This document shows, in pieces, positions 1 through 64,000 of a DNA stretch of 64,000 nucleotides; position 1 is the stretch's first letter; the number at the start of each line of letters is the position of its first letter. The stretch comes from Fusobacterium varium (GTDB lineage: Bacteria > Fusobacteriota > Fusobacteriia > Fusobacteriales > Fusobacteriaceae): contig LR134390.1 of the NCBI GenBank assembly GCA_900637705.1, positions 1,798,001-1,862,000 on the forward strand, given 5' to 3'. The position numbers and the translations under genes are program-made. The notes under the pieces were generated by a model. The model was not told the DNA's origin. It did not search any database and was given only the letters and a program-made list of their open reading frames with translations.

Positions 1-420
1 AGCCGTCAAAGTTCCAAATATAAAAGCTCCCATTGGAACAGAAAACATTGTTCCCCCTAAAAATAAAATAGCCATTACAGCTCCTGTACTTGCTCCAGCT
101 GATATTCCCAGTATATAGGGACTGGCTAAAGGATTTTTAGTTAAGCACTGCATAAGTATTCCAACTAATGCTAATGCTCCCCCTGCTGCCATTCCCATTA
201 TTACCCTAGGTACTCTTAAATTCCAGACTATTATTTCTATGCTACTTTTCCATTCTCTATGAAAAATTTCTTTTCCAGAGCCTTTATTAACTATTATTTT
301 CCATACATCAGTTCCCTTAAGAGATACAGAGCCTATTGTTACTGCAAAGGTTGAGCATATCAATAGAAGTATACATAATATCAAACAAAATATTTTGTAG
401 TTCTTTAATAATTTTTTCAT
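1..420 (-). CDS. FecCD-family ABC permease, 3' part cut by window edge (BtuC-like)
   Basis: The reading frame starts at the ATG at 420 and runs off the left edge. The 140 visible residues have an N-terminal membrane segment followed by the family hallmarks of the FecCD/BtuC permeases: a LRVPRVIMG stretch, then a KNPLASPYILGISAGAS stretch. It forms the inner-membrane channel of a cobalamin or metal-chelate importer. It follows the binding-protein gene at 450-1310 on the same strand with a 29-nt gap, so the two are cotranscribed behind the cobalamin riboswitch at 1402-1548. The substrate is therefore probably cobalamin or a cobinamide; this rests on context, not on the protein alone. Confidence 0.9.
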   Translation of the reverse strand, partial: MKKLLKNYKIFCLILCILLLICSTFAVTIGSVSLKGTDVWKIIVNKGSGKEIFHREWKSSIEIIVWNLRVPRVIMGMAAGGALALVGILMQCLTKNPLASPYILGISAGASTGAVMAILFLGGTMFSVPMGAFIFGTLTA

Positions 421-449
421 CTCTTCTCCATTTTAAATATTTCTATTTC

Positions 450-1310
450 TTATATCTCAGTATTATGAAACATTTTTGCCAGTTTTTTTACTGCATCTAC
501 GTTTCTTATTCCAGCTGAAATATCTCCTAACCCTATCACTGCAAATTTATTATTTTTCACAGCATCAAGTTCCTTTATTGAGGATTTTTCCTTCAAATAC
601 TCTATTTTTTTATCAACACTATTATCTCCATAATCTATAATCAATATCATATCAGGTTCTTCCATCAATACCTTTTCCCAAGTTCCATTTCCAAAACTTG
701 CTTTAATATCTTTAAATATATTTTCTCCTCCTGCCAGTTCTATAATAGTGTTTCCTATTCCATTTCCCCCAACAACAAAAGGAAGTGTTTCTCCCCCATC
801 ATATGGAAAAATTTTTATCTTTTCTTTTGGGAGTTTCTCTTTTATTTTCTTAAGCTCTTCTTTCATTTTAAAAACAATATTTTCAGCATTTTTTTCCTTA
901 TCAAATATTCTTCCAAATTCTAAAATATCATTAAAGACATCATCTATATTGTTACTTTCCAAAGATTTCATAAAAAATACTTCTACTCCATTGCTATTCA
1001 ATTCTTCTATTGTTCCTAAATTAGAGGGCATACTTAATGACTTCCACCCTGTAACAAAGTCTGGATTCACAGAATAGAAAAGTTCTTTACTGGGATATTT
1101 AGCTGATAAAACAGGTATTTTATCATATTTTTCCTTCAACTCTGGAAGTATTTCATTATCCATGAAAGCTGTTCCTGCTAACTGTTCCTCTGCTCCTATG
1201 GCTAAAAGTATTTCTGTTGTAAATTGTGAAGTTGAAACAGCTCTCTGTGGAACTTTTCCAAAAGCAGTTATATTTAATACAAATATCCATAAAAGCAACT
1301 TTTTTAGCAT
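450..1310 (-). CDS. Periplasmic B12-type ABC substrate-binding protein (BtuF-like)
   Basis: A 286-residue class III binding protein. The N-terminus MLKKLLLWIFVLNITAFG is a signal peptide, followed by the family's opening PQRAVSTSQFTTE and a middle FPYDGG region. I chose the ATG at 1310 because GGAGG lies six bases upstream; an in-frame TTG at 1322 would place the ribosome site inside the gene. It captures the substrate in the periplasm and delivers it to the FecCD permease that follows. The cobalamin riboswitch upstream (1402-1548) makes cobalamin or cobinamide the likely ligand. A second, broken paralogue lies at 14593-15494. Confidence 0.88.
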   Translation of the reverse strand: MLKKLLLWIFVLNITAFGKVPQRAVSTSQFTTEILLAIGAEEQLAGTAFMDNEILPELKEKYDKIPVLSAKYPSKELFYSVNPDFVTGWKSLSMPSNLGTIEELNSNGVEVFFMKSLESNNIDDVFNDILEFGRIFDKEKNAENIVFKMKEELKKIKEKLPKEKIKIFPYDGGETLPFVVGGNGIGNTIIELAGGENIFKDIKASFGNGTWEKVLMEEPDMILIIDYGDNSVDKKIEYLKEKSSIKELDAVKNNKFAVIGLGDISAGIRNVDAVKKLAKMFHNTEI

Positions 1311-1344
1311 ATTTTCCTCCAAAAAATAAAAAAACCGTTCTTGA

Positions 1345-1378
1345 AATAAAAAGACGGCATAAAAATACCTTATCCGTC
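1345..1378 (-). terminator. Intrinsic terminator of cobalamin riboswitch 1
   Basis: On the minus strand a GACGG / CCGTC stem is followed by TTTTTATTT. It lies between the riboswitch aptamer and the BtuF-like gene, so it is the likely expression platform: cobalamin binding should favour termination before the transporter. Confidence 0.7.
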
Positions 1379-1401
1379 CTCGCAGATATAGAATAACTAA
1401 A

Positions 1402-1548
1402 TCTCTGGCAGTTCTCCTGACTTGACTTCATTTTACTCACAACCTTCCCAGCTACAGCCAGTGGCAACCTGCTTTCATCTGTCTTACAGTGGCGGGACCG
1501 TGCAGGAATTTAACCTGCTTCCCTTTTAATCAACTAAATGAACCATAG
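1402..1548 (-). ncRNA. Cobalamin riboswitch 1 (BtuF/FecCD transporter)
   Basis: Read on the minus strand it has the order of conserved B12-box elements: GGTTCA start, AAAAGGGAAG, a hairpin of complementary GCAGG/CCTGC arms, CGGTCCCGCCACTGTAA, GCCACTGG, TGGGAAGG, and the closing AAGTCAGGAGAACTGCC. It stands upstream of the btuF-fecCD genes and is followed by an intrinsic terminator. The family represses uptake genes when adenosylcobalamin or another cobalamin is bound. Confidence 0.95.
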
Positions 1549-1575
1549 ATTCTATTATATTTTACATTCGGGTTA

Positions 1576-1604
1576 ATTATACAATACTTCTTTTTTTTAG
1601 TCAA
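1576..1604 (-). promoter_or_regulatory. Sigma70 promoter for riboswitch 1
   Basis: Minus strand TTGACT (1604-1599), 17-bp spacer, TATAAT (1581-1576). It sits about 30 bp upstream of the riboswitch start. Confidence 0.75.
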
Positions 1605-1766
1605 ATAAATAGTAAGGAATTTCCATTATCTACATTTTTAATTTTACAATTTCCCTATACAAAATGACTGTATTTTTCTAAACATTTCATAAAAATTTAA
1701 ATTTCTACTATTTTAATCTTTAATTTTAATTTTATAATCACTAAAAATATTTTTTATTTATTTAAG

Positions 1767-1795
1767 TTGACATATTAAAAAAAATTTAGTACAAT
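1767..1795 (+). promoter_or_regulatory. Sigma70 promoter for riboswitch 2
   Basis: TTGACA at 1767-1772, 17-bp spacer, TACAAT at 1790-1795, just before the B12 aptamer. Confidence 0.78.
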
Positions 1796-1817
1796 CAGTT
1801 CTGTAATAAAATATATT

Positions 1818-1972
1818 TAGGTGCTTTTTATAAAGCTTAATAGAGGAAGCTGGGTGAAAATCCCACACAGCGAAAGCTGCTGTATGGTGGACGAAATCAC
1901 ATTATGTCACTGGGGAACTGGGAAGACGTGAAAGTAGGATGAAACTAAGTCAGAAGACTTACCAAATAGTCA
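1818..1972 (+). ncRNA. Cobalamin riboswitch 2 (TonB receptor 1)
   Basis: Starts TAGGTGCTTT, then AATAGAGGAAGCTGGGTG, the CCCACACAGCG turn, GTCACTGGGGAACTGGGAAG and the closing GTCAGAAGACTTACC. All are typical B12-box blocks in the right order. It differs at only a few positions from riboswitch 3 (5051-5204), so receptor and riboswitch were duplicated together or homogenised by conversion. A terminator hairpin follows at 2044-2070. Confidence 0.95.
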
Positions 1973-2043
1973 AATATTATTGTTTAGCCAAGTATTTTTA
2001 CTTTTTAAACATATTTTTAAATTGACTCTCTAGTAAGGTAGAT

Positions 2044-2070
2044 ACTCTATTTTATTAGAGTTTTTTTATT
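2044..2070 (+). terminator. Terminator of cobalamin riboswitch 2
   Basis: A short CTCTA / TAGAG stem followed by seven T. An upstream CTCTCTAGTAAG segment in the same leader could compete as an antiterminator arm. Confidence 0.6.
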
Positions 2071-2143
2071 TCTAATAAATAGCAGCATTTCTATCAAAGT
2101 ACCTAAGTTTTTACAATGACTATTAGAAATATGGAGGAAAGAA

Positions 2144-4122
2144 ATGTACAAAAAAATTGGAATTTTAGCTTTGATTTTAAGTTCAGCTGTCTATGCAGAA
2201 GAAATTCAAAGCACAAAACTTAATGAAAGTGTTATCTCTACTGAAAACTTTGAAACAAGTGTAAGAGATACTGCAGCAAATATTTCTATTGTTACAGCAC
2301 AGGAAATTGAAAAAACTGGAGCTAAAGATCTCGTAGATGCCCTTAAAAATGTTCCTGGTATCTTTGTTAAAAATTATGCTGGTGGAATAAAATTTGATAT
2401 TAGAGGATTAAATTCCATGTATAGTGACAGAAATGCTCTAATTACACTTGATGGAGTTCCTGTTACATCTACACAGGTTTCAAATATACCAATAGAAACA
2501 ATTGAAAGAATTGAAGTAATCCCTGGTGGTGGTGGAATCCTTTATGGAGATAAAGCTATTGGAGGTATAGTTAATATTATCAGTAAGTCAGCTATTGACA
2601 AAAAAAATTATGGAACTGTTTATTCTCATTTTGGAAGTAACAGTGAACATAAGATAGGTTTTAACTATGGAACTAAACTCACACAAAGATTTATTACTGA
2701 AGTAGGATATACAGACTATGATTCTGATGGTTGGAGAAGAGGAGAAAATTTTGATAAAAAAGAAGGACGTTTTAAAGCTAAATATTTGCTAGATAATGGA
2801 GAGATAGAATTTAAATATAATCATTCAGATAACAAAACATATAAAGGAATAGCTGTTCCTAGCTATATCCTTGATAATGATAGAAGAAATCCTGGAAGTC
2901 TTTCTAAAAGCAAAAACAAAAGTAATGATTACTATTTAAAATGGAAGCAAAATATATCTGAAGATACAGAGTTTTTGATCTATGGAAACTATTATGAAAA
3001 TAAAAAATGGCTATTTAATAAAACTAAAGATTCTTTTTACAGAGATGGAGATGAAGTAAGAAAATATGTAAAAGCTCAAATTAAACATACATATCTTCCT
3101 GATAGTTATTTTATAGCTGGTATAGACATACTTAAAGATGAAGTAAAACCTTATGACACTTCTTCTAAATTTGATTCTTCTCTTGGAAGATATATAAAAA
3201 GTGGAGATTCCACTAAAGATGGTTTCGGTATATTTGCATTGAATAAATATTCAGTTGGAAAATTCCAATTTACTCAGGGAATAAGATATGATTATGCAGA
3301 TTATGAATTTTATTGGAGAAATGCTTCTCTTAATGCTCCTGATAAAAGGGGTACAAAAGATAATGCTAAGTATAATGATTACTCTTTTGAATTAAGTGCC
3401 AATTATCTATATTCTGAAACTGGTTCTACATATCTTACATATACAAGAGCTTTTAGAACACCAACAGCTAGTGAGATTTACTATACTCGTAATTCAGAAA
3501 GACTTGATCCTCAAGTCCAAGATACTATTGAATTAGGTGTAAAAGATTTTTTGCTAGCACTTACATATCAGCTTCTACATTCTACAAGATGACTCATGAT
3601 GAAATATATTCAACTATTCCTCCTGAATTTACAGGAATGGTAAATTATAATATAGGAAATAGTGAAAGAATCGGAGCTGAAATTTATGCAGAACACTATA
3701 TTGGAGATTTAACTTTAAAATCTTCAATAACTTATCTGCATCATAAAGTTATAAGTGGAAAATACAGTGGAAGTGAAATCCCAAGTGTTCCTAACTGGAA
3801 GGTAACTTTTGGAGCTGGATATGACTTCAACAGCAATTTTTCTGTAGGGGCAGATGCTATTTATGCTGGAAATACATATGATCTAGATGATATAGCTAAT
3901 GAGAGAAAAGAAGATACTGGAGAATATTTCACAGTAGATGTATTTTCACAATATAAATTTAATAATGGAATATCTCTCACATTCAGAATCAATAATATAT
4001 TTGATGAAAAATATAATGAATATGCTGGGTTCTGGGACGACAGTATATATCATATAGATCAAAGACATTATTATCCAGCTATTGGAAGGACATACACTGC
4101 TGGTATAAGCTATTCATTCTAA
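2144..4122 (+). pseudogene. TonB-dependent outer-membrane receptor, BtuB-like, copy 1 (one frameshift)
   Basis: With one base restored this is a 659-residue TonB receptor: signal peptide MYKKIGILALILSSAVYA, plug domain (about residues 40-155, with NVPGIF and the ERIEVIPGGG...LYGDKAIGGIVNI block), then a beta-barrel ending GRTYTAGISYSF with a C-terminal Phe. The frame breaks at the T6 run 3547-3552: adding one T turns KDFLLALTYQ-stop into KDFFASTYISASTFYKMTHDE and joins 2144-3592 to 3589-4122. A cobalamin riboswitch controls it, so the substrate is probably a cobalamin or cobinamide. GGAGG precedes the ATG. The break may be a real mutation, slippage-based phase variation, or a base-calling error. 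Confidence 0.88.
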
Positions 4123-4128
4123 CAAAAA

Positions 4129-4167
4129 AGAACTGCTTGCTTTCAAAAGTTTGCAGTTCTCTTTTAT
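4129..4167 (+). terminator. Terminator after TonB receptor 1
   Basis: An AGAACTGC / GCAGTTCT stem followed by CTTTTATTTT. The complementary strand also ends in A/T-rich sequence, so it may serve both convergent genes. Confidence 0.8.
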
Positions 4168-4168
4168 T

Positions 4169-4762
4169 TTATTTTTTAAAATTTTTACTTGATACAATTT
4201 CTCCATCTTTATATTCTCTTTCTAAAACCACTTTTCCATCTTCATATATTCTTTCAGTTCCATGAAGTACATATTCTTTGTAATTTTGTTCATGTTCTAA
4301 ATTACCGTTTTTATCATAAAATTTTGATATTCCATCTAGACAATCTTTTTTATAATTCAGTTCTCCTACTATCTTTCCATTTTCCTGATATCCCTTTTCT
4401 ATTCCATCTTTTTGTCCATTCTTATAATTAGATTCCATTTGAAGCTGTCCATTTTTATAATAAACTCTGCTTACACCATGTAATTTCCCATCTTTGTATC
4501 CAGTAGATTCCCACTTTATATTTCCATTTTCATAGTATCCTTTTTCAGAGTTTATTTTCCCATCTTTATAAACTTGCTCTTTTAATATCTTATCTTCTTC
4601 AGTTATAATCACTATACCTGTATATGGCTTATCCTCATCTTTTTTATATAAGAGATTATCTTCTCTCGTTTCTACATTAAAATATTCTTCTCTTCTGTCA
4701 GCACTCATGACAGTAGTAAAAATCATAATTAAAAACAATATTACACTTAAAAATTTTTTCAT
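4169..4762 (-). CDS. Exported MORN/YwqK-repeat protein
   Basis: A 197-residue protein with signal peptide MKKFLSVILFLIMIFTTVMSA and about six repeats of the form YYKNGQLQxExxYKDGxxHG. These are the repeats that databases call YwqK-family antitoxin or MORN-like. The ATG at 4762 has GGAGG nine bases upstream; an in-frame TTG at 4765 is the alternative. It lies between the two B12 receptors but on the opposite strand. A longer relative lies at 9068-9814. The biochemical role of this repeat family is unproven; the antitoxin label comes from homology to Bacillus YwqK and nothing here resembles a toxin partner. Confidence 0.8.
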   Translation of the reverse strand: MKKFLSVILFLIMIFTTVMSADRREEYFNVETREDNLLYKKDEDKPYTGIVIITEEDKILKEQVYKDGKINSEKGYYENGNIKWESTGYKDGKLHGVSRVYYKNGQLQMESNYKNGQKDGIEKGYQENGKIVGELNYKKDCLDGISKFYDKNGNLEHEQNYKEYVLHGTERIYEDGKVVLEREYKDGEIVSSKNFKK

Positions 4763-4997
4763 CAATCTATTCCTCCAGTATATTCAAAATTATGTAACAT
4801 TTTCTAATTAACAAAAAGTATTTTTCTTTCTCTATAATAATATATAAAAGAAATATTCTTGTCAACAAATTATTTATTTTACTTTAAATTATTTTTGCAG
4901 GAATATTCCAAATTAAAACATATTAAATTTTTAAAATAAATATCAGTAATAATTTCGCTTAAAAAATGTTTTATAAAAAACACATATGAAATTAATC

Positions 4998-5026
4998 TTG
5001 ACATTTTATAATAAATAAAGTACAAT
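4998..5026 (+). promoter_or_regulatory. Sigma70 promoter for riboswitch 3
   Basis: TTGACA at 4998-5003, 17-bp spacer, TACAAT at 5021-5026. It is the same arrangement as before riboswitch 2. The stretch 4766-4997 holds no other feature I can support. Confidence 0.78.
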
Positions 5027-5050
5027 TAGTACTATAATTAAAAATATATT

Positions 5051-5204
5051 TAGGTGCTTTTTGTAAAGCTTAATAGAGGAAGCTGGGTGAAAATCCCACA
5101 CAGCGAAAGCTGCTGTATAGTGGACGAAATCACATTATGTCACTGGGAAACTGGGAAGGCGTGAGAGTAGAGTGAAACTGAGTCAGAAGACTTACCAAAT
5201 AGTC
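5051..5204 (+). ncRNA. Cobalamin riboswitch 3 (TonB receptor 2)
   Basis: Near-duplicate of riboswitch 2: same TAGGTGCTTT start, same CCCACACAGCGAAAGCTGC core, GTCACTGGGAAACTGGGAAG and closing GTCAGAAGACTTACC. It precedes the second receptor gene. Confidence 0.95.
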
Positions 5205-5272
5205 ATACATACATTTATCAATGGGTTTAAATCATTGTATATTTTTTATTTGACTCTCTAGTAAGTAGAATT

Positions 5273-5296
5273 CTCTATTTATTAGAGTTTTTTATT
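5273..5296 (+). terminator. Terminator of cobalamin riboswitch 3
   Basis: A CTCTA / TAGAG stem with six T following, homologous to the one after riboswitch 2. Confidence 0.6.
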
Positions 5297-5346
5297 TACA
5301 AGACCTTGTATATTTTTTTGAAAAATTAATATTTTGAGGGGGAAAA

Positions 5347-7375
5347 ATGTATAAAAAAATTGGAATTTTAGCATTATTTTTAAGTTCATCTCTGTATGCA
5401 AATGAAGTTGAAAAAAAAGAGGAATTTGCTGTAAAATTAAACGAATCAACTATTACATCAGAAAGATATGAGGAAACTCCTGTAATAGAAACAGCTAAAA
5501 ATGTTACTGTTATTACAAATAAAGAAATTGAAAAAGAGGATATAAGAATATAGAAGAAGCTCTGGTAAATGTTCCTGGTTTATCTTTCTCAGGTGGAAAT
5601 TTATCAATGAGAGGACAAGTTCCTAGTATGGGAAATAAACATTTAGTTGTATTGGTTGATGGAATTCCACAAAATGGTATTGATAACAGATCATTTGATT
5701 TAGATTTTATTCCTGTTGAGCAAATAGAAAAAATAGAGGTAGTTCCTGCTGGTGGAGCCATTATGTATGGTGGTAATGCTACATCTGGTGTTATCAATAT
5801 TATTACAAAAAATTATGAAAATAGAAAATATTGGGGAAATGCAGGACTTCAACTAGGTTCATTTAATGAAAGAAAGTACAAATTTAATTATGGAGTAAAT
5901 CTAACAGAAAATTTTTCATTAGATGCTAAATATATCAATACAGATAAAGATGGGTATAGAAATTATACTAAAAAAGAATCAGAATTTGGAGAAATAGGAG
6001 TTAAGTATAAATTAAAAGATGGAAATGTAGGTTTTAAATATATCCGTAATGAAAGAAAATCAAATGGTTCTGCTTATCTCACTAAAGTCCAATATGATGA
6101 AGACAGAAGACAAAATAATCCTGACTATAAAGAAAAAACTGCTCATGATACACAAGATAAATATATACTTGAATTTAATAAAAATTTATCTAATAAATTA
6201 TCCTTTTCAGCTGTTACTGAATATAGAGAAAGAGAGTATACCTACTCTCAACCTAAAACGGATAAATATTCATCATACCATAGTAGAATAAAAATACTGA
6301 TTCTATATATACAAACGCACAGTTAAAATATAATTATAAAGAAAAAAGTAATTTAATATTTGGTGGAGATTATTCTAAAGCTAAAGTCAAGGAAAAAGGA
6401 TATGGCGTTTCTAAAAATATAATTTATCAAAAATCATACACAGAAACTGATTATGAAGCTATTGCTGGATATATCCTTAATAAGTATAGTTATAATAATT
6501 TTATTTTTACTCAAGGAATTAGATTAGAAAGAAATAAATTTGATGAAGATGAAACTACTTATGAGGCTAATAAAACTTTTAAGAGTAAGAAAAATATTAG
6601 TGACTCCAATACAAATACTAATTATGAATTAGCAGTGAACTATATGTTTTCTGAAGATACTTCTGGATATATCAGTTGGAATAGAGTATATCGTTCGCCT
6701 AATTTAACTGAATATACAGGCTGGAAAATAGATAAAGGTACTGGAGTGACTGCTTCAAGAGATTCACAAGAAGTTGATACTTTTGAAATTGGAATTAAAT
6801 CTCTTATAAATAATATTTATTTATCTGGAGCTTTATTCTATATAAAAGGAAATAGAGAAATAATGTATGATTCTTACAGAGATGAAATAATAGATAAATC
6901 TGAAAGTGGAAGTTATTATAATCTTGATGGAAAAACTGAAAGAATAGGAATTGAATTTGCTAGTGAACAATATTTTGATAAATTAACATTAAGAGAAAAC
7001 TTTACATACATGCATAATGAAATTGTAGATGGTCCATATAAGGGAAATGATATTCCTGGTGTAAGTAATGTAATATTCGGATTAGGAGCTACCTACGAAA
7101 TAACTTCTCAATTTACTTTTAATATTGAATCAAACTACCATGGCAAAGCTTATTTAATAAACGACTACTACAATAAAGTTCCCAAAGCAAATAGCTACAT
7201 GGTTACAAATATTTCTGCTAAATATAATTTTGAAAATGGAATAGCTATATCAGCTGGAATAGATAATATTTTCAATGAAATTTATTGTGATTACATTACT
7301 TATGCTGGTAAGAAAATTAATTATTCTCCATCTCCAGAAAGAACATATTATGTAAGTGCAGAGTATAAATTTTAA
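5347..7375 (+). pseudogene. TonB-dependent outer-membrane receptor, BtuB-like, copy 2 (two frameshifts)
   Basis: With two bases restored it is a 676-residue receptor with the same leader (MYKKIGILAL) and plug signatures as copy 1 (EIEK..., NVPG, EKIEVVPAGGAIMYGG, SGVINIITK) and a barrel ending TYYVSAEYKF. The first break is near 5547-5548: one extra A converts DIRI-stop to DIRNIEEALVNVPG. The second is in the A5 run 6290-6294: one extra A gives SRIKNTDSIYTNAQLKYNY. The three open pieces are 5347-5553, 5607-6326 and 6635-7375. The barrel differs widely from copy 1, so the two receptors probably differ in ligand preference among corrinoids. Confidence 0.86.
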
Positions 7376-7394
7376 AAATTATAAGGAGGAAATA

Positions 7395-7922
7395 GTGAAA
7401 AATTTCAATAGACTCTTTTTATTTGTAATATTCTTTTCTTTCTCATTGAATACATATAGTTACAGAGTAAAAGAAAGTCCAACAGACAGATTTAAAATAG
7501 AAAATTTTAAAGATGAGATTAAAAAGATGAACTTTAATTTTGATGAATTTGGAAAAATAAAAGACTATGGCATTCTTGGATATTACAACTTTATTCCTTT
7601 AAAAAATAATAATAAAATATCTGCATATGCCTGTTTGACACATTTGAAGGTTTATGATAGACACGAGCCTTTTATTGTTATAATTTCTCTAAATGGAAAA
7701 ATAATAGATTATTCTATTCCTGAAGTAAAGAAAAAACACCTCCCTCTAAATTCAGAATCTGTAAAAAAAATGGTAATTGGACAGGATAAAAATAATGTAA
7801 AAATGGATACTGTAGCTGGTTCTACTTATCATGTTCCAGCTATAAATGCTGAGTTACAAAATATATTAAATATTTTTGACTACAAAAAAGAAATTATAAG
7901 AAAAGATGAAATAATTAATTAA
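7395..7922 (+). CDS. Small exported FMN-binding-domain-like protein
   Basis: A 175-residue protein beginning at GTG 7395, with AGGAGG nine to ten bases upstream. The N-terminus (MKNFNRLFLFVIFFSFSLNTYS) is a signal peptide. The end of the domain, DTVAGSTYHVPAINAELQNI, resembles the flavin-attachment region of FMN_bind domains, where SGAT-T/S precedes a short helix. If correct, FMN could be covalently attached to the Thr of STYH in the periplasm. It follows receptor 2 by 19 nt and should share its B12-riboswitch control. A role in reducing cob(III)alamin during uptake would be a guess. No close family is recognised, so confidence in the domain is moderate. Confidence 0.6.
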   Translation: MKNFNRLFLFVIFFSFSLNTYSYRVKESPTDRFKIENFKDEIKKMNFNFDEFGKIKDYGILGYYNFIPLKNNNKISAYACLTHLKVYDRHEPFIVIISLNGKIIDYSIPEVKKKHLPLNSESVKKMVIGQDKNNVKMDTVAGSTYHVPAINAELQNILNIFDYKKEIIRKDEIIN

Positions 7923-7938
7923 GAATTGCTTCTACAAT

Positions 7939-7984
7939 AAAATGAGATGAACTTAATATATAGCTAAGTTCATCTCATTTTTAT
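7939..7984. terminator. Bidirectional terminator between the receptor-2 operon and marC
   Basis: A perfect 17-bp stem, AAAATGAGATGAACTTA against its complement, with A-rich left and T-rich right flanks. It serves the convergent genes on both sides. Confidence 0.85.
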
Positions 7985-8607
7985 TACAATCCATATTTTA
8001 ATTCCAGCATTTTGAAAAAACCATCAAAAAATATTCTAAATCCTATAGACATAATGAATATCTGCATTACTTTAGAAAGTATATATAGAACAAGCTTCCC
8101 AAAAATTTTTTCTAAATAGTTCCCAATCACAAATATCATAAAAATAACTGCAAAGGCTGTCAATATAGACAAACTATTATAAACAACTCCATACTCAGAA
8201 CGTCCTATTAATGCTGTAGTAAGACTTCCAGGTCCCACCATCATAGGAAATGCCATTGGAATAACAGCCTGTTTTATCTGTTCCTCTGGAGATATATGAG
8301 CTTCCTCTCTTTCTTTTTTCATTGGTGGAAAAATCAAGTTTTTAACTGCCATCAAAACAAGTATCAGACCTCCTGCCATTCTCAATTCATTCATATCAAT
8401 TTTATAAAAATTTATCATTAAGAATTCTCCAACTAAACTAAATAAAAATATTATAAAAAATCCTGTTAGAGCTATTGCTTTAAATAGTTTTTTTCTTATC
8501 TCCTTTTCCATTCCTTCTGTCATTCCTATAAATAATGGAACATTTCCAAAAGGATTTAATACTGCAATAAGCATTAATGCATTTATAAATATTGTGTTTA
8601 CTCCCAT
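7984..8607 (-). CDS. MarC/UPF0056-family integral membrane protein
   Basis: A 207-residue protein with about six hydrophobic segments. It has the family's N-terminal NPFGNVPLFIGMT block, a second AFPMMVGPGSLTTAL block in the middle, and an FRIFFDGF end. The molecular function of MarC-family proteins is not established; the old link to multiple antibiotic resistance was not upheld in E. coli. It is the last gene of a run 9814-7984 on the minus strand that begins after a cobalamin riboswitch. Confidence 0.85.
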   Translation of the reverse strand: MGVNTIFINALMLIAVLNPFGNVPLFIGMTEGMEKEIRKKLFKAIALTGFFIIFLFSLVGEFLMINFYKIDMNELRMAGGLILVLMAVKNLIFPPMKKEREEAHISPEEQIKQAVIPMAFPMMVGPGSLTTALIGRSEYGVVYNSLSILTAFAVIFMIFVIGNYLEKIFGKLVLYILSKVMQIFIMSIGFRIFFDGFFKMLELKYGL

Positions 8608-8625
8608 TTTTCTCCTACTTTATCT

Positions 8626-8796
8626 TTATTTTTTCTTTTCTTTTTTATCTTCAATATTTTCATTTAATTTTTCCAAAATCTCCAGATTATTAACTTCATG
8701 AAATTCCTTTTCTTCTTTATCTTTTTTTATCTGAACTTTTCTATTAAGCTCTTCTAAAATATTTAAATTTGTTAAATCATCTTTTTTACTTTTCAT
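8626..8796 (-). CDS. Small charged protein, unknown
   Basis: A 56-residue reading frame (start MKSKKDDLTNLNILEELN, end KKEKKK), very rich in Lys and Glu. It contains two copies of a short NILEELN / NLEILEKLN motif about 30 residues apart, so it may be helical. Its ATG overlaps the stop of the preceding gene (ATGA) and AGGAG lies seven bases upstream, so translational coupling is likely. No family recognised. Confidence 0.55.
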   Translation of the reverse strand: MKSKKDDLTNLNILEELNRKVQIKKDKEEKEFHEVNNLEILEKLNENIEDKKEKKK

Positions 8797-9017
8797 TTTT
8801 GATCTCCTCTTATAATATTAAGTTTTAATAACTTTTCTAAATTTTCTTCAATAAATTCATCACTAACAACATATGAAACTGTTTTTTGGACTACAGGAAG
8901 TTCTTTTCCTGAATAAACAAATTCTACTTTTCTATCAACTTTTTTGAAATGTTCTCCATTCTCAACAGCTTTTGCTAATTCACCAATATCAAAACCTTTT
9001 TTTAAATCTTTTTTCAT
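8793..9017 (-). CDS. Small hypothetical protein (74 aa)
   Basis: Preceded by GGAGGAGATAG and an ATG at 9017. It is soluble and mixed in charge, with a central EFVYSGKELPVVQKTVSYVV beta-like stretch. I recognise no family. It lies 50 nt after the MORN-repeat gene and is coupled by ATGA overlap to the 56-residue gene after it, so it belongs to the same putative B12-riboswitch operon. Confidence 0.6.
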   Translation of the reverse strand: MKKDLKKGFDIGELAKAVENGEHFKKVDRKVEFVYSGKELPVVQKTVSYVVSDEFIEENLEKLLKLNIIRGDQK

Positions 9018-9067
9018 CTATCTCCTCCTTCTCAATATTCCCTGTAAAATATCTCTTATTATTCAGT

Positions 9068-9814
9068 TTATGAGGCTTCATCTATAATTTTCCCATTCAT
9101 AAATGAGGCTGTTCCCAAAAGTTTTCCATTTTCATAAAACATACTCCAATCTCCATCTAACATATCATCTTTAAAATGACCTATTGCACTAATCACTCCA
9201 TTTTCATAGTATCTTATATATCTTCCATTTTTACTGTGTTTCTTGTATTCTTCCTTTATTTCAATCTCCCCATTTTCAAAATAATATATAACTGCTCCTT
9301 CTAGTTGAGCATTTACAAAATTTCTAACTATCTGCATTTTTCCATTTTGATAGTACAATATATTTCTTCCATGAAGTATATTATCCTTAAACATACTACT
9401 CTCTTGAATTTCTCCATTAGGATAATAAACCAATTTCTGTCCATTCAGTTTTCCTTTTTTAAAAAATGCCCTCATTTTAATATTTCCATTATCAAAATAT
9501 TTTACCCATTCTCCGTCCATTTGATCATCTTTAAAAAAAATATATTCTTCAATATTGCCATTAGGATAAAACTGAGAAAAATCCCCATTAAGTTTCCCTT
9601 CTTTATATTCAGCTATCTCTTTTAATAAACCGTTAGGATAATACTTTTTACTTATTCCATTTTTAATTCCATCTTCATATGTTTCCTCTTCTTTTAAAAT
9701 ATCTGTAGGATACCTGCATATCAATTTACCAGTAAAAGGTTCATTTTCTCCAATTACATATGCTATTTCATTTATAAAAACTTTGTTAAAAAAAGGCACT
9801 TCTCTTACAATCAT
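9068..9814 (-). CDS. MORN/YwqK-repeat protein under a cobalamin riboswitch
   Basis: A 248-residue protein with about eight copies of YYPNGxxxExxxFKDxxLxG, the same repeat class as the exported protein at 4169-4762 but without a signal peptide. The start MIVREVPFF at 9814 has GGAGG seven bases upstream; an upstream in-frame ATG at 9838 lies in the riboswitch terminator region and lacks a ribosome site. It is the first gene after the cobalamin riboswitch at 9961-10118, with the terminator hairpin ending just before it. Why a repeat protein of this type would be repressed by B12 is unclear. Confidence 0.8.
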   Translation of the reverse strand: MIVREVPFFNKVFINEIAYVIGENEPFTGKLICRYPTDILKEEETYEDGIKNGISKKYYPNGLLKEIAEYKEGKLNGDFSQFYPNGNIEEYIFFKDDQMDGEWVKYFDNGNIKMRAFFKKGKLNGQKLVYYPNGEIQESSMFKDNILHGRNILYYQNGKMQIVRNFVNAQLEGAVIYYFENGEIEIKEEYKKHSKNGRYIRYYENGVISAIGHFKDDMLDGDWSMFYENGKLLGTASFMNGKIIDEAS

Positions 9815-9839
9815 CTCTATCCCTCCATTTTTTGCCATA

Positions 9840-9877
9840 AAAAAATCCCAAAACTTACAATCATGTAAATTCTGGGA
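9840..9877 (-). terminator. Terminator of cobalamin riboswitch 4
   Basis: On the minus strand TCCCAGAATTTACA and TGTAAGTTTTGGGA pair and are followed by seven T. The T run ends just before the ribosome site of the MORN-repeat gene. Confidence 0.8.
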
Positions 9878-9960
9878 TTAAATACTTTGCACCAAAAAAT
9901 AAATAACAAAATACAATCTCTAAATTCACACTCGTCCTCGCAAGTTGATATTTTATATCA

Positions 9961-10118
9961 AAGGCAGGTCTCCTGACTTAGAATCATTTTACTCACACAC
10001 CTTCCCAAGATTATATTTACATCTCAGTGGCAATCTGCTTTCATCCTCATTACAGTGGCGGGACCGTTTGAGATTTTCACTCAATTCCCTTTTAATCTAG
10101 TAGATACTAGAACCATTT
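9961..10118 (-). ncRNA. Cobalamin riboswitch 4 (MORN-repeat operon)
   Basis: Minus strand: GGTTCTAG start, AAAAGGGAATTGAGTG, CGGTCCCGCCACTGTAATGA, GCCACTGAG, TTGGGAAGG, and closing AAGTCAGGAGACCTGCC. All B12-box blocks are present. The upstream 10119-10240 is AT-rich; only a weak TACAAT -10 (10138-10133) with no good -35 is visible. Confidence 0.94.
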
Positions 10119-10240
10119 GATATTTTTATTCTATTGTAACTCTATATTGACTTTTTTTACTTTTTACATTAATTAGAACAATACTTTTTAATCATTCAAT
10201 TTCAACAAAATATATTCAAACTTTATAAAAAATATTTAAC

Positions 10241-10552
10241 TTAAGAATTTGCTCCTCTTACTATCTCAACTTTAGATATATTTCCAAAATCATTTAAAGC
10301 TCTTGTAAAAGAACTTTTGATAAGTTCCATATATTTTTTTATATGTTCTTCTCCACTATTGATACAGTCTACTGTCATTTTATATACAGCATTTTCATCT
10401 TTAAAAAAATAAAGGTTAACAGTATCCATCACTGTAAATATTTCCATTTCTGCTATATCACAAGGTATATTATGATTTTTTGCTTCTTCTACAGCTTTAT
10501 TTATAAGTAATGCTGGTATTATAGAATTTGTACTCTCTGAATTGATTCTCAT
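10241..10552 (-). CDS. Hypothetical protein after exbBD-tonB
   Basis: A 103-residue protein from the ATG at 10552 (MRINSESTNSIIPALLINKA); GGGAG lies nine bases upstream. An ATG at 10597 would add 15 residues but has no ribosome site. It looks like a small soluble alpha/beta protein, with EMEIFTVMDTVNLYFFKDE in the middle and EHIKKYMELIKSSFTRALNDFG as a likely helix. It lies about 105 nt after tonB on the same strand and may be the last gene of that riboswitch-controlled operon. No family recognised. Confidence 0.55.
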   Translation of the reverse strand: MRINSESTNSIIPALLINKAVEEAKNHNIPCDIAEMEIFTVMDTVNLYFFKDENAVYKMTVDCINSGEEHIKKYMELIKSSFTRALNDFGNISKVEIVRGANS

Positions 10553-10657
10553 ACTTATCATCTCCCTATTAAAATTTGTAGCATTTATTAAAAACATTTA
10601 TTTTATACTTTATTTTCTTGTTTCTGATTTTTAAAACCATCATTATTTTATATCTGG

Positions 10658-11356
10658 TTATTTTACATTAAATCTAAAGTCTTTATAAAAATATAGTTTT
10701 ATCTTTTCTCCATGGTAAATTATTGGATCAAATTCCCATTTTTTAAGAGCTTTCTCCACTTCTTTTCTAAAACCGTAAGAGGTGAAATTATCCAGAAAAA
10801 TTATCTCCTCCACTTTTCCATTTAATCCTATAAGAAATTTTGTTTTTATAACTACTTCATTTCGATAGTTAGCTCTTTTAGCAAGGATAGGATATTCAGG
10901 ATTGACTTCTCTTTTTATCCTGTATTTAATTCCTCCTCCACTCCTTTGATCTCCTATATATGTTCCTGTACCGTCTTTTACCAATCCTGCCAAAGGATTG
11001 TATGGTGCTGAATTTTCAGACGCTGTTTCTTTTTTGTTTTCTTCTACAGCCTCCTCTTTTACTATTTCCTCTTTCTTTTTAACTTCTTTTTTAACAATTT
11101 TTTTTACGATTTTCTTTTCTATTTTTTTCTCTATTTTCTTTTCTTCCTTTGGTTTTTCCTCTTTTTCAGGCTCTGGCTGTACAAGAGATTGCAATGGAGC
11201 TGGAGCTGGTGTATTATTTTCTACTTTCAATTCACTAAGGTATACAAGGACATTTTTACTGTCCAATTTTATATCTTTCACAGGTTTGGTATATATAGCA
11301 AAAAGCAGCAACAGATGACATAAAAAAGAGAATATATAAAATTTCAACCTTATCAC
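10658..11356 (-). CDS. tonB: TonB energy-transducing protein
   Basis: A 232-residue protein with one N-terminal membrane segment (FYIFSFLCHLLLLFAIY), a long Pro/Glu/Lys periplasmic spacer, and a C-terminal TonB fold: the YPILAKRANYRNEVVIKTKF block, then the conserved GLNGKVEEI. It links the proton-driven ExbBD motor to TonB receptors. The GTG at 11356 directly follows the exbD stop; a TTG nine bases inside (MKFYIF) has a better-spaced AGGTGATAAGG and may be the true start. Third gene of exbB-exbD-tonB, under cobalamin riboswitch 5, which makes it a dedicated motor for the B12 receptors. Confidence 0.9.
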   Translation of the reverse strand: MIRLKFYIFSFLCHLLLLFAIYTKPVKDIKLDSKNVLVYLSELKVENNTPAPAPLQSLVQPEPEKEEKPKEEKKIEKKIEKKIVKKIVKKEVKKKEEIVKEEAVEENKKETASENSAPYNPLAGLVKDGTGTYIGDQRSGGGIKYRIKREVNPEYPILAKRANYRNEVVIKTKFLIGLNGKVEEIIFLDNFTSYGFRKEVEKALKKWEFDPIIYHGEKIKLYFYKDFRFNVK

Positions 11357-11767
11357 CTACTTTATACTATTTATTTCCAGTTTTTCCAGACCAATATTTT
11401 TTAACCTTCCCATAGTTTCTATTACAGTTTCATATCTTAAATCTTTATCTGCACTTACAATAAGAGTCTGTTCTTTTCTCCCTTTCATCAATTCTTTTAC
11501 TGATTCTTCTAGTTTTTCATTTTCTATTTCTATAGAATTTTCTCCATTTTTAAAGAAATACTTTCCATCTTTATCTATTATCAGTTCAACTCCCTCTTCT
11601 GTCACGTTTATTTCTTCTACAGAAGATTTAGGAAGATTCATATCAAATTTATTATACTGGCTGAAAGTTGTCACCAGCATAAAAAATATCAAAAGCTGAA
11701 AAACTACATCTATTAGTGGAGTCATATCAGGATTGATTATCCCCTTCTTTCTTCTCAGCTCTCTCAT
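11357..11767 (-). CDS. exbD: ExbD/TolR-family biopolymer transport protein
   Basis: A 136-residue protein: short cytoplasmic start, one membrane segment holding the essential Asp of the family (PDMTPLIDVVFQLLIFFM, about residue 20), then a periplasmic domain. The start overlaps the exbB stop by 4 nt (ATGA). It forms the proton-conducting complex with ExbB that powers TonB. Confidence 0.93.
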   Translation of the reverse strand: MRELRRKKGIINPDMTPLIDVVFQLLIFFMLVTTFSQYNKFDMNLPKSSVEEINVTEEGVELIIDKDGKYFFKNGENSIEIENEKLEESVKELMKGRKEQTLIVSADKDLRYETVIETMGRLKNIGLEKLEINSIK

Positions 11768-12393
11768 ATTTTTTCCTTCTTTCCAGCCTTTTTAATATTA
11801 ATAAGTGCAGTTGAAGTTTTTTCTATTTCAAGCATCACCTTATCAGCTTTTCTATTGAAAGTATTGTAAGCTATTATCGCAGGTATAGCTATAAGCAGTC
11901 CTGCTGCTGTTGTAAGAAGAGCCTCTGAAATTCCATTAGCTACCACATTTGGATCTCCTGCCCCCTGTAATGCTATCGCTTTAAAAGATTTTATCATTCC
12001 CAATACAGTTCCAAGAAGTCCAGCCATAGGAGAAATATATGCAACTATTCCCAAAATAGATAATCTTCTCTCCAAGTTTTCTATTTGCTCCAAGGCTTTT
12101 TCTTTCATTAATTTTTCTTTGCTTTCATAAAGATCATCTTCATTCTGATATGCCAGAAGTATACTTTTCACTGTTCTTGATACAGAATTATTAGTTTTAT
12201 CACATAATTCCATAGCTTCCTTTTCTTTTCCAGCTCTTACCAGAGATACTATCTCCTCTTTAAATTCCTTTGTTATTCCCTGTTCATTTTTCATAAAATA
12301 AGCAGTTCTTTCTAATATTGTCCCCAGTCCCAGAATAGACAACACAGCTAAAAGCCACATCATCATTCCACCTTCTATGAAGTAAGTATACAT
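11764..12393 (-). CDS. exbB: ExbB/TolQ-family proton channel protein
   Basis: A 209-residue protein with three membrane segments: one at the N-terminus (GGMMMWLLAVLSILGLGTI) and two in the second half (LSILGIVAYISPMAGLLGTVLGMI and EALLTTAAGLLIAIPAIIAYN), with a cytoplasmic helical insert between. These are the MotA/TolQ/ExbB channel signatures. It is the first gene of the exbB-exbD-tonB operon, preceded by a riboswitch terminator at 12433-12495. Confidence 0.93.
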   Translation of the reverse strand: MYTYFIEGGMMMWLLAVLSILGLGTILERTAYFMKNEQGITKEFKEEIVSLVRAGKEKEAMELCDKTNNSVSRTVKSILLAYQNEDDLYESKEKLMKEKALEQIENLERRLSILGIVAYISPMAGLLGTVLGMIKSFKAIALQGAGDPNVVANGISEALLTTAAGLLIAIPAIIAYNTFNRKADKVMLEIEKTSTALINIKKAGKKEKI

Positions 12394-12432
12394 TTTGCCT
12401 CCTAATCTATTTTAATCAATATTACTTATAAT

Positions 12433-12495
12433 AAAAAAATCCCTGATAAAACTTAAATAGTGCTTACAAGCCCCCATTTTTGTTTTTATCAGAGA
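12433..12495 (-). terminator. Terminator of cobalamin riboswitch 5
   Basis: Minus strand TCTCTGATAAAAAC pairs with GTTTTATCAGGGA across a loop of about 35 nt and is followed by seven T. It lies between the aptamer and exbB. Confidence 0.75.
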
Positions 12496-12578
12496 ATCTT
12501 AAATATCATATTACTTAAAAATATTTAATTTTTTATTCTCTCTTTTTCCCACCGAAAAAGTAAAAAAAACTAGTTTTT

Positions 12579-12727
12579 AGGTAAGTCTTCTGACTCAGTT
12601 TCATTCTACTCCCTACCTTCCCAGATTAAATATAATCCAGTGGTTTTTGGTTTCGTCCACTTTACAGTAGCGGGGGCTGTGAGGGATTTTCACCCTACTT
12701 CCTCTATTAAGCCTTTTGGCACCTAAC
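12579..12727 (-). ncRNA. Cobalamin riboswitch 5 (exbB-exbD-tonB)
   Basis: Minus strand: TAGGTGCC start, TTAATAGAGGAAGTAGGGTG, GCCCCCGCTACTGTAAAGTGG, CCACTGG, TGGGAAGG, and closing GAGTCAGAAGACTTACC. A riboswitch controlling the energy-transducing motor itself, in addition to receptors and transporters, indicates that this ExbBD-TonB set serves corrinoid uptake. Confidence 0.94.
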
Positions 12728-12740
12728 ACTATCTACTATA

Positions 12741-12769
12741 ATAGTACAATCTTAATTATTTTTTGTCAA
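12741..12769 (-). promoter_or_regulatory. Sigma70 promoter for riboswitch 5
   Basis: Minus strand TTGACA (12769-12764), 17-bp spacer, TACTAT (12746-12741). Confidence 0.75.
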
Positions 12770-12823
12770 TCTTTTATTAAGAAGAATATAAAAAATGACT
12801 ACATTTAAAATTTAACATAAATA

Positions 12824-13603
12824 TCATTTAACTATCCCCTTCAATCTAAAATATGGAATTCCATCTTCCATTTCTATTGATGAGTCCACTCTATATACCT
12901 CTCTTATAAGCTGTGGGGTAAGAACTTCCAAAGATTTTCCCTCTTTGTATTTCTTCCCATCTTTAAGAACAATTATTCTGTCACTGTATTGAACTGCCTG
13001 GTTTAAATCATGAAGCACCATAATTATAGTTATACCAAGATTTTGATTTAATTCTTTTACCAATTCCATTATTTCAAACTGGTGACATATATCCAAATAA
13101 GTAGTAGGTTCATCCAGCAGAAGTATTCCTGTCTTTTGTGCAATAACCATTGCTATCCATACTTTCTGTCTTTCTCCACCTGACAGGCTCATTACCTTTC
13201 TATCTTTAAAATTATCCAATTTACATATTGCAACAGCCCAATCCACAATATCTTTATCCTCTTGATTATACACCTCATACCATTTTTTATGTGGAACCCT
13301 TCCATACATGATAAAATCATAAACAGTTATATCATCTGGAATTTCATTATTTTGTGAAACAAATGCGAGCTTTTTTGCAAATTCCTTATTTTTTATATGG
13401 CTTATCTCTTCTCCATCTAAATATATGCTTCCATTTTTACATGGAAGTACTCTTGATACAGCTTTTAAAAGAGTAGATTTCCCACAACCGTTAGTTCCTA
13501 TTATAGAAACTATCTCTCCTTTATTTATTTCTATATCCAGGTCATGTATAATTACCTTTTCTCCATAGGCAAGCTCTATATTATGTCCTTTTATCCTTTC
13601 CAT
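12824..13603 (-). CDS. ABC transporter ATPase, BtuD/FecE-like
   Basis: A 259-residue ATPase: Walker A GTNGCGKST, signature LSGGERQKVWIAM, Walker B ILLLDEPTTYLD and switch His in VLHDLN. These are typical of the Fe-siderophore/B12 importer class. I prefer the ATG at 13603, one base after the permease stop, with AGGTG six bases upstream; a GTG at 13612 would overlap the permease. It drives uptake by the FecCD permease at 13605-14606 together with the broken binding protein upstream. Confidence 0.9.
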   Translation of the reverse strand: MERIKGHNIELAYGEKVIIHDLDIEINKGEIVSIIGTNGCGKSTLLKAVSRVLPCKNGSIYLDGEEISHIKNKEFAKKLAFVSQNNEIPDDITVYDFIMYGRVPHKKWYEVYNQEDKDIVDWAVAICKLDNFKDRKVMSLSGGERQKVWIAMVIAQKTGILLLDEPTTYLDICHQFEIMELVKELNQNLGITIIMVLHDLNQAVQYSDRIIVLKDGKKYKEGKSLEVLTPQLIREVYRVDSSIEMEDGIPYFRLKGIVK

Positions 13604-13604
13604 A

Positions 13605-14606
13605 TTAGTCACCTACCTTTCTCAGCAGATAAAGAAAGAAAGGCACACCAATTACAGCCATTACTATCCCTGCTGGTATTTCAATAGGTGAAAACATAGT
13701 TCTTGATATTGTATCAGCTACTACCAGCACCACAGCTCCAAGCAGTCCAGCAAAAGGCACTAGATATGTATGATCTGAGCCTATTATTAATCTGGCTATG
13801 TGTGGAACTATTAACCCCACAAATCCTATTAATCCAACATTAGCAACTGATATTCCTGTTAAAAAACAGGCAAGAGCACAAAGCTTTAATCTTTTCTTAG
13901 GAATATCCACTCCTAAATTTACAGCAAAATTATCTCCAAGCTGAAGTATATTTGCATCTCTTATCATTGTAAAACATGCCAGAATCCCAACCAATGTATA
14001 TGGCAGAAGTCCTGTTACATGCCTCCAGTTTTTTCCATTTAAGCTTCCATTGAGCCAAGACAATACTCCCTGTATCTCATCACTAAATAATATAAACATC
14101 AAACCTGTAATACTTCCCAATATGGCATTTATAGCTACCCCTGACAATATTACTCTTATAGGTTTCAATCCTTTTTTCCAAGCCAGCATGAACACAACTG
14201 CGCAAGCTATTGCTCCTCCAACAAATGCAGAAAAATTCATAAAAAATATAGCTTTTGGATATAGTATCATAATAATTAAAGCAGTGACACTGGCTCCTGA
14301 TGACACCCCTGTCAATCCCGGATCAGCCAGTGGATTTTTCATTACAGCCTGGAGCAGTACTCCAGCCAGTGAGAGATTACACCCTACCATTACAGCAATC
14401 AATATACGTGGTATTCTAATATCCCACAAAATAGCTTTTAATATCTCATCATCATAACTTTTCATAAAAAGAGATTTCAATATTTCAACAGAAGTATAAT
14501 TTACACTTCCAAATCTCACCGAGAATATTACTGAAAAGCCTAAAATGATTAGAGCAGTAAAGATAAGAATTATCTTCCTTCCTCTCTTATCTTTATTCAT
14601 AAACAT
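13605..14606 (-). CDS. FecCD-family ABC permease (BtuC-like), second copy
   Basis: A 333-residue protein with nine to ten membrane segments and family blocks: LRIPRILIAVMVG near the N-terminus, QAVMKNPLADPGLTGVSSGAS, the central NLGVDIPKKRLK, and GLIGFVGLIVPHIARL near the end. Its start overlaps the end of the binding-protein gene; a second in-frame ATG lies two codons in. Middle gene of the btuF-C-D set under cobalamin riboswitch 6. Confidence 0.92.
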   Translation of the reverse strand: MFMNKDKRGRKIILIFTALIILGFSVIFSVRFGSVNYTSVEILKSLFMKSYDDEILKAILWDIRIPRILIAVMVGCNLSLAGVLLQAVMKNPLADPGLTGVSSGASVTALIIMILYPKAIFFMNFSAFVGGAIACAVVFMLAWKKGLKPIRVILSGVAINAILGSITGLMFILFSDEIQGVLSWLNGSLNGKNWRHVTGLLPYTLVGILACFTMIRDANILQLGDNFAVNLGVDIPKKRLKLCALACFLTGISVANVGLIGFVGLIVPHIARLIIGSDHTYLVPFAGLLGAVVLVVADTISRTMFSPIEIPAGIVMAVIGVPFFLYLLRKVGD

Positions 14607-15494
14607 ATCTGTATAACTCCTCCAATGCGTCTATCGAATTTACCCCAGCACTCATTCTGAACAATGTAGGATCGATATCCAGTATTTTATTATTTTTATA
14701 TGCTTTTGTAAGCTTCCATACAGGATTACTTGAAAATATTTCCTCAAATCCCTCACCATTTTTAGTCTGGCTTGTAGGAAGTCTTAATATAACATCTGGA
14801 TTAGCCTTAATTAACTGCTCCATGCTGAAAGGTACTGATCTTTTTAATAATGCACTGTTGTCAATAGAAGTCACTACATTTTCACAGCCTATTTTATCCA
14901 TAAGTCCCTGTAAAAAATGATTCTTACCAGTCATAAAAAACTTTCTCCATTTCCATAGAGTATGGCTATCCTTTTTTTCTCTTTCCCCTTCAATTTCTCT
15001 GCAAGTATTTCTTCTCTCCTTTTTACATCATCAAGTATGGCTTTTGCTTCTTTATCTTTGTGAAAAGCTTTTCCCAATATCTCAATGGCTTTCATAGATT
15101 CATCATATGTATCTACCTTCATATAAAAACTTGGTATATTAAGATTATCATATTTAGGTTTTAATGCTGGTTTAGAATAAACAGTTGATATTACCAAATC
15201 AGTTTTTAAAGCTTTTACACGTTCCAAATCAGGTATCCCAGATCTTCCTATTCTGGGAACATCATCATATTTTTCAGGTATCTTTGTTGTAGAGCTCGCC
15301 ACCCCTACCAAATCAATATCCAGTGCTGCTAAAAATCTTGATATTATAGCTGAATCAGTGACAACAGCTTTTGGAAAATAGTCCAACTGTAAATCTTCAT
15401 CTCCCTGATGTATAGAAAATTTTTCTTTTCCAAAAGATGCATTTCCTATTATAAGTAAAAATATAGCAATAAAAACAACATATCTTTTTTTCAT
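14593..15494 (-). pseudogene. Periplasmic B12-type binding protein, second copy (one frameshift)
   Basis: With one base restored this is a 300-residue BtuF-like protein: signal peptide MKKRYVVFIAIFLLIIGNASFG, then FPKAVVTDSAIISRFLAALD, PRIGRSGIPDLERVKALK and a C-terminal IDALEELYRYVYE. The frame breaks at the A6 run 14935-14940 (T6 on the coding strand): one extra T changes ESFL-stop into ESFFMTGKNHFLQG and joins 14931-15494 to 14593-14934. Each half alone lacks one lobe. It heads the second BtuFCD operon, so the whole importer would lose its binding protein if the deletion is real. Confidence 0.86.
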
Positions 15495-15528
15495 TTTTTT
15501 CTCCTAAAATTCTATAATTTTATTCAAT

Positions 15529-15558
15529 AAAAAAACCTAGCACAAAGAAACACTAGGC
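15529..15558 (-). terminator. Terminator of cobalamin riboswitch 6
   Basis: Minus strand CCTAG / CTAGG stem with seven T following, about 35 nt before the binding-protein ATG. Confidence 0.75.
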
Positions 15559-15627
15559 TACATCAAAAACTCTTCAAAATTCTATGTAGCATAACTTTCC
15601 TCGGAAGCTTGTACAATAATCTTTCTA

Positions 15628-15771
15628 AGCAGGTCTTCTGACTCATAGCTCAATCACAGTTTTCTCCTTCTCAGACATTAAATCCAATGGTATTTGAAAA
15701 CTATTTGCTAAATCACAGCGGCCGGACCGTTTGAGATTTTCACTCAATTCCCTTTTAATTAATAAAACTTA
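15628..15771 (-). ncRNA. Cobalamin riboswitch 6 (second BtuFCD operon)
   Basis: Minus strand: AATTAAAAGGGAATTGAGTG, the CGGTCCGGCCGCTGTGA core, CCATTGGA, and closing GAGTCAGAAGACCTGC. The core differs from the others (GGCCGC for the usual CCCGCCAC) and the TGGGAAGG block is not clear, so this is the most divergent of the seven and may be a variant or partly degraded aptamer. Confidence 0.85.
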
Positions 15772-15807
15772 GAATAAACATCATATAGCAATATATTTTA
15801 ATACTTT

Positions 15808-15836
15808 AATTTTATTACTTAACTGTCCCTTTGTCA
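15808..15836 (-). promoter_or_regulatory. Sigma70 promoter for riboswitch 6
   Basis: Minus strand TTGACA (15836-15831), 17-bp spacer, TAAAAT (15813-15808). It lies back to back with the promoter of riboswitch 7. Confidence 0.72.
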
Positions 15837-15898
15837 ATGAAGAATTATATAAATATCCTTTCTACCTTGAATTTAAAATTGAATTTTTATTTTAACTA

Positions 15899-15927
15899 TT
15901 GACATTTGAAAGAAAACATAGTATATT
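15899..15927 (+). promoter_or_regulatory. Sigma70 promoter for riboswitch 7
   Basis: TTGACA at 15899-15904, 17-bp spacer, TATATT at 15922-15927. Confidence 0.75.
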
Positions 15928-15952
15928 CTTACTGAACAGAATAATTGAATTT

Positions 15953-16100
15953 GAGGTTCTATATTTAGAATAATTGGGAAGTGAGGTTTAATCCCTCCGC
16001 GGTCCCGCCACTGTGATGCTGACAAAGGATATAACCACTGGATTGTTTAATCTGGGAAGGGTATCTGGAGAATGAAGCTAAGCCAGGAGACCTGCCTCAA
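15953..16100 (+). ncRNA. Cobalamin riboswitch 7 (cbiK)
   Basis: GAGGTTCTATA start, TTGGGAAGTGAGGT, CGGTCCCGCCACTGTGATG, CCACTGG, CTGGGAAGGG, and closing AAGCCAGGAGACCTGCC. It is followed by a terminator at 16174-16206 and the cbiK gene. Confidence 0.94.
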
Positions 16101-16173
16101 ATAATTACTGTGAAATATCATTGCGTGGACAAGAGATATTTACCTTTATTATTTTTATTTAATTAAGGCTTAT

Positions 16174-16206
16174 ATCTCCTAACTAAAAATGGGAGATTTT
16201 TTTTAT
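16174..16206 (+). terminator. Terminator of cobalamin riboswitch 7
   Basis: ATCTCC / GGGAGAT stem followed by eight T, 36 nt before the cbiK start. Confidence 0.75.
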
Positions 16207-16242
16207 TAAAAAAATCCCCATAAATTTATCAGGAGGAAGATT

Positions 16243-17181
16243 ATGGGAAAAATGAGAAACTTATTAGCAGGAGCTTTGCTTCTTGCAGCAGGAACTGCAG
16301 CTTTTGCACATTCAGAAGGAGGATACGTGGAAAACGATTTTTTCAAAGGAATGAAAAAAGGGGACAAAGCAGCTGTGCTTATGGTTCACTTTGGAACTAC
16401 TTATGATGATACTAGGGCTTTAACTATTGATTCTATCAACCAAAAAGCTAAAAAAGAATTTAAAAATGCTGATGTAAAAGAAGCATTTACTTCAAGAATA
16501 GTTATGAGAAGATTAAAAGCCAGAGGAATAGAAAAACAAAATCCTTCAGAAGTTATCAAGGATTTAAAAGCTAATGGTTACACTCATTTGTTGGTACAAG
16601 GTACTCATATTATGAATGGTGTCGAATCTAATAATCTTGCTGAAGAATTAAAAGGATATGAAAAAGATTTTAAAGATATAAGAATGGGAACTCCACTTTT
16701 AACTACTCATGAAGACTATGAAGCTGTTGCTAAAGCTATAGCTAAAAAAATAGGACCTTTAAAAGCTAATCAAGGTGTAGTTTTAGTAGGACATGGAACT
16801 CATCATTTTGGTGGATCTGCTTATGCTATGATGGATTATGTATTTACTGCTGAAGGAATGGATACTTATGCAGTTGGTACAGTTGAAGGATATCCTGAAT
16901 TTGACAATGTTGTTGCTAAATTAAAATCTAAAGGGGTTAAAGATGTTATCTTAATGCCATTTATGTTTGTTGCTGGAGATCATGCTAATAACGATATAGC
17001 TGAAGATTGGAATAACGATCTTAAAGAAGCTGGATTTACAGTTTCTAAAATTATATTAGAAGGTTTAGGACAAAATCCAGATATTCAAAATATCTATATT
17101 GAACATGCTAAATTTGCTGCTCAACACAAACCTGAAGATATGCAGGCTAAAAAAGTTCAATATGCTAATGAGAAAGACTAG
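16243..17181 (+). CDS. cbiK: Exported sirohydrochlorin cobaltochelatase (CbiK family)
   Basis: A 312-residue CbiK-type class II chelatase that inserts Co2+ (or Fe2+) into sirohydrochlorin. GHGTHH (His184) and AGDHANND (His247) match the two metal-coordinating His of CbiK, which are 62 apart in Salmonella and 63 here; a third conserved block is QGTHIMNGVE. The N-terminus MGKMRNLLAGALLLAAGTAAFA is a signal peptide, as in the periplasmic Desulfovibrio CbiK. GGAGG is six bases before the ATG. Control by a cobalamin riboswitch ties it to corrinoid metabolism. A periplasmic chelatase cannot easily serve cytosolic cobalamin synthesis, so it may handle tetrapyrroles or cobalt in the envelope. Confidence 0.9.
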   Translation: MGKMRNLLAGALLLAAGTAAFAHSEGGYVENDFFKGMKKGDKAAVLMVHFGTTYDDTRALTIDSINQKAKKEFKNADVKEAFTSRIVMRRLKARGIEKQNPSEVIKDLKANGYTHLLVQGTHIMNGVESNNLAEELKGYEKDFKDIRMGTPLLTTHEDYEAVAKAIAKKIGPLKANQGVVLVGHGTHHFGGSAYAMMDYVFTAEGMDTYAVGTVEGYPEFDNVVAKLKSKGVKDVILMPFMFVAGDHANNDIAEDWNNDLKEAGFTVSKIILEGLGQNPDIQNIYIEHAKFAAQHKPEDMQAKKVQYANEKD

Positions 17182-17256
17182 TTGATAATAACTTTTTAAA
17201 TAAATCAAATATTTAAACTTTAGTTACAATTTAAATTTTCTGTGTATTAAAAATAG

Positions 17257-17297
17257 AAAAGAGATATTTAGCTTAGACTCCTAAATATCTCTTTTTA
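17257..17297. terminator. Bidirectional terminator between cbiK and the DUF4261 gene
   Basis: A 15-bp perfect stem AAAAGAGATATTTAG against CTAAATATCTCTTTT with T/A runs on both sides, between convergent genes. Confidence 0.85.
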
Positions 17298-17315
17298 ACT
17301 TTATTTTTGTATTAA

Positions 17316-18068
17316 TCAGTATGTTATCTTTAAAGACCTGCCATTTACAAATATACCAGAAGATACTTTATAAGAAAGAACTTTTTCCCCAATTTTAAAG
17401 AAGCCCCCTCTTTCTACATTAATATCATTCTTTATTATTTCATTGGCTATTCCCAAAATAAATTCAAATACTTCTTCACACTCACTGAGAGAATTCAATA
17501 TTTCTATCTCTTTCTTCTTAAAATGATTAAGTCCCAAAGTATATACTGATACAGTATTCTGTTTTTTGATTATTCCTATATACACCCATAAAAGTATGGG
17601 AAGTTTTCCCAACTTCAATTCCTTAGCTAAACATCTATATGTTTCCTTTTCAATAATCATAGGACTCATATATACAGCAATGGCTTCATCTACTGCCAAT
17701 ATACTGCTTGCTATTTTGGTAAATGTTTTGTATCTCTCTATATTATCTTTTCCATTAAGTATTGAAATTATAATATGTGACTTATGCTTTGACACTTTTT
17801 TCTCTGCATCTTCCCACATCCAGTTATCTTTATAGTGGCTTTCCACCTCATGTTCTGGAATTACTTCTGGTACAAAGCTGCATGCTATGAGCATATCATC
17901 TACATTGAAAGCTATAGTATCTTCATCTGCTGTATCCTTTATCTCTATTCCCCATTCGTTTTTTAAATTAATCTTTAGTTTGTTAAAGTCATAACTAAAA
18001 TTTTCCAAAAGGACAAATCCCACAATAATATCAGGAAGTCTTTTTTTCTTTTTCCCCCAAAACAACAT
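17316..18068 (-). CDS. DUF4261-like protein
   Basis: A 250-residue soluble protein. The middle KHKSHIIISILNG followed by a helical segment and a conserved VYMSPMIIEKETY stretch resembles DUF4261 proteins, whose function is unknown. A LWVYIGI-to-YTLGLNHF region is also typical. The start has a lysine-rich GKKKKR patch. Monocistronic, convergent with cbiK. The family call is from memory of its pattern and is moderate. Confidence 0.65.
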   Translation of the reverse strand: MLFWGKKKKRLPDIIVGFVLLENFSYDFNKLKINLKNEWGIEIKDTADEDTIAFNVDDMLIACSFVPEVIPEHEVESHYKDNWMWEDAEKKVSKHKSHIIISILNGKDNIERYKTFTKIASSILAVDEAIAVYMSPMIIEKETYRCLAKELKLGKLPILLWVYIGIIKKQNTVSVYTLGLNHFKKKEIEILNSLSECEEVFEFILGIANEIIKNDINVERGGFFKIGEKVLSYKVSSGIFVNGRSLKITY

Positions 18069-18354
18069 TTCAGTTCCTCCATTTATTTCTTTATAGCAGA
18101 TAGATTTTCAATCAAAACATCTGTTATATAGTGCACAACAAATTATATTCTAATCTTTTCTTAAAAGCAAATAAAAAGTTGAACTTTCTAATGAACATTC
18201 ATTCATTTTATCTTCTATTTCTTTATTTAAATATTAATTTTTTATTTCAGATATTTTATTTCCAAATTAAACATTTCCTAAGCAAATTATTTTGAAATGA
18301 ATTTTATAAAAATTAAAAGCCCCCATAATTTGAAGGCTCTCTCTACTTAAACTT
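18068..18354. other. Intergenic, AT-rich
   Basis: Nothing supported except a weak stem (AGCC/GGCT, 18318-18338) with T-rich sequence on its minus-strand 3' side, which may terminate the CNNM/CorC-type gene's neighbour-free transcript. Confidence 0.3.
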
Positions 18355-19695
18355 TTATTCAAGATTTATATTTCCAAAATCTTCTTCTTTCTGTTCCTCT
18401 TTTTTTGTTACTAATAGCTGATCAACTTTAAAATTGTCTACATCAACAACTTCAAAAGTATAGTTCTCAAATTCTACCATAGCAGCTTTTTTGGGAATAC
18501 TTTTCAACATATACATCATAAAACCAGCTATTGTTTCATAAGTGTCTTCCTCTGGAAATTTTTCTATATCCAGTACTTTTTTTACATCTTCAATAGGTGT
18601 AACTCCGTCCATTAACCAAGAGCCTTCTCCTCTTGAAATTATCTGCTGCTCATCTTGAGCTTGATAAACTATATCTCCCATAAGTGTATTTACTACATCA
18701 TTTAATGTTACAAGTCCTACTACATGCCCATACTCATTTAATATTATAGCAAAATCATCTCTTGCCTCATTAAATCTATCCAAAGCTTCTGATAATGTCA
18801 AGGTATTTGGAATTATTAGAAGGTTTGGATTACATATCTCTTGTATATCATGAAGTCCACTCATTTCACCTTTCAGTATTCTAGGAAGAATATCTTTAGA
18901 ATCTACATATCCCAGTACTGTATCTATCTCATTTTGACATACTAAAAACTTAGAGTGAGGATAATTGGCTATCTTTTCCTTTATGCTCTCTTCTCCCTCT
19001 TCTAAAGTTAAATATATAATCTCATCTCTAGTAGTCATTATTGAGGAAACCCATCTGGTATCAAGTTCAAATATATTTTCTATCAAATGATGTTCTTTTT
19101 TTTGAACTACTCCTGCTTCAGCTCCAGCATCAACCACAGCGAAGATATCATCATATGTAATAATGTCATTTCTTGTCAAAGGCACTCTGAATAGTTTAAA
19201 AATAAAAGTAGCTGTACCATTGAATATAAATATCAAAGGTCTTAGCACATATATTAAAACTAACATGGGATTGATTATATGCACTGCTATTGCTTCTGGT
19301 GCTACCATTGCCAACCTTTTAGGTATCAAGTCTGCAAACTCAATAAACATTCCTGTAATTATAAGGAATGATACTATACTTCCTATCATAGCTGCATTTC
19401 CTGCAAGTCCTGGTATCCATTTCCCTATAAAAAGTGTTACCCATGGTCCTGCTATATTATCTCCAATTATACCACCTAATATTGCAATAGCATTTATTCC
19501 TATTTGAATGGCTGTAAAAAAGTTTCCTGAAGTTTCCTGTACCTTCAATACTTTTTCAGCATTTTCATCTCCCTCTTCTATCATTATCTGCAGCTTCATC
19601 TTCCTTGCGGAGGCAAGGGATATTTCACTCATAGATAAGAAAATACTCATTAATATCAAAATAATGAGTAAAATAAACTTTAAAAAAACGCTCAT
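18355..19695 (-). CDS. CNNM/HlyC-CorC-family membrane protein with CBS domains
   Basis: A 446-residue protein: N-terminal DUF21 membrane domain with about four segments (residues 1-185), a CBS-pair (about 200-330; SIMTTRDEIIYL opens the first and NEYGHVVGLVTLNDVV closes the second), and a C-terminal CorC_HlyC domain (about 345-430). Family members export or help export Mg2+ or Co2+ and bind ATP-Mg at the CBS pair; the old hemolysin label is misleading. Monocistronic. Confidence 0.9.
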   Translation of the reverse strand: MSVFLKFILLIILILMSIFLSMSEISLASARKMKLQIMIEEGDENAEKVLKVQETSGNFFTAIQIGINAIAILGGIIGDNIAGPWVTLFIGKWIPGLAGNAAMIGSIVSFLIITGMFIEFADLIPKRLAMVAPEAIAVHIINPMLVLIYVLRPLIFIFNGTATFIFKLFRVPLTRNDIITYDDIFAVVDAGAEAGVVQKKEHHLIENIFELDTRWVSSIMTTRDEIIYLTLEEGEESIKEKIANYPHSKFLVCQNEIDTVLGYVDSKDILPRILKGEMSGLHDIQEICNPNLLIIPNTLTLSEALDRFNEARDDFAIILNEYGHVVGLVTLNDVVNTLMGDIVYQAQDEQQIISRGEGSWLMDGVTPIEDVKKVLDIEKFPEEDTYETIAGFMMYMLKSIPKKAAMVEFENYTFEVVDVDNFKVDQLLVTKKEEQKEEDFGNINLE

Positions 19696-19881
19696 AATAT
19701 CTCTCCTAACTTTATTATTTAAATAATATTGTTTCTACAACACTTAATCTTCCTTATATCTTTTTAATTTTTTTTGTGTTAAAATAATTTTATAAAGTAT
19801 ATATAATTTTACTATCTTTCCAGTTAAAATTATACCACATTTTTATTGACATTGTATATTGAAATATTTGGAGGACTTCTT

Positions 19882-20595
19882 ATGACACCTATTGAGATTT
19901 TTGGAATGATTGTTCTTGGACTTGGGGCTGGTTTTAGTAAACTTGGTCTTCCCACTGCTTTAGTCTTCTCTCCCCTGCTTGCTTCATTATATGGAGGTAA
20001 AACTTCTGCTGGTATTATAATCATACCTGTAGTTATTTCTGACTTTACTATGCTTTACTTATATGGAAAAGACCTTGAATTAAAAACATTAAAAAAAATA
20101 CTTCCTATGACAATACTTGGAATAATTGTTGCTGTAATTTTTGGTAACAATATTTCTGATGAATTTTTTAAAAAAAGCATGGGTATACTCATACTGGTAA
20201 TAGGTATTCTTACTCTTTTAAAAAGCCTTAATGTCAATTTTTCAAAATTAAGTTATATATTTGGTTTTCTTGGAGGTTTTTCTTCTTTTATAGGAAATGT
20301 ATCTGGTCCTCTTATGAGTATATATCTCTTAAATATAAATTTAGATAAAGAGAAATTCTATGGAACTAGAAGCTGGTTTTACTTCATAGTTAATTTTTCA
20401 AAACTTATACTTTATTTCTTTTTCTTAAAAAATATTAATTTATTTACTGTATCAAGAGGTGCATGTGCTATTCCTACTGTCTTTGTAGGAATATTTATAG
20501 GTAGATTCATAGTTGGAAAAATGAATCAGAATATTTTTGAAAAATTTATTGTTCTAGTAAGTATAATCAGTGGATTAAATCTTCTTCTCAATTAA
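19882..20595 (+). CDS. TSUP/TauE-SafE family membrane permease
   Basis: A 237-residue integral membrane protein of about eight segments. The N-terminal GLGAGFSKLGLPTALVFSPLLA and the mirrored C-terminal GFLGGFSSFIGNVSGPLMSIYLL are the two halves of the TauE/SafE repeat. These permeases move sulfite, sulfonates or other small organic anions. The ATG at 19882 follows GGAGG with six bases spacing; the upstream ATG at 19846 has none. Substrate not evident from the context. Confidence 0.85.
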   Translation: MTPIEIFGMIVLGLGAGFSKLGLPTALVFSPLLASLYGGKTSAGIIIIPVVISDFTMLYLYGKDLELKTLKKILPMTILGIIVAVIFGNNISDEFFKKSMGILILVIGILTLLKSLNVNFSKLSYIFGFLGGFSSFIGNVSGPLMSIYLLNINLDKEKFYGTRSWFYFIVNFSKLILYFFFLKNINLFTVSRGACAIPTVFVGIFIGRFIVGKMNQNIFEKFIVLVSIISGLNLLLN

Positions 20596-20604
20596 GATAT
20601 TCTC

Positions 20605-20633
20605 GGAGTGAATCATCACTCCTTTTTTTATTT
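20605..20633 (+). terminator. Terminator after the TSUP gene
   Basis: GGAGTGA / TCACTCC stem followed by seven T. Confidence 0.85.
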
Positions 20634-20636
20634 TGC

Positions 20637-20665
20637 CAAAAAAACAGGTGATAAAATATCACCTG
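20637..20665 (-). terminator. Terminator after the bactofilin gene
   Basis: Minus strand CAGGTGAT / ATCACCTG stem followed by seven T. Confidence 0.85.
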
Positions 20666-20676
20666 CTACTTTTTAA

Positions 20677-21114
20677 TTATTCGTCTATCTCTTCTTCCTC
20701 ATATGAATTTGTTTTTTCCTCTTCATCATCTTTCATACTTAGATATTCATTAGATTTTTTTTTCTTACTATATCCCTCGAAGTTTCCACCATCTTCTATT
20801 ACAAGTTTGTCGCTTATAATATCTCCTATTACATTACTTGTTGCTGAAAGTTCAACAGTATCCCCTTCTAATTCCCCTTTGAAAAATCCACTTATAACAA
20901 TTTTTGAAGCTGCTATCTTTCCTTCAACTTTACCTTTAGGCCCAATAGTAACAGATGCTCTTGAAAGTATATTTCCATTGATTTCCCCATCAATAAGCAA
21001 ATTACATTCACTTACTACATCTCCTGTGAATGAAGTCCCCTGTGATACCTTAGTTAATTCTTTTGTTGAATAATCTGTGTCTGCAACTTTGTCATTTCTA
21101 TTAAAGATTGCCAT
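20677..21114 (-). CDS. Bactofilin
   Basis: A 145-residue bactofilin (DUF583): the core (about 20-120) is a run of short beta-helix rungs with conserved SFTGDVVSECNLLIDGEINGNI and VEGKIAASKIVISG, flanked by disordered charged tails, the last rich in Glu and Lys. Bactofilins polymerise without nucleotide and scaffold cell-shape enzymes at the membrane. GGGGG precedes the ATG. The gene overlaps the end of the M23 peptidase gene by 61 nt, the classic bactofilin-peptidase pairing (as with H. pylori CcmA and its M23 partners). Confidence 0.92.
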   Translation of the reverse strand: MAIFNRNDKVADTDYSTKELTKVSQGTSFTGDVVSECNLLIDGEINGNILSRASVTIGPKGKVEGKIAASKIVISGFFKGELEGDTVELSATSNVIGDIISDKLVIEDGGNFEGYSKKKKSNEYLSMKDDEEEKTNSYEEEEIDE

Positions 21115-21947
21115 TTTACCCCCTTTTCGTTCTTAAATATATAGTCATAATTCTCTAGACTCCATTTTGCAAAATTCTTTGGATCCATTCTTTTTCCAAG
21201 ATAATGTATTTCATAATGGAGATGAGGTCCACTGGACCTTCCTGTATTTCCTGTTTTACCAATTACAGTTCCCTTAGTTATAAAATCTCCTACTTTTACA
21301 TCTATCTCGCTTAAATGAGCAAAATATGTTTTAAATCCAAAGTTATGTGATAATATAATAAGATTTCCAAATCCTCCAGAATTAAATCCTGCATATTCTA
21401 CTATCCCATCTCCAGGGGCTAGTACACTTGTTCCAATTTTAGCTACAAAGTCCAATCCATAATGAAACTTCCTCTGCTCCAATACAGGATGAAATCTCCC
21501 CCCAAATCCACTTGAATATCCACTAAATGGCGATACTGGATTTCCATTTGGAATCATCTGAAGAAGATATTTCTTATCTATTATATTTAACTTAGTTAAA
21601 TCCAGCCTCTCTATCTCATTGAGATTTACTGAGTTGGCAATACTATCCTCACCCATAAGTCTTTCAATTTCTGTTATCTTTTCACTTATATTTTCAAGTT
21701 CCAGATTTTTTTCTTCCAGATTTTTTCTATTTTCCTCTATTTGAGTATAAAGTTTTTCATTTTCGAGCTTAAAATAGCTGTATTCATCTACTTTATCTTT
21801 CAAGACGAAGATCATTATTATCAGTAAAACAAGTCCTGTAAAGAAAAGGCTTCCCACTACAAAAAGATATTTTTTTATTATTTTATCAAAAGAATAGCAT
21901 TTTACCCCTCTGAAATCAGTTATAGTTATATAAAATCTATTTTTCAA
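21054..21947 (-). CDS. M23-family peptidoglycan endopeptidase, membrane anchored
   Basis: A 297-residue protein: one N-terminal membrane anchor (about 25-47), a coiled coil (about 55-100), and a C-terminal LytM/M23 domain with the zinc-binding HYGLD (H-x3-D) and HLHYEIH motifs near residues 160-245. It probably cleaves peptidoglycan cross-links and is positioned by the bactofilin encoded next. Both active motifs are intact, so an active hydrolase rather than a regulatory EnvC type is expected. Confidence 0.9.
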   Translation of the reverse strand: MKNRFYITITDFRGVKCYSFDKIIKKYLFVVGSLFFTGLVLLIIMIFVLKDKVDEYSYFKLENEKLYTQIEENRKNLEEKNLELENISEKITEIERLMGEDSIANSVNLNEIERLDLTKLNIIDKKYLLQMIPNGNPVSPFSGYSSGFGGRFHPVLEQRKFHYGLDFVAKIGTSVLAPGDGIVEYAGFNSGGFGNLIILSHNFGFKTYFAHLSEIDVKVGDFITKGTVIGKTGNTGRSSGPHLHYEIHYLGKRMDPKNFAKWSLENYDYIFKNEKGVKWQSLIEMTKLQTQIIQQKN

Positions 21948-22069
21948 ATGTCTTTCTTCCCCTTTTCATACTGATTTGTTCAATACACACTAGTAATTTT
22001 ATAATTTTTAACAATATCTGTCAAATGTTTTCAGTTTTAAGCTTCACCTATTTAATCCATAATATAACG

Positions 22070-22100
22070 AAAAAAAGGGGTTTCAACTTATGAAACACCC
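22070..22100 (-). terminator. Terminator after the sigma factor gene
   Basis: Minus strand GGGTGTTTCA / TGAAACCCC stem followed by seven T. Confidence 0.8.
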
Positions 22101-22121
22101 TCTGTATAATTTTTATTTTTT

Positions 22122-22904
22122 TTATAATTTTTCTCTTAGTCTATCAATTGCCTCCAGTTGTATCTGTCTTATTCTCTCTTTAGTGAGATTCATTCGTTGT
22201 CCTATTTCTCCTAAAGTAAGTACCTTTTCATCTAATAGTCCATATCTATATATCAGAACTTCCCTTTCCCTTGGTGGAAGTTTATTTACTTTCTTCATTA
22301 AATCAATATTTGAACTTTTGGCAATAACCTCATCTTCAAAAGTATCATCATAAATTATACTGCTGCAATATTCCACCATCTCTCCATACATTTCGTTTCC
22401 TATCCCATTTCCTTTTTCCAATACATCAATGTATCTTTCAGCCTCTTTTTTTTTCATATCCAGACTTCTGCATATCTCATCAATAGATGGGCAATGTGAG
22501 TTTTTATTTTTATAATCCTGTACATATTTTTTCATTCTTGATATGCCATCATAGACATATGAAGGAAACCTGATAAGCCCTCTACTTGATGTAATATATC
22601 TAAGTATACTCTGCTTTATCCAAAATGTAGAATAAGTAGAAAATCTTATATTCTTATCTGGTTCATATTTTTCTACTGCTCTTATCAATCCCATATTCCC
22701 TTCCTGTATCAAATCAAGTATAGGGATTCCCATATTTGTATATTTTCTAGCTATGCTGATAACCAGTCTAAGATTAGAAGTCACTAATTTTTCCTGTGCT
22801 TCTCTATCTCCAGATCTTGCTTTTACTGCAATCTCTCTCTCCTCTTTAGGTGTCAAAAGAGGATAAGTACTTATATCTTTTATATATTCAGAAATATCCA
22901 ACAC
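22122..22904 (-). CDS. RNA polymerase sigma70-family factor (group 2/3-like)
   Basis: A 260-residue sigma factor without region 1.1. Region 1.2 (LLTPKEEREIAVKARSGD), region 2 (NLRLVISIARKYTNMGIPILDLIQEGNMGLIRAVEKYE and FSTYSTFWIKQSILR), region 3, and region 4 with a helix-turn-helix (EIGQRMNLTKERIRQIQ) are present. The start is GTG at 22904 with AGGGGAAA just upstream. It is shorter than RpoD, so a secondary or stress sigma factor is likely. A T9 run inside it (22446-22454) is read in frame, which is useful when judging the frameshifts elsewhere. Confidence 0.9.
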   Translation of the reverse strand: MLDISEYIKDISTYPLLTPKEEREIAVKARSGDREAQEKLVTSNLRLVISIARKYTNMGIPILDLIQEGNMGLIRAVEKYEPDKNIRFSTYSTFWIKQSILRYITSSRGLIRFPSYVYDGISRMKKYVQDYKNKNSHCPSIDEICRSLDMKKKEAERYIDVLEKGNGIGNEMYGEMVEYCSSIIYDDTFEDEVIAKSSNIDLMKKVNKLPPREREVLIYRYGLLDEKVLTLGEIGQRMNLTKERIRQIQLEAIDRLREKL

Positions 22905-23047
22905 TTTCCCCTACCTTTCTCAAATTATATTTTACACTAGTTTTATACTGTATAATTAAAAAAAATCCTTTATTTTTTATATATTTTTTATTTAATAGAA
23001 AAATACTGTCAAATATGTTACACTTTAATATAGAGAGGTGATTTTTA

Positions 23048-23620
23048 ATGAGAGTGCTGGGAATTGATCCGGGAACAGCAATAGTAGGTTTTGGTGTAAT
23101 TGACTATGAAAATAATAAATTTAAAGTAATAGATTATGGGTGCCTTTATACTGATAAAGATACTCCTATGGAAGAAAGACTCTGTCAAATTTATGAAAAG
23201 CTCAGCGAACTCATAAAAAAATATAATCCTGAACATATGGCAATAGAAGAACTGTTTTTCTTTAAAAATAACAAAACTGTTATTTCTGTTGGACAAGCTA
23301 GAGGTGTTCTTCTTTTATGTGGAAAACAAAATGGATTAAAAATACAAGGGTATACTCCTCTACAGGTTAAAACAGGTATAACTGGATATGGAAAAGCTGA
23401 AAAAAAACAGGTACAACTGATGGTTCAAAAATTTTTAGGAATGAAAGAGCTTCCAAAACCAGATGATGCAGCAGATGCATTGGCTATAGCCATCACTCAT
23501 ATAAACTCATTAAATAGTGGTTATTTTGGACAGGCTTTAGCTTCCACTATCAGTACCAAAGCACTACCAAAAGAAAAACTCACTGCCAAAGAATATAGAA
23601 ATCTTATTTTAAATAGATAA
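23048..23620 (+). CDS. ruvC: Crossover junction endodeoxyribonuclease RuvC
   Basis: A 190-residue Holliday-junction resolvase. GIDPGT carries the first catalytic Asp (residue 7), AIEELFF the Glu near 68, and PDDAADALAIA the C-terminal acidic pair near 140; the length matches the family. AGAGGTG lies seven bases before the ATG. It resolves four-way junctions made by RuvAB during recombination repair. A nitroreductase gene follows by 24 nt. Confidence 0.96.
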   Translation: MRVLGIDPGTAIVGFGVIDYENNKFKVIDYGCLYTDKDTPMEERLCQIYEKLSELIKKYNPEHMAIEELFFFKNNKTVISVGQARGVLLLCGKQNGLKIQGYTPLQVKTGITGYGKAEKKQVQLMVQKFLGMKELPKPDDAADALAIAITHINSLNSGYFGQALASTISTKALPKEKLTAKEYRNLILNR

Positions 23621-23644
23621 ATTAAATAAACTTAGGAGGCTGTT

Positions 23645-24220
23645 ATGATTTTAAAGACTTTAGAAAATGTACGTTCACACAGAAGCTTTACTGACAGACC
23701 ATTGACAAAAACTGAATTATCTAAAATAGTAGAAGGAGCAAGACTTGGAGCATCAGCTAAAAATTCCCAGTCTATCAGATTTTTTTGTGTTTCTGACAAA
23801 AAATTATGTGATGAAATATTTGAGCAGATTAAATGGGCTGCTGCTGTAAGCTGGAATCCTGTACTTGAAGAATCTCCAAGAGCTTATGTTATTCTTTGTG
23901 CCTGCAATCCTCTTACTCAAACTTCTGAACCTCTATTGCACTTTGACATGGGTATAGCTTCACAAAATATGCTTCTTTGTGCTGCTGAAATGGGATTTGG
24001 TGGTTGTATTATAGGAGCTTATAATAAAAAGGAAGTTGAAAAACTAATTGCTCTTCCAGAAAAATATAAGTCATATTTCATTCTTGCCTTAGGTGAGCCA
24101 AAAGATAAAGTTAAAATAGTTGCAGCAGAAAATAAGGATACTAAATATTATAGAGATACACTCAATAACCACTTTGTTCCTAAACTATCTCTTAATGAAA
24201 TTATAATAGGAAACAAATAA
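23645..24220 (+). CDS. Nitroreductase-family flavoprotein
   Basis: A 191-residue NAD(P)H:FMN oxidoreductase of the nitroreductase fold. RSHRSFTDRPLTKTEL is the N-terminal FMN phosphate-binding block, DMGIASQNMLLCAAEMGFGGC the central helix, and ILALGEPKDK the C-terminal flavin contact. Physiological substrate unknown. Preceded by AGGAGG; probably cotranscribed with ruvC. Confidence 0.85.
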   Translation: MILKTLENVRSHRSFTDRPLTKTELSKIVEGARLGASAKNSQSIRFFCVSDKKLCDEIFEQIKWAAAVSWNPVLEESPRAYVILCACNPLTQTSEPLLHFDMGIASQNMLLCAAEMGFGGCIIGAYNKKEVEKLIALPEKYKSYFILALGEPKDKVKIVAAENKDTKYYRDTLNNHFVPKLSLNEIIIGNK

Positions 24221-24243
24221 ATAAAATATTTCAAAAATAATTG

Positions 24244-24272
24244 TTGACTTTTTCAATAAGTTATTATACAAT
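24244..24272 (+). promoter_or_regulatory. Sigma70 promoter with no gene downstream (candidate sRNA promoter)
   Basis: TTGACT at 24244-24249, 17-bp spacer, TACAAT at 24267-24272. The transcript would begin near 24279 and meet a strong terminator at 24325-24363. Confidence 0.6.
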
Positions 24273-24278
24273 TAACCT

Positions 24279-24363
24279 ACAAATCCTTTCTTTTTAAAAG
24301 TATTTTAATTTTTACTTAATTAACAAAAAAGCTGACAGTCTACAAAATCTGCCAGCTTTTTTG
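24279..24363 (+). ncRNA. Candidate small RNA, about 85 nt
   Basis: Defined only by the promoter at 24244-24272 and the intrinsic terminator (AAAAAGCTG ... CAGCTTTTTTG, 24325-24363). The body is AT-rich, ends in a stem-loop with a U-tail, and contains no ribosome site with ORF. The terminator also serves the convergent acetyltransferase gene, so a chance promoter is the alternative. Confidence 0.4.
24325..24363. terminator. Bidirectional terminator
   Basis: AAAAAAGCTG-AC-AG ... CTGCCAGCTTTTTT: a stem of about 11 bp with A and T runs on its two sides. Confidence 0.8.
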
Positions 24364-24365
24364 TT

Positions 24366-25528
24366 TTATTGATATTCTTGAATATACACTTTCTTTTTAG
24401 CAAATAATTTTTCCAATTCACTTACTTTCTCTGTATTATTTATCTTTACTCTTTCTAGTTCAATCATTTCCTTCATAGAAAAATACCCAAATAGCAACTG
24501 ATTTAATTCTGATACATCTATTTCCATATCATTTTCTATCTTATCTTTTTTGCTAACATTTCCATTTATATCAATTTCAAATACCCCATTATTTTCCTCA
24601 ATAATTTTATCAATAACAGATATTTTTAAGTTACTTCCTTTTAAATGAAGTCTTTTAAGCATACTTTCTACATTAGTTATTCTTCCCATTATAAATGGAG
24701 ATTCATTTTTTTCATAGCTACCTGATTATGAATATAAAAATTCAGATTGCTCTTTACAGGAGCTTTTATTATAAGCTCTGAGTAGTATTCTCTATATGTT
24801 TTTATAAAAGCATACATTGATTCGACTACACCTCTGCTTATTCCGAAGAACTCTCTGACTTCTATACTTTCTTCTCTTCTGTATAATGAAATATATCCAA
24901 CTGGTCTATTCTCCAAATAGAATATATAAATATCTCCATTTTCATTTTCCATCTCTTTCAAAGCTCTTCTATAATAATTTTCATCTCTTTTTAAATAGGC
25001 AAAATTATTTTTCATCTTTTTCTCATAAATTTCTACCAAATCTTTATACATATTTTTTTCATCAGATACTTTTTTTATTTCATATGCTTTATCTATTCTA
25101 TCAAAAGGGATATCTTTCATAGACATACTATATTTTTCAAGACTGCTCATATATCCAAAGCCATATCTTTTATATATTTCACTGTTTATAGGACTAAGAA
25201 AAATAAAGTCCAACCCTTTTTTCCTTGCATTTTTCAAACTGTATCTTATAAGTTCTCCCATATACCCTCTTCCACGATATTGAGGGGAAACAGCTACTGC
25301 AACTATATAAAAAGATGGAATAACCTCATCATTTACTATTATTTCATATGGATTTTCATGAAGTGAAGCTCTTATCTCCCTTTCTCCATCTTCCATAAGT
25401 AAAAAATTTTCTTTTCTATACAATTCATTAAAATAAAAATCTACCTCATTTTCACTGTCTGTAAAACACTCTTTCCATATATATTCAGCTTTTGCTTTAT
25501 CCTTATCATTTCCATATCTTATTTCCAT
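24366..25528 (-). pseudogene. Eis-like GNAT N-acetyltransferase with SCP2-like tail (one frameshift)
   Basis: With one base restored it is a 387-residue Eis-type protein: GNAT domain with acetyl-CoA loop QYRGRGYMGELIRY (about residue 80), a second GNAT-like half, then a C-terminal sterol-carrier-like domain (MGRITNVESML ... IDVSELNQLLFGYFS). The break is in the T7 run 24706-24712 (A7 on the coding strand): one more A turns AMKKMNLHL-stop into AMKKNESPFIMGRITNV, which reads straight into 24366-24689. The pieces are 24689-25528 and 24366-24689. Family members acetylate amines, including aminoglycosides in Mycobacterium; the substrate here is unknown. Confidence 0.82.
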
Positions 25529-25684
25529 ATCATACTCCTTTAAGCTGCATATTCTTCCTTCTTACATTATAAATAATATATAAAAAAAATCTATACAATA
25601 TATTTTTTTAAAAAACTTCTTTATTATAAAACAGTATCATTAAAGAAATAAAATAATTTAATCAGGTATATTTAAATTTATTAT

Positions 25685-25746
25685 AAAAAAATAGAGAGTG
25701 ATATCTCCAAATTTACTATGGCTTAGCTCTGGAAATATCCCTCTCT
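25685..25746 (-). terminator. Terminator of the 4-hydroxybutyrate operon
   Basis: Minus strand AGAGAGGGATATTTCC pairs with GGAGATATCACTCTCT, followed by ATTTTTTTA. Confidence 0.8.
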
Positions 25747-25748
25747 CA

Positions 25749-25985
25749 TTATTTTATTTTCCCCATTATCCATTTTAAAATTTCTTTTTCATCAAAATTA
25801 CCTGTATGTACTAAATATTCTTGAACATTTATTACATTTTTATTTTCTAAAACTTTTACACACCCTCTCTGACAACCATTCAATACTATTACTACATCTT
25901 TATTTTCTGGTAAAAGTTTCAGCATTTCATATAATTTCTCCCTGTGGTATAGAGGATTGCAACCTCCACAAAATCTAATTTCCAT
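25749..25985 (-). CDS. Small Cys-containing protein (CGGCNP), unknown
   Basis: A 78-residue protein with MEIRFCGGCNPLYHR at its start and a second pair, NGCQRGCVKV, near residue 40. The four Cys (CxxC and CxxxC) could bind a metal or an Fe-S cluster; the layout resembles small proteins near CoA-dehydratase or reductase operons, but I do not recognise a named family. Last gene of the sigma54-controlled operon. Confidence 0.6.
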   Translation of the reverse strand: MEIRFCGGCNPLYHREKLYEMLKLLPENKDVVIVLNGCQRGCVKVLENKNVINVQEYLVHTGNFDEKEILKWIMGKIK

Positions 25986-25996
25986 GTTTAGATTCC

Positions 25997-27352
25997 TTAT
26001 TCTTGAACTTCTGCTGTTTCATTTTGTTTACCTTTTATATTTTCAAGAAGCACATACAAAATTATACCTATTCCTAATCCCCATGCTGCACCTTTTGTTG
26101 CAAGTACTGCTGCCATTACTCCAGCTATTCCCATATCCAGTTCTGATTTACACATAGACATAGCAAGTCTTGTACAAATATATCCTTGCACAAGCATAGT
26201 AAGGGATAAAGCAACTGGAAGTATAGGCTGTACCAATGAAACTATAGGTACTAATGCAACTGATATACAAGTCATTATTCTAAATGTTCCAACTCCACCA
26301 TATATAGAATCCATAGCTGTTCTTCCCTCTTTATATCTCTGAGATACAGAAGCTGTAACTGCTGCCCACAATGGTCCACACATAGGTATATATGGAATTA
26401 AAATTGACTGTATTATATTTCTTAATCCACTAATTAAGTTTGACCTATTAGAGTTAAAATCTATTTTTTCATCTTGTCTTACTTCATCAGCTTCATTTAT
26501 TAATGCACTGCTTGTTACAAAATCTCCAAATGCAATTATATATATCATTGCTGCCATAGGTATAGCACTTATAAAAAATGCTGCTTTAGGAACTCCTACT
26601 CCAAATATACTCACTTCTCTCAATATATTTCCCATTTCTGGTATTTTTATAACTGATCCTATTTCTATCTTTGGAAATGGAAGTTCTTTTACTAACGGGC
26701 TTATTATTATACTTAAAAAGATAGCTGGAAGCATACCATATTTTCCAAAGGCGTCTGCTATTTTGCTTTTCTTCCTCAAATCTCTAAACTTCAGTGAAAA
26801 AAGCAGATAAAAAGAAAATAATCCTCCAAAAGCTATTGATATAGGGTAAAGATTAAATCTTCCCTTTGCACTGAATTCTCCAACTACTGCTGCAAATCCT
26901 GCTCCCAAAAGTATTCCTGATTTTATGGATACTGGTATTATTCCCATAAGTTTTCCTGCCAAACCAGTTATCCCCATTATTATAAATATACATGCAACAA
27001 GCAGCTGCAAAGCTATAAGAGCATGTATTCTATCTACACCAATAGTAAATTTTGAAAGATATACTATTGTCAAAGGAATAGAAGGTGTTATCCAACCAGG
27101 TACTACTGGATCTCCAAGAAGTGCATGAAGGTTATAAAGTATCCCATTAATTATTACCATAGACCATGCCAGTTCAAAAGACACTCCCAGATATTCAGTC
27201 AATATAGGAATAGCTCCCAAACATGTTGCACACATAAATATTGCCTGTATTGCCTCTGACCATTCCCATTTATAATGAATAAAAGGCAATCTTAGTTTAA
27301 ATATTCCCAGTGGAGTATATGGTTGTTCCTGTCCGTATTCTCTAATTGCCAT
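25997..27352 (-). CDS. NCS2/SLC23-like membrane transporter
   Basis: A 451-residue integral membrane protein with about 12 to 14 hydrophobic segments. The SLC23-like pattern is seen in a glycine-rich ATKGAAWGLGIGI end and in central FGDFVTSSALINEADEVRQDEKIDFNSNRSN-type loops. Its substrate is probably not a purine: it lies between a CoA-transferase and a small Cys protein in the 4-hydroxybutyrate operon, so it may import 4-hydroxybutyrate, 4-aminobutyrate or a related acid. The family call is moderate and the substrate is inference. Confidence 0.6.
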   Translation of the reverse strand: MAIREYGQEQPYTPLGIFKLRLPFIHYKWEWSEAIQAIFMCATCLGAIPILTEYLGVSFELAWSMVIINGILYNLHALLGDPVVPGWITPSIPLTIVYLSKFTIGVDRIHALIALQLLVACIFIIMGITGLAGKLMGIIPVSIKSGILLGAGFAAVVGEFSAKGRFNLYPISIAFGGLFSFYLLFSLKFRDLRKKSKIADAFGKYGMLPAIFLSIIISPLVKELPFPKIEIGSVIKIPEMGNILREVSIFGVGVPKAAFFISAIPMAAMIYIIAFGDFVTSSALINEADEVRQDEKIDFNSNRSNLISGLRNIIQSILIPYIPMCGPLWAAVTASVSQRYKEGRTAMDSIYGGVGTFRIMTCISVALVPIVSLVQPILPVALSLTMLVQGYICTRLAMSMCKSELDMGIAGVMAAVLATKGAAWGLGIGIILYVLLENIKGKQNETAEVQE

Positions 27353-27364
27353 ATTTTTCCCCTC

Positions 27365-28666
27365 CTAAAGTGTTTTATATTTTTCCAATGCTTTCTGAGT
27401 TAATTCTTCTCTAAAATCAGGGTGAGCTATTTTTATAAGTTCCTTTGCTCTTTCTCTCAAAGTTTTTCCTCTTAAATCAGCAATTCCATATTCAGTGATT
27501 ATATACTGTACATCATTTCTTGAAGTAGTAACAGCTGCTCCTTCATCTAAATAAGCAGTAATTCTTGATACTTTTCCTTTAGAAGCTGTAGAAGGTATTG
27601 CTATTATTGATTTTCCATTTAGAGCAAAGGCTGTTCCCCTTACAAAATCTACCTGTCCTCCAGTACCACTGAATTGTTTTGTTCCAATAGTTTCAGCATT
27701 TACCTGTCCCATTAAATCAACTTGTATAGCTGAATTTATAGAAACTATATTGTCATTTTTAGATATTACTCTCGGATCATTTACATAGTCTACTGGATAT
27801 ATTTCTACACTTGGATTGTCATCTACATAATCATACAGTTTTCTAGTTCCCATAAGGAAACTTACAATAGATTTTCCTCTATGAAGAGTCTTTTTACTGT
27901 TGTTGATAACTCCTGCTTTTACTAAATCCACCACTCCATCTGATATCATTTCTGAATGTATTCCCAAATCTTTTTTATCCTTCAGAAATGTAAGCACTGC
28001 ATCTGGTATACCTCCTATACCTAACTGCAATGTATCTCCATCATTTATCAGACTTGCACAGTATTCCCCTATTTTTCTTTCTACATCTCCTATCTTAGGT
28101 GGATTTAAAACAATTATAGGCTCATCTTTTTCTACTATTGCATCTATTTCTGATATGTGTATAAAGTTATCTCCCAACACTCTTGGCATAAATTTATTCA
28201 CCTGGGCTATAACACACTTTGCATTCTCAGCAGCAGCTTTTGTATAGTCGCAAGTTATTCCCAAACTGCAGTATCCATGTTCATCAGGAAGAGATACCTG
28301 TATCAAAGCCACATCTACTGGAAGATTTCCTCCTTTTCTAAATAATTTTGGTATTTCAAAGAAAAATGATGGTGTATATTCTCCAGCTCCTGCACTTACT
28401 GCCTCTCTTGTTCCTCCTCCTAAGAAAAGCCCGTTATGTCTGAAATGTCCTGCCATCTCTGGCTTCATATATTCACATTTTCCAAGGGGAACCATATGAA
28501 CTATTTCTACATTTTCATATTCCTTGTAGTTTTTCACCATTGCATCTACCAAAGTTTGTGGTTCTCCTGCTGCGTGGCATATAACAACACGATTATTTGA
28601 TTTTATTTTTTTTACTGCTTCTTCTGGAGAATAAACCCTTTTTTTATATTCTTCTTTCCAATCCAT
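27365..28666 (-). CDS. 4-hydroxybutyrate CoA-transferase-like (acetyl-CoA hydrolase/transferase family)
   Basis: A 433-residue family I CoA-transferase with the hallmark SVNSAIQVDLMGQVNAETIGT, GTGGQVDFVRGT and ITEYGIADLRGKTLRERA blocks of the acetyl-CoA hydrolase/transferase C-terminal domain. It would move CoA from acetyl- or butyryl-CoA to 4-hydroxybutyrate, giving the substrate for the dehydratase encoded two genes upstream (28952-30403). Clostridium aminobutyricum AbfT is the model. Good ribosome site at the ATG, 4 nt after the NifU-like gene. Confidence 0.85.
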   Translation of the reverse strand: MDWKEEYKKRVYSPEEAVKKIKSNNRVVICHAAGEPQTLVDAMVKNYKEYENVEIVHMVPLGKCEYMKPEMAGHFRHNGLFLGGGTREAVSAGAGEYTPSFFFEIPKLFRKGGNLPVDVALIQVSLPDEHGYCSLGITCDYTKAAAENAKCVIAQVNKFMPRVLGDNFIHISEIDAIVEKDEPIIVLNPPKIGDVERKIGEYCASLINDGDTLQLGIGGIPDAVLTFLKDKKDLGIHSEMISDGVVDLVKAGVINNSKKTLHRGKSIVSFLMGTRKLYDYVDDNPSVEIYPVDYVNDPRVISKNDNIVSINSAIQVDLMGQVNAETIGTKQFSGTGGQVDFVRGTAFALNGKSIIAIPSTASKGKVSRITAYLDEGAAVTTSRNDVQYIITEYGIADLRGKTLRERAKELIKIAHPDFREELTQKALEKYKTL

Positions 28667-28670
28667 AAAC

Positions 28671-28949
28671 CTACCTCCCTCTTAAATATGCTTTAGCTAT
28701 TTCTATAAACTCTTTGGAAGCTCCTGCATTTACATGTAGGGTTTCTATTTCTGGAAATTTCTCCTTTATACTGACTTTTATAAAATTTTCAGTAGTATCA
28801 ATTGAATGAGGGCAGGTACAACACTGCCCCATCAATCTTAAAACAAGTTTTTTACTTTTCTCATCATACTCTTCGATAGATATATCCCCATTATGCTTTT
28901 GCAGTTCTGGTCTTATCTCCTCATCTAAAAATTTTTCTATTTTTTCCAT
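28671..28949 (-). CDS. NifU-like C-terminal (Fe-S scaffold) domain protein
   Basis: A 92-residue NifU C-terminal-type domain: RPELQKHNGDISIEEY at the start and a GQCCTCPHSIDTTENFIK loop carrying the cluster-binding Cys pair, then a helix. It probably helps build or repair the [4Fe-4S] cluster of the dehydratase encoded just before it (gap 2 nt). A scaffold dedicated to a single Fe-S enzyme operon is plausible here because the dehydratase cluster is oxygen sensitive. Confidence 0.8.
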   Translation of the reverse strand: MEKIEKFLDEEIRPELQKHNGDISIEEYDEKSKKLVLRLMGQCCTCPHSIDTTENFIKVSIKEKFPEIETLHVNAGASKEFIEIAKAYLRGR

Positions 28950-28951
28950 AA

Positions 28952-30403
28952 TTAGTCCTTAATGTCTAAGATATCTTTTACAAATTGTTTTTTAACTTCA
29001 AGATTAGATTGTCTGCTTATCATAATTCTTTGTGCTTGAGGTGATCCTGCTCCATGCATAGATTCAGTTCTATATCCAACTGCTGCTGTTCCAAGTGTAA
29101 GATTTTCTATAAGTCTAAGTACTTTCATTCTGTCTATTGTAGGTACAGCTGCTACTCCTTTCAAGTATTTATCTATATATGCTCCCAATACTGGATCTCT
29201 GTAATCTTTTTCAGAAGGCATAGTTACAAACAATCCTCCAGCAATATCTTCAGCCAGTCTTGCTATTTCATATGGGAATCTAGTTACATTTTGTTTGCAT
29301 ATATTTGCAAGAAGCATATCTATCTCATATGAACCAGCTACTGTTGGATGTCCTTCACTAGAACATGCAATTCCTGCACAATATAAAGTTTCATTCAAAT
29401 GTATCATTTCAATTATTTTATCTTTTACATGAGAAGCTTTTTTTGTTCCATTGTAGTCTGCAATAAGTGCTGCTGCTCCAATAAGTACATCTCCAACTCC
29501 TACTTTACATCCTCCATAACTTTGTCTGTGGAATCCTGCAAATCTTTCTACAAGCATTCCAGAGAAATCATATTCTTCACACATAAATATACGTTCAGTT
29601 GGTACAAATACATTATCAAATATAACCAGAGCTTCATGTCCTCCAAATTTAGGATTTCCTCTATCCAAAGTTCCTTCTTCAAGTTTTCTAGTGTCGCAAG
29701 ATTGTCTTCCATAGATGATTTTTATTCCTTTTGTATCAGTAGGTACAGAAAAAGCTACTGCATATTCTTTATCTTCCTCTGTCATAGATATAGTAGGCAT
29801 TACAAGTACTTCATGAGAATTTACTATTCCTGTCTGATGTACTTTTGCTCCTCTTACTACTATTCCATCTTTTCTTTTTTCAACTATATGAAGAAATAAA
29901 TCAGGATCTTCCTGTTTTGATGGTGAAAGTCCTCTGTCACCTTTAGGGTCAGTCATAGCTCCATCTACTGTTAAATCTTCTTTTTGTACATATTCAAGAA
30001 ATTTTTTAAATCTGGCATGATATTCTGTTCCATATTTTTGATCTGTTTCATAAGTAGTACTGTATACAGCATTGAAAGCGTCCATTCCTACACAACGCTG
30101 AAAACAAGAACCTGTTTTCTGTCCCAATAATCTCTGCATTTTTACTTTCTTTACAAGATCTTCAGTACTTTGATGTATATGTGTGAATCTATTAATTTTT
30201 TCTCCTGTCAAATGAGAATTAACTACCATCAGGTCAGCATATTTTGGATCTTGTGCAAGCTCATAAGTCATTATAACTGAGTTCAAAGATGGTCTGATAA
30301 TAGGGTTATCTACAGGGTCCTTCACTCTTTCTCCTAGAAGATAAACTTCCAAATTTAATTTTCTTAAACTATCTAAATACTCTTGTGGTGTTTTTAAAGC
30401 CAT
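28952..30403 (-). CDS. abfD: 4-hydroxybutyryl-CoA dehydratase / vinylacetyl-CoA isomerase
   Basis: A 483-residue flavin/[4Fe-4S] enzyme that dehydrates 4-hydroxybutyryl-CoA to crotonyl-CoA. The cluster ligands of the C. aminobutyricum enzyme are seen: SCFQRC (two Cys) near residue 100 and RFAGFHRQSYGGCKVG (His and Cys) near residue 290. The rest aligns well by eye with AbfD, including GAMTDPKGDRGL, RQSCDTRK and GYRTESMHGAGSPQAQR. I chose the ATG at 30403 (AAGGGAAG eight bases upstream); a GTG at 30412 is the alternative. First gene of the operon under a sigma54 promoter. Confidence 0.95.
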   Translation of the reverse strand: MALKTPQEYLDSLRKLNLEVYLLGERVKDPVDNPIIRPSLNSVIMTYELAQDPKYADLMVVNSHLTGEKINRFTHIHQSTEDLVKKVKMQRLLGQKTGSCFQRCVGMDAFNAVYSTTYETDQKYGTEYHARFKKFLEYVQKEDLTVDGAMTDPKGDRGLSPSKQEDPDLFLHIVEKRKDGIVVRGAKVHQTGIVNSHEVLVMPTISMTEEDKEYAVAFSVPTDTKGIKIIYGRQSCDTRKLEEGTLDRGNPKFGGHEALVIFDNVFVPTERIFMCEEYDFSGMLVERFAGFHRQSYGGCKVGVGDVLIGAAALIADYNGTKKASHVKDKIIEMIHLNETLYCAGIACSSEGHPTVAGSYEIDMLLANICKQNVTRFPYEIARLAEDIAGGLFVTMPSEKDYRDPVLGAYIDKYLKGVAAVPTIDRMKVLRLIENLTLGTAAVGYRTESMHGAGSPQAQRIMISRQSNLEVKKQFVKDILDIKD

Positions 30404-30454
30404 ACAAATCACTTCCCTTTTAAATTTATTTTAATTCCCTGATATATTAAATAA

Positions 30455-30470
30455 GCAATTTGTCTGCCAA
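30455..30470 (-). promoter_or_regulatory. Sigma54 (-24/-12) promoter of the abfD operon
   Basis: Minus strand TTGGCAGACAAATTGCTT: GG (30468-30467) and GC (30456-30455) are separated by exactly ten bases, as the sigma54 consensus requires. Transcription would start near 30444, about 40 nt before the abfD ATG. Two palindromes stand about 125 and 145 bp upstream and an activator gene with a sigma54-contacting GAFTGA motif lies beyond them. Confidence 0.82.
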
Positions 30471-30540
30471 TATTATTTTTTTCTCTTTATTTTCACAAGT
30501 ACTAAATAAAGCATTATTTTATATTTTTATAAAAAGAATT

Positions 30541-30573
30541 AAAAAAAACTGTATTGCATTTTTTCAATACAGT
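30541..30573 (-). terminator. Terminator of the sigma54-activator gene
   Basis: Minus strand ACTGTATTG / CAATACAGT stem followed by eight T. Confidence 0.85.
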
Positions 30574-30585
30574 TTTTATAAAGTT

Positions 30586-30617
30586 TTGCATTTTTGCAAT
30601 TCGTTGCATTTCTGCAA
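30586..30617. promoter_or_regulatory. Paired palindromes, probable activator (UAS) sites
   Basis: Two copies of TTGCA-N4-TGCAA at 30586-30599 and 30604-30617, centres 18 bp apart. Dyads upstream of a -24/-12 promoter are where enhancer-binding activators bind; the Fis-type helix-turn-helix of the neighbouring regulator is the probable binder. Confidence 0.7.
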
Positions 30618-30634
30618 CGTTTGTGCACTAATAA

Positions 30635-32104
30635 TTATTCCCTGCCTGTGAGCTTCCTTGTAATTGTTGCTGGATCTACCTGAAGTGCTTTTGCAACCTG
30701 CCTTTGTGAACCTTTTTCCTTGAGCATATTTTTAATAAGATTCTGCTGAAATTTAAGAGTAGCCTCCTTTAAGCTCATTTTATAATATTGGAAAAATTCA
30801 TCAGCCTTCTCTGTTTTTTCATATAGGCTCTCTAAAGTTCCATTTTGAAAAATATATTTAGGAAGGTAGTCAGTAGAAATTTCATTTCCTTGAGATATTA
30901 TTACTAATTGTTCTATGAGATTCCTCATTTCTCTTATATTTCCAGGCCATTGATATCTGTAGAATACTTCTATTATTTCTTTATTGAAGAATTTTTCAAC
31001 ATTGTATTTTTCATTAAACTCTTTCAAGAATCTTAGACACAAAGGAATTATATCATCTTTTCTCTCTTTTAAAGATGGGATATTTATAGACAGTACATTC
31101 AGTCTGTAATACAAATCTTCCCTGAATTTTCCCTCTTTTATCAATTCCCTCAGATTTCTATTTGTAGCAGCTATTATCCTTGCATTAGTCTGAATGATTT
31201 TTTCTCCCCCTATACGCCTCACTTCCAAACTTTCCAAGACTTTCAATAATTTTACCTGTAAATCTATATTTAATTCTGATATCTCATCTAAAAACAGAGT
31301 GGAATTATTAGCAAGTTCAAATACTCCCATCTTTCCTTTTTTAGATGCTCCTGTAAAAGCTCCTGCTTCATATCCAAAAAATTCTGATTCTATAAGGCTT
31401 TCTGGTATAGCTCCACAATTTATTTCAATAAATGTCTTTTCATTTCTATTGCTGTATTTATGTATTAATTTAGCTATATGAGTTTTTCCAGTTCCAGTTT
31501 CTCCCGTCAAAAGCACAGAAGTATCCATCTTAGATATTTTCAATATCATTTTCAAAGTATTGAACATTGATTTATCTCTAAATGTTATATCATCTATATC
31601 CACAAGCTGTTCTTTCATATTTTCCAATTCATCTTTATATTTCTGAGTCAGATTTTGATTTAAGAATAATTCCCTACGAAGTCTTTCCATCTCTGATAAA
31701 TCTCTCACATTAGTCACTATATATTTTATTGCTCCATTTTCATCAAATACTGGCACACTTGTTACCAGTATCTCTTTTCCAGAAGAAAGTTTTTGATTCA
31801 CAGTAGCTTCCTTGCCTGTTTCTATTACTGCAAGAGAACCTGAATTATCATATACTCCTGCTTCAACTAAATCCTTCATATTCTTCCCAATCAATTCCTC
31901 TATATTCAAACCTGTAATTCTTCCATATGACTTATTTACCAAAAGAGTATTAGCCTCTCCATCAGTCACATAAATTCCATCATAAGATGAATCAACTATA
32001 GATTTCATCATTTTATTCACATATGTATTTTCTATAATCTCATCTTTTAAAGATTTTGTTTCTTTTTTCCCCTTGAATAAAAACCCATACCCTTTTTTCC
32101 CCAT
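30635..32104 (-). CDS. Sigma54-dependent transcriptional activator (PAS, AAA+, Fis HTH)
   Basis: A 489-residue enhancer-binding protein: PAS sensor domain (about 30-135, with ILVTSVPVFDENGAIKYIVTNVRD), coiled linker, AAA+ domain with Walker A GETGTGKTHIAK (about 205), GAFTGA motif for sigma54 contact and FLDEI Walker B, and a Fis-like helix-turn-helix at the end (SQRQVAKALQVDPATITRK). AGGAGAAAGGA precedes the ATG. No response-regulator domain is seen, so the PAS domain probably senses the signal directly. Expected to activate the abfD operon next to it. Confidence 0.9.
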   Translation of the reverse strand: MGKKGYGFLFKGKKETKSLKDEIIENTYVNKMMKSIVDSSYDGIYVTDGEANTLLVNKSYGRITGLNIEELIGKNMKDLVEAGVYDNSGSLAVIETGKEATVNQKLSSGKEILVTSVPVFDENGAIKYIVTNVRDLSEMERLRRELFLNQNLTQKYKDELENMKEQLVDIDDITFRDKSMFNTLKMILKISKMDTSVLLTGETGTGKTHIAKLIHKYSNRNEKTFIEINCGAIPESLIESEFFGYEAGAFTGASKKGKMGVFELANNSTLFLDEISELNIDLQVKLLKVLESLEVRRIGGEKIIQTNARIIAATNRNLRELIKEGKFREDLYYRLNVLSINIPSLKERKDDIIPLCLRFLKEFNEKYNVEKFFNKEIIEVFYRYQWPGNIREMRNLIEQLVIISQGNEISTDYLPKYIFQNGTLESLYEKTEKADEFFQYYKMSLKEATLKFQQNLIKNMLKEKGSQRQVAKALQVDPATITRKLTGRE

Positions 32105-32351
32105 TCCTTTCTCCTTAGTGTATATGTATTTTTCTTCTAATTTAATTTTATACTTTAATTTCTTTTATTGTCAATGCTTTTAATTTATCTCCTTTATCTC
32201 AAAGTTTTATATATTGCTTAAAATTTGATTTTACATTGATTCAACTTATATATTTTTATTTTATTAACTCTAATCTCTTTTCTTATTACAGTTTTTATAA
32301 TATAATTACTGTATTGATATTCAATTTAATGAAATTTTTCAGGGAGGTAAA

Positions 32352-32747
32352 ATGTTTTCATACAAATATAAGATAGTACAGGAAGATATAAACTATGGAG
32401 GTCATGTTGGGAATGAAAGAGCTCTTCTCTTTTTTCAATTTTCAAGAATGGCATTCTTTGAATCTCTAGGATTTACAGAATTAGATTTAGGAGATGGAGT
32501 TGGAGTTATCCAAAAAAATGGATATGTTGAGTACAACAAAGAACTTTTCTTAAATGATGAAATTGAAATAAAAATAGTTAAAGCTGAAATTGAAAGAACT
32601 AACTTTACACTTCATTACGAGATATACAATACTGCTGGAGAGAAAGTAATCAATGGCTATACAATGCTTGTATGCTTTGACTACACAGCTAAAAAAATAA
32701 AGAGAGTTCCACAAAGTTTCAAAAGTAAAATTGAAGCTCTAGCTTAA
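32352..32747 (+). CDS. 4HBT-family acyl-CoA thioesterase
   Basis: A 131-residue hotdog-fold thioesterase: EDINYGGHVGNERALLFFQFSRMAFFESLG is the 4HBT catalytic helix region with the acidic Asp/His start. Hydrolyses acyl-CoA thioesters; substrate not known. GGGAGG precedes the ATG. The DUF523 gene follows by 18 nt. Confidence 0.82.
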   Translation: MFSYKYKIVQEDINYGGHVGNERALLFFQFSRMAFFESLGFTELDLGDGVGVIQKNGYVEYNKELFLNDEIEIKIVKAEIERTNFTLHYEIYNTAGEKVINGYTMLVCFDYTAKKIKRVPQSFKSKIEALA

Positions 32748-32765
32748 TTATTCAGGAGGAGGATT

Positions 32766-33197
32766 ATGAGAATATTAGTAAGTGCCTGTCTACTAGGGGT
32801 AGAGTGTCGTTACAATGGTAAAGGGGAACTAAAAAAAGATATAGAAACTTTATTGAAAGAGCATGAACTCATACCAGTATGTCCTGAACAGCTTGGAGGA
32901 CTTGCTACTCCTCGTGATCCAGCTGAAATATGTGGAGATAAAATTATTACAAAAACTGGTATAGATGTTACAAAGGAATATTTAAAAGGTGCTGAAGAAG
33001 TTCTCAAATTGGCTAAACTTTACAAGTGCAGTGCTGCCATTTTGAAAGAAAGAAGTCCTTCCTGTGGTTATGGAAAAATTTATGATGGTACTTTTTCAAA
33101 AGTTCTTATAAATGGAAATGGTGCCACTGCTGATTTGCTAATAAAAAATGGAATAAAAGTAACTGGTGAATCTGAGATAAATAAAATATTTTTATAA
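32766..33197 (+). CDS. DUF523 protein
   Basis: A 143-residue protein with the DUF523 blocks: VSACLLGVECRYNGK at the N-terminus, CPEQLGGLATPRDPAEI in the middle, and LKERSPSCGYGKIYDG. The conserved Cys (CLLG, CR, CPEQ, SPSCG) suggest metal or Fe-S binding. Relatives are linked to thiouridine-like chemistry but no reaction is proven for this one. AGGAGG precedes the ATG. Confidence 0.85.
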   Translation: MRILVSACLLGVECRYNGKGELKKDIETLLKEHELIPVCPEQLGGLATPRDPAEICGDKIITKTGIDVTKEYLKGAEEVLKLAKLYKCSAAILKERSPSCGYGKIYDGTFSKVLINGNGATADLLIKNGIKVTGESEINKIFL

Positions 33198-33201
33198 CAC
33201 G

Positions 33202-33239
33202 AAAACTGCTGAAAATATTTTATTTTTGGCAGTTTTTTA
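33202..33239 (+). terminator. Terminator after the DUF523 gene
   Basis: AAAACTGC / GCAGTTTT stem with six T following. Confidence 0.8.
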
Positions 33240-33242
33240 TAT

Positions 33243-33283
33243 AAAAAAAGACTAAAAGAAATTTTAATCCCTTTAGTCTTTTT
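33243..33283 (-). terminator. Terminator of autotransporter module 1
   Basis: Minus strand AAAAGACTAAA / TTTAGTCTTTTTT stem closing the HU-pair of module 1. Its relatives close the other two modules (37590-37628, 42341-42380). Confidence 0.8.
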
Positions 33284-33293
33284 CGTTATTATT

Positions 33294-33563
33294 TTATTTC
33301 ATTATATTTTTTGATGCTCTAAACTTTACTGTTTTTCTAGGATAAATTTTCATTAATTCCCTAGTTGATGGATTACTTACCACTTTTGGCTTTCTTTTTG
33401 CTACTTCAAATACACCTCTGTTGACAAATGTAACTGAATTATATTTTTGCAGAGCTTCTTGTAGAGTCTGTATAAATATTTCTATTTCTTTTAATGCTTC
33501 TCTTCTCAGTACTTCTTCTTGACTTATTGTACTATATATCTTTGCCAGCTCTCTCTTATTCAT
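33294..33563 (-). CDS. HU/IHF-like protein, short form (module 1)
   Basis: An 89-residue HU-like protein: helical N-terminus (MNKRELAKIY ... EALQKY), then a VTFVNRGVFEVAKRKPKVVSNPSTRELMKIYPRKTVKFRASK region, which is the HU beta-arm and closing helix, with the NPST-R-E motif of HU/IHF. Its ATG overlaps the end of the 97-residue HU-like gene by 8 nt, so the two are made in equal amounts and probably form a heterodimer that bends DNA. Confidence 0.88.
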   Translation of the reverse strand: MNKRELAKIYSTISQEEVLRREALKEIEIFIQTLQEALQKYNSVTFVNRGVFEVAKRKPKVVSNPSTRELMKIYPRKTVKFRASKNIMK

Positions 33564-33849
33564 CTACATCACCACTATTAATTGCATCTTGCAGTCCTGC
33601 CCCTGTTCTGAATTTTATCTTTTTCTTTGCTCCAATTATTACTGCTTCATTCGTTTTAGGTAGCACTACTTTTCTTGATTTTACCTCTTTTTTCTCAAAT
33701 ACTCCCCAATTCTTTAATGATACTTTTCCATCTTCATTTAAAGCCTTTAGTAAGGTATCCCAAAATAAATCTACTTTTCCTTTTGCTTCTTTATAGCTTC
33801 TTGAGAGATTTCTTCTCTTATAAAACTTTATAAATTCTTTTTCTGTCAT
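33556..33849 (-). CDS. HU/IHF-like protein, long form (module 1)
   Basis: A 97-residue HU-like protein, distinct from the short form: MTEKEFIKFYKRRN start, WDTLLKALNEDGKVSLKNWGVFEKKEV, an arm with KTNEAVIIGAKKKIKFRTG, and a C-terminal DAINSGDVDE. The basic arm is shorter and less standard than in true HU. It begins 18 nt after the autotransporter stop with AGGAG before the ATG, so it is expected to be on the same transcript as the autotransporter. Confidence 0.86.
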   Translation of the reverse strand: MTEKEFIKFYKRRNLSRSYKEAKGKVDLFWDTLLKALNEDGKVSLKNWGVFEKKEVKSRKVVLPKTNEAVIIGAKKKIKFRTGAGLQDAINSGDVDE

Positions 33850-33867
33850 AGCTTTCTCCTGTTATTA

Positions 33868-36800
33868 TTAGAATTTGTACCCTATTCCTACTCCTACTAT
33901 CCATTCACCCTTTGTTCTATTTTTTCCACTTCCGTTGTGTGAATCTCTTTCCACATTGTAGCTTCCTTTTACATCAAAAAGAACTCCATTTTCTAATTCC
34001 AAAGCATACTTAGCATTAAGTCCTATACTGTGTTCATTCTTGTGAGCTACTAAAATATCAAAGTCGCTTCCACCTTTAAATCTTCCTGTGATATTTTCTT
34101 CATCTGCCCCAGTAAGAAGTCTTGTGTAGCTTACCCCTGCTGAAAGTGTACTCTTTCCTTTTTCATGTGGTATTACTTTTTTAAGGTCTACTCCCACTTT
34201 TGCTGCTGTGTAGTCAAATGATTTTGAATCTGTTTCTATTGCAAGAGTTTTGTTCCCTTCATCTGCGCTATCCTGCTTGATATATGTATATGACAATGTT
34301 CCATATGGTTCTAAGAACAAGTTTTCTCCTATGTTATGAGAATATCTTCCATTTAGGTAAATATCATATATCATATCATTATAATTATCTGAATAACTTC
34401 TTGTTTCTGTTATTCCTTTTCCTGCTGCAAATCTATCTGCATCATAATCTCCATACTGCAGCCCTAATCCTCCTGTTACTTTTAGATTTCCTACATACTT
34501 TTTAGCATATGCTCCCATATACAGCGCATCTCCATCTACTTTTGAACCATTAGACAACTCAGATTTAAGCTTATTTCCTCCAATTACTACTCCATAAGTC
34601 AATGTATCTGATACTCCGTATTCTCCAAGCATATATGCTCCTGTTATTTTAGTATCTGCGTCCATATCTATACTTCCTATATCATATGTGTAGTATCCTT
34701 TTCCATAATATGTATCTTTTGTTCCTCCATCTACATGAGTTAATCCACCCATTATCAATCATTTATTTAGCTCTGGTTTAAATTGGCTTTCTACTGCTAT
34801 ATCTCTAAACATTCCCACTGACTTTCTTGAAAGTTCACTTGAATATGAATATGGATTTCCTGCATAGATGTCATTTAAGTATCCTAAGAATGTTGAAAGT
34901 TTCTTATTAGTATCTACATCAAATTCCTTCACTCCATCTACATCTCTCATACTTTGATATATTTTATCCAATTCATCATAATTAATTGCTCCAGCTGGTG
35001 ACTTTGGCAAACTTGTTTTTGTAGTTATTAATACTTCTGTATTGCTTGTTTTTTTAACTGAATGAAGTAGTGAAGTACTATCTAAAGTAAATTTATCTCC
35101 ATATATAATCTCCTCATTTTCTATACCATATAGTCCATTTCCAAGGTTCATTCCAATCTTTATTGTACTTCCCTCTCCTACTCCATTAAGAGCTAAAAGA
35201 AGTTTTCCTCCATCTGATTCTATTATTCCACTAGTGTTCCCAGTTGAAAGAGCATGGGAATTATTATTTGTTCCATCTATTCTTAAGATAAGGTTTCCAT
35301 CTTTTCCTATTGTTATCTTGTCTACACCTGTTACTTTTAAATTATCCATTACTCCATTAGCATCAATAGTCTTCTCATATAGAGTAACATTTGTATTTAT
35401 ATTCATATTTTTAAAATTAGATATATTATGCATAATATTTATTTTATCACTATTTAAAGTTCTTGCTGTTGTTGAATTAAAATTAAGAGTACTGTTAGTT
35501 CCAATTCCACCATCAAGCTTTCCATTAATTACTGCTCCATTTTCTATTTCAAGTTCATCATCTCCAGCTCCCATAGCTACATCTCCATTGAGTACTGTTC
35601 CACTTCCTACTATAAGTTTATCATCTCCAGCTCCCATATCTATATTTCCATTAACTATAGTATTTTGAGTTGCAGATTTTTCCTCTCCATTATTATCTTT
35701 ATATTTAATTTCTCCTGACTGAAGTATTAAAGTATCTCCATTATTACTTCCTGATATAGCTATACCTTTAGTATTAGGATCACTCTCATCTATCCCACCA
35801 TTTACTGTTGTTCCTGATAAAGTCAGTTGGTTATTACCTCCTGTATCTCCAAATACAACTGCTGTTCCATAAGCATTGATTATTGAACCTGTGACATTGT
35901 TATTTTCTCCAGTAACCTTATATGTGTTTTTCAAAGCATTTAATATATGGTTTTCTTTATCTCCAGAAAATGAATTACTTTTATCATCATTTTTTCCTGT
36001 TACATTTTCTATTGTTACCTTTCTTTCTCCCGTGATATTTTTTTCATTATCATAGAATGATATATCCTGATCTCCTGTAGCTCCTGCAGTTATATCACCT
36101 TGATTTTTACCTTCATTTTTTATTATAAGTCCATAGTTGTTACTAATATTTATTCCATCATTTACATCTTGGTCAGTTCCATTTACAAGTATTCCATAGT
36201 TATTTACTTCCTTTATAGTTCCAACATTACTCATTAGAGTATCATTTTTTATAGCACTATCTTTCCCATAAATAACTCCTGTATTTGTTATATTTCCTAT
36301 TTCAACTGAATTATATATTCCATAACCTGATTTATCACCAGTTCTATTAGAAAATATTTTTCCACTATTATCTAATCTTGTTATCGTTCCTTCATTATAA
36401 TTATATACTCCAGAAGCAATCCCCGTAGTATTTGTACCAGATATTATTCCATTATTATTCAATTTGCTTATTATTCCTTCATTATATACTCCGAAACCAT
36501 CATCCATATTATCAGCAACACTAAGTATTGTTCCACTATTATTCAGCTCTATTATTTTAGCCTTATTTATATTAGTTATTCCATGAACCTTGGTGCTACT
36601 TCCTTTAATAAAGACTGTTCCTCTATTATTTAACTCTGTTATTATTCCACCATTATTATATATTCCAAAAGTATCTGTCTGAGAATCAGTAGCATATATT
36701 GTTCCATTATTTATTAAATTTACTTTTGAGTTAATATCATTGTATATTCCATAAGCATTGGCACTAGCACCATGAGCAGATATTACTCCATTATTTATTA

Positions 36801-37119
36801 CCTCTATAGGAGTTGCTAATCCATAAAGTTTTATTTTTATTCCATAAGCTGTACCTGATTGACTTATACTAGAAATCTCTGTATTATTAGTATAAGTTTG
36901 ACCATCAAAAGTATTTTCTGAAAATCCATGAGTTTTACTATCATATTTTTTACCATTAAATTCTATTTCACTATCATTTACAGTTATAGTTAATGCTGTT
37001 TCATCTGTTCCCATTACTGCTGTACACGACAATAGAAATCCAATTACTGCTCCTGTTGTTATATTTCTGCTCCTCTTTTTGTTGCTATTCTTTACTACCT
37101 TCATAACTTTTTCAATCAT
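33868..37119 (-). pseudogene. Type V autotransporter 1 with in-frame TGA
   Basis: A 1083-codon autotransporter: long signal with a basic start and hydrophobic core (NITTGAVIGFLLSCTAVMG), a passenger of short beta-helix repeats of the GIYN...NNGTI type, and a C-terminal 12-strand beta-barrel ending GVGIGYKF. At 34761-34759 a TGA interrupts the frame where both neighbouring autotransporters have TGG (NKWLIMGGLTH), which separates passenger and barrel into 34759-37119 and 33868-34758. The change is one G-to-A. GGAGG precedes the ATG at 37119. If real, the passenger would be made without an anchor; the barrel half has only a TTG start. Confidence 0.88.
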
Positions 37120-37242
37120 AAATTTCCTCCACAGTGATATTTTAATATTTTTTCATTTAATCTTTCCTCTTCAATTTTCTATTTCAAAAACCAAATTTAA
37201 TTTTGATATTTTTGGTATAAATTGAGGACGCAAGTGAATTAT
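37120..37242 (-). promoter_or_regulatory. Leader between invertible segment and autotransporter 1
   Basis: AT-rich 5' region. In the inverted (ON) state of the segment upstream this would be the untranslated leader, about 165 nt from the calculated start near 37285 to the ATG. No convincing independent minus-strand promoter is seen in it. Confidence 0.45.
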
Positions 37243-37419
37243 GTTCTCTTTTATCTATAAAAGCGAACTTTTAGACACTCTAACCTCCCAATTTTTAACA
37301 CCCCATTTTTTGGACCCTGTTTTCCCCCTAATTTTTTCATCTTGACTTTTTTAAATTTAAAGAGTATAATAATAGCATCAATTTCAAAAAAGTGTTCGTC
37401 TTTATAGATAAAAGAGAAC
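37243..37419. promoter_or_regulatory. Putative invertible promoter segment, module 1 (OFF orientation)
   Basis: Two 26-bp inverted repeats, 37243-37268 (GTTCTCTTTTATCTATAAA..) and 37394-37419 (GTTCGTCTTTATAGATAAA..), agree at 24 of 26 positions when one is reversed. They flank 125 bp holding TTGACT (37342-37347), a 17-bp spacer and TATAAT (37365-37370) on the plus strand, which points away from autotransporter 1. Inversion would turn the promoter toward the gene. In the present orientation the transcript meets repeat R followed by five T, an intrinsic terminator about 45 nt after the start. On the other side the repeat has no T run. Confidence 0.72.
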
Positions 37420-37449
37420 TTTTTGCATTCTTTTAGATTCAAAGCTTAT

Positions 37450-37560
37450 TTTCCTCTCTTAAAGCCCTATTAGGAATTTTTCTAATCTTGTAATTCTTTT
37501 TCAATCCTATTTATTTTTTCTAATCTTTTTTATTTTTTGTTTACCTCTAAAAAAGTAAGA
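37450..37560 (-). pseudogene. Remnant of a small coiled-coil ORF (module 1)
   Basis: Minus strand reading gives NRIEKELQD before a stop, matching the NIE/SRIEER pattern of the better-kept remnant at 46624-46827. Too short and broken to be a gene. Confidence 0.35.
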
Positions 37561-37589
37561 TATCCAAAAAATTTATTATTTTTTTACAT

Positions 37590-37628
37590 AAAAAAAGACC
37601 AAAGGAAATTTAATTCTTTTGGTCTTTT
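37590..37628 (-). terminator. Terminator of autotransporter module 2
   Basis: Minus strand AAAAGACCAAA / TTTGGTCTTTTTT stem after the HU pair. Confidence 0.8.
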
Positions 37629-37647
37629 CATTATTTTTTATTCAATT

Positions 37648-37917
37648 TTATTCCATTATACTTTTTGATGCTCTAAACTTTACTGTTCTTCTAGGATAAA
37701 TTTTCATCAATTCTCTAGTTGATGGATTCGATATTATTCTTGGTTCTTTTTTTAGTACTTCAAAAGTTCCTTTTTTCATAAATTTTACCTTTCCACTTAT
37801 CACCAAAGCTTCCTGCATAGTTTTTAGAAATATATCTATTTCCTCCACTGCTTTTTTTATTGATATTTCACTTTTACTTGCTTTGATATATAATTTAGCC
37901 AATTCCATCTTATTCAT
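37648..37917 (-). CDS. HU/IHF-like protein, short form (module 2)
   Basis: An 89-residue paralogue of the module 1 short form: MNKMELAKLYIKASK start and identical closing NPSTRELMKIYPR(R/K)TVKFRASK. Overlaps the long-form gene by 8 nt, as in module 1. The arm differs between modules (TFEVLKKEPRIISNPST here), so the pairs may prefer different DNA sites. Confidence 0.88.
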   Translation of the reverse strand: MNKMELAKLYIKASKSEISIKKAVEEIDIFLKTMQEALVISGKVKFMKKGTFEVLKKEPRIISNPSTRELMKIYPRRTVKFRASKSIME

Positions 37918-38203
37918 CTACATCAGCTCCATTTATCACATTTCTCAATCCTTTCCCTGCTTTGAATCTTATCTTTTCTTTTGCATCGATTATTATTATT
38001 TTATCCATCTTGGGTATCATTACTCTTCTTGCTTTTACTTCTTTTTTCTCAAATGTTCCCCAATTCTTTAATACTACTTTTTCATCTTCATCTAAAGCTT
38101 TTAGTATTGTATCCCAAAATAATTCCACTTTTTCTTTTGCTTCCTTAACATTCTTTAAATGATTTCTATTTCTATAATATTTTATAAATTCTTTTTCTGT
38201 CAT
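37910..38203 (-). CDS. HU/IHF-like protein, long form (module 2)
   Basis: A 97-residue paralogue of the module 1 long form (WDTILKALDEDEKVVLKNWGTFEKKEV, ending NGADVDE). It starts 19 nt after the autotransporter 2 stop. Confidence 0.86.
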   Translation of the reverse strand: MTEKEFIKYYRNRNHLKNVKEAKEKVELFWDTILKALDEDEKVVLKNWGTFEKKEVKARRVMIPKMDKIIIIDAKEKIRFKAGKGLRNVINGADVDE

Positions 38204-38222
38204 TATTTCCCCCTTATTGTTG

Positions 38223-41200
38223 TTAGAATTTGTATCCTATTCCTGCTCCTACTATCCATTCACCTTTGTTTCTGTTTTTTCCACTTCCTTTGTATGAATC
38301 TCTTTCCACATTATAGCTCCCTTTTACATCAAATAGTATTCCACTTTCAAGTTCAAGTGCGTACTTAGCATTTAATCCTATACTATGTTCATTTTTATGA
38401 GCTACTAAAATATCAAAATCGCTTGCATTTTCTCCTTTAAATCTTCCTGTAATATGTTTTTCATCTGCACCAGTAAGAAGTCTTGTGTAACTTACCCCTG
38501 CTGACAGTGTGCTTTTTCCTTTTTCATGTGGTATTACTTTCTTAAGGTCTACTCCCACTTTTGCTGCTATATAGTCAAATGATTTTGAATCTGTTTCTAT
38601 AGCTAATACTTTACTTCCTTCATCTGCTCCCTTCTGCTTGATATATGTATATGATAATGTTCCATATGGTTCTAAGAATATGTTATCTCCCATTGGATTA
38701 GAATATCTTCCATTCAAATAGATATCATATGCCATATCTGAATATTTATCATTGTAGCTATGTCCTCCTATTGTTGCTCTATTAGCATCATATTCTGAAT
38801 ATTGAATTCCTCCTCCTGCTTTCAGTGTAAGGTTTCCTCTGTAGTTTTCTGCAAAAGCACCTATATATCCACTGTTTCCTTTTACTTTAGACATTGACAG
38901 TTTAGCTTCGCTTTTGTTTCCACCTATTACAGTACCTAAAGTTGTATTTTCAGAGTATCCATACTTTGCTAATATATATGCTCCTTTAAGTTTCATATCT
39001 GTATCTACATCTGTTGTTCCTGTATCAAAGCCATGATAATTCTTTCCATAATATGTATCTTTTGTTCCTCCATCTCTATGAGTCAATCCACCCATTACCA
39101 GCCACTTATTTAAGTTTGGTCTAAACTGATTTTCTGTTGCTATATCTCTGAACATTCCTGCTGATCTTCTTGAAAGTTCACTTGAAAATGAGTATGGACT
39201 TGCTGTATATATTTTATTTAAATATGATAGAAGTATAGCCATCTGTTTTTTATCTGTTACTGATGTATAGTCTTCTCCTGCTACAGTTAAAGTTAAAATA
39301 TCTTTTAACCCATTAAAATTTTCTTCTTTACTTGAATATATCCCCTTATATATTTCATTTAATTTTATGTATTTTGGTTCATCTCTTGATAGATTTTTGT
39401 TTATTTCAAAAATATCAATTTCCCATTCAATTTTTATATCTCCTTTTTCTCCTTTTCCACCATTTTCTTCTGACTCTTTTAAAATTACAGCTTTATCCAA
39501 TATGGAATTAGTTTTAACAAAAAGATTTTCATTTAAAGTTATTCCCTCCATAGCAATTATGGCATCTTTTCTCAATCCATTTGTTACAAGATTAAATACT
39601 CCTACATTGTATTTTCCATTCTCTTCCTCTTTAATTTCTGTTTTACCATCTGGCAATTGGCTAATATCTCCATTGATTATAAGGTCTATATTTCCAAATA
39701 GAGCATGTCCTTCATATTTTCCATTATCACTTAATTTCCGGCTATCTATTCTTAAATTGAGAACTCCACCTGCTTTTATATTTATTTCATTAACTCCTGA
39801 TACTTTTAAATCTGTTTCTTTTCCATCTGCTCCAATAGTTTTTTCAAATAAAGTGACATTAGTGTCTTCTCCTACATTTATATTTTCAAAATTAGATATA
39901 TTATGCATGATTCTTATTTCTTGACTGTCTGCTGGATTTGACTTAGTAACTGAACTTATTCCAAAATTAAGAGTATCTTTAGAATCGCTATCTCCACCAT
40001 CAAGAGTTCCATTAATTATTGTTCCATCTCCAATTGTAAGAGTATCAGCTCCAGCTCCCATATTTATATTTCCGTTGATTATGGTATTTTGAATTCCTTT
40101 GCTGCCATCTGTATATTCAACAGTTCCTGACTGTAGTATTAGAGTATCTCCATTACCACTTCCTGATATAGCTATACCATTAGTACTATCTTCTATTCCC
40201 CCATTTACTACTGTTCCTGATAAAGTTAGTTGGTTATTATCTCCTACATCTCCAAATACAACTGCTGTTCCATAGGCATTGATTATTGAACCTGCTACTT
40301 CATCATTTAAACCAGTAACTTTATATGTATTTGTTAGAGCATTTAATATAGAATCATTTTCATTTCCAGTGAATGACTCATCTCCAGTAGTATCAATCTG
40401 ATTTTTTATTGTCATATTTCTTGTTCCACTAACCTTTCCATCAGTATTATATGTTACTGGTATATTTACATCTTTTTCTTCTTTACTTCCAACAACTATC
40501 TCTTTTCCATTTTTTATTATAAGTCCATAGTTATCACTAATAGTTAGTCCATCAACTTCTGAACTCCCTTTTGTTGCAAGTATTCCATAGTTATTTACTG
40601 TACCTATAGCTCCACCTGTTTCATTCTTTATAGCATTAGTTTTCCCATAAATAACTCCTGTATTAGTTAAATCTTTTATTTCTTCTTTATTATATATTCC
40701 ATAAACACTATCACTATTACTACTGCCATTACCAGATATCAGCCCAGCATTAATTATAGTTTTTATCATATTTATATTAAATATTCCATAACTATTTGTG
40801 CTATTGGTATTACTAGATATTATTCCAGTATTAATCAATTTACCTATTCCATTATTTCCGTTACTATTTACTATTCCACTGCCAGTTATTCCACTACCAA
40901 ATATTAAACCATTATTATTTAAACTTGTTATTTCTTTATTTTCATTATATATTCCAGATCCAGAACTAGTATTGCCTCCACCAGATATTATCCCTATATT
41001 AGTTATAGTCTTAGTTATAGCTCCTTCGCTTTCATTATATATTCCATAACTATTATTAAGTCTATTACCTTTACTAGAATTAGCATTACCAAATATTAGT
41101 CCACTATTATCTAAATTTGTTATTGTCCCACTATTCATTATCCCAGAGTTAGAACTATTCCTAGAACTACTACTAGAACTACTACCAGATATTATTCCAC

Positions 41201-42035
41201 TATTAGTTAAATTTGTTATTGTTCCACTATTCACTATTCCACTACTATAGTATTGCATACTCTCTTCTGCAGTATTAATACCTAATATCAGTCCACTATT
41301 AACTAACTTTGTTATTTCTCCACCTCCATTTTGTATTCCATAGCTGTAATTTATACTCATATTACTATTATTATTCCCAGATATTAGTCCACTATTAGTT
41401 AAATTTGTTATTGTTCCACCTTTATTTTGTATTCCACAACCATAATTATAAGTAAAATTCTGAGAACTAATACTAATATTACCAAATATTAACCCACTAT
41501 TAGTTAAATTTGTTATTGTCCCATTTTCATTATATATTCCATAACCATAGCTCCGAGCCCCCATATTAGATACAACATTATAAATGTTGCCTAATATTAT
41601 TCCATTATTGCTTAATTTAGCTATTTTCTCACTTTTCTCATTATGTATTCCATAACCACTATAACCACTCTGTCCACCATCATATTCTTTACTGCCAGAT
41701 ATTATTATCCCATTATTTATAAATTCAAAACTTTTTGAATTCAATTCCAGTTTTAATCCATAAACATCATTTCCAGATAATGTTATGTTATTTGTATAAA
41801 CATCTTTGCTCCAAGTATTTCCAGCATCTTCATATGGATTTTTTTGTGAATCAGGTTCACTATTATCAGTACTAAATTTAATTCCATTATTATCTTTTAT
41901 CCATAAGTAATTACCCTCTGTTACTCCCATTACTGCTGTACATGACAATAGAAATACAATTACTGTACCTATTGTTATATTTCTTCCTCTTCTTTTGTTG
42001 CTGCTTTTTACTGCCTTCATAATTTTTTCAATCAT
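38223..42035 (-). CDS. Type V autotransporter 2
   Basis: A 1270-residue intact autotransporter. Signal region MIEKIMKAVKSSNKRRGRNITIGTV then a hydrophobic core to about residue 40; passenger of about 25 imperfect repeats of the kind GYGIYNE..ITNLTNSGLISG (beta-helix rungs) to about residue 480, then a glycine-rich beta-helix with DTLILQSG and GAGADTLTIGDGT blocks, linker, and a C-terminal barrel of about 300 residues ending GAGIGYKF. The start is the ATG at 42035 with GGAGG six bases upstream; the longer frame from 42056 reads through that ribosome site. The barrel is nearly identical to those of the other two copies while the passengers differ. Confidence 0.94.
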   Translation of the reverse strand: MIEKIMKAVKSSNKRRGRNITIGTVIVFLLSCTAVMGVTEGNYLWIKDNNGIKFSTDNSEPDSQKNPYEDAGNTWSKDVYTNNITLSGNDVYGLKLELNSKSFEFINNGIIISGSKEYDGGQSGYSGYGIHNEKSEKIAKLSNNGIILGNIYNVVSNMGARSYGYGIYNENGTITNLTNSGLIFGNISISSQNFTYNYGCGIQNKGGTITNLTNSGLISGNNNSNMSINYSYGIQNGGGEITKLVNSGLILGINTAEESMQYYSSGIVNSGTITNLTNSGIISGSSSSSSSRNSSNSGIMNSGTITNLDNSGLIFGNANSSKGNRLNNSYGIYNESEGAITKTITNIGIISGGGNTSSGSGIYNENKEITSLNNNGLIFGSGITGSGIVNSNGNNGIGKLINTGIISSNTNSTNSYGIFNINMIKTIINAGLISGNGSSNSDSVYGIYNKEEIKDLTNTGVIYGKTNAIKNETGGAIGTVNNYGILATKGSSEVDGLTISDNYGLIIKNGKEIVVGSKEEKDVNIPVTYNTDGKVSGTRNMTIKNQIDTTGDESFTGNENDSILNALTNTYKVTGLNDEVAGSIINAYGTAVVFGDVGDNNQLTLSGTVVNGGIEDSTNGIAISGSGNGDTLILQSGTVEYTDGSKGIQNTIINGNINMGAGADTLTIGDGTIINGTLDGGDSDSKDTLNFGISSVTKSNPADSQEIRIMHNISNFENINVGEDTNVTLFEKTIGADGKETDLKVSGVNEINIKAGGVLNLRIDSRKLSDNGKYEGHALFGNIDLIINGDISQLPDGKTEIKEEENGKYNVGVFNLVTNGLRKDAIIAMEGITLNENLFVKTNSILDKAVILKESEENGGKGEKGDIKIEWEIDIFEINKNLSRDEPKYIKLNEIYKGIYSSKEENFNGLKDILTLTVAGEDYTSVTDKKQMAILLSYLNKIYTASPYSFSSELSRRSAGMFRDIATENQFRPNLNKWLVMGGLTHRDGGTKDTYYGKNYHGFDTGTTDVDTDMKLKGAYILAKYGYSENTTLGTVIGGNKSEAKLSMSKVKGNSGYIGAFAENYRGNLTLKAGGGIQYSEYDANRATIGGHSYNDKYSDMAYDIYLNGRYSNPMGDNIFLEPYGTLSYTYIKQKGADEGSKVLAIETDSKSFDYIAAKVGVDLKKVIPHEKGKSTLSAGVSYTRLLTGADEKHITGRFKGENASDFDILVAHKNEHSIGLNAKYALELESGILFDVKGSYNVERDSYKGSGKNRNKGEWIVGAGIGYKF

Positions 42036-42156
42036 AAATTTCCTCCACAGTGACATTTTAATATTTTTGGTCCAATTTTCTCCTTTGATTTTCTGCTCTA
42101 AAATCTAAATTTAAATTTGATTTTTTCGGTATAAATTAAGAGAGCAACTAAATACT

Positions 42157-42182
42157 GTTCTCTTTTATCTATAAAAGCGAAC
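42157..42182. repeat. Single 26-bp site before autotransporter 2 (invertible-promoter scar)
   Basis: One copy of the 26-bp repeat. Its left side is identical to repeat L of module 1 and its right flank (TTTTTGCATTC then TTAGATTCAAAGC) matches the flank of module 1 repeat R. The intervening 125 bp and promoter are absent, as if deleted between the two repeats. Module 2 therefore has no promoter of this kind. Confidence 0.72.
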
Positions 42183-42229
42183 TTTTTGCATTCCTTTAGA
42201 TTCAAAGCTTATTTTTCCTCATCTAGCGC

Positions 42230-42290
42230 TTCATCAGATACTCTTTTATCCCTGTCATTTTTTCTTAACTCTTTCTTCTTTTTTTAGTTA
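42230..42290 (-). pseudogene. Remnant of a small coiled-coil ORF (module 2)
   Basis: Minus strand MTGIKEYLMKR-stop aligns with MTRIEEYLMKH of the remnant at 46624-46827. Confidence 0.4.
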
Positions 42291-42340
42291 TTATTTTTAT
42301 TTATCTACAGTTAAAATACTTAAAATTTATTTTTTTACAT

Positions 42341-42380
42341 AAAAAAAAGACCAAAGGAAATTTAATTCTTTTGGTCTTTT
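42341..42380 (-). terminator. Terminator of autotransporter module 3
   Basis: Minus strand AAAAGACCAAA / TTTGGTCTTTTTT stem, almost identical to the one at 37590-37628. Confidence 0.8.
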
Positions 42381-42438
42381 CATTTTATTCAATTTTATTT
42401 CATTATATTTTTTGATACTATAAATTTTCAATATCTTT
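42381..42438 (-). pseudogene. Tail remnant of a short-form HU gene (module 3)
   Basis: The forward strand TCAATTTTATTTCATTATA and TTTTTTGATACTATAAATTTT match the last codons and 3' flank of the module 2 short HU gene (37640-37690). The rest of the HU pair is missing; the autotransporter 3 stop comes right after. This is a deletion scar. Confidence 0.65.
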
Positions 42439-45400
42439 TTAGAACTTATACCCCAGTCCTGCTCCTACTATCCATTCACCTTTGTTTCTGTTTTTTCCAC
42501 TTTCATTATGTGAATCTCTTTCAAATGAATAGCTTCCTTTTACATCAAACAGAATTCCACTTTCAAGTTCAAGTGCGTACTTAGCATTTAATCCTATACT
42601 GTGTTTATTTTTATGAGCTACCAAAATATCAAAGTCGCTTCCACCTTTAAATCTTCCTGTGATGTTTTCTTCATCTGCCCCAGTAAGAAGTCTTGTATAG
42701 CTCACTCCTGCTGACAGTGTACTCTTTCCTTTTTCATTTGGTATTACTTTCTTAATGTCTACTCCCACTTTAGCTGCTGTATAGTCAAATGATTTTGAAT
42801 CTGTTTCTATTGCAAGAACCTTGCTTCCTTCATCTGCGCTATCCTGCTTGATATATGTATATGACAGTGTTCCATATGGCTCTAAGAATAAATTATTTCC
42901 AATATTATGAGAATATCTTCCATTTAGGTAGATATCATATGTCATATCTGAATATTTCTCACTGTAACTGTGTCCTCCTAATGTTGCTCTATTAGCATCA
43001 TATTCAGAATATTGAATTCCTGCTCCAGCTTTCAGTGTAAGGTTTCCTCTGTAGTTTTCTGCAAAAGTTCCTACATATCCACTGTTTCCTTTTACTTTTG
43101 ACATTGGAAGTTTAGCTTCACTTTTATTTCCTCCTACTGTTACTCCTAATGATACATTTTCTGAATATCCATATTTACCCAGGGCGTAAGCTCCAGTAAG
43201 CTTCATATCCACATCTACATCAGCTGTACCTGTATCAAAGCCATGATAATTTTTTCCATAATATGTATCTTTAGTTCCTCCATCTCTATGAGTTAGTCCA
43301 CCCATTATCAACCATTTATTCATATCTGGTCTAAATTGATTTTCTGTCACTATATCTCTAAACATTCCAGCTGATTTTCTTGAAAGCTCACTTGAAAATG
43401 AGTATGGAGTTCTTGTATAGATATTATTTAAGTAAGATAAAAGTGTAGCTAGCTGTTCTTTATCTGTTACTGATGTATAATCTCCTCCTGCTGCATTTAA
43501 AGTTAAAATATCTTTTAATGCATTAAAATTTTCCCTTGCACTTGAATGTACTCCTTTATATATTTCATTTAATTTTATATATTTTTGCTCATCTCTTGGT
43601 ATTTCTTTGTTTATTACAAAAATATCTTCATTGTCTTCAATCTTTATATCTCCTACTTGCTCATTTCCACTTGGACTTTTTATAATCGTAGCTCTATCCA
43701 ATATGGAATTAGTTTTAACAAAAAGATTTTCTTTTAAAGTTATTCCGTCCATAGCAATTATGGCATTTATTCCTAGCCCATTTGTTATAAGGTTAAATAC
43801 TCCTACCTTGTATTTTTCACCTTCTGTTTCTTTAATTTCTGTTTTCCCATCTGGCAACTGACTAATATCTCCATTGATTATAAGACTAGTATTTTTATTA
43901 AATAAGGCATGTCCTTCATATCTTCCACCATTCAATTTCTGGCTGTCTATTCTTAAATTAAGAACTCCACCTGCTTTTATATCTATCTCTTTCACTCCTG
44001 AAACTTCTAGAGCTGTTTCTTTTCCATCTGCACCAATAGTTTTTTCAAACAAAGTGACATTTGTATTTTCTCCTACATTTATATTTTCAAAATTAGTTAT
44101 ATTGTGCATAATATTTATTCCTTGACTTTCACCTGGAATTGACTTAGCACCTGAACTTACTCCAAAATTAAGAGTATCTTCAGAATCGCTATCTCCACCA
44201 TCAAGAATTCCATTAATTATTGTGCCATCTCCAATTGTAAGGGTATCAGCTCCAGCTCCCATATTTATATTTCCATTGACTACAGTATTTTGAATACCTT
44301 GATTACTAACTATAAACTGAAGTATTAAAGTATCTCCATTGTCACTTCCTAATATAGCTGCCACTTTAGTACCAGGATTAGAATCACTCTCATCTATTCC
44401 ACCATTTACTATTGTTCCTGATAAAGTCAGCTCTTTATCTCCTGTATCTCCAAATACAACTGCTGTTCCATAAGCATTAATTACTGAATTATTAAGTTCA
44501 TTATTTCCTTCTGAAACTTCCAAAGTATTTGTTATACCGTTTAATATATATCCTTTACTTGAAGAAATAGTTTCTGTTTGCTCTTCACCATTTGAATCAC
44601 TATATGTTAAAGTTCCATTTTCTAATTTTAAACTTTCAGTTCCTGTTATATTATCTTTACCATTTCCCGATGCTGCAGCATTGATTATTCTAGTTCCTGC
44701 ATCTTTATCAAAAGTTTGTCCAAATTTTCCATACTCTTTTTCTTCTGCTTTATATCCTCCTCCATCTACTGCTGTAAATATTAAACCTTTATTTAATATT
44801 TCATTTTCTTTTGGAGTTCCATCGACAATATCTAATCCATCAATTACCTTATTATTATTACCATCTCCATTTACAAGTATTCCATAATTACTTGATGGAG
44901 CTATAGTTCCATTACTTTTCTTTATAGCATTAGTTTTCCCATAAATAACTCCTACATTTGCTATATTTACCTTTCCTTTATCCTCACTATCATTATCTAT
45001 TCCATAACCCAAATCATTACCAGAACCACTTATTATTCCTTTATTTGCTATATTTCCCATTGTCCCCATATTATATATTCCATAACCCAAACCATTATTA
45101 TAACCAGTACCACTTATTATTCCTGCATTTGTTATATCTTCTATTGTAGCTTTATTATATATTCCAAAACCATAATTCCAACCAGTATTAGAAATACTAT
45201 TATTAGAAATACTATAACCAAAAACATTTATTATTCCTGTATTTGTTATATCTTCAATTGTACCTGAACTATTATATATTCCATAACCATTACCAATACT
45301 AGAATTAGAACTAGTCCCATTGCCAGAAACACTCATTATCCCTGTATTTGTTATATCTCCAATTGTACCTGATTTATTATATATTCCATAACTATAACCA

Positions 45401-46257
45401 GAGCTATAACCACCAGAGCTATAACCAGAACTATAAACACTTATTATTCCCTTATTTGTTATATTTCCCATTTTTTTCTCATTACTATCATTATATATTC
45501 CATAACCTTTACCATAATCACTAGCACCAAAACCACTTATTACTCCTGTATTTGTTATATCTCCAATTTTTTCTGAATTATATATTCCATAACCGGCATC
45601 AGTACCAGTACCACTTATTGTTCCTTTATTTTCTATATTTCCCATTGTACCTGAATTATATATTCCATAACCAGCATCAGTACCAGTACCACTTATTGTT
45701 CCTTTATTTTCTATATTTCCCATTGTACCTGAATTATATATTCCATAACCATAACCTTTATCATCACTTTTACCAGTACCATTTATCAGTCCTACATTTT
45801 CTATATTTCCCATTGTACCTGTATTATATATTCCAAAACCATAACTAGAAATGTTACCACTCATTGTTCCTATTATTGAACCATTATTTACAAAATTCAC
45901 TCCAGTCAAGTTACCACTTAATCTAAGTCCATAACTTATATTATCGCCATTAGTATTTACCCCATTTTTTTCACTTGATAACAATGTCATATTGTTTGTA
46001 TAAGTTTTTTTAACTGTATCCCAATTATTATCGCTATATGGATTTGCTGTATTCCAATTTCCATTAGTACCATTTTCATCATTAGTATTTATTGTATTAA
46101 ATTGTATTGTATTATCCTTTTCTCTTATCCAAAGATAATCACCTGCCCCCATTACTACTGTACACAACAACAAAAATCCAATCACTACCCCTATCGTTAT
46201 GTTTCTTCCTCTTCTTTTGTTGCTGCTCTTTACTGCCTTTATAATCTTTTCAATCAT
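42439..46257 (-). CDS. Type V autotransporter 3
   Basis: A 1272-residue intact autotransporter, same plan as copy 2: signal region with NITIGVVIGFLLLCTVVMG, passenger rich in GYGIYNSGTMGNIENKG rungs to about residue 460, a beta-helix with GAGADTLTIGDGT, linker, and a barrel ending GAGLGYKF. Two consecutive 26-residue rungs are encoded by near-identical 78-bp units (45573-45650 and 45651-45728), so the passenger can change length by slippage or recombination. GGAGG-like CCTCC on the plus strand precedes the ATG at 46257. Confidence 0.94.
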   Translation of the reverse strand: MIEKIIKAVKSSNKRRGRNITIGVVIGFLLLCTVVMGAGDYLWIREKDNTIQFNTINTNDENGTNGNWNTANPYSDNNWDTVKKTYTNNMTLLSSEKNGVNTNGDNISYGLRLSGNLTGVNFVNNGSIIGTMSGNISSYGFGIYNTGTMGNIENVGLINGTGKSDDKGYGYGIYNSGTMGNIENKGTISGTGTDAGYGIYNSGTMGNIENKGTISGTGTDAGYGIYNSEKIGDITNTGVISGFGASDYGKGYGIYNDSNEKKMGNITNKGIISVYSSGYSSGGYSSGYSYGIYNKSGTIGDITNTGIMSVSGNGTSSNSSIGNGYGIYNSSGTIEDITNTGIINVFGYSISNNSISNTGWNYGFGIYNKATIEDITNAGIISGTGYNNGLGYGIYNMGTMGNIANKGIISGSGNDLGYGIDNDSEDKGKVNIANVGVIYGKTNAIKKSNGTIAPSSNYGILVNGDGNNNKVIDGLDIVDGTPKENEILNKGLIFTAVDGGGYKAEEKEYGKFGQTFDKDAGTRIINAAASGNGKDNITGTESLKLENGTLTYSDSNGEEQTETISSSKGYILNGITNTLEVSEGNNELNNSVINAYGTAVVFGDTGDKELTLSGTIVNGGIDESDSNPGTKVAAILGSDNGDTLILQFIVSNQGIQNTVVNGNINMGAGADTLTIGDGTIINGILDGGDSDSEDTLNFGVSSGAKSIPGESQGINIMHNITNFENINVGENTNVTLFEKTIGADGKETALEVSGVKEIDIKAGGVLNLRIDSQKLNGGRYEGHALFNKNTSLIINGDISQLPDGKTEIKETEGEKYKVGVFNLITNGLGINAIIAMDGITLKENLFVKTNSILDRATIIKSPSGNEQVGDIKIEDNEDIFVINKEIPRDEQKYIKLNEIYKGVHSSARENFNALKDILTLNAAGGDYTSVTDKEQLATLLSYLNNIYTRTPYSFSSELSRKSAGMFRDIVTENQFRPDMNKWLIMGGLTHRDGGTKDTYYGKNYHGFDTGTADVDVDMKLTGAYALGKYGYSENVSLGVTVGGNKSEAKLPMSKVKGNSGYVGTFAENYRGNLTLKAGAGIQYSEYDANRATLGGHSYSEKYSDMTYDIYLNGRYSHNIGNNLFLEPYGTLSYTYIKQDSADEGSKVLAIETDSKSFDYTAAKVGVDIKKVIPNEKGKSTLSAGVSYTRLLTGADEENITGRFKGGSDFDILVAHKNKHSIGLNAKYALELESGILFDVKGSYSFERDSHNESGKNRNKGEWIVGAGLGYKF
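45573..45728 (-). repeat. 78-bp tandem repeat in the passenger of autotransporter 3
   Basis: Two adjacent 78-bp units that differ at only one or two bases, each encoding one 26-residue GYGIYN...TGTDA rung. Flanking units are more diverged. Confidence 0.8.
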
Positions 46258-46391
46258 ATTTTTCCTCCCCCAAGTTTGTTTTTATATATTTTTTATTTAA
46301 ATTTTTCTTAAAATTTTTTCAATTTTCTCCTCCAAAATTCTAATTAAAATTGAAAATTTAAATGTAGAAATTTAGCCAATAACTGAGAAAA

Positions 46392-46568
46392 GTTCCCTTT
46401 TATACATAAAAGCGAACTTTGGGAGGGTCTAACCTCCCAATTTTTAATACCTCATTTTTTGGACCCCGTTCACCTCCCAAAACTTTTATGTTGACTTTTA
46501 CAAATTTAAAGAGTACAATGATAGGAAAAATATAGGGAAGGTGTTCGCCTTTATGTATAAACAAGAAC
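46392..46568. promoter_or_regulatory. Putative invertible promoter segment, module 3 (OFF orientation)
   Basis: Repeats at 46392-46417 (GTTCCCTTTTATACATAAA..) and 46543-46568 (GTTCGCCTTTATGTATAAA..), inverted to each other with about 22 of 26 matches and core TTTATACATAAA. They flank exactly 125 bp, as in module 1. Inside are TTGACT (46491-46496), 17-bp spacer and TACAAT (46514-46519) on the plus strand, away from autotransporter 3. Repeat R is followed by five T. Confidence 0.72.
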
Positions 46569-46623
46569 TTTTTAGCAAAAAGCTCGTTTTTTCAACCTTT
46601 TAATACTCTATTTTTTCCCCCTC

Positions 46624-46827
46624 TTAATGCTTCATCAGATACTCCTCTATCCTTGTCATTCTTTCTTCAATCCTGCTTATTCCCTCAGTCAGTGTTTTTA
46701 TATTTTCTATTCTAAATTTTATTGCTATTGTTTTTATAAGTTTTCCCCTATCTTTTATTTTTGGGTAAAAAAAAGACTGTAGCTTCTGCCACAACCTCTT
46801 TTCTTTAAGCTTCCAGTGTATTATTTT
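46624..46827 (-). pseudogene. Remnant of a small coiled-coil ORF (module 3)
   Basis: An open stretch of 68 codons without a good start (ATG-TAA just upstream at 46833-46828) ending ISRIEERMTRIEEYLMKH-stop, a coiled-coil pattern. A one-base shift near the start would give a VKNNTLEA lead-in. Shorter remnants stand in the same place before modules 1 and 2, so an ancestral gene once lay upstream of the switch. Confidence 0.45.
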
Positions 46828-46901
46828 TTACATAAAACTGTATGTCTTCTTTTTATGTTAAAATTATCTTTAATTACAAAAATTATCTATCATAACCAAA
46901 A

Positions 46902-46945
46902 ATCACCCACAAGGTAAATTTACCTCATGGGTGATGACTTTTTAC
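46902..46945. terminator. Orphan strong hairpin
   Basis: ATCACCCA-CA-AGGTAAATTTACCT-CA-TGGGTGAT, a 34-nt near-perfect palindrome with GACTTTTT on the right and a T run on the minus side as well. No gene ends beside it on the plus strand. The rest of 46569-47084 apart from the remnant above is AT-rich and holds nothing else I can support. Confidence 0.5.
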
Positions 46946-47084
46946 TAAAATATTTTTTTGTATAGATTTAATCATAAAAAAACAAAAACAACATTTAAAA
47001 CAATAAAAAGAATAATAATATTCTTTTTATCTAATTCCCTCTTCTTTTTAGAATACCTTATAGAAAAAGATAAGTAAATAAAAA

Positions 47085-47112
47085 CTCCATTAAATAATGG
47101 AGCTTTTTATTA
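47085..47112. terminator. Terminator after the DUF2284 gene
   Basis: CTCCATTA-AA-TAATGGAG stem with A run on the left and CTTTTTATT on the right. Confidence 0.75.
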
Positions 47113-47161
47113 AAACTGATATGATTTATAAAATATGGTAAAAATGATAAGGTTTACAATT

Positions 47162-47749
47162 TTAAATTATAAGTTCCTTTTCAAACCCTTCTATTTCTGT
47201 TGTAGTCATAAGTCCTGTAACCAAAGAAAAATATTCAGGCAAAGAAGTTTCTGTTGCCCATTTTAATTCATAATTTAATAGTTTGCTTGATATTCCTCCC
47301 ACATCAAATCCCATTGATTCAAGAGAATATCTCATCATATCTGGGTGCTGACACTGAATATTATTTTTTCTGGAGCAGTCATCACAAAGTTTACACCCAC
47401 CAGCAGAAAAGCTTTTGCTTCCAGTGTATATTTTTTCTATTCTCAAAAGTTCTTTCATTATTTTATCTTTCATGTATTTAAGAGTTTCTGTAGTATAGTT
47501 ATTTATCTTATCTTTTGTATTTATTTCTTTTAAAGTTTCCTCATCAAAAATAATTTTAATCCCTGCAAGATACATATATTTGTACTCTTCCAGATACTCT
47601 TCTACAGAAAAAGCATATGGTGGACATGACCATGTACTTCCATAATTCCTACATTCTTTACAAAATTTTTCAAACTTATCTCTATCGCAGTAATTCTCTT
47701 TCAGCTCTTCCATAGGTATCTTTTTCAGCTTTACCTCTGTTCTATACAT
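47162..47749 (-). CDS. DUF2284 metal-binding-like protein
   Basis: A 195-residue protein with the Cys motifs of the DUF2284 family: CKECRNYGSTWSCPPYA near residue 30 and CKLCDDCSRKNNIQCQHP near residue 130, then RYSLESMGFDV. The Cys spacing suggests a metal or Fe-S site; function unknown. I start at the ATG 47749 (MYRTEVKLKK), five bases after GGAGG. The longer frame from 47782 would overlap the preceding gene by 20 nt. Confidence 0.82.
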   Translation of the reverse strand: MYRTEVKLKKIPMEELKENYCDRDKFEKFCKECRNYGSTWSCPPYAFSVEEYLEEYKYMYLAGIKIIFDEETLKEINTKDKINNYTTETLKYMKDKIMKELLRIEKIYTGSKSFSAGGCKLCDDCSRKNNIQCQHPDMMRYSLESMGFDVGGISSKLLNYELKWATETSLPEYFSLVTGLMTTTEIEGFEKELII

Positions 47750-47762
47750 TAGTTCCTCCAGA

Positions 47763-48266
47763 TTAGAATATTCTATATCCAAAAATCAAAGATAACTGCT
47801 TTAATCTATCTGAGCCTCTTCTATCTCCATCTATTTTTGTTTCTGAGTAAAGCAACTCTGCCTGAAACGGCATAAAATCTATTCCAAATCCACCAGCTAT
47901 ATAGCCTTTTCCATCTGGACTCGAATTTCTTACACTTTCATTTGTCATAAGAACTCTCCCTGCTTTTAAAACAATATATGGTTCAAAAAATACTGGAAGA
48001 AGATTCCATCTTGCTACAAGATATACTGGAACTGTTCCTATATCTGTTCCTCCTGTTTTCCCATTGTATGCAATCCCTGCTCCTAAATCAGCAAGAAGAA
48101 AGTCCTGAGTCGCTTCAAAACTAAAAGTTGGTGCATAATTTTCAAAAGATCCACTTTCATGATTATATGAATTAGTTTCAGTTATTGCTCCTACTCTTAA
48201 ATATCCATCTACAGCAAAAGCTGATACTGAAATGGCAAAAAATATCATCAATAGTAGTTTTTTCAT
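47763..48266 (-). CDS. Small outer-membrane or periplasmic beta protein
   Basis: A 167-residue exported protein: signal peptide MKKLLLMIFFAISVSAFA, then alternating polar/aromatic strands (YLRVGAITETNSYN, PTFSFEATQDFLLADLGAGIAY, AELLYSETKIDGDRRGSDRLKQLSLIFGYRIF) ending in a C-terminal Phe, typical of an eight-strand barrel. Function unknown. AGGAGG precedes the ATG. Likely cotranscribed with the DUF2284 gene after it. Confidence 0.7.
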   Translation of the reverse strand: MKKLLLMIFFAISVSAFAVDGYLRVGAITETNSYNHESGSFENYAPTFSFEATQDFLLADLGAGIAYNGKTGGTDIGTVPVYLVARWNLLPVFFEPYIVLKAGRVLMTNESVRNSSPDGKGYIAGGFGIDFMPFQAELLYSETKIDGDRRGSDRLKQLSLIFGYRIF

Positions 48267-48407
48267 AAAATCCTCCTTAAATTCTTTTACTTTTTATTTT
48301 TTATGTGATATATTAAATTATACATCAAAGGTAAAAAAATATAAAGTAGTTATTTAACAAACTTTATACCCTAATGTATCTTTAGTTTATATAAATAAAA
48401 TATCATC

Positions 48408-48486
48408 ATACGGGAGCTGAAAAAGCTGAGAGGAAATTTTATTTCGACCGTTAGACCTGATTTGGATAATGCCAGCGTAGGAAATG
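48408..48486 (+). ncRNA. TPP (thi-box) riboswitch
   Basis: ACGGGAGCTG, GCTGAGAGGAAA, CGACCGTTAGACCTGATTTGGATAATGCCAGCGTAGGAAATG: all blocks of the thi-box in order, with the CTGAGA and ACCTGATNTGGATAATGCCAGCGNAGGGAA consensus. It precedes thiB. Confidence 0.97.
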
Positions 48487-48492
48487 TTTTTA

Positions 48493-48528
48493 AGTTGTCT
48501 TATTATCTTTTTCAGACAGCTTTTTTTA
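48493..48528 (+). terminator. Terminator of the TPP riboswitch
   Basis: AGTTGTCT / AGACAGCT stem with seven T, 28 nt before the thiB ATG. Confidence 0.8.
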
Positions 48529-48556
48529 TTACTCTCAAAATTTCTAGGAGGATTTT

Positions 48557-49531
48557 ATGAAAAAATTGATTTTATCACTGCTTTTAATTTTATCTGTTTC
48601 TTCTTTTTCGGAAGAAATTATAGTTTATGGACCTAGTTCTGCAAAATGGATAGGAAAATCCTTTGCTCCTATATTTAAAGAAAAAACTGGAGTAGATATT
48701 AAATTTATATCTATTGACGGACTTGTATCAAGACTTAAGCTTGAAGAAAAAAATCCCAAAGCTGATATTGTAATTGGATTGACTTCTCTAAGTACTGAAA
48801 TAGCAAAAAAAGAGAATCTTATCACTCCTTATATTCCTAAAAATATTTCTAATATAAAAAGTTCTGATTTTCTAATGGATAAAGAGGGATATGCCACTCC
48901 TTTTGATTATGGACTTCTAGCTATCAACTATGATACAAAAAAGATTCCTGTTCCACCTAAAAATCTGGCAGAACTTGGTAAATTAGAGAAACAGCTTTTA
49001 GTTGAAAATCCTGCCACTTCATCTACTGGAGAAGAAGCTCTCTTATGGAGTATTGCTTTATATGGAGAAAACTGGAAAAATTTCTGGAATGTTTTAAAGC
49101 CTGCCATATACACAGCCGAACCTGGTTGGAGTGAAGCTTTTGCTAAATTTACTGCTGGAGAAGCCCCTATGATGGTTGGATATGCTACAAGCAATCTTTT
49201 CTTCTCACAAGATGAGGAACAAAGCAGATTCAGCAGTTTTCTTTTAGAAGATGGAACTTTTATGTATCTGGAGGGAGCATCTTTAGTGAACAAAAAAGAA
49301 ACAAAAGAGGGAGCTAAAAAATTTATGGAATATGTTCTTAGTGAAGATTTTCAAAATCTAGTTCCTCAAAAAAATTATATGTTCCCAGTTACTGAGATTT
49401 CTCTTACTGAAGAATTTAAATTTGTTCCTGTTGCTGAAAAAACTGTAAAACTTAGTGATGAGCAGGTTAAAGATCTTGTCAAAAACCTCGATATATACAA
49501 ATCAGAGTTAATAGAAATTTTAAAAAAATAA
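48557..49531 (+). CDS. thiB: Thiamine ABC transporter substrate-binding protein
   Basis: A 324-residue TbpA/ThiB-type binding protein: signal peptide MKKLILSLLLILSVSSFS, EEIIVYGPSSAKWIGKS start of the fold, central TPFDYGLLAINYDTKK and LLVENPATSSTGEEALLWSIALYGENWKNFW block, then a second lobe. It follows a TPP riboswitch, so it binds thiamine or its phosphates. No ThiP or ThiQ gene follows; the next gene is a small membrane ORF and then pyrB, so the permease and ATPase must lie elsewhere. Confidence 0.92.
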   Translation: MKKLILSLLLILSVSSFSEEIIVYGPSSAKWIGKSFAPIFKEKTGVDIKFISIDGLVSRLKLEEKNPKADIVIGLTSLSTEIAKKENLITPYIPKNISNIKSSDFLMDKEGYATPFDYGLLAINYDTKKIPVPPKNLAELGKLEKQLLVENPATSSTGEEALLWSIALYGENWKNFWNVLKPAIYTAEPGWSEAFAKFTAGEAPMMVGYATSNLFFSQDEEQSRFSSFLLEDGTFMYLEGASLVNKKETKEGAKKFMEYVLSEDFQNLVPQKNYMFPVTEISLTEEFKFVPVAEKTVKLSDEQVKDLVKNLDIYKSELIEILKK

Positions 49532-49611
49532 TCTGAATTTCCTCTTGAATTTTTCTAAAAAGTGTGATATCATAATCAAGATATAGAAAAATACAAGGAG
49601 GACGTAGATAT

Positions 49612-49740
49612 ATGAAGATATTTGATGATAAATTGAATATATCAATTTCTATCTTAGGATTCATTTATTTTATTTTTCTATTTTTAAATATTTTAGAAAA
49701 CATTTTTATTATAGGGAATGGAAGCCACATCATTTTGTGA
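49612..49740 (+). CDS. Small hydrophobic protein (42 aa), possibly truncated
   Basis: MKIFDDKLNISISILGFIYFIFLFLNILEN..., one membrane segment, with GGAGG ten bases before the ATG. It stops at TGA 49738-49740. Were that codon TGG, the frame would continue with a second hydrophobic stretch to a TGA overlapping the pyrB ATG (ATGA), giving 58 residues. Short and without recognisable family, so moderate. Confidence 0.45.
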   Translation: MKIFDDKLNISISILGFIYFIFLFLNILENIFIIGNGSHIIL

Positions 49741-49784
49741 TTTTCATTCCTTTTTTTATATTATTGTATTCATGGGAGGGTAAT

Positions 49785-50849
49785 ATGAAAGATTTTATAT
49801 CAATAAAAGATTTGACAAAAGAGGAAGTTTTAGAGGTTTTAAATCTAGCTCTTGAATTATCTGAAAATCCAGAACCTGAGCTGATATCTGGAAAAATAGT
49901 AGGAAGTCTTTTCTTTGAACCATCTACTAGAACAAGATTATCTTTCACTTCTGCTGCATACAGAATTGGTGGAAAAGTTCTAGGTTTTGACTCTCCAGAC
50001 GCTACTTCTGTAAAAAAAGGTGAATCATTGAGAGATACAGTGAAAATGGTAGAAGCTTATTCTGATATCATTGTCATGAGGCACAATATTGAAGGTGGTC
50101 CTAAATTTGCTTCTGAAATTTCTAAAAATCCTGTAATCAATGCTGGCGATGGTTCTAATGAACACCCAAGTCAAACACTTTTAGATCTTTTTACAATAAA
50201 AAAAGAACTAGGAAAAATAGAAGGTGTGAAAATAGCTTTTGTAGGAGATTTAAAATATGGAAGAACTGTTCATTCTCTTACTAAAGCTCTGGAAATGTTT
50301 GATGCAGAATTTTATTTTGTAGCTCCAGATTCTATTCAGATACCTGAGTATATTACAAAGGAACTTGATGAAAAGGGAATGAAATATCATATCTGTTCTG
50401 AGTATGAGCCTATTCTTTCTGAGATAGATGTTCTGTATATGACGAGAATCCAGAAAGAAAGATTTGAAGATATTGAAGAATTCAACAAAGTCAGTGGAGT
50501 CTATAAAATATCTAAAGATACAATAGTTGGAAAGTGCCAAGATCATATGATAGTTATGCACCCTCTTCCTAGAGTTGATGAAATAAATATAGATTTAGAT
50601 GATACAAAACATGCTCTATATTTTAAACAGGCTGCTAATGGAGTCCCAGTAAGAGAAGCTATGTTTGCTCTTGCACTGGGAGCAAAAAAATCCACTGCTC
50701 CTGTTAAAGAGGAAAAAAATGTAGAAGAAAATAATAAAGTTGTATGTTCCAATCATAAATGTGTAACTCATTTTGAGGAAACAACAAATAAAGTAATAGT
50801 TAAAGACTATGGAAAATTCTGCTATTATTGTGGTAAGGAAATTAAATAA
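49785..50849 (+). CDS. pyrB: Aspartate carbamoyltransferase with C-terminal PyrI-like zinc knuckle
   Basis: A 354-residue protein. The ATCase core has the carbamoyl-phosphate loop FFEPSTRTRLSF (about 46), KKGESLRDT, GDGSNEHPSQTLLD, VGDLKYGRTVHSL and MHPLPRVDE. After about residue 304 comes CSNHKC-x21-CYYC, a C-x4-C ... C-x2-C motif like the zinc domain of the regulatory chain PyrI, with no PyrI allosteric domain. The catalytic and zinc modules are therefore fused. It forms carbamoyl aspartate in pyrimidine synthesis. The start is the ATG at 49785 with GGGAGG upstream; the longer frame from 49737 is membrane-like and without a ribosome site. First gene of pyrB-K-D-F-C-E. Confidence 0.93.
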   Translation: MKDFISIKDLTKEEVLEVLNLALELSENPEPELISGKIVGSLFFEPSTRTRLSFTSAAYRIGGKVLGFDSPDATSVKKGESLRDTVKMVEAYSDIIVMRHNIEGGPKFASEISKNPVINAGDGSNEHPSQTLLDLFTIKKELGKIEGVKIAFVGDLKYGRTVHSLTKALEMFDAEFYFVAPDSIQIPEYITKELDEKGMKYHICSEYEPILSEIDVLYMTRIQKERFEDIEEFNKVSGVYKISKDTIVGKCQDHMIVMHPLPRVDEINIDLDDTKHALYFKQAANGVPVREAMFALALGAKKSTAPVKEEKNVEENNKVVCSNHKCVTHFEETTNKVIVKDYGKFCYYCGKEIK

Positions 50850-50876
50850 TTTAATGTATAGTTTGTAGGAGGAAAA

Positions 50877-51680
50877 ATGTTTTTAGAAGACTGTCTGATT
50901 TTAGAAAACAGGAATATTGCAGGACAAAATTATCTTATGAGATTAAAAGCTGAAAAAAGCATACCAGTATCAAAAGCTGGACAATTCTTTATGATTCAAT
51001 GCAAAAACAAGCTTCATATACTGAGAAGACCAATAAGTCTGCACTATGTAGATAAAAATAAAATGGAACTTGAATTTTACTATGAAGTAAAAGGTGGAGG
51101 AACAAAAGAATTTGCTGAAATGAAAGCTGGAGAAACTATAAATATTCAAGGACCTCTTGGACATGGATTTTCTACTGATATGACAGGTAAAAAACTTTTA
51201 GTAGTTGGTGGTGGAATGGGAATGGCTCCTATGAAGCTTCTTGTAGAAGTATTAAAGAAAAATAATGAAGTTGTTTTCATAGCTGGAGGAAGAAATGCTG
51301 AAGCTGTTGAAATCCTTTCTAATTTTAATTTTGACGGTGCAGAGCTTCATATAACAACTGATGATGGTTCAGCTGGTACTAAGGGAACTGTTATTGTTAA
51401 AATGGAAGAGCTTATGAACAGCAAGAAATTTGATATGGTTTTCACTTGTGGTCCTCATAAAATGATGGAAGCAGTGGCAAAAACTTCATCAAAATACAAT
51501 ACAGAATGTGAAATATCATTAGAAGAAAGAATGGCTTGTGGAGTAAAAGCTTGTGTTGGGTGTTCTATCAAAACTAGAGAGGGAATGAAAAAGGTATGTC
51601 ATGACGGACCTGTCTTCAAATCTGAAACTATTGTAGACCTTGAACCTGCTGAAAGAACTGAAACTTGTTGTGGTAATTAA
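50877..51680 (+). CDS. pyrK: Dihydroorotate dehydrogenase electron-transfer subunit PyrK
   Basis: A 267-residue FAD/[2Fe-2S] protein: FAD-binding ILRRPISLHY, NAD-binding LLVVGGGMGMAPM (about 103), and a C-terminal cluster CGVKACVGC ... C with four Cys. It passes electrons from dihydroorotate dehydrogenase 1B (next gene) to NAD+. GGAGG precedes the ATG; operon gene 2. Confidence 0.93.
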   Translation: MFLEDCLILENRNIAGQNYLMRLKAEKSIPVSKAGQFFMIQCKNKLHILRRPISLHYVDKNKMELEFYYEVKGGGTKEFAEMKAGETINIQGPLGHGFSTDMTGKKLLVVGGGMGMAPMKLLVEVLKKNNEVVFIAGGRNAEAVEILSNFNFDGAELHITTDDGSAGTKGTVIVKMEELMNSKKFDMVFTCGPHKMMEAVAKTSSKYNTECEISLEERMACGVKACVGCSIKTREGMKKVCHDGPVFKSETIVDLEPAERTETCCGN

Positions 51681-51700
51681 TATTTAATTTGGAGGAAAAA

Positions 51701-52618
51701 ATGAATAGACTGCAGACTAAATTTTTAGGTGTCGACTTTAAGAATCCTATTGTTACATCATCTGGTTGCTTTGGATTCGGACTTGAATATAGAGATTATT
51801 TTGATCCAAATGTACTTGGAGGAATAGTTGTGAAAGGGCTTACTATGGAGCCTAGAGATGGAAATTATGGAACAAGAGTAGCTGAAACTCCCGGTGGAAT
51901 GCTTAATTGTGTGGGACTTGAAAATCCCGGAATTGATTATTTTGAAACTCATATCTTAAAGGATATGAAAGAAGCTGGCATCACTACTAATATAATAGCA
52001 AATATCAATGGAAAAACTGTTGAAGAATATATAGAAATAGCTAAAAGAGTAGAAAAAATAAAAGAAGTGGATATAATAGAATTAAATATTTCTTGCCCAA
52101 ATGTAAAAGATGGAGGAATGGCCTTTGGAGCTAATCCTGAAGTTGCTGGAAGAGTTACAAGAGAAGTTAGAAAAGTAACAACAAAACCTTTAGTGGTAAA
52201 ACTATCTCCTAATGTTACTGACATAGCTTATATAGCAAAAGTTGTAGAAGAAAATGGAGCAGATGCAGTATCTCTTATCAATACTCTATTGGGAATGGCT
52301 ATTGATTTAAAAACTAAAAAACCTCTGCTGGGAAATACTTTTGGAGGATTTTCAGGACCTGCTGTTAAACCAGTAGCTTTGAGAATGGTATATCAGGTAT
52401 ATAAAGCTGTAAATATACCAATAGTTGGTATGGGAGGAATTTCAAGTACAGAAGATGCTCTTGAATTTATAATGGCTGGAGCTTCTATGGTATCACTTGG
52501 AACTGGTATCTTCTTTAATCCTGTTCTTCCAGTGGAGGTTGCTGAGGGATTACAGAAATATTGTGAAGAAAATAATATTGAAAATATAAATGAATTAGTT
52601 GGTATAGCACACAGATAA
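51701..52618 (+). CDS. pyrD: Dihydroorotate dehydrogenase 1B catalytic subunit
   Basis: A 305-residue class 1B enzyme: VTSSGCFGFGLEY, ANINGKTVEEY, NISCPNVKDGGMAFG with the active Cys of the NxSCPN motif (about 130), and VGMGGISSTEDALEFIMAGASMVSLGTG for FMN. It oxidises dihydroorotate with PyrK. The ATG at 51701 follows GGAGG; the frame from TTG at 51689 would include that ribosome site. Confidence 0.94.
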   Translation: MNRLQTKFLGVDFKNPIVTSSGCFGFGLEYRDYFDPNVLGGIVVKGLTMEPRDGNYGTRVAETPGGMLNCVGLENPGIDYFETHILKDMKEAGITTNIIANINGKTVEEYIEIAKRVEKIKEVDIIELNISCPNVKDGGMAFGANPEVAGRVTREVRKVTTKPLVVKLSPNVTDIAYIAKVVEENGADAVSLINTLLGMAIDLKTKKPLLGNTFGGFSGPAVKPVALRMVYQVYKAVNIPIVGMGGISSTEDALEFIMAGASMVSLGTGIFFNPVLPVEVAEGLQKYCEENNIENINELVGIAHR

Positions 52619-52642
52619 TAAAATAAAAACTCTGGAGGAAAA

Positions 52643-53368
52643 ATGAACGCAAAAGATAGAATGATAATAGCACTAGACTTTCCTACTATGGAAGCTGCTA
52701 AAAATTTAGTTGAAAAAATCGGTGATGGAGCTACTTTTTACAAAGTGGGACTTGAGCTTTTCTTAAACTCAAAAGGTGAAATGATAGATTATCTTGCTTC
52801 TAAAGGGAAAAAGATATTTCTTGATCTTAAATTCCATGATATTCCAAATACAACAGCAATGGCTTCAGTTTTTGCTGCTAAACAAAATGTATTCATGTTC
52901 AATGTACATGCAAGTGGTGGGAAAAAAATGATGTCGAAGGTTGTTGAAGAAGTAAAATCTGTAAATCCTGATAATATAGTTATTGGAGTTACTGTTCTTA
53001 CAAGTCTTTCTGCTGAAGATGTAGAAGAAACTTTCCACTCTAAATTATCTCTTGCTGAATTAGCATTGAACTGGGCTAAATTAGGTAAAAGTGCTGGGCT
53101 TGATGGAGTAGTATGTTCTCCTTGGGAAGCTAAACTTATAAAAGAAGCTTGTGGAAAAGATTTTAAAACTGTATGTCCAGGTGTAAGACCTAGATGGTCA
53201 GCAACTAATGATCAGGAAAGAATAATGACTCCTAAAGATGCAATAATAAACGATTGTGACTTCTTGGTTATTGGAAGACCAATAACTAAAAATGAAGATC
53301 CAGCTAATGCTGCTAAACTAGTAGCTGCTGAAATTGAAGAGGGAATGAAAGAGGCTGGATTATGCTAG
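52643..53368 (+). CDS. pyrF: Orotidine 5'-phosphate decarboxylase
   Basis: A 241-residue class of OMP decarboxylase with the catalytic FLDLKFHDIPNT (D-x-K-x-x-D-I; about residues 61-70) and a C-terminal VIGRPITKNEDP phosphate-binding motif. It makes UMP from OMP. GGAGG precedes the ATG. The end overlaps pyrC by 7 nt. Confidence 0.94.
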   Translation: MNAKDRMIIALDFPTMEAAKNLVEKIGDGATFYKVGLELFLNSKGEMIDYLASKGKKIFLDLKFHDIPNTTAMASVFAAKQNVFMFNVHASGGKKMMSKVVEEVKSVNPDNIVIGVTVLTSLSAEDVEETFHSKLSLAELALNWAKLGKSAGLDGVVCSPWEAKLIKEACGKDFKTVCPGVRPRWSATNDQERIMTPKDAIINDCDFLVIGRPITKNEDPANAAKLVAAEIEEGMKEAGLC

Positions 53369-54579
53369 TCAAAAACTGTAAAATCATTGATAAAGATGGA
53401 AAAGACATCATCACTGATATATTAATTCAAAATGAAATTATTACTAAAATAGAAAAAAATATTTCTATTCCTAATGAAGAAATAATAGATGCTGAGGAAA
53501 AATATGTACTTCCTGGTATAATTGATGTCCATACTCATATGAGAGATCCAGGACTTACTCAAAAAGAAGATTTTACTACTGGAAGTATGGCTTGTGCTAG
53601 AGGTGGTGTGACTACATTTATAGATATGCCTAATACTATCCCAGCAACTATTACTAAGAGTATTCTTGAAGACAAGAAAAATCTTATGAAAGGAAGAGCA
53701 TATGTAGATTATGGATTTCATTTTGGAGGAAGTAAAAAAGATAACAGTGACGAAATTAAAAATATAATAAATGAAAGTGCATCTACTAAAATATTTCTTA
53801 ATATGTCTACTGGAGATATGCTTATAGATGATGAAAAAACTGTTGAAAATATATTTAGAGAATCAAAAATAATATCTGTACATGCTGAAGAGGAAATGGT
53901 GGCAAAAGCTATTGAGTTTTGTGAAAAATATGATAAAGAGCTTTATCTTTGCCATTTATCTAAAGCCAGTGAAATTGAGCTTTTAAAAGCTGCAAAGGCA
54001 AGAGGGGCAAAAGTATTTGGAGAAGTTACTCCTCATCACCTTTTCTTAAATGTAGATGATGTAAATAAAACTGAAAGAAGTAAACTTTTACTTAGAATGA
54101 AGCCTGAGCTGAAAGAAAAATATGACAATGATGTTCTCTGGACTGCTTTAGCTGATGGCACTCTTGACACTATTGGTACAGATCATGCTCCACATCTTAT
54201 TGAAGAGAAACTTGCAAAACTTACTTTTGGAGTTCCAAGTGTAGAAAATTCTCTTGAAATGATGCTCAATGGAGTAAAAAATGGAAAAATAACTTTAAAA
54301 AGACTTATAGAGGTAATGTGTAGTAAACCAGCTGATATCTTTAAAATAAAAAATAAAGGTAAAATAGCTGTTGGTTATGATGGAGATCTTGTAATTATAG
54401 ATATAACTGATAATTCTCCTGTAAAGGACGATAAAGTAATAACAAAAGCTGGCTGGACTCCATATGAGAATTGCAACAAAGGTGGAAAAGTTTTAACAAC
54501 TATATTAAGAGGTAAAATAGTTTATTCAAATGGTAAATTCAATGGATTACATGGGAGGGAAATAAAATATTATGAGTAG
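53362..54579 (+). CDS. pyrC: Dihydroorotase, class I
   Basis: A 405-residue class I dihydroorotase: zinc-binding DVHTHMRDPGLTQKEDFTTG (His near 60), an internal HAEEEMV and LCHLSKASE, and C-terminal GTDHAPH (Asp/His near 274). It cyclises carbamoyl aspartate to dihydroorotate. The TTG/ATG choice is open; the ATG at 53362 overlaps pyrF, consistent with coupling. Confidence 0.93.
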   Translation: MLVKNCKIIDKDGKDIITDILIQNEIITKIEKNISIPNEEIIDAEEKYVLPGIIDVHTHMRDPGLTQKEDFTTGSMACARGGVTTFIDMPNTIPATITKSILEDKKNLMKGRAYVDYGFHFGGSKKDNSDEIKNIINESASTKIFLNMSTGDMLIDDEKTVENIFRESKIISVHAEEEMVAKAIEFCEKYDKELYLCHLSKASEIELLKAAKARGAKVFGEVTPHHLFLNVDDVNKTERSKLLLRMKPELKEKYDNDVLWTALADGTLDTIGTDHAPHLIEEKLAKLTFGVPSVENSLEMMLNGVKNGKITLKRLIEVMCSKPADIFKIKNKGKIAVGYDGDLVIIDITDNSPVKDDKVITKAGWTPYENCNKGGKVLTTILRGKIVYSNGKFNGLHGREIKYYE

Positions 54580-55195
54580 AGCAAAAGAAGTAGCTAAATC
54601 ATTATTAAAAACAGGAGCAGTAAAATTAAATGTAAAAGAACCATTTACATTTGTATCTGGTATTAAAAGTCCTATATACTGTGACAATAGAAAAATGATA
54701 GGATATCCTGCTGAAAGAAAAGTAGTAGTTGATGAATTCGTAAAAAAATTATCTGAAAAAGATTTTGATGTAGTAGCTGGTACTGCTACTGCTGGTATTC
54801 CTTGGGCTGCATTTATAGCTTGGGAAATGAACAAACCTATGAGCTATATCAGAGGAGAAAAGAAAGATCACGGTGCTGGAAGACAAATTGAAGGAGCTGA
54901 CTTTGCTGGTAAAAAAGTAATAGTTATTGAAGATCTTATTTCTACTGGAGGAAGTTCTATCAAAGCTGTAGAAGCTGCAAGAAATGAAGGAGCTGCTTCT
55001 GTTGAAGTTGTTTCTATATTCTCTTATGAATTTGATAAGGCTTTTAAAAACTTTGCAGACAACAATATTCCTTGGGAATCATTGTCAAATTTCTCTGCTC
55101 TTCTTGAATTAGCAAGAGAAGAAAAATATCTTACTGAAGAAGAAGCAGAAATAGCTTCATCTTGGAATAAAAATACTGATACTTGGGGAAGATAA
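54572..55195 (+). CDS. pyrE: Orotate phosphoribosyltransferase
   Basis: A 207-residue enzyme with the PRPP-binding motif VIVIEDLISTGGSSIKA (about 114-130) and catalytic loop KKDHGAGRQIEG (about 95). It joins orotate and PRPP to give OMP. It overlaps pyrC by 8 nt and closes the pyr operon; no strong terminator follows, only a weak TTAA-based stem with six T at 55196-55215. Confidence 0.95.
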   Translation: MSRAKEVAKSLLKTGAVKLNVKEPFTFVSGIKSPIYCDNRKMIGYPAERKVVVDEFVKKLSEKDFDVVAGTATAGIPWAAFIAWEMNKPMSYIRGEKKDHGAGRQIEGADFAGKKVIVIEDLISTGGSSIKAVEAARNEGAASVEVVSIFSYEFDKAFKNFADNNIPWESLSNFSALLELAREEKYLTEEEAEIASSWNKNTDTWGR

Positions 55196-55220
55196 TTAAT
55201 AACTGTTAATTTTTTCTCTA

Positions 55221-55249
55221 TTGACAAAAGTATTTTTTTAGTATATGAT
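55221..55249 (+). promoter_or_regulatory. Sigma70 promoter for the manganese riboswitch
   Basis: TTGACA at 55221-55226, 17-bp spacer, TATGAT at 55244-55249. Confidence 0.75.
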
Positions 55250-55263
55250 TAGCATATAAGTAT

Positions 55264-55353
55264 TAAAAGGGAGTAGTTAAAAATTATAGTATCAACATCA
55301 CGAAGCCTATAAGGCTCTCTGGTACTATATACCTTGAAGGTAACAAGACTTTT
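55264..55353 (+). ncRNA. Manganese riboswitch (yybP-ykoY)
   Basis: AAAAGGGAGTAG start, ATCAACATCACGAAGCC, GGCTCTCTGGTAC, ACCTTGAAGGTAACAAGACTT: matches the yybP-ykoY pattern of GGGGAGUAG, a mid loop, and the CCUUGAA-GG-CAAGACYU close. This family senses Mn2+ and often precedes P-type ATPases or MntP/TerC-type exporters. Confidence 0.88.
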
Positions 55354-55402
55354 AATACAGAGATTATTGATTATCAATTCTCTGTATTGGAAGTCTTTTT
55401 TT
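55345..55402 (+). terminator. Terminator of the manganese riboswitch
   Basis: AGACTTTTAATACAGAGA pairs with TCTCTGTATTGGAAGTCT, followed by seven T. Its left arm overlaps the aptamer closing stem, so Mn2+ binding would prevent this hairpin and switch expression on. Confidence 0.8.
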
Positions 55403-55463
55403 ATGAAAAACAGGAATTGACAATAATTTAAGGAATATTATTACATAGTCTTATGGAGGTATC

Positions 55464-58058
55464 ATGAAAAATTATTTTTCTAAGTCGAAAGATGAAATTT
55501 TAAAAGAATTTGATTCAAATGAAAAGGGGCTCACAACAGGCAGAGTAGAAACTTCTATTGAAAAATATGGATATAATCAGCTTAATGAAGAAAAGAAATT
55601 AAGCACTTTTGCTGTATTTGTTTCTCAATTCAAAGATTTTTTGGTTATTATCCTTATTATAGCTTCTATTATTTCCCTTGTTTCAGGAAATGAAGAAAGT
55701 ACCATTGTTATTTTAGTTGTCATCATTATCAATGCTATACTTGGAACAGTACAGCATTTAAAGGCTGAGGAATCTATTAGTAGTTTGAAAAGCTTGTCAG
55801 CTCCAAAGTCAAAAGTTCTGAGAGATGGAGAAAAGGTAGAAATATTATCTAAATATCTTGTTCCTGGAGATATTATTTTTATTGAAGCAGGAGATTTAGT
55901 TCCTGCAGATGGAAGAGTTATTGAAAGTTTCTCTCTTCTTGTAAATGAAAGTTCTCTTACTGGGGAATCTGAAAGTGTAGAAAAAACAAGTGATATAATA
56001 ACTGATGGGGAGCTTGCCCTTGGAGATCAGAAAAATATGGTATTTTCTGGAAGTCTGGTAAGTTATGGAAGAGGTGTTGTAATAGTTACTTCTACTGGAA
56101 TGAATACTGAGCTTGGTAAAATAGCTTCTCTTTTAGAAGCTACAAAAGAAAAATCAACTCCACTTCAAGTATCCCTTGATAACTTTGGGAAAAAACTTTC
56201 AATTGGAATAATCATACTTTGTATAATTGTATTTGGAATAAATGTATTACATGGTGCAAAAATGCTTGATTCACTTATGTTTGCTGTGGCTCTGGCAGTT
56301 GCTGCCATACCAGAAGCTCTAAGTTCTATTGTTACAATTGTTCTTGCTCTTGGTACTCAAAAATTGTCAAAAGAAAATGCTATCATAAAAAATCTGAAAT
56401 CTGTTGAATCTCTTGGTTGTATTTCTGTAATATGTTCTGATAAAACTGGAACTCTTACACAAAATAAAATGACTGTAAAACAGGTATATATCAATAATAA
56501 AGTATATAACGAAAAAGGACTGGATATAAAAGATACTGGTGAATCTCTTATTTTAAAAGAAAGTATACTTTGTAATGATGCTACAAGTGAAATAGGAGAT
56601 CCTACAGAAATTGCTCTGATAAATCTTTCTGAAATAAATTACAACATAGACAGTAAAGAATTGAAAGAAAAATATCCTCGTATTTCTGAAATTCCATTTG
56701 ATTCAGATAGAAAACTTATGAGTACAGTTCATGAAATTGATAATGAAATACTAATGCTTACTAAAGGTGCTTTAGATTCAGTTCTTCCAAAGACTACTCA
56801 TATTCTTGTTAATAATGAAGTTAGAGAAATTACTAAAACTGATATTGAAAATATTGAAAATATCAACACTATGTTTGCTGAAACTGGTTTAAGAGTTCTT
56901 ACTTTTGCTTATAAAATATTAAATGAAAGAAAAGAAATTACAAGAGAAGATGAAGATAAATTTATATTTATTGGTCTTGTTGGAATGATTGATCCTCCTA
57001 GAGAGGAATCTAAAGCAGCTGTTGAAAAATGTATCACAGCTGGAATAAAACCTGTAATGATAACAGGAGATCATAAAATTACTGCTACAACTATTGCTAA
57101 AGAGATAGGTATTTATCAAGAGGGAGATAATGTTCTTGAAGGTATTGAAGTTGAAAAAATGAGTGATGAAGAACTTATTAATAAAGTTGCTTCTACTTCC
57201 GTTTATGCAAGAGTTTCTCCTGAACATAAAATAAGAATAGTTACTGCATGGCAGTCATTGGGAAAAATATGTGCCATGACTGGTGATGGAGTGAATGATG
57301 CTCCAGCATTGAAAAGAGCTGATATAGGTATTGCCATGGGTATTACAGGAACTGAAGTTTCAAAAGATGCAGCTTCTATGATACTTACTGATGATAATTT
57401 CTCTACAATAGTAAAAGCTGTAACTACTGGTAGAAATATTTATTCTAATATTAAAAATTCTATAAGATTTTTACTTTCAGGTAATACTGCTGGTATTCTT
57501 GCTGTATTGTATTCATCTCTTGCAGGACTTCCAGTAATTTTTGCCCCAGTACATCTGTTGTTTATTAATCTTTTGACTGACAGTCTACCAGCTATTGCTA
57601 TTGGAATGGAACCTTCACATGGAGATATACTTACTGAAAAACCTCGTGATCCAAAAGAACCTATTCTTACAAAGGAACTTGCTGGAAAGATTCTTATTGA
57701 AGGATTATTAATTGCAGTCTTTGTAATGCTGGCTTTCTATATGGGATACCAAGGTGGAGATACTTTAAAAGGAAGTACAATGGCCTTTAGTGTTTTATGT
57801 TTAGCTAGATTGTTCCATGGATTTAACTGTAGAGGTGGAAGCTCTATAATAGGATTGGGATTATTTTCCAATATGTTTTCTATAGCAGCCTTTGTCATTG
57901 GATTTATATTACTGAATGGAATTCTTATTTTCCCTGTTTTCCACTCAATATTCCATGTAGCTCCTTTAAGTGTCAATGATTTGCTTTACATATATGGACT
58001 AGCATTTATTCCAACTTTAATTATTCAAATATCTAAATTTATTAAATATAGAAAATAA
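55464..58058 (+). CDS. P2-type cation-transporting ATPase (Ca2+/Mn2+)
   Basis: An 864-residue P-type ATPase: phosphorylation motif SDKTGTLTQNKMT (Asp near 330), TGES actuator, MTGDGVNDAPALKRADIG hinge, about ten membrane segments, and a PEAL motif (AIPEALSS, about 285) as in Ca2+/Mn2+ P2A pumps. Preceded by a manganese riboswitch that should induce it when Mn2+ is high, so it is probably a Mn2+ exporter rather than a general Ca2+ pump. GGAGG precedes the ATG. Confidence 0.92.
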   Translation: MKNYFSKSKDEILKEFDSNEKGLTTGRVETSIEKYGYNQLNEEKKLSTFAVFVSQFKDFLVIILIIASIISLVSGNEESTIVILVVIIINAILGTVQHLKAEESISSLKSLSAPKSKVLRDGEKVEILSKYLVPGDIIFIEAGDLVPADGRVIESFSLLVNESSLTGESESVEKTSDIITDGELALGDQKNMVFSGSLVSYGRGVVIVTSTGMNTELGKIASLLEATKEKSTPLQVSLDNFGKKLSIGIIILCIIVFGINVLHGAKMLDSLMFAVALAVAAIPEALSSIVTIVLALGTQKLSKENAIIKNLKSVESLGCISVICSDKTGTLTQNKMTVKQVYINNKVYNEKGLDIKDTGESLILKESILCNDATSEIGDPTEIALINLSEINYNIDSKELKEKYPRISEIPFDSDRKLMSTVHEIDNEILMLTKGALDSVLPKTTHILVNNEVREITKTDIENIENINTMFAETGLRVLTFAYKILNERKEITREDEDKFIFIGLVGMIDPPREESKAAVEKCITAGIKPVMITGDHKITATTIAKEIGIYQEGDNVLEGIEVEKMSDEELINKVASTSVYARVSPEHKIRIVTAWQSLGKICAMTGDGVNDAPALKRADIGIAMGITGTEVSKDAASMILTDDNFSTIVKAVTTGRNIYSNIKNSIRFLLSGNTAGILAVLYSSLAGLPVIFAPVHLLFINLLTDSLPAIAIGMEPSHGDILTEKPRDPKEPILTKELAGKILIEGLLIAVFVMLAFYMGYQGGDTLKGSTMAFSVLCLARLFHGFNCRGGSSIIGLGLFSNMFSIAAFVIGFILLNGILIFPVFHSIFHVAPLSVNDLLYIYGLAFIPTLIIQISKFIKYRK

Positions 58059-58079
58059 TATTAATTGTAACTTTTTATC

Positions 58080-58288
58080 AAAAGTGGATGAAAAAAATTA
58101 GATTAAGTTTTAGAAATTTGGAAATCAGAAAGATTTGTGTAATTAATGAAGTAAATAAAACATAAAAAAATAGTATGTTTGAACGAAGTGAGTTTACTAT
58201 TTTTAGTTTTATGAGCAAAATTAATAACAAATCTTTCTGCTGGAAAAGTTCTAAAATTATATTTCTATTTTGAAATACCCCCACTTTT
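58080..58288. repeat. Palindromic MITE-like element, 209 bp
   Basis: Ends AAAAGTGG and CCACTTTT are inverted repeats. Inside, CAGAAAGATTTGT pairs with ACAAATCTTTCTG and AAAATAGTA with TACTATTTT around a centre GAACGAAGTGAG. The whole is an imperfect inverted repeat of some 100 bp per arm. No ORF inside. The TA-rich flanks do not show a clear target duplication. It may be a non-autonomous element or a large bidirectional terminator. Confidence 0.55.
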
Positions 58289-58534
58289 TTTATTTAAAGG
58301 TATATACAATATATATTAATTTCCCTCTCCCTCCAATTAAAAATATGATTTTATAATAAAAATTATAAATATTACAAACATTTTTTATAAATAATTCCTA
58401 TTAAAGTATATTTTCAATAAAATATATTTGATTTTTAATATAAAATATGATATCTTAATTATGACAAGCAAAAACAATACAATATATATTTTTATCGTTG
58501 TTTTTGCAACAAAATTATATTAAAGGAGAATATC
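58289..58534. other. AT-rich intergenic upstream of the DAACS symporter
   Basis: Very AT-rich. A possible promoter TTGATT, 17-bp spacer, TATCTT near 58428-58456 reads toward the symporter; its -10 is poor. Nothing else seen. Confidence 0.35.
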
Positions 58535-59704
58535 ATGGGAAAAATCAAAGATAGTCTAATTTTAAAACTAATCCTTGGAGTAATAGTTGGATTAGTAATT
58601 GGATTATACTGTAACGAAACTGTTATTGGAGTAATCCAATCTATCAAATTTATTCTTGGGCAGTTAATATCATTTACTGTACCATTAATCATTTTAGGTT
58701 TTATAGCTCCAGCTATAACTAAAATGAAATCTAATGCCAGCAAAATGCTTGGACTTATGCTTATGCTTGCTTATTTTTCATCTGTAGGGGCTGCACTATT
58801 TTCAATGATAGGAGGATTTATTCTTATACCTAAAATGCATATTGTTCCTAATGTAGAAGGATTAAAACATCTTCCTGAACTTATTTTCAAAGTGGAGATT
58901 CCACCTCCATTTACAGTTATGACAGCTTTAGTTCTTGCACTTTTCTTAGGGCTTGCTGTTGTTTGGACACAATCTACAAACTTTGAAAAACTTTTAGATG
59001 AATTTAATAATATCATGCTTAAAATAGTTTATATGATTATTATACCTATACTTCCATTCTTTATAGCTTCTACTTTTGCAACATTAGCATATGAAGGTGG
59101 AATTACTAAACAGCTTCCAGTTTTCTTAAAAGTTGTTGTAATAGTTCTTATAGGACACTTTATCTGGCTTACAGTTCTTTACTCTATTGGAGGGGTTGTT
59201 TCTGGAAAAAATCCATTTAATCTTTTAAAATTCTATGGACCTGCCTATTTAACAGCTGTAGGAACTATGTCATCTGCTGCTACTCTTCCAGTGGCATTGA
59301 GCTGTGCTAAAAAATCTGGAGCTTTAGATGAAGATATAGCTGACTTTGCTATTCCATTAGGTGCTACTGTACATTTATGTGGTTCTGTTCTTACAGAAGT
59401 CTTCTTTGTAATGACAGTTTCTCAAGTATTATATGGACATCTTCCAGCAGTTGGAACAATGGTTCTGTTTATAGTTCTTTTAGGAATTTTTGCTGTAGGA
59501 GCACCTGGAGTTCCTGGTGGAACTGTTATGGCTTCTCTTGGTATCATTATTTCTGTATTAGGTTTTGATGAAAATGGAGTTGCTTTAATGCTTACTATAT
59601 TTGCTCTACAAGACAGCTTTGGAACTGCTTGTAACGTTGTTGGTGATGGGGCTCTTGCTTTAATCCTAAATGGTGTCTTCAAAAAAAGCCAGCAAAAAGC
59701 TTAA
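58535..59704 (+). CDS. DAACS-family dicarboxylate/amino-acid:cation symporter
   Basis: A 389-residue membrane protein with about eight segments and re-entrant loops of the glutamate-transporter fold: VGTMSSAATLPVALSCAKK (HP1-like, about 240), ATVHLCGSVL near 273, and GAPGVPGGTVMASL (HP2). Likely imports an acidic or neutral amino acid or a dicarboxylate with Na+ or H+. AGGAG precedes the ATG. Substrate not predictable here; a serine/threonine or glutamate carrier is most likely. Confidence 0.88.
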   Translation: MGKIKDSLILKLILGVIVGLVIGLYCNETVIGVIQSIKFILGQLISFTVPLIILGFIAPAITKMKSNASKMLGLMLMLAYFSSVGAALFSMIGGFILIPKMHIVPNVEGLKHLPELIFKVEIPPPFTVMTALVLALFLGLAVVWTQSTNFEKLLDEFNNIMLKIVYMIIIPILPFFIASTFATLAYEGGITKQLPVFLKVVVIVLIGHFIWLTVLYSIGGVVSGKNPFNLLKFYGPAYLTAVGTMSSAATLPVALSCAKKSGALDEDIADFAIPLGATVHLCGSVLTEVFFVMTVSQVLYGHLPAVGTMVLFIVLLGIFAVGAPGVPGGTVMASLGIIISVLGFDENGVALMLTIFALQDSFGTACNVVGDGALALILNGVFKKSQQKA

Positions 59705-59729
59705 TAAAATATATATGATATATATCTTT

Positions 59730-59759
59730 TGACCAGAAAATTTTCTGGTCATTTTTTTT
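59730..59759 (+). terminator. Terminator after the DAACS symporter
   Basis: TGACCAGAAAA / TTTTCTGGTCA stem followed by eight T. Confidence 0.88.
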
Positions 59760-59892
59760 CTTCTATTGAGGTTATTTCAATACTATTGAAAAATTTTTCT
59801 TCAATTAATTAATTTTAATAGTATTTTTTCATAAATATGATAAAATAAAAAAGTTAACTAAAATAAAAAATATATATGATGGAGGGGATAAT

Positions 59893-64000: not shown

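Follow-up and report, generated by a model that had tools for sequence, protein, structure and literature searches.

Upstream of the gene for autotransporter 1, in the 64,000-nucleotide stretch of Fusobacterium varium DNA analysed here (the window), a promoter between two inverted repeats points away from the gene. This arrangement raises the question of whether the segment inverts and, if so, through what kind of enzyme.

The promoter segment and its neighbors

The gene-proximal repeat (37243..37268, core ATCTAT, found by repeat search and core covariation) and the gene-distal repeat (37394..37419, core ATAGAT, the reverse complement of ATCTAT) match at 24 of 26 positions (92% complementary), as first annotated, and enclose a 125-bp segment (37269..37393) defined by sequence comparison with other copies; sites and segments are given without strand. 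The segment carries a plus-strand promoter, TTGACT-17-TATAAT (37342..37370), that is conserved in divergent copies. The first-pass annotation called this promoter perfect, which is too strong for hexamers with 11 of 12 consensus positions, but its 17-bp spacer and its direction away from the autotransporter (OFF) stand. If the segment were flipped, transcription would start a computed ~166 nt upstream of the ATG at 37119, in agreement with the distance first proposed. Each 26-bp arm is itself near-palindromic, so that a site reads GTTCnnnTTT-6 bp core-AAAnnnGAAC. Inverted repeats around a short promoter-bearing segment are what is expected of a promoter inverton, and we favor, with a probability of about 0.9, the reading that 37243-37419 is such an element, on which a tyrosine recombinase would act across the 6-bp core. 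The initial proposal of an invertible promoter in the OFF state is strongly supported by 81 homologous pairs, by the covariation of the core and by the presence of promoters in most segments, and further by paralogous loci of a relative that show two natural inversions and by a recombinase gene in the genome that is a candidate for the enzyme. From these comparisons we infer that the element at this locus itself inverts and that its orientation affects expression. No recombinase gene adjoins it.

The presumed target lies on the minus strand, where a 786-aa passenger open reading frame (34759..37119) ends at an in-frame stop (34759-34761) that splits it from the beta-domain (33868..34758, Pfam PF03797), which continues in the same frame; given this stop, the gene as assembled probably does not function. 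Downstream follow two HU/IHF-like genes on the same strand, one of A type (33556..33849) and one of B type (33294..33563). A similar pair, A (37910..38203) and B (37648..37917), both minus strand and both Pfam PF00216, lies downstream of autotransporter 2 (38223..42056, minus strand, 1277 aa, PF03797). Autotransporter 3 (42439..46257, minus strand, 1272 aa, PF03797) is preceded by the second full element of the 64-kb window (46392-46568), with a proximal site at 46392..46417 (core ATACAT), a distal site at 46543..46568 (core ATGTAT) and a plus-strand promoter, TTGACT-17-TACAAT (46491..46519), that also points away from its gene (OFF).

Upstream of autotransporter 2 there is a single 26-bp site (42157..42182) with no promoter segment left. 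Its outer flanks are those of a full element, and it is probably what remains of a deleted one. An origin by recombination at the core was rejected, as the right half of this site is that of a proximal site, which is better explained by a deletion between GAACTTTT repeats. The single site also resembles an empty site, and together with the many similar copies it could suggest a MITE-like mobile element carried along with autotransporter cassettes, the inverted repeats being its ends and no regulatory inversion taking place. We consider this highly improbable: the elements keep a constant place upstream of genes, the single site is accommodated by the GAACTTTT deletion, and neither core covariation nor reversed inner segments, both described below, would be expected of it.

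The first-pass annotation also saw an asymmetric design in which the repeat acts as a terminator in the present orientation. The distal-site repeat does not bear this out, forming a weak hairpin (about -5 kcal/mol) that the terminator scan did not call. That scan placed a clear intrinsic-terminator-like hairpin beyond the distal site, at 37593..37628 on the plus strand, which would end the OFF transcript of the element and would probably also terminate the HU operon when read from the opposite strand. TTTT follows the site on the OFF side in 32 of 51 elements and on the gene side in 18 of 51, and the asymmetry thus survives as a tendency but not as a strict design.

A site family with matched cores

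When the 64-kb window was shuffled 100 times, the site pattern never matched. A strict site pattern has 50 matches in the genome to which the window belongs (3,302,398 bp, one contig) and 41, 42 and 12 in three relatives, and the reversed control pattern has none in the same four Fusobacterium genomes. Only these 4 of 98 Fusobacteriota genomes carry more than one site, the other 94 having at most one each. We compiled 81 paired elements over the four genomes, 24 of them in the window's own genome, with a site-to-site spacing of 141-231 bp overall, many copies having 151 bp. Of the 81 segments, 69 contain a strong promoter whose hexamers are 17 bp apart, against 4.5 after shuffling, and over 22 divergent clusters there is partial conservation of the spacer and of positions upstream. 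A phage or plasmid origin was considered and rejected, since phage and plasmid records gave no match and the lone IMG/VR match looks like chance. At the thresholds used, no similar inverted repeats were found near recombinase genes of other genera, nor in other Fusobacterium near HU genes or weak matches. In a 68-kb contig of another genome (G010 contig 3, locus L186), a different 26-bp palindromic repeat (ACTAACTCGACTATGGTCGACTTAGT) occurs three times, at 3702, 3906 and 4117 of the locus, with an HU gene nearby and recombinase genes at a distance of ~5 kb.

Among the 68 distinct pairs, the 6-bp core (positions 11-16) is identical between both sites in 67, as exact reverse complements, whereas shuffling of partners in 5000 trials gave a mean of 12.9 core matches and a maximum of 24. 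The copies share ancestry, and the 68 pairs are therefore not independent, so that the count overstates independence; despite this kinship there are 13 different cores, each matched on both sides. At most arm positions, pairwise agreement is little above the shuffled level. Tyrosine recombinases exchange strands over an overlap of 6-8 bp, which has to be identical in the two sites, and two arms around a 6-bp overlap that is the same in both sites is what we find. In our view, a matched core with variable arms is the mark of a tyrosine recombinase exchanging strands, and neither an operator nor a serine invertase would be predicted to leave it.

In the mechanism that we propose, a tyrosine recombinase would bind both sites at their palindromic GTTCnnnTTT/AAAnnnGAAC arms and exchange strands across the 6-bp cores, which would have to be identical in the two sites; since the two cores have opposite orientations, the 125-bp segment would be flipped. 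In the present state the promoter would fire away from the gene, and in the flipped state the autotransporter operon would be transcribed with a leader of ~166 nt.

An inversion system of the Hin/Mpi type, in which a serine invertase crosses over at 2 bp, would have a certain appeal in that hix-type sites are 26-bp palindromes with a variable central dinucleotide, which the present sites resemble. The covariation, however, spans 6 bp and includes positions 11 and 16, and the only serine recombinase match in the genome, at 450 aa, belongs to the large type. With no small serine invertase found, this kind of switch was rejected, and we give it very little probability.

The sole pair with a clear core mismatch (ATACAT vs ATCTAT) is located in the same genome at C1:1564473-1564649 (sites at 1564473 and 1564624; 6974-7150 of locus L009). 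This pair is predicted to be locked and is perhaps a hybrid of neighboring elements in a tandem array.

Orientation and targets of the probable switches

Two loci of a relative (G009) carry segments reversed with respect to their paralogs. At 958543 (L073) the flanks align forward with paralogous loci while the inner segment is reversed against six of them, the reversed alignments having 75-79% identity and E values down to 2e-25. At 3783353 (L112) the inner segment is reversed against three paralogs (L076, L080 and L081) and the flanks are 93-98% identical. These comparisons show that segments have inverted between sites in this lineage, as read from the alignments of paralogous loci of the relative rather than of 37243-37419.

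Of 52 strong-promoter elements that face an open reading frame of more than 300 aa, about 46 face autotransporters, and 51 are OFF; about six of these 51 face polysaccharide-type or other genes and the rest autotransporters. L073 is the one strong-promoter autotransporter element in the ON orientation. In the window's own genome all strong-promoter autotransporter elements are OFF, a uniformity that a non-inverting element would also display. This observation, the near-palindromic form of each site and the 151-bp spacing that is constant in many copies would suit a reading in which the 26-mers are operators and a dimeric regulator binds both, looping or blocking the promoter with no inversion. 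Nevertheless, an operator would leave the central 6 bp free, and it is these that covary while the arms drift; the spacing varies from 141 to 231 bp, and inner segments are reversed between paralogs whose flanks are conserved. We therefore judge the operator reading very unlikely and retain the promoter inverton.

Elements in the ON orientation precede HU-like operons (one at 3056156 in the window's own genome, five in the relatives) and a Wzz-like gene (L116), and further targets include an O-acyltransferase-like gene and an outer-membrane-protein-like gene; apart from autotransporter and HU, the names given to targets denote resemblance in sequence rather than family assignment. The locus at 37243-37419 would then be one of ~24 switches in its genome, placed before autotransporter, polysaccharide-type and HU/IHF-like operons. 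With more than 80 such probable switches in the four genomes, mostly OFF, many surface proteins of these gut bacteria can probably be turned on and off at random. For F. varium Fv113-g1, a published study describes few autotransporters as highly expressed (PMC5720691).

Candidate enzymes, possible accessory factors and related systems

The recombinase probably acts in trans. Its identity we infer from gene content and neighborhood: there are nine tyrosine-recombinase matches in the genome, among which a 198-aa protein encoded at 358180-358773 (PF00589, without the N-terminal domain) is the best and most likely candidate for acting on these sites. Its orthologs at 75% identity or more occur in exactly the four site-rich genomes, and its copies adjoin giant autotransporters, HU pairs and plasmid autotransporters; against contigs of named genomes it found only a distant clostridial relative. 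A degenerate copy of its gene is present in the window's own genome at C1:1140660-1141195 (L194), near a FadA-like cluster, an HU pair and an autotransporter element. The genome search suggested by the first-pass annotation yielded a tyrosine candidate that tracks the site-rich genomes, and for Xer-like genes no linkage to elements was seen. It is quite possible, though less probable than the 198-aa protein, that the inverton is flipped by another enzyme, either a Xer-like host recombinase, of which several are present, or a second candidate, a 189-aa tyrosine recombinase (1408056-1408622) that likewise consists of a catalytic domain only and adjoins an HU gene. The 189-aa gene, however, occurs in most genomes of the genus, the majority of which lack sites, and so does not track the sites, and for the Xer-like genes the missing linkage argues against such a role.

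PF00216 genes number 48, 55, 56 and 58 in the four site-rich genomes versus 4-15 in the other eight; the genome of the window has 48, where most other Fusobacterium have 4. Many of its HU/IHF-like genes form A/B pairs inside operons behind switches, beside autotransporters. In a tree, the A proteins are for the most part separated from the B proteins, as heterodimer partners would be. We tentatively suggest, as a rather doubtful extension, that the pairs in switched operons are phase-variable accessory factors: an operon flipped ON would produce an IHF-like heterodimer of its own, which would then bias further inversion of its own or other switches by feedback or mutual exclusion. In the fim switch of E. 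coli, FimB and FimE, catalytic-domain-only recombinases of ~200 aa, act with IHF, an accessory protein that inversion requires. The present system is similar in the size and architecture of its candidate recombinase and in IHF-type proteins as possible accessory factors, but it differs in its sites and in having IHF-like gene pairs inside many switched operons.

The nearest known system is the ipuS autotransporter switch of E. coli, followed by the multi-target RecV and Mpi systems. At ipuS, which controls UpaE in uropathogenic E. coli, a promoter segment of a few hundred bp is inverted by tyrosine recombinases (PMC6083910), and as here promoter inversion controls an operon with an autotransporter, with OFF and ON states. 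That system has one element, 7-bp repeats and an adjacent recombinase gene (PMC6083910), whereas here a genome has ~24 elements, the arms of the 26-bp sites are palindromic and the candidate recombinase is encoded elsewhere. The RecV/Cdi switches of C. difficile likewise place several dispersed switches under a tyrosine recombinase in trans, but the seven switches have mostly unrelated repeats (PMC5903667), in contrast to the single family of sites here, with over 80 pairs spread across four genomes and variable cores that match within pairs. Mpi of Bacteroides fragilis is described as a master invertase for at least 13 invertible regions, many for surface structures, and is a serine recombinase acting on polysaccharide promoters (PMC5903667); here core covariation suggests the tyrosine type, and the targets are mainly autotransporters. 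Element number, covarying cores and linked HU/IHF-like pairs set the present family apart from known invertons. The earlier remark that no described inverton controlling a fusobacterial autotransporter was known agrees with the open-access literature, in which we found no Fusobacterium inverton, while subscription papers or large inverton surveys may list some.

If the reading is correct, a single family of sites would let gut Fusobacterium species of this clade phase-vary a very large set of autotransporters, with consequences for variable adhesin expression and strain heterogeneity. The family would also be a clear case in which to study how dozens of switches share one recombinase family with core sequences limiting cross-talk, and a further question that it poses is why each of these genomes has 48-58 HU/IHF-like genes. 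Should the A/B pairs take part as suggested, a network of feedback or mutual exclusion would span dozens of surface proteins.
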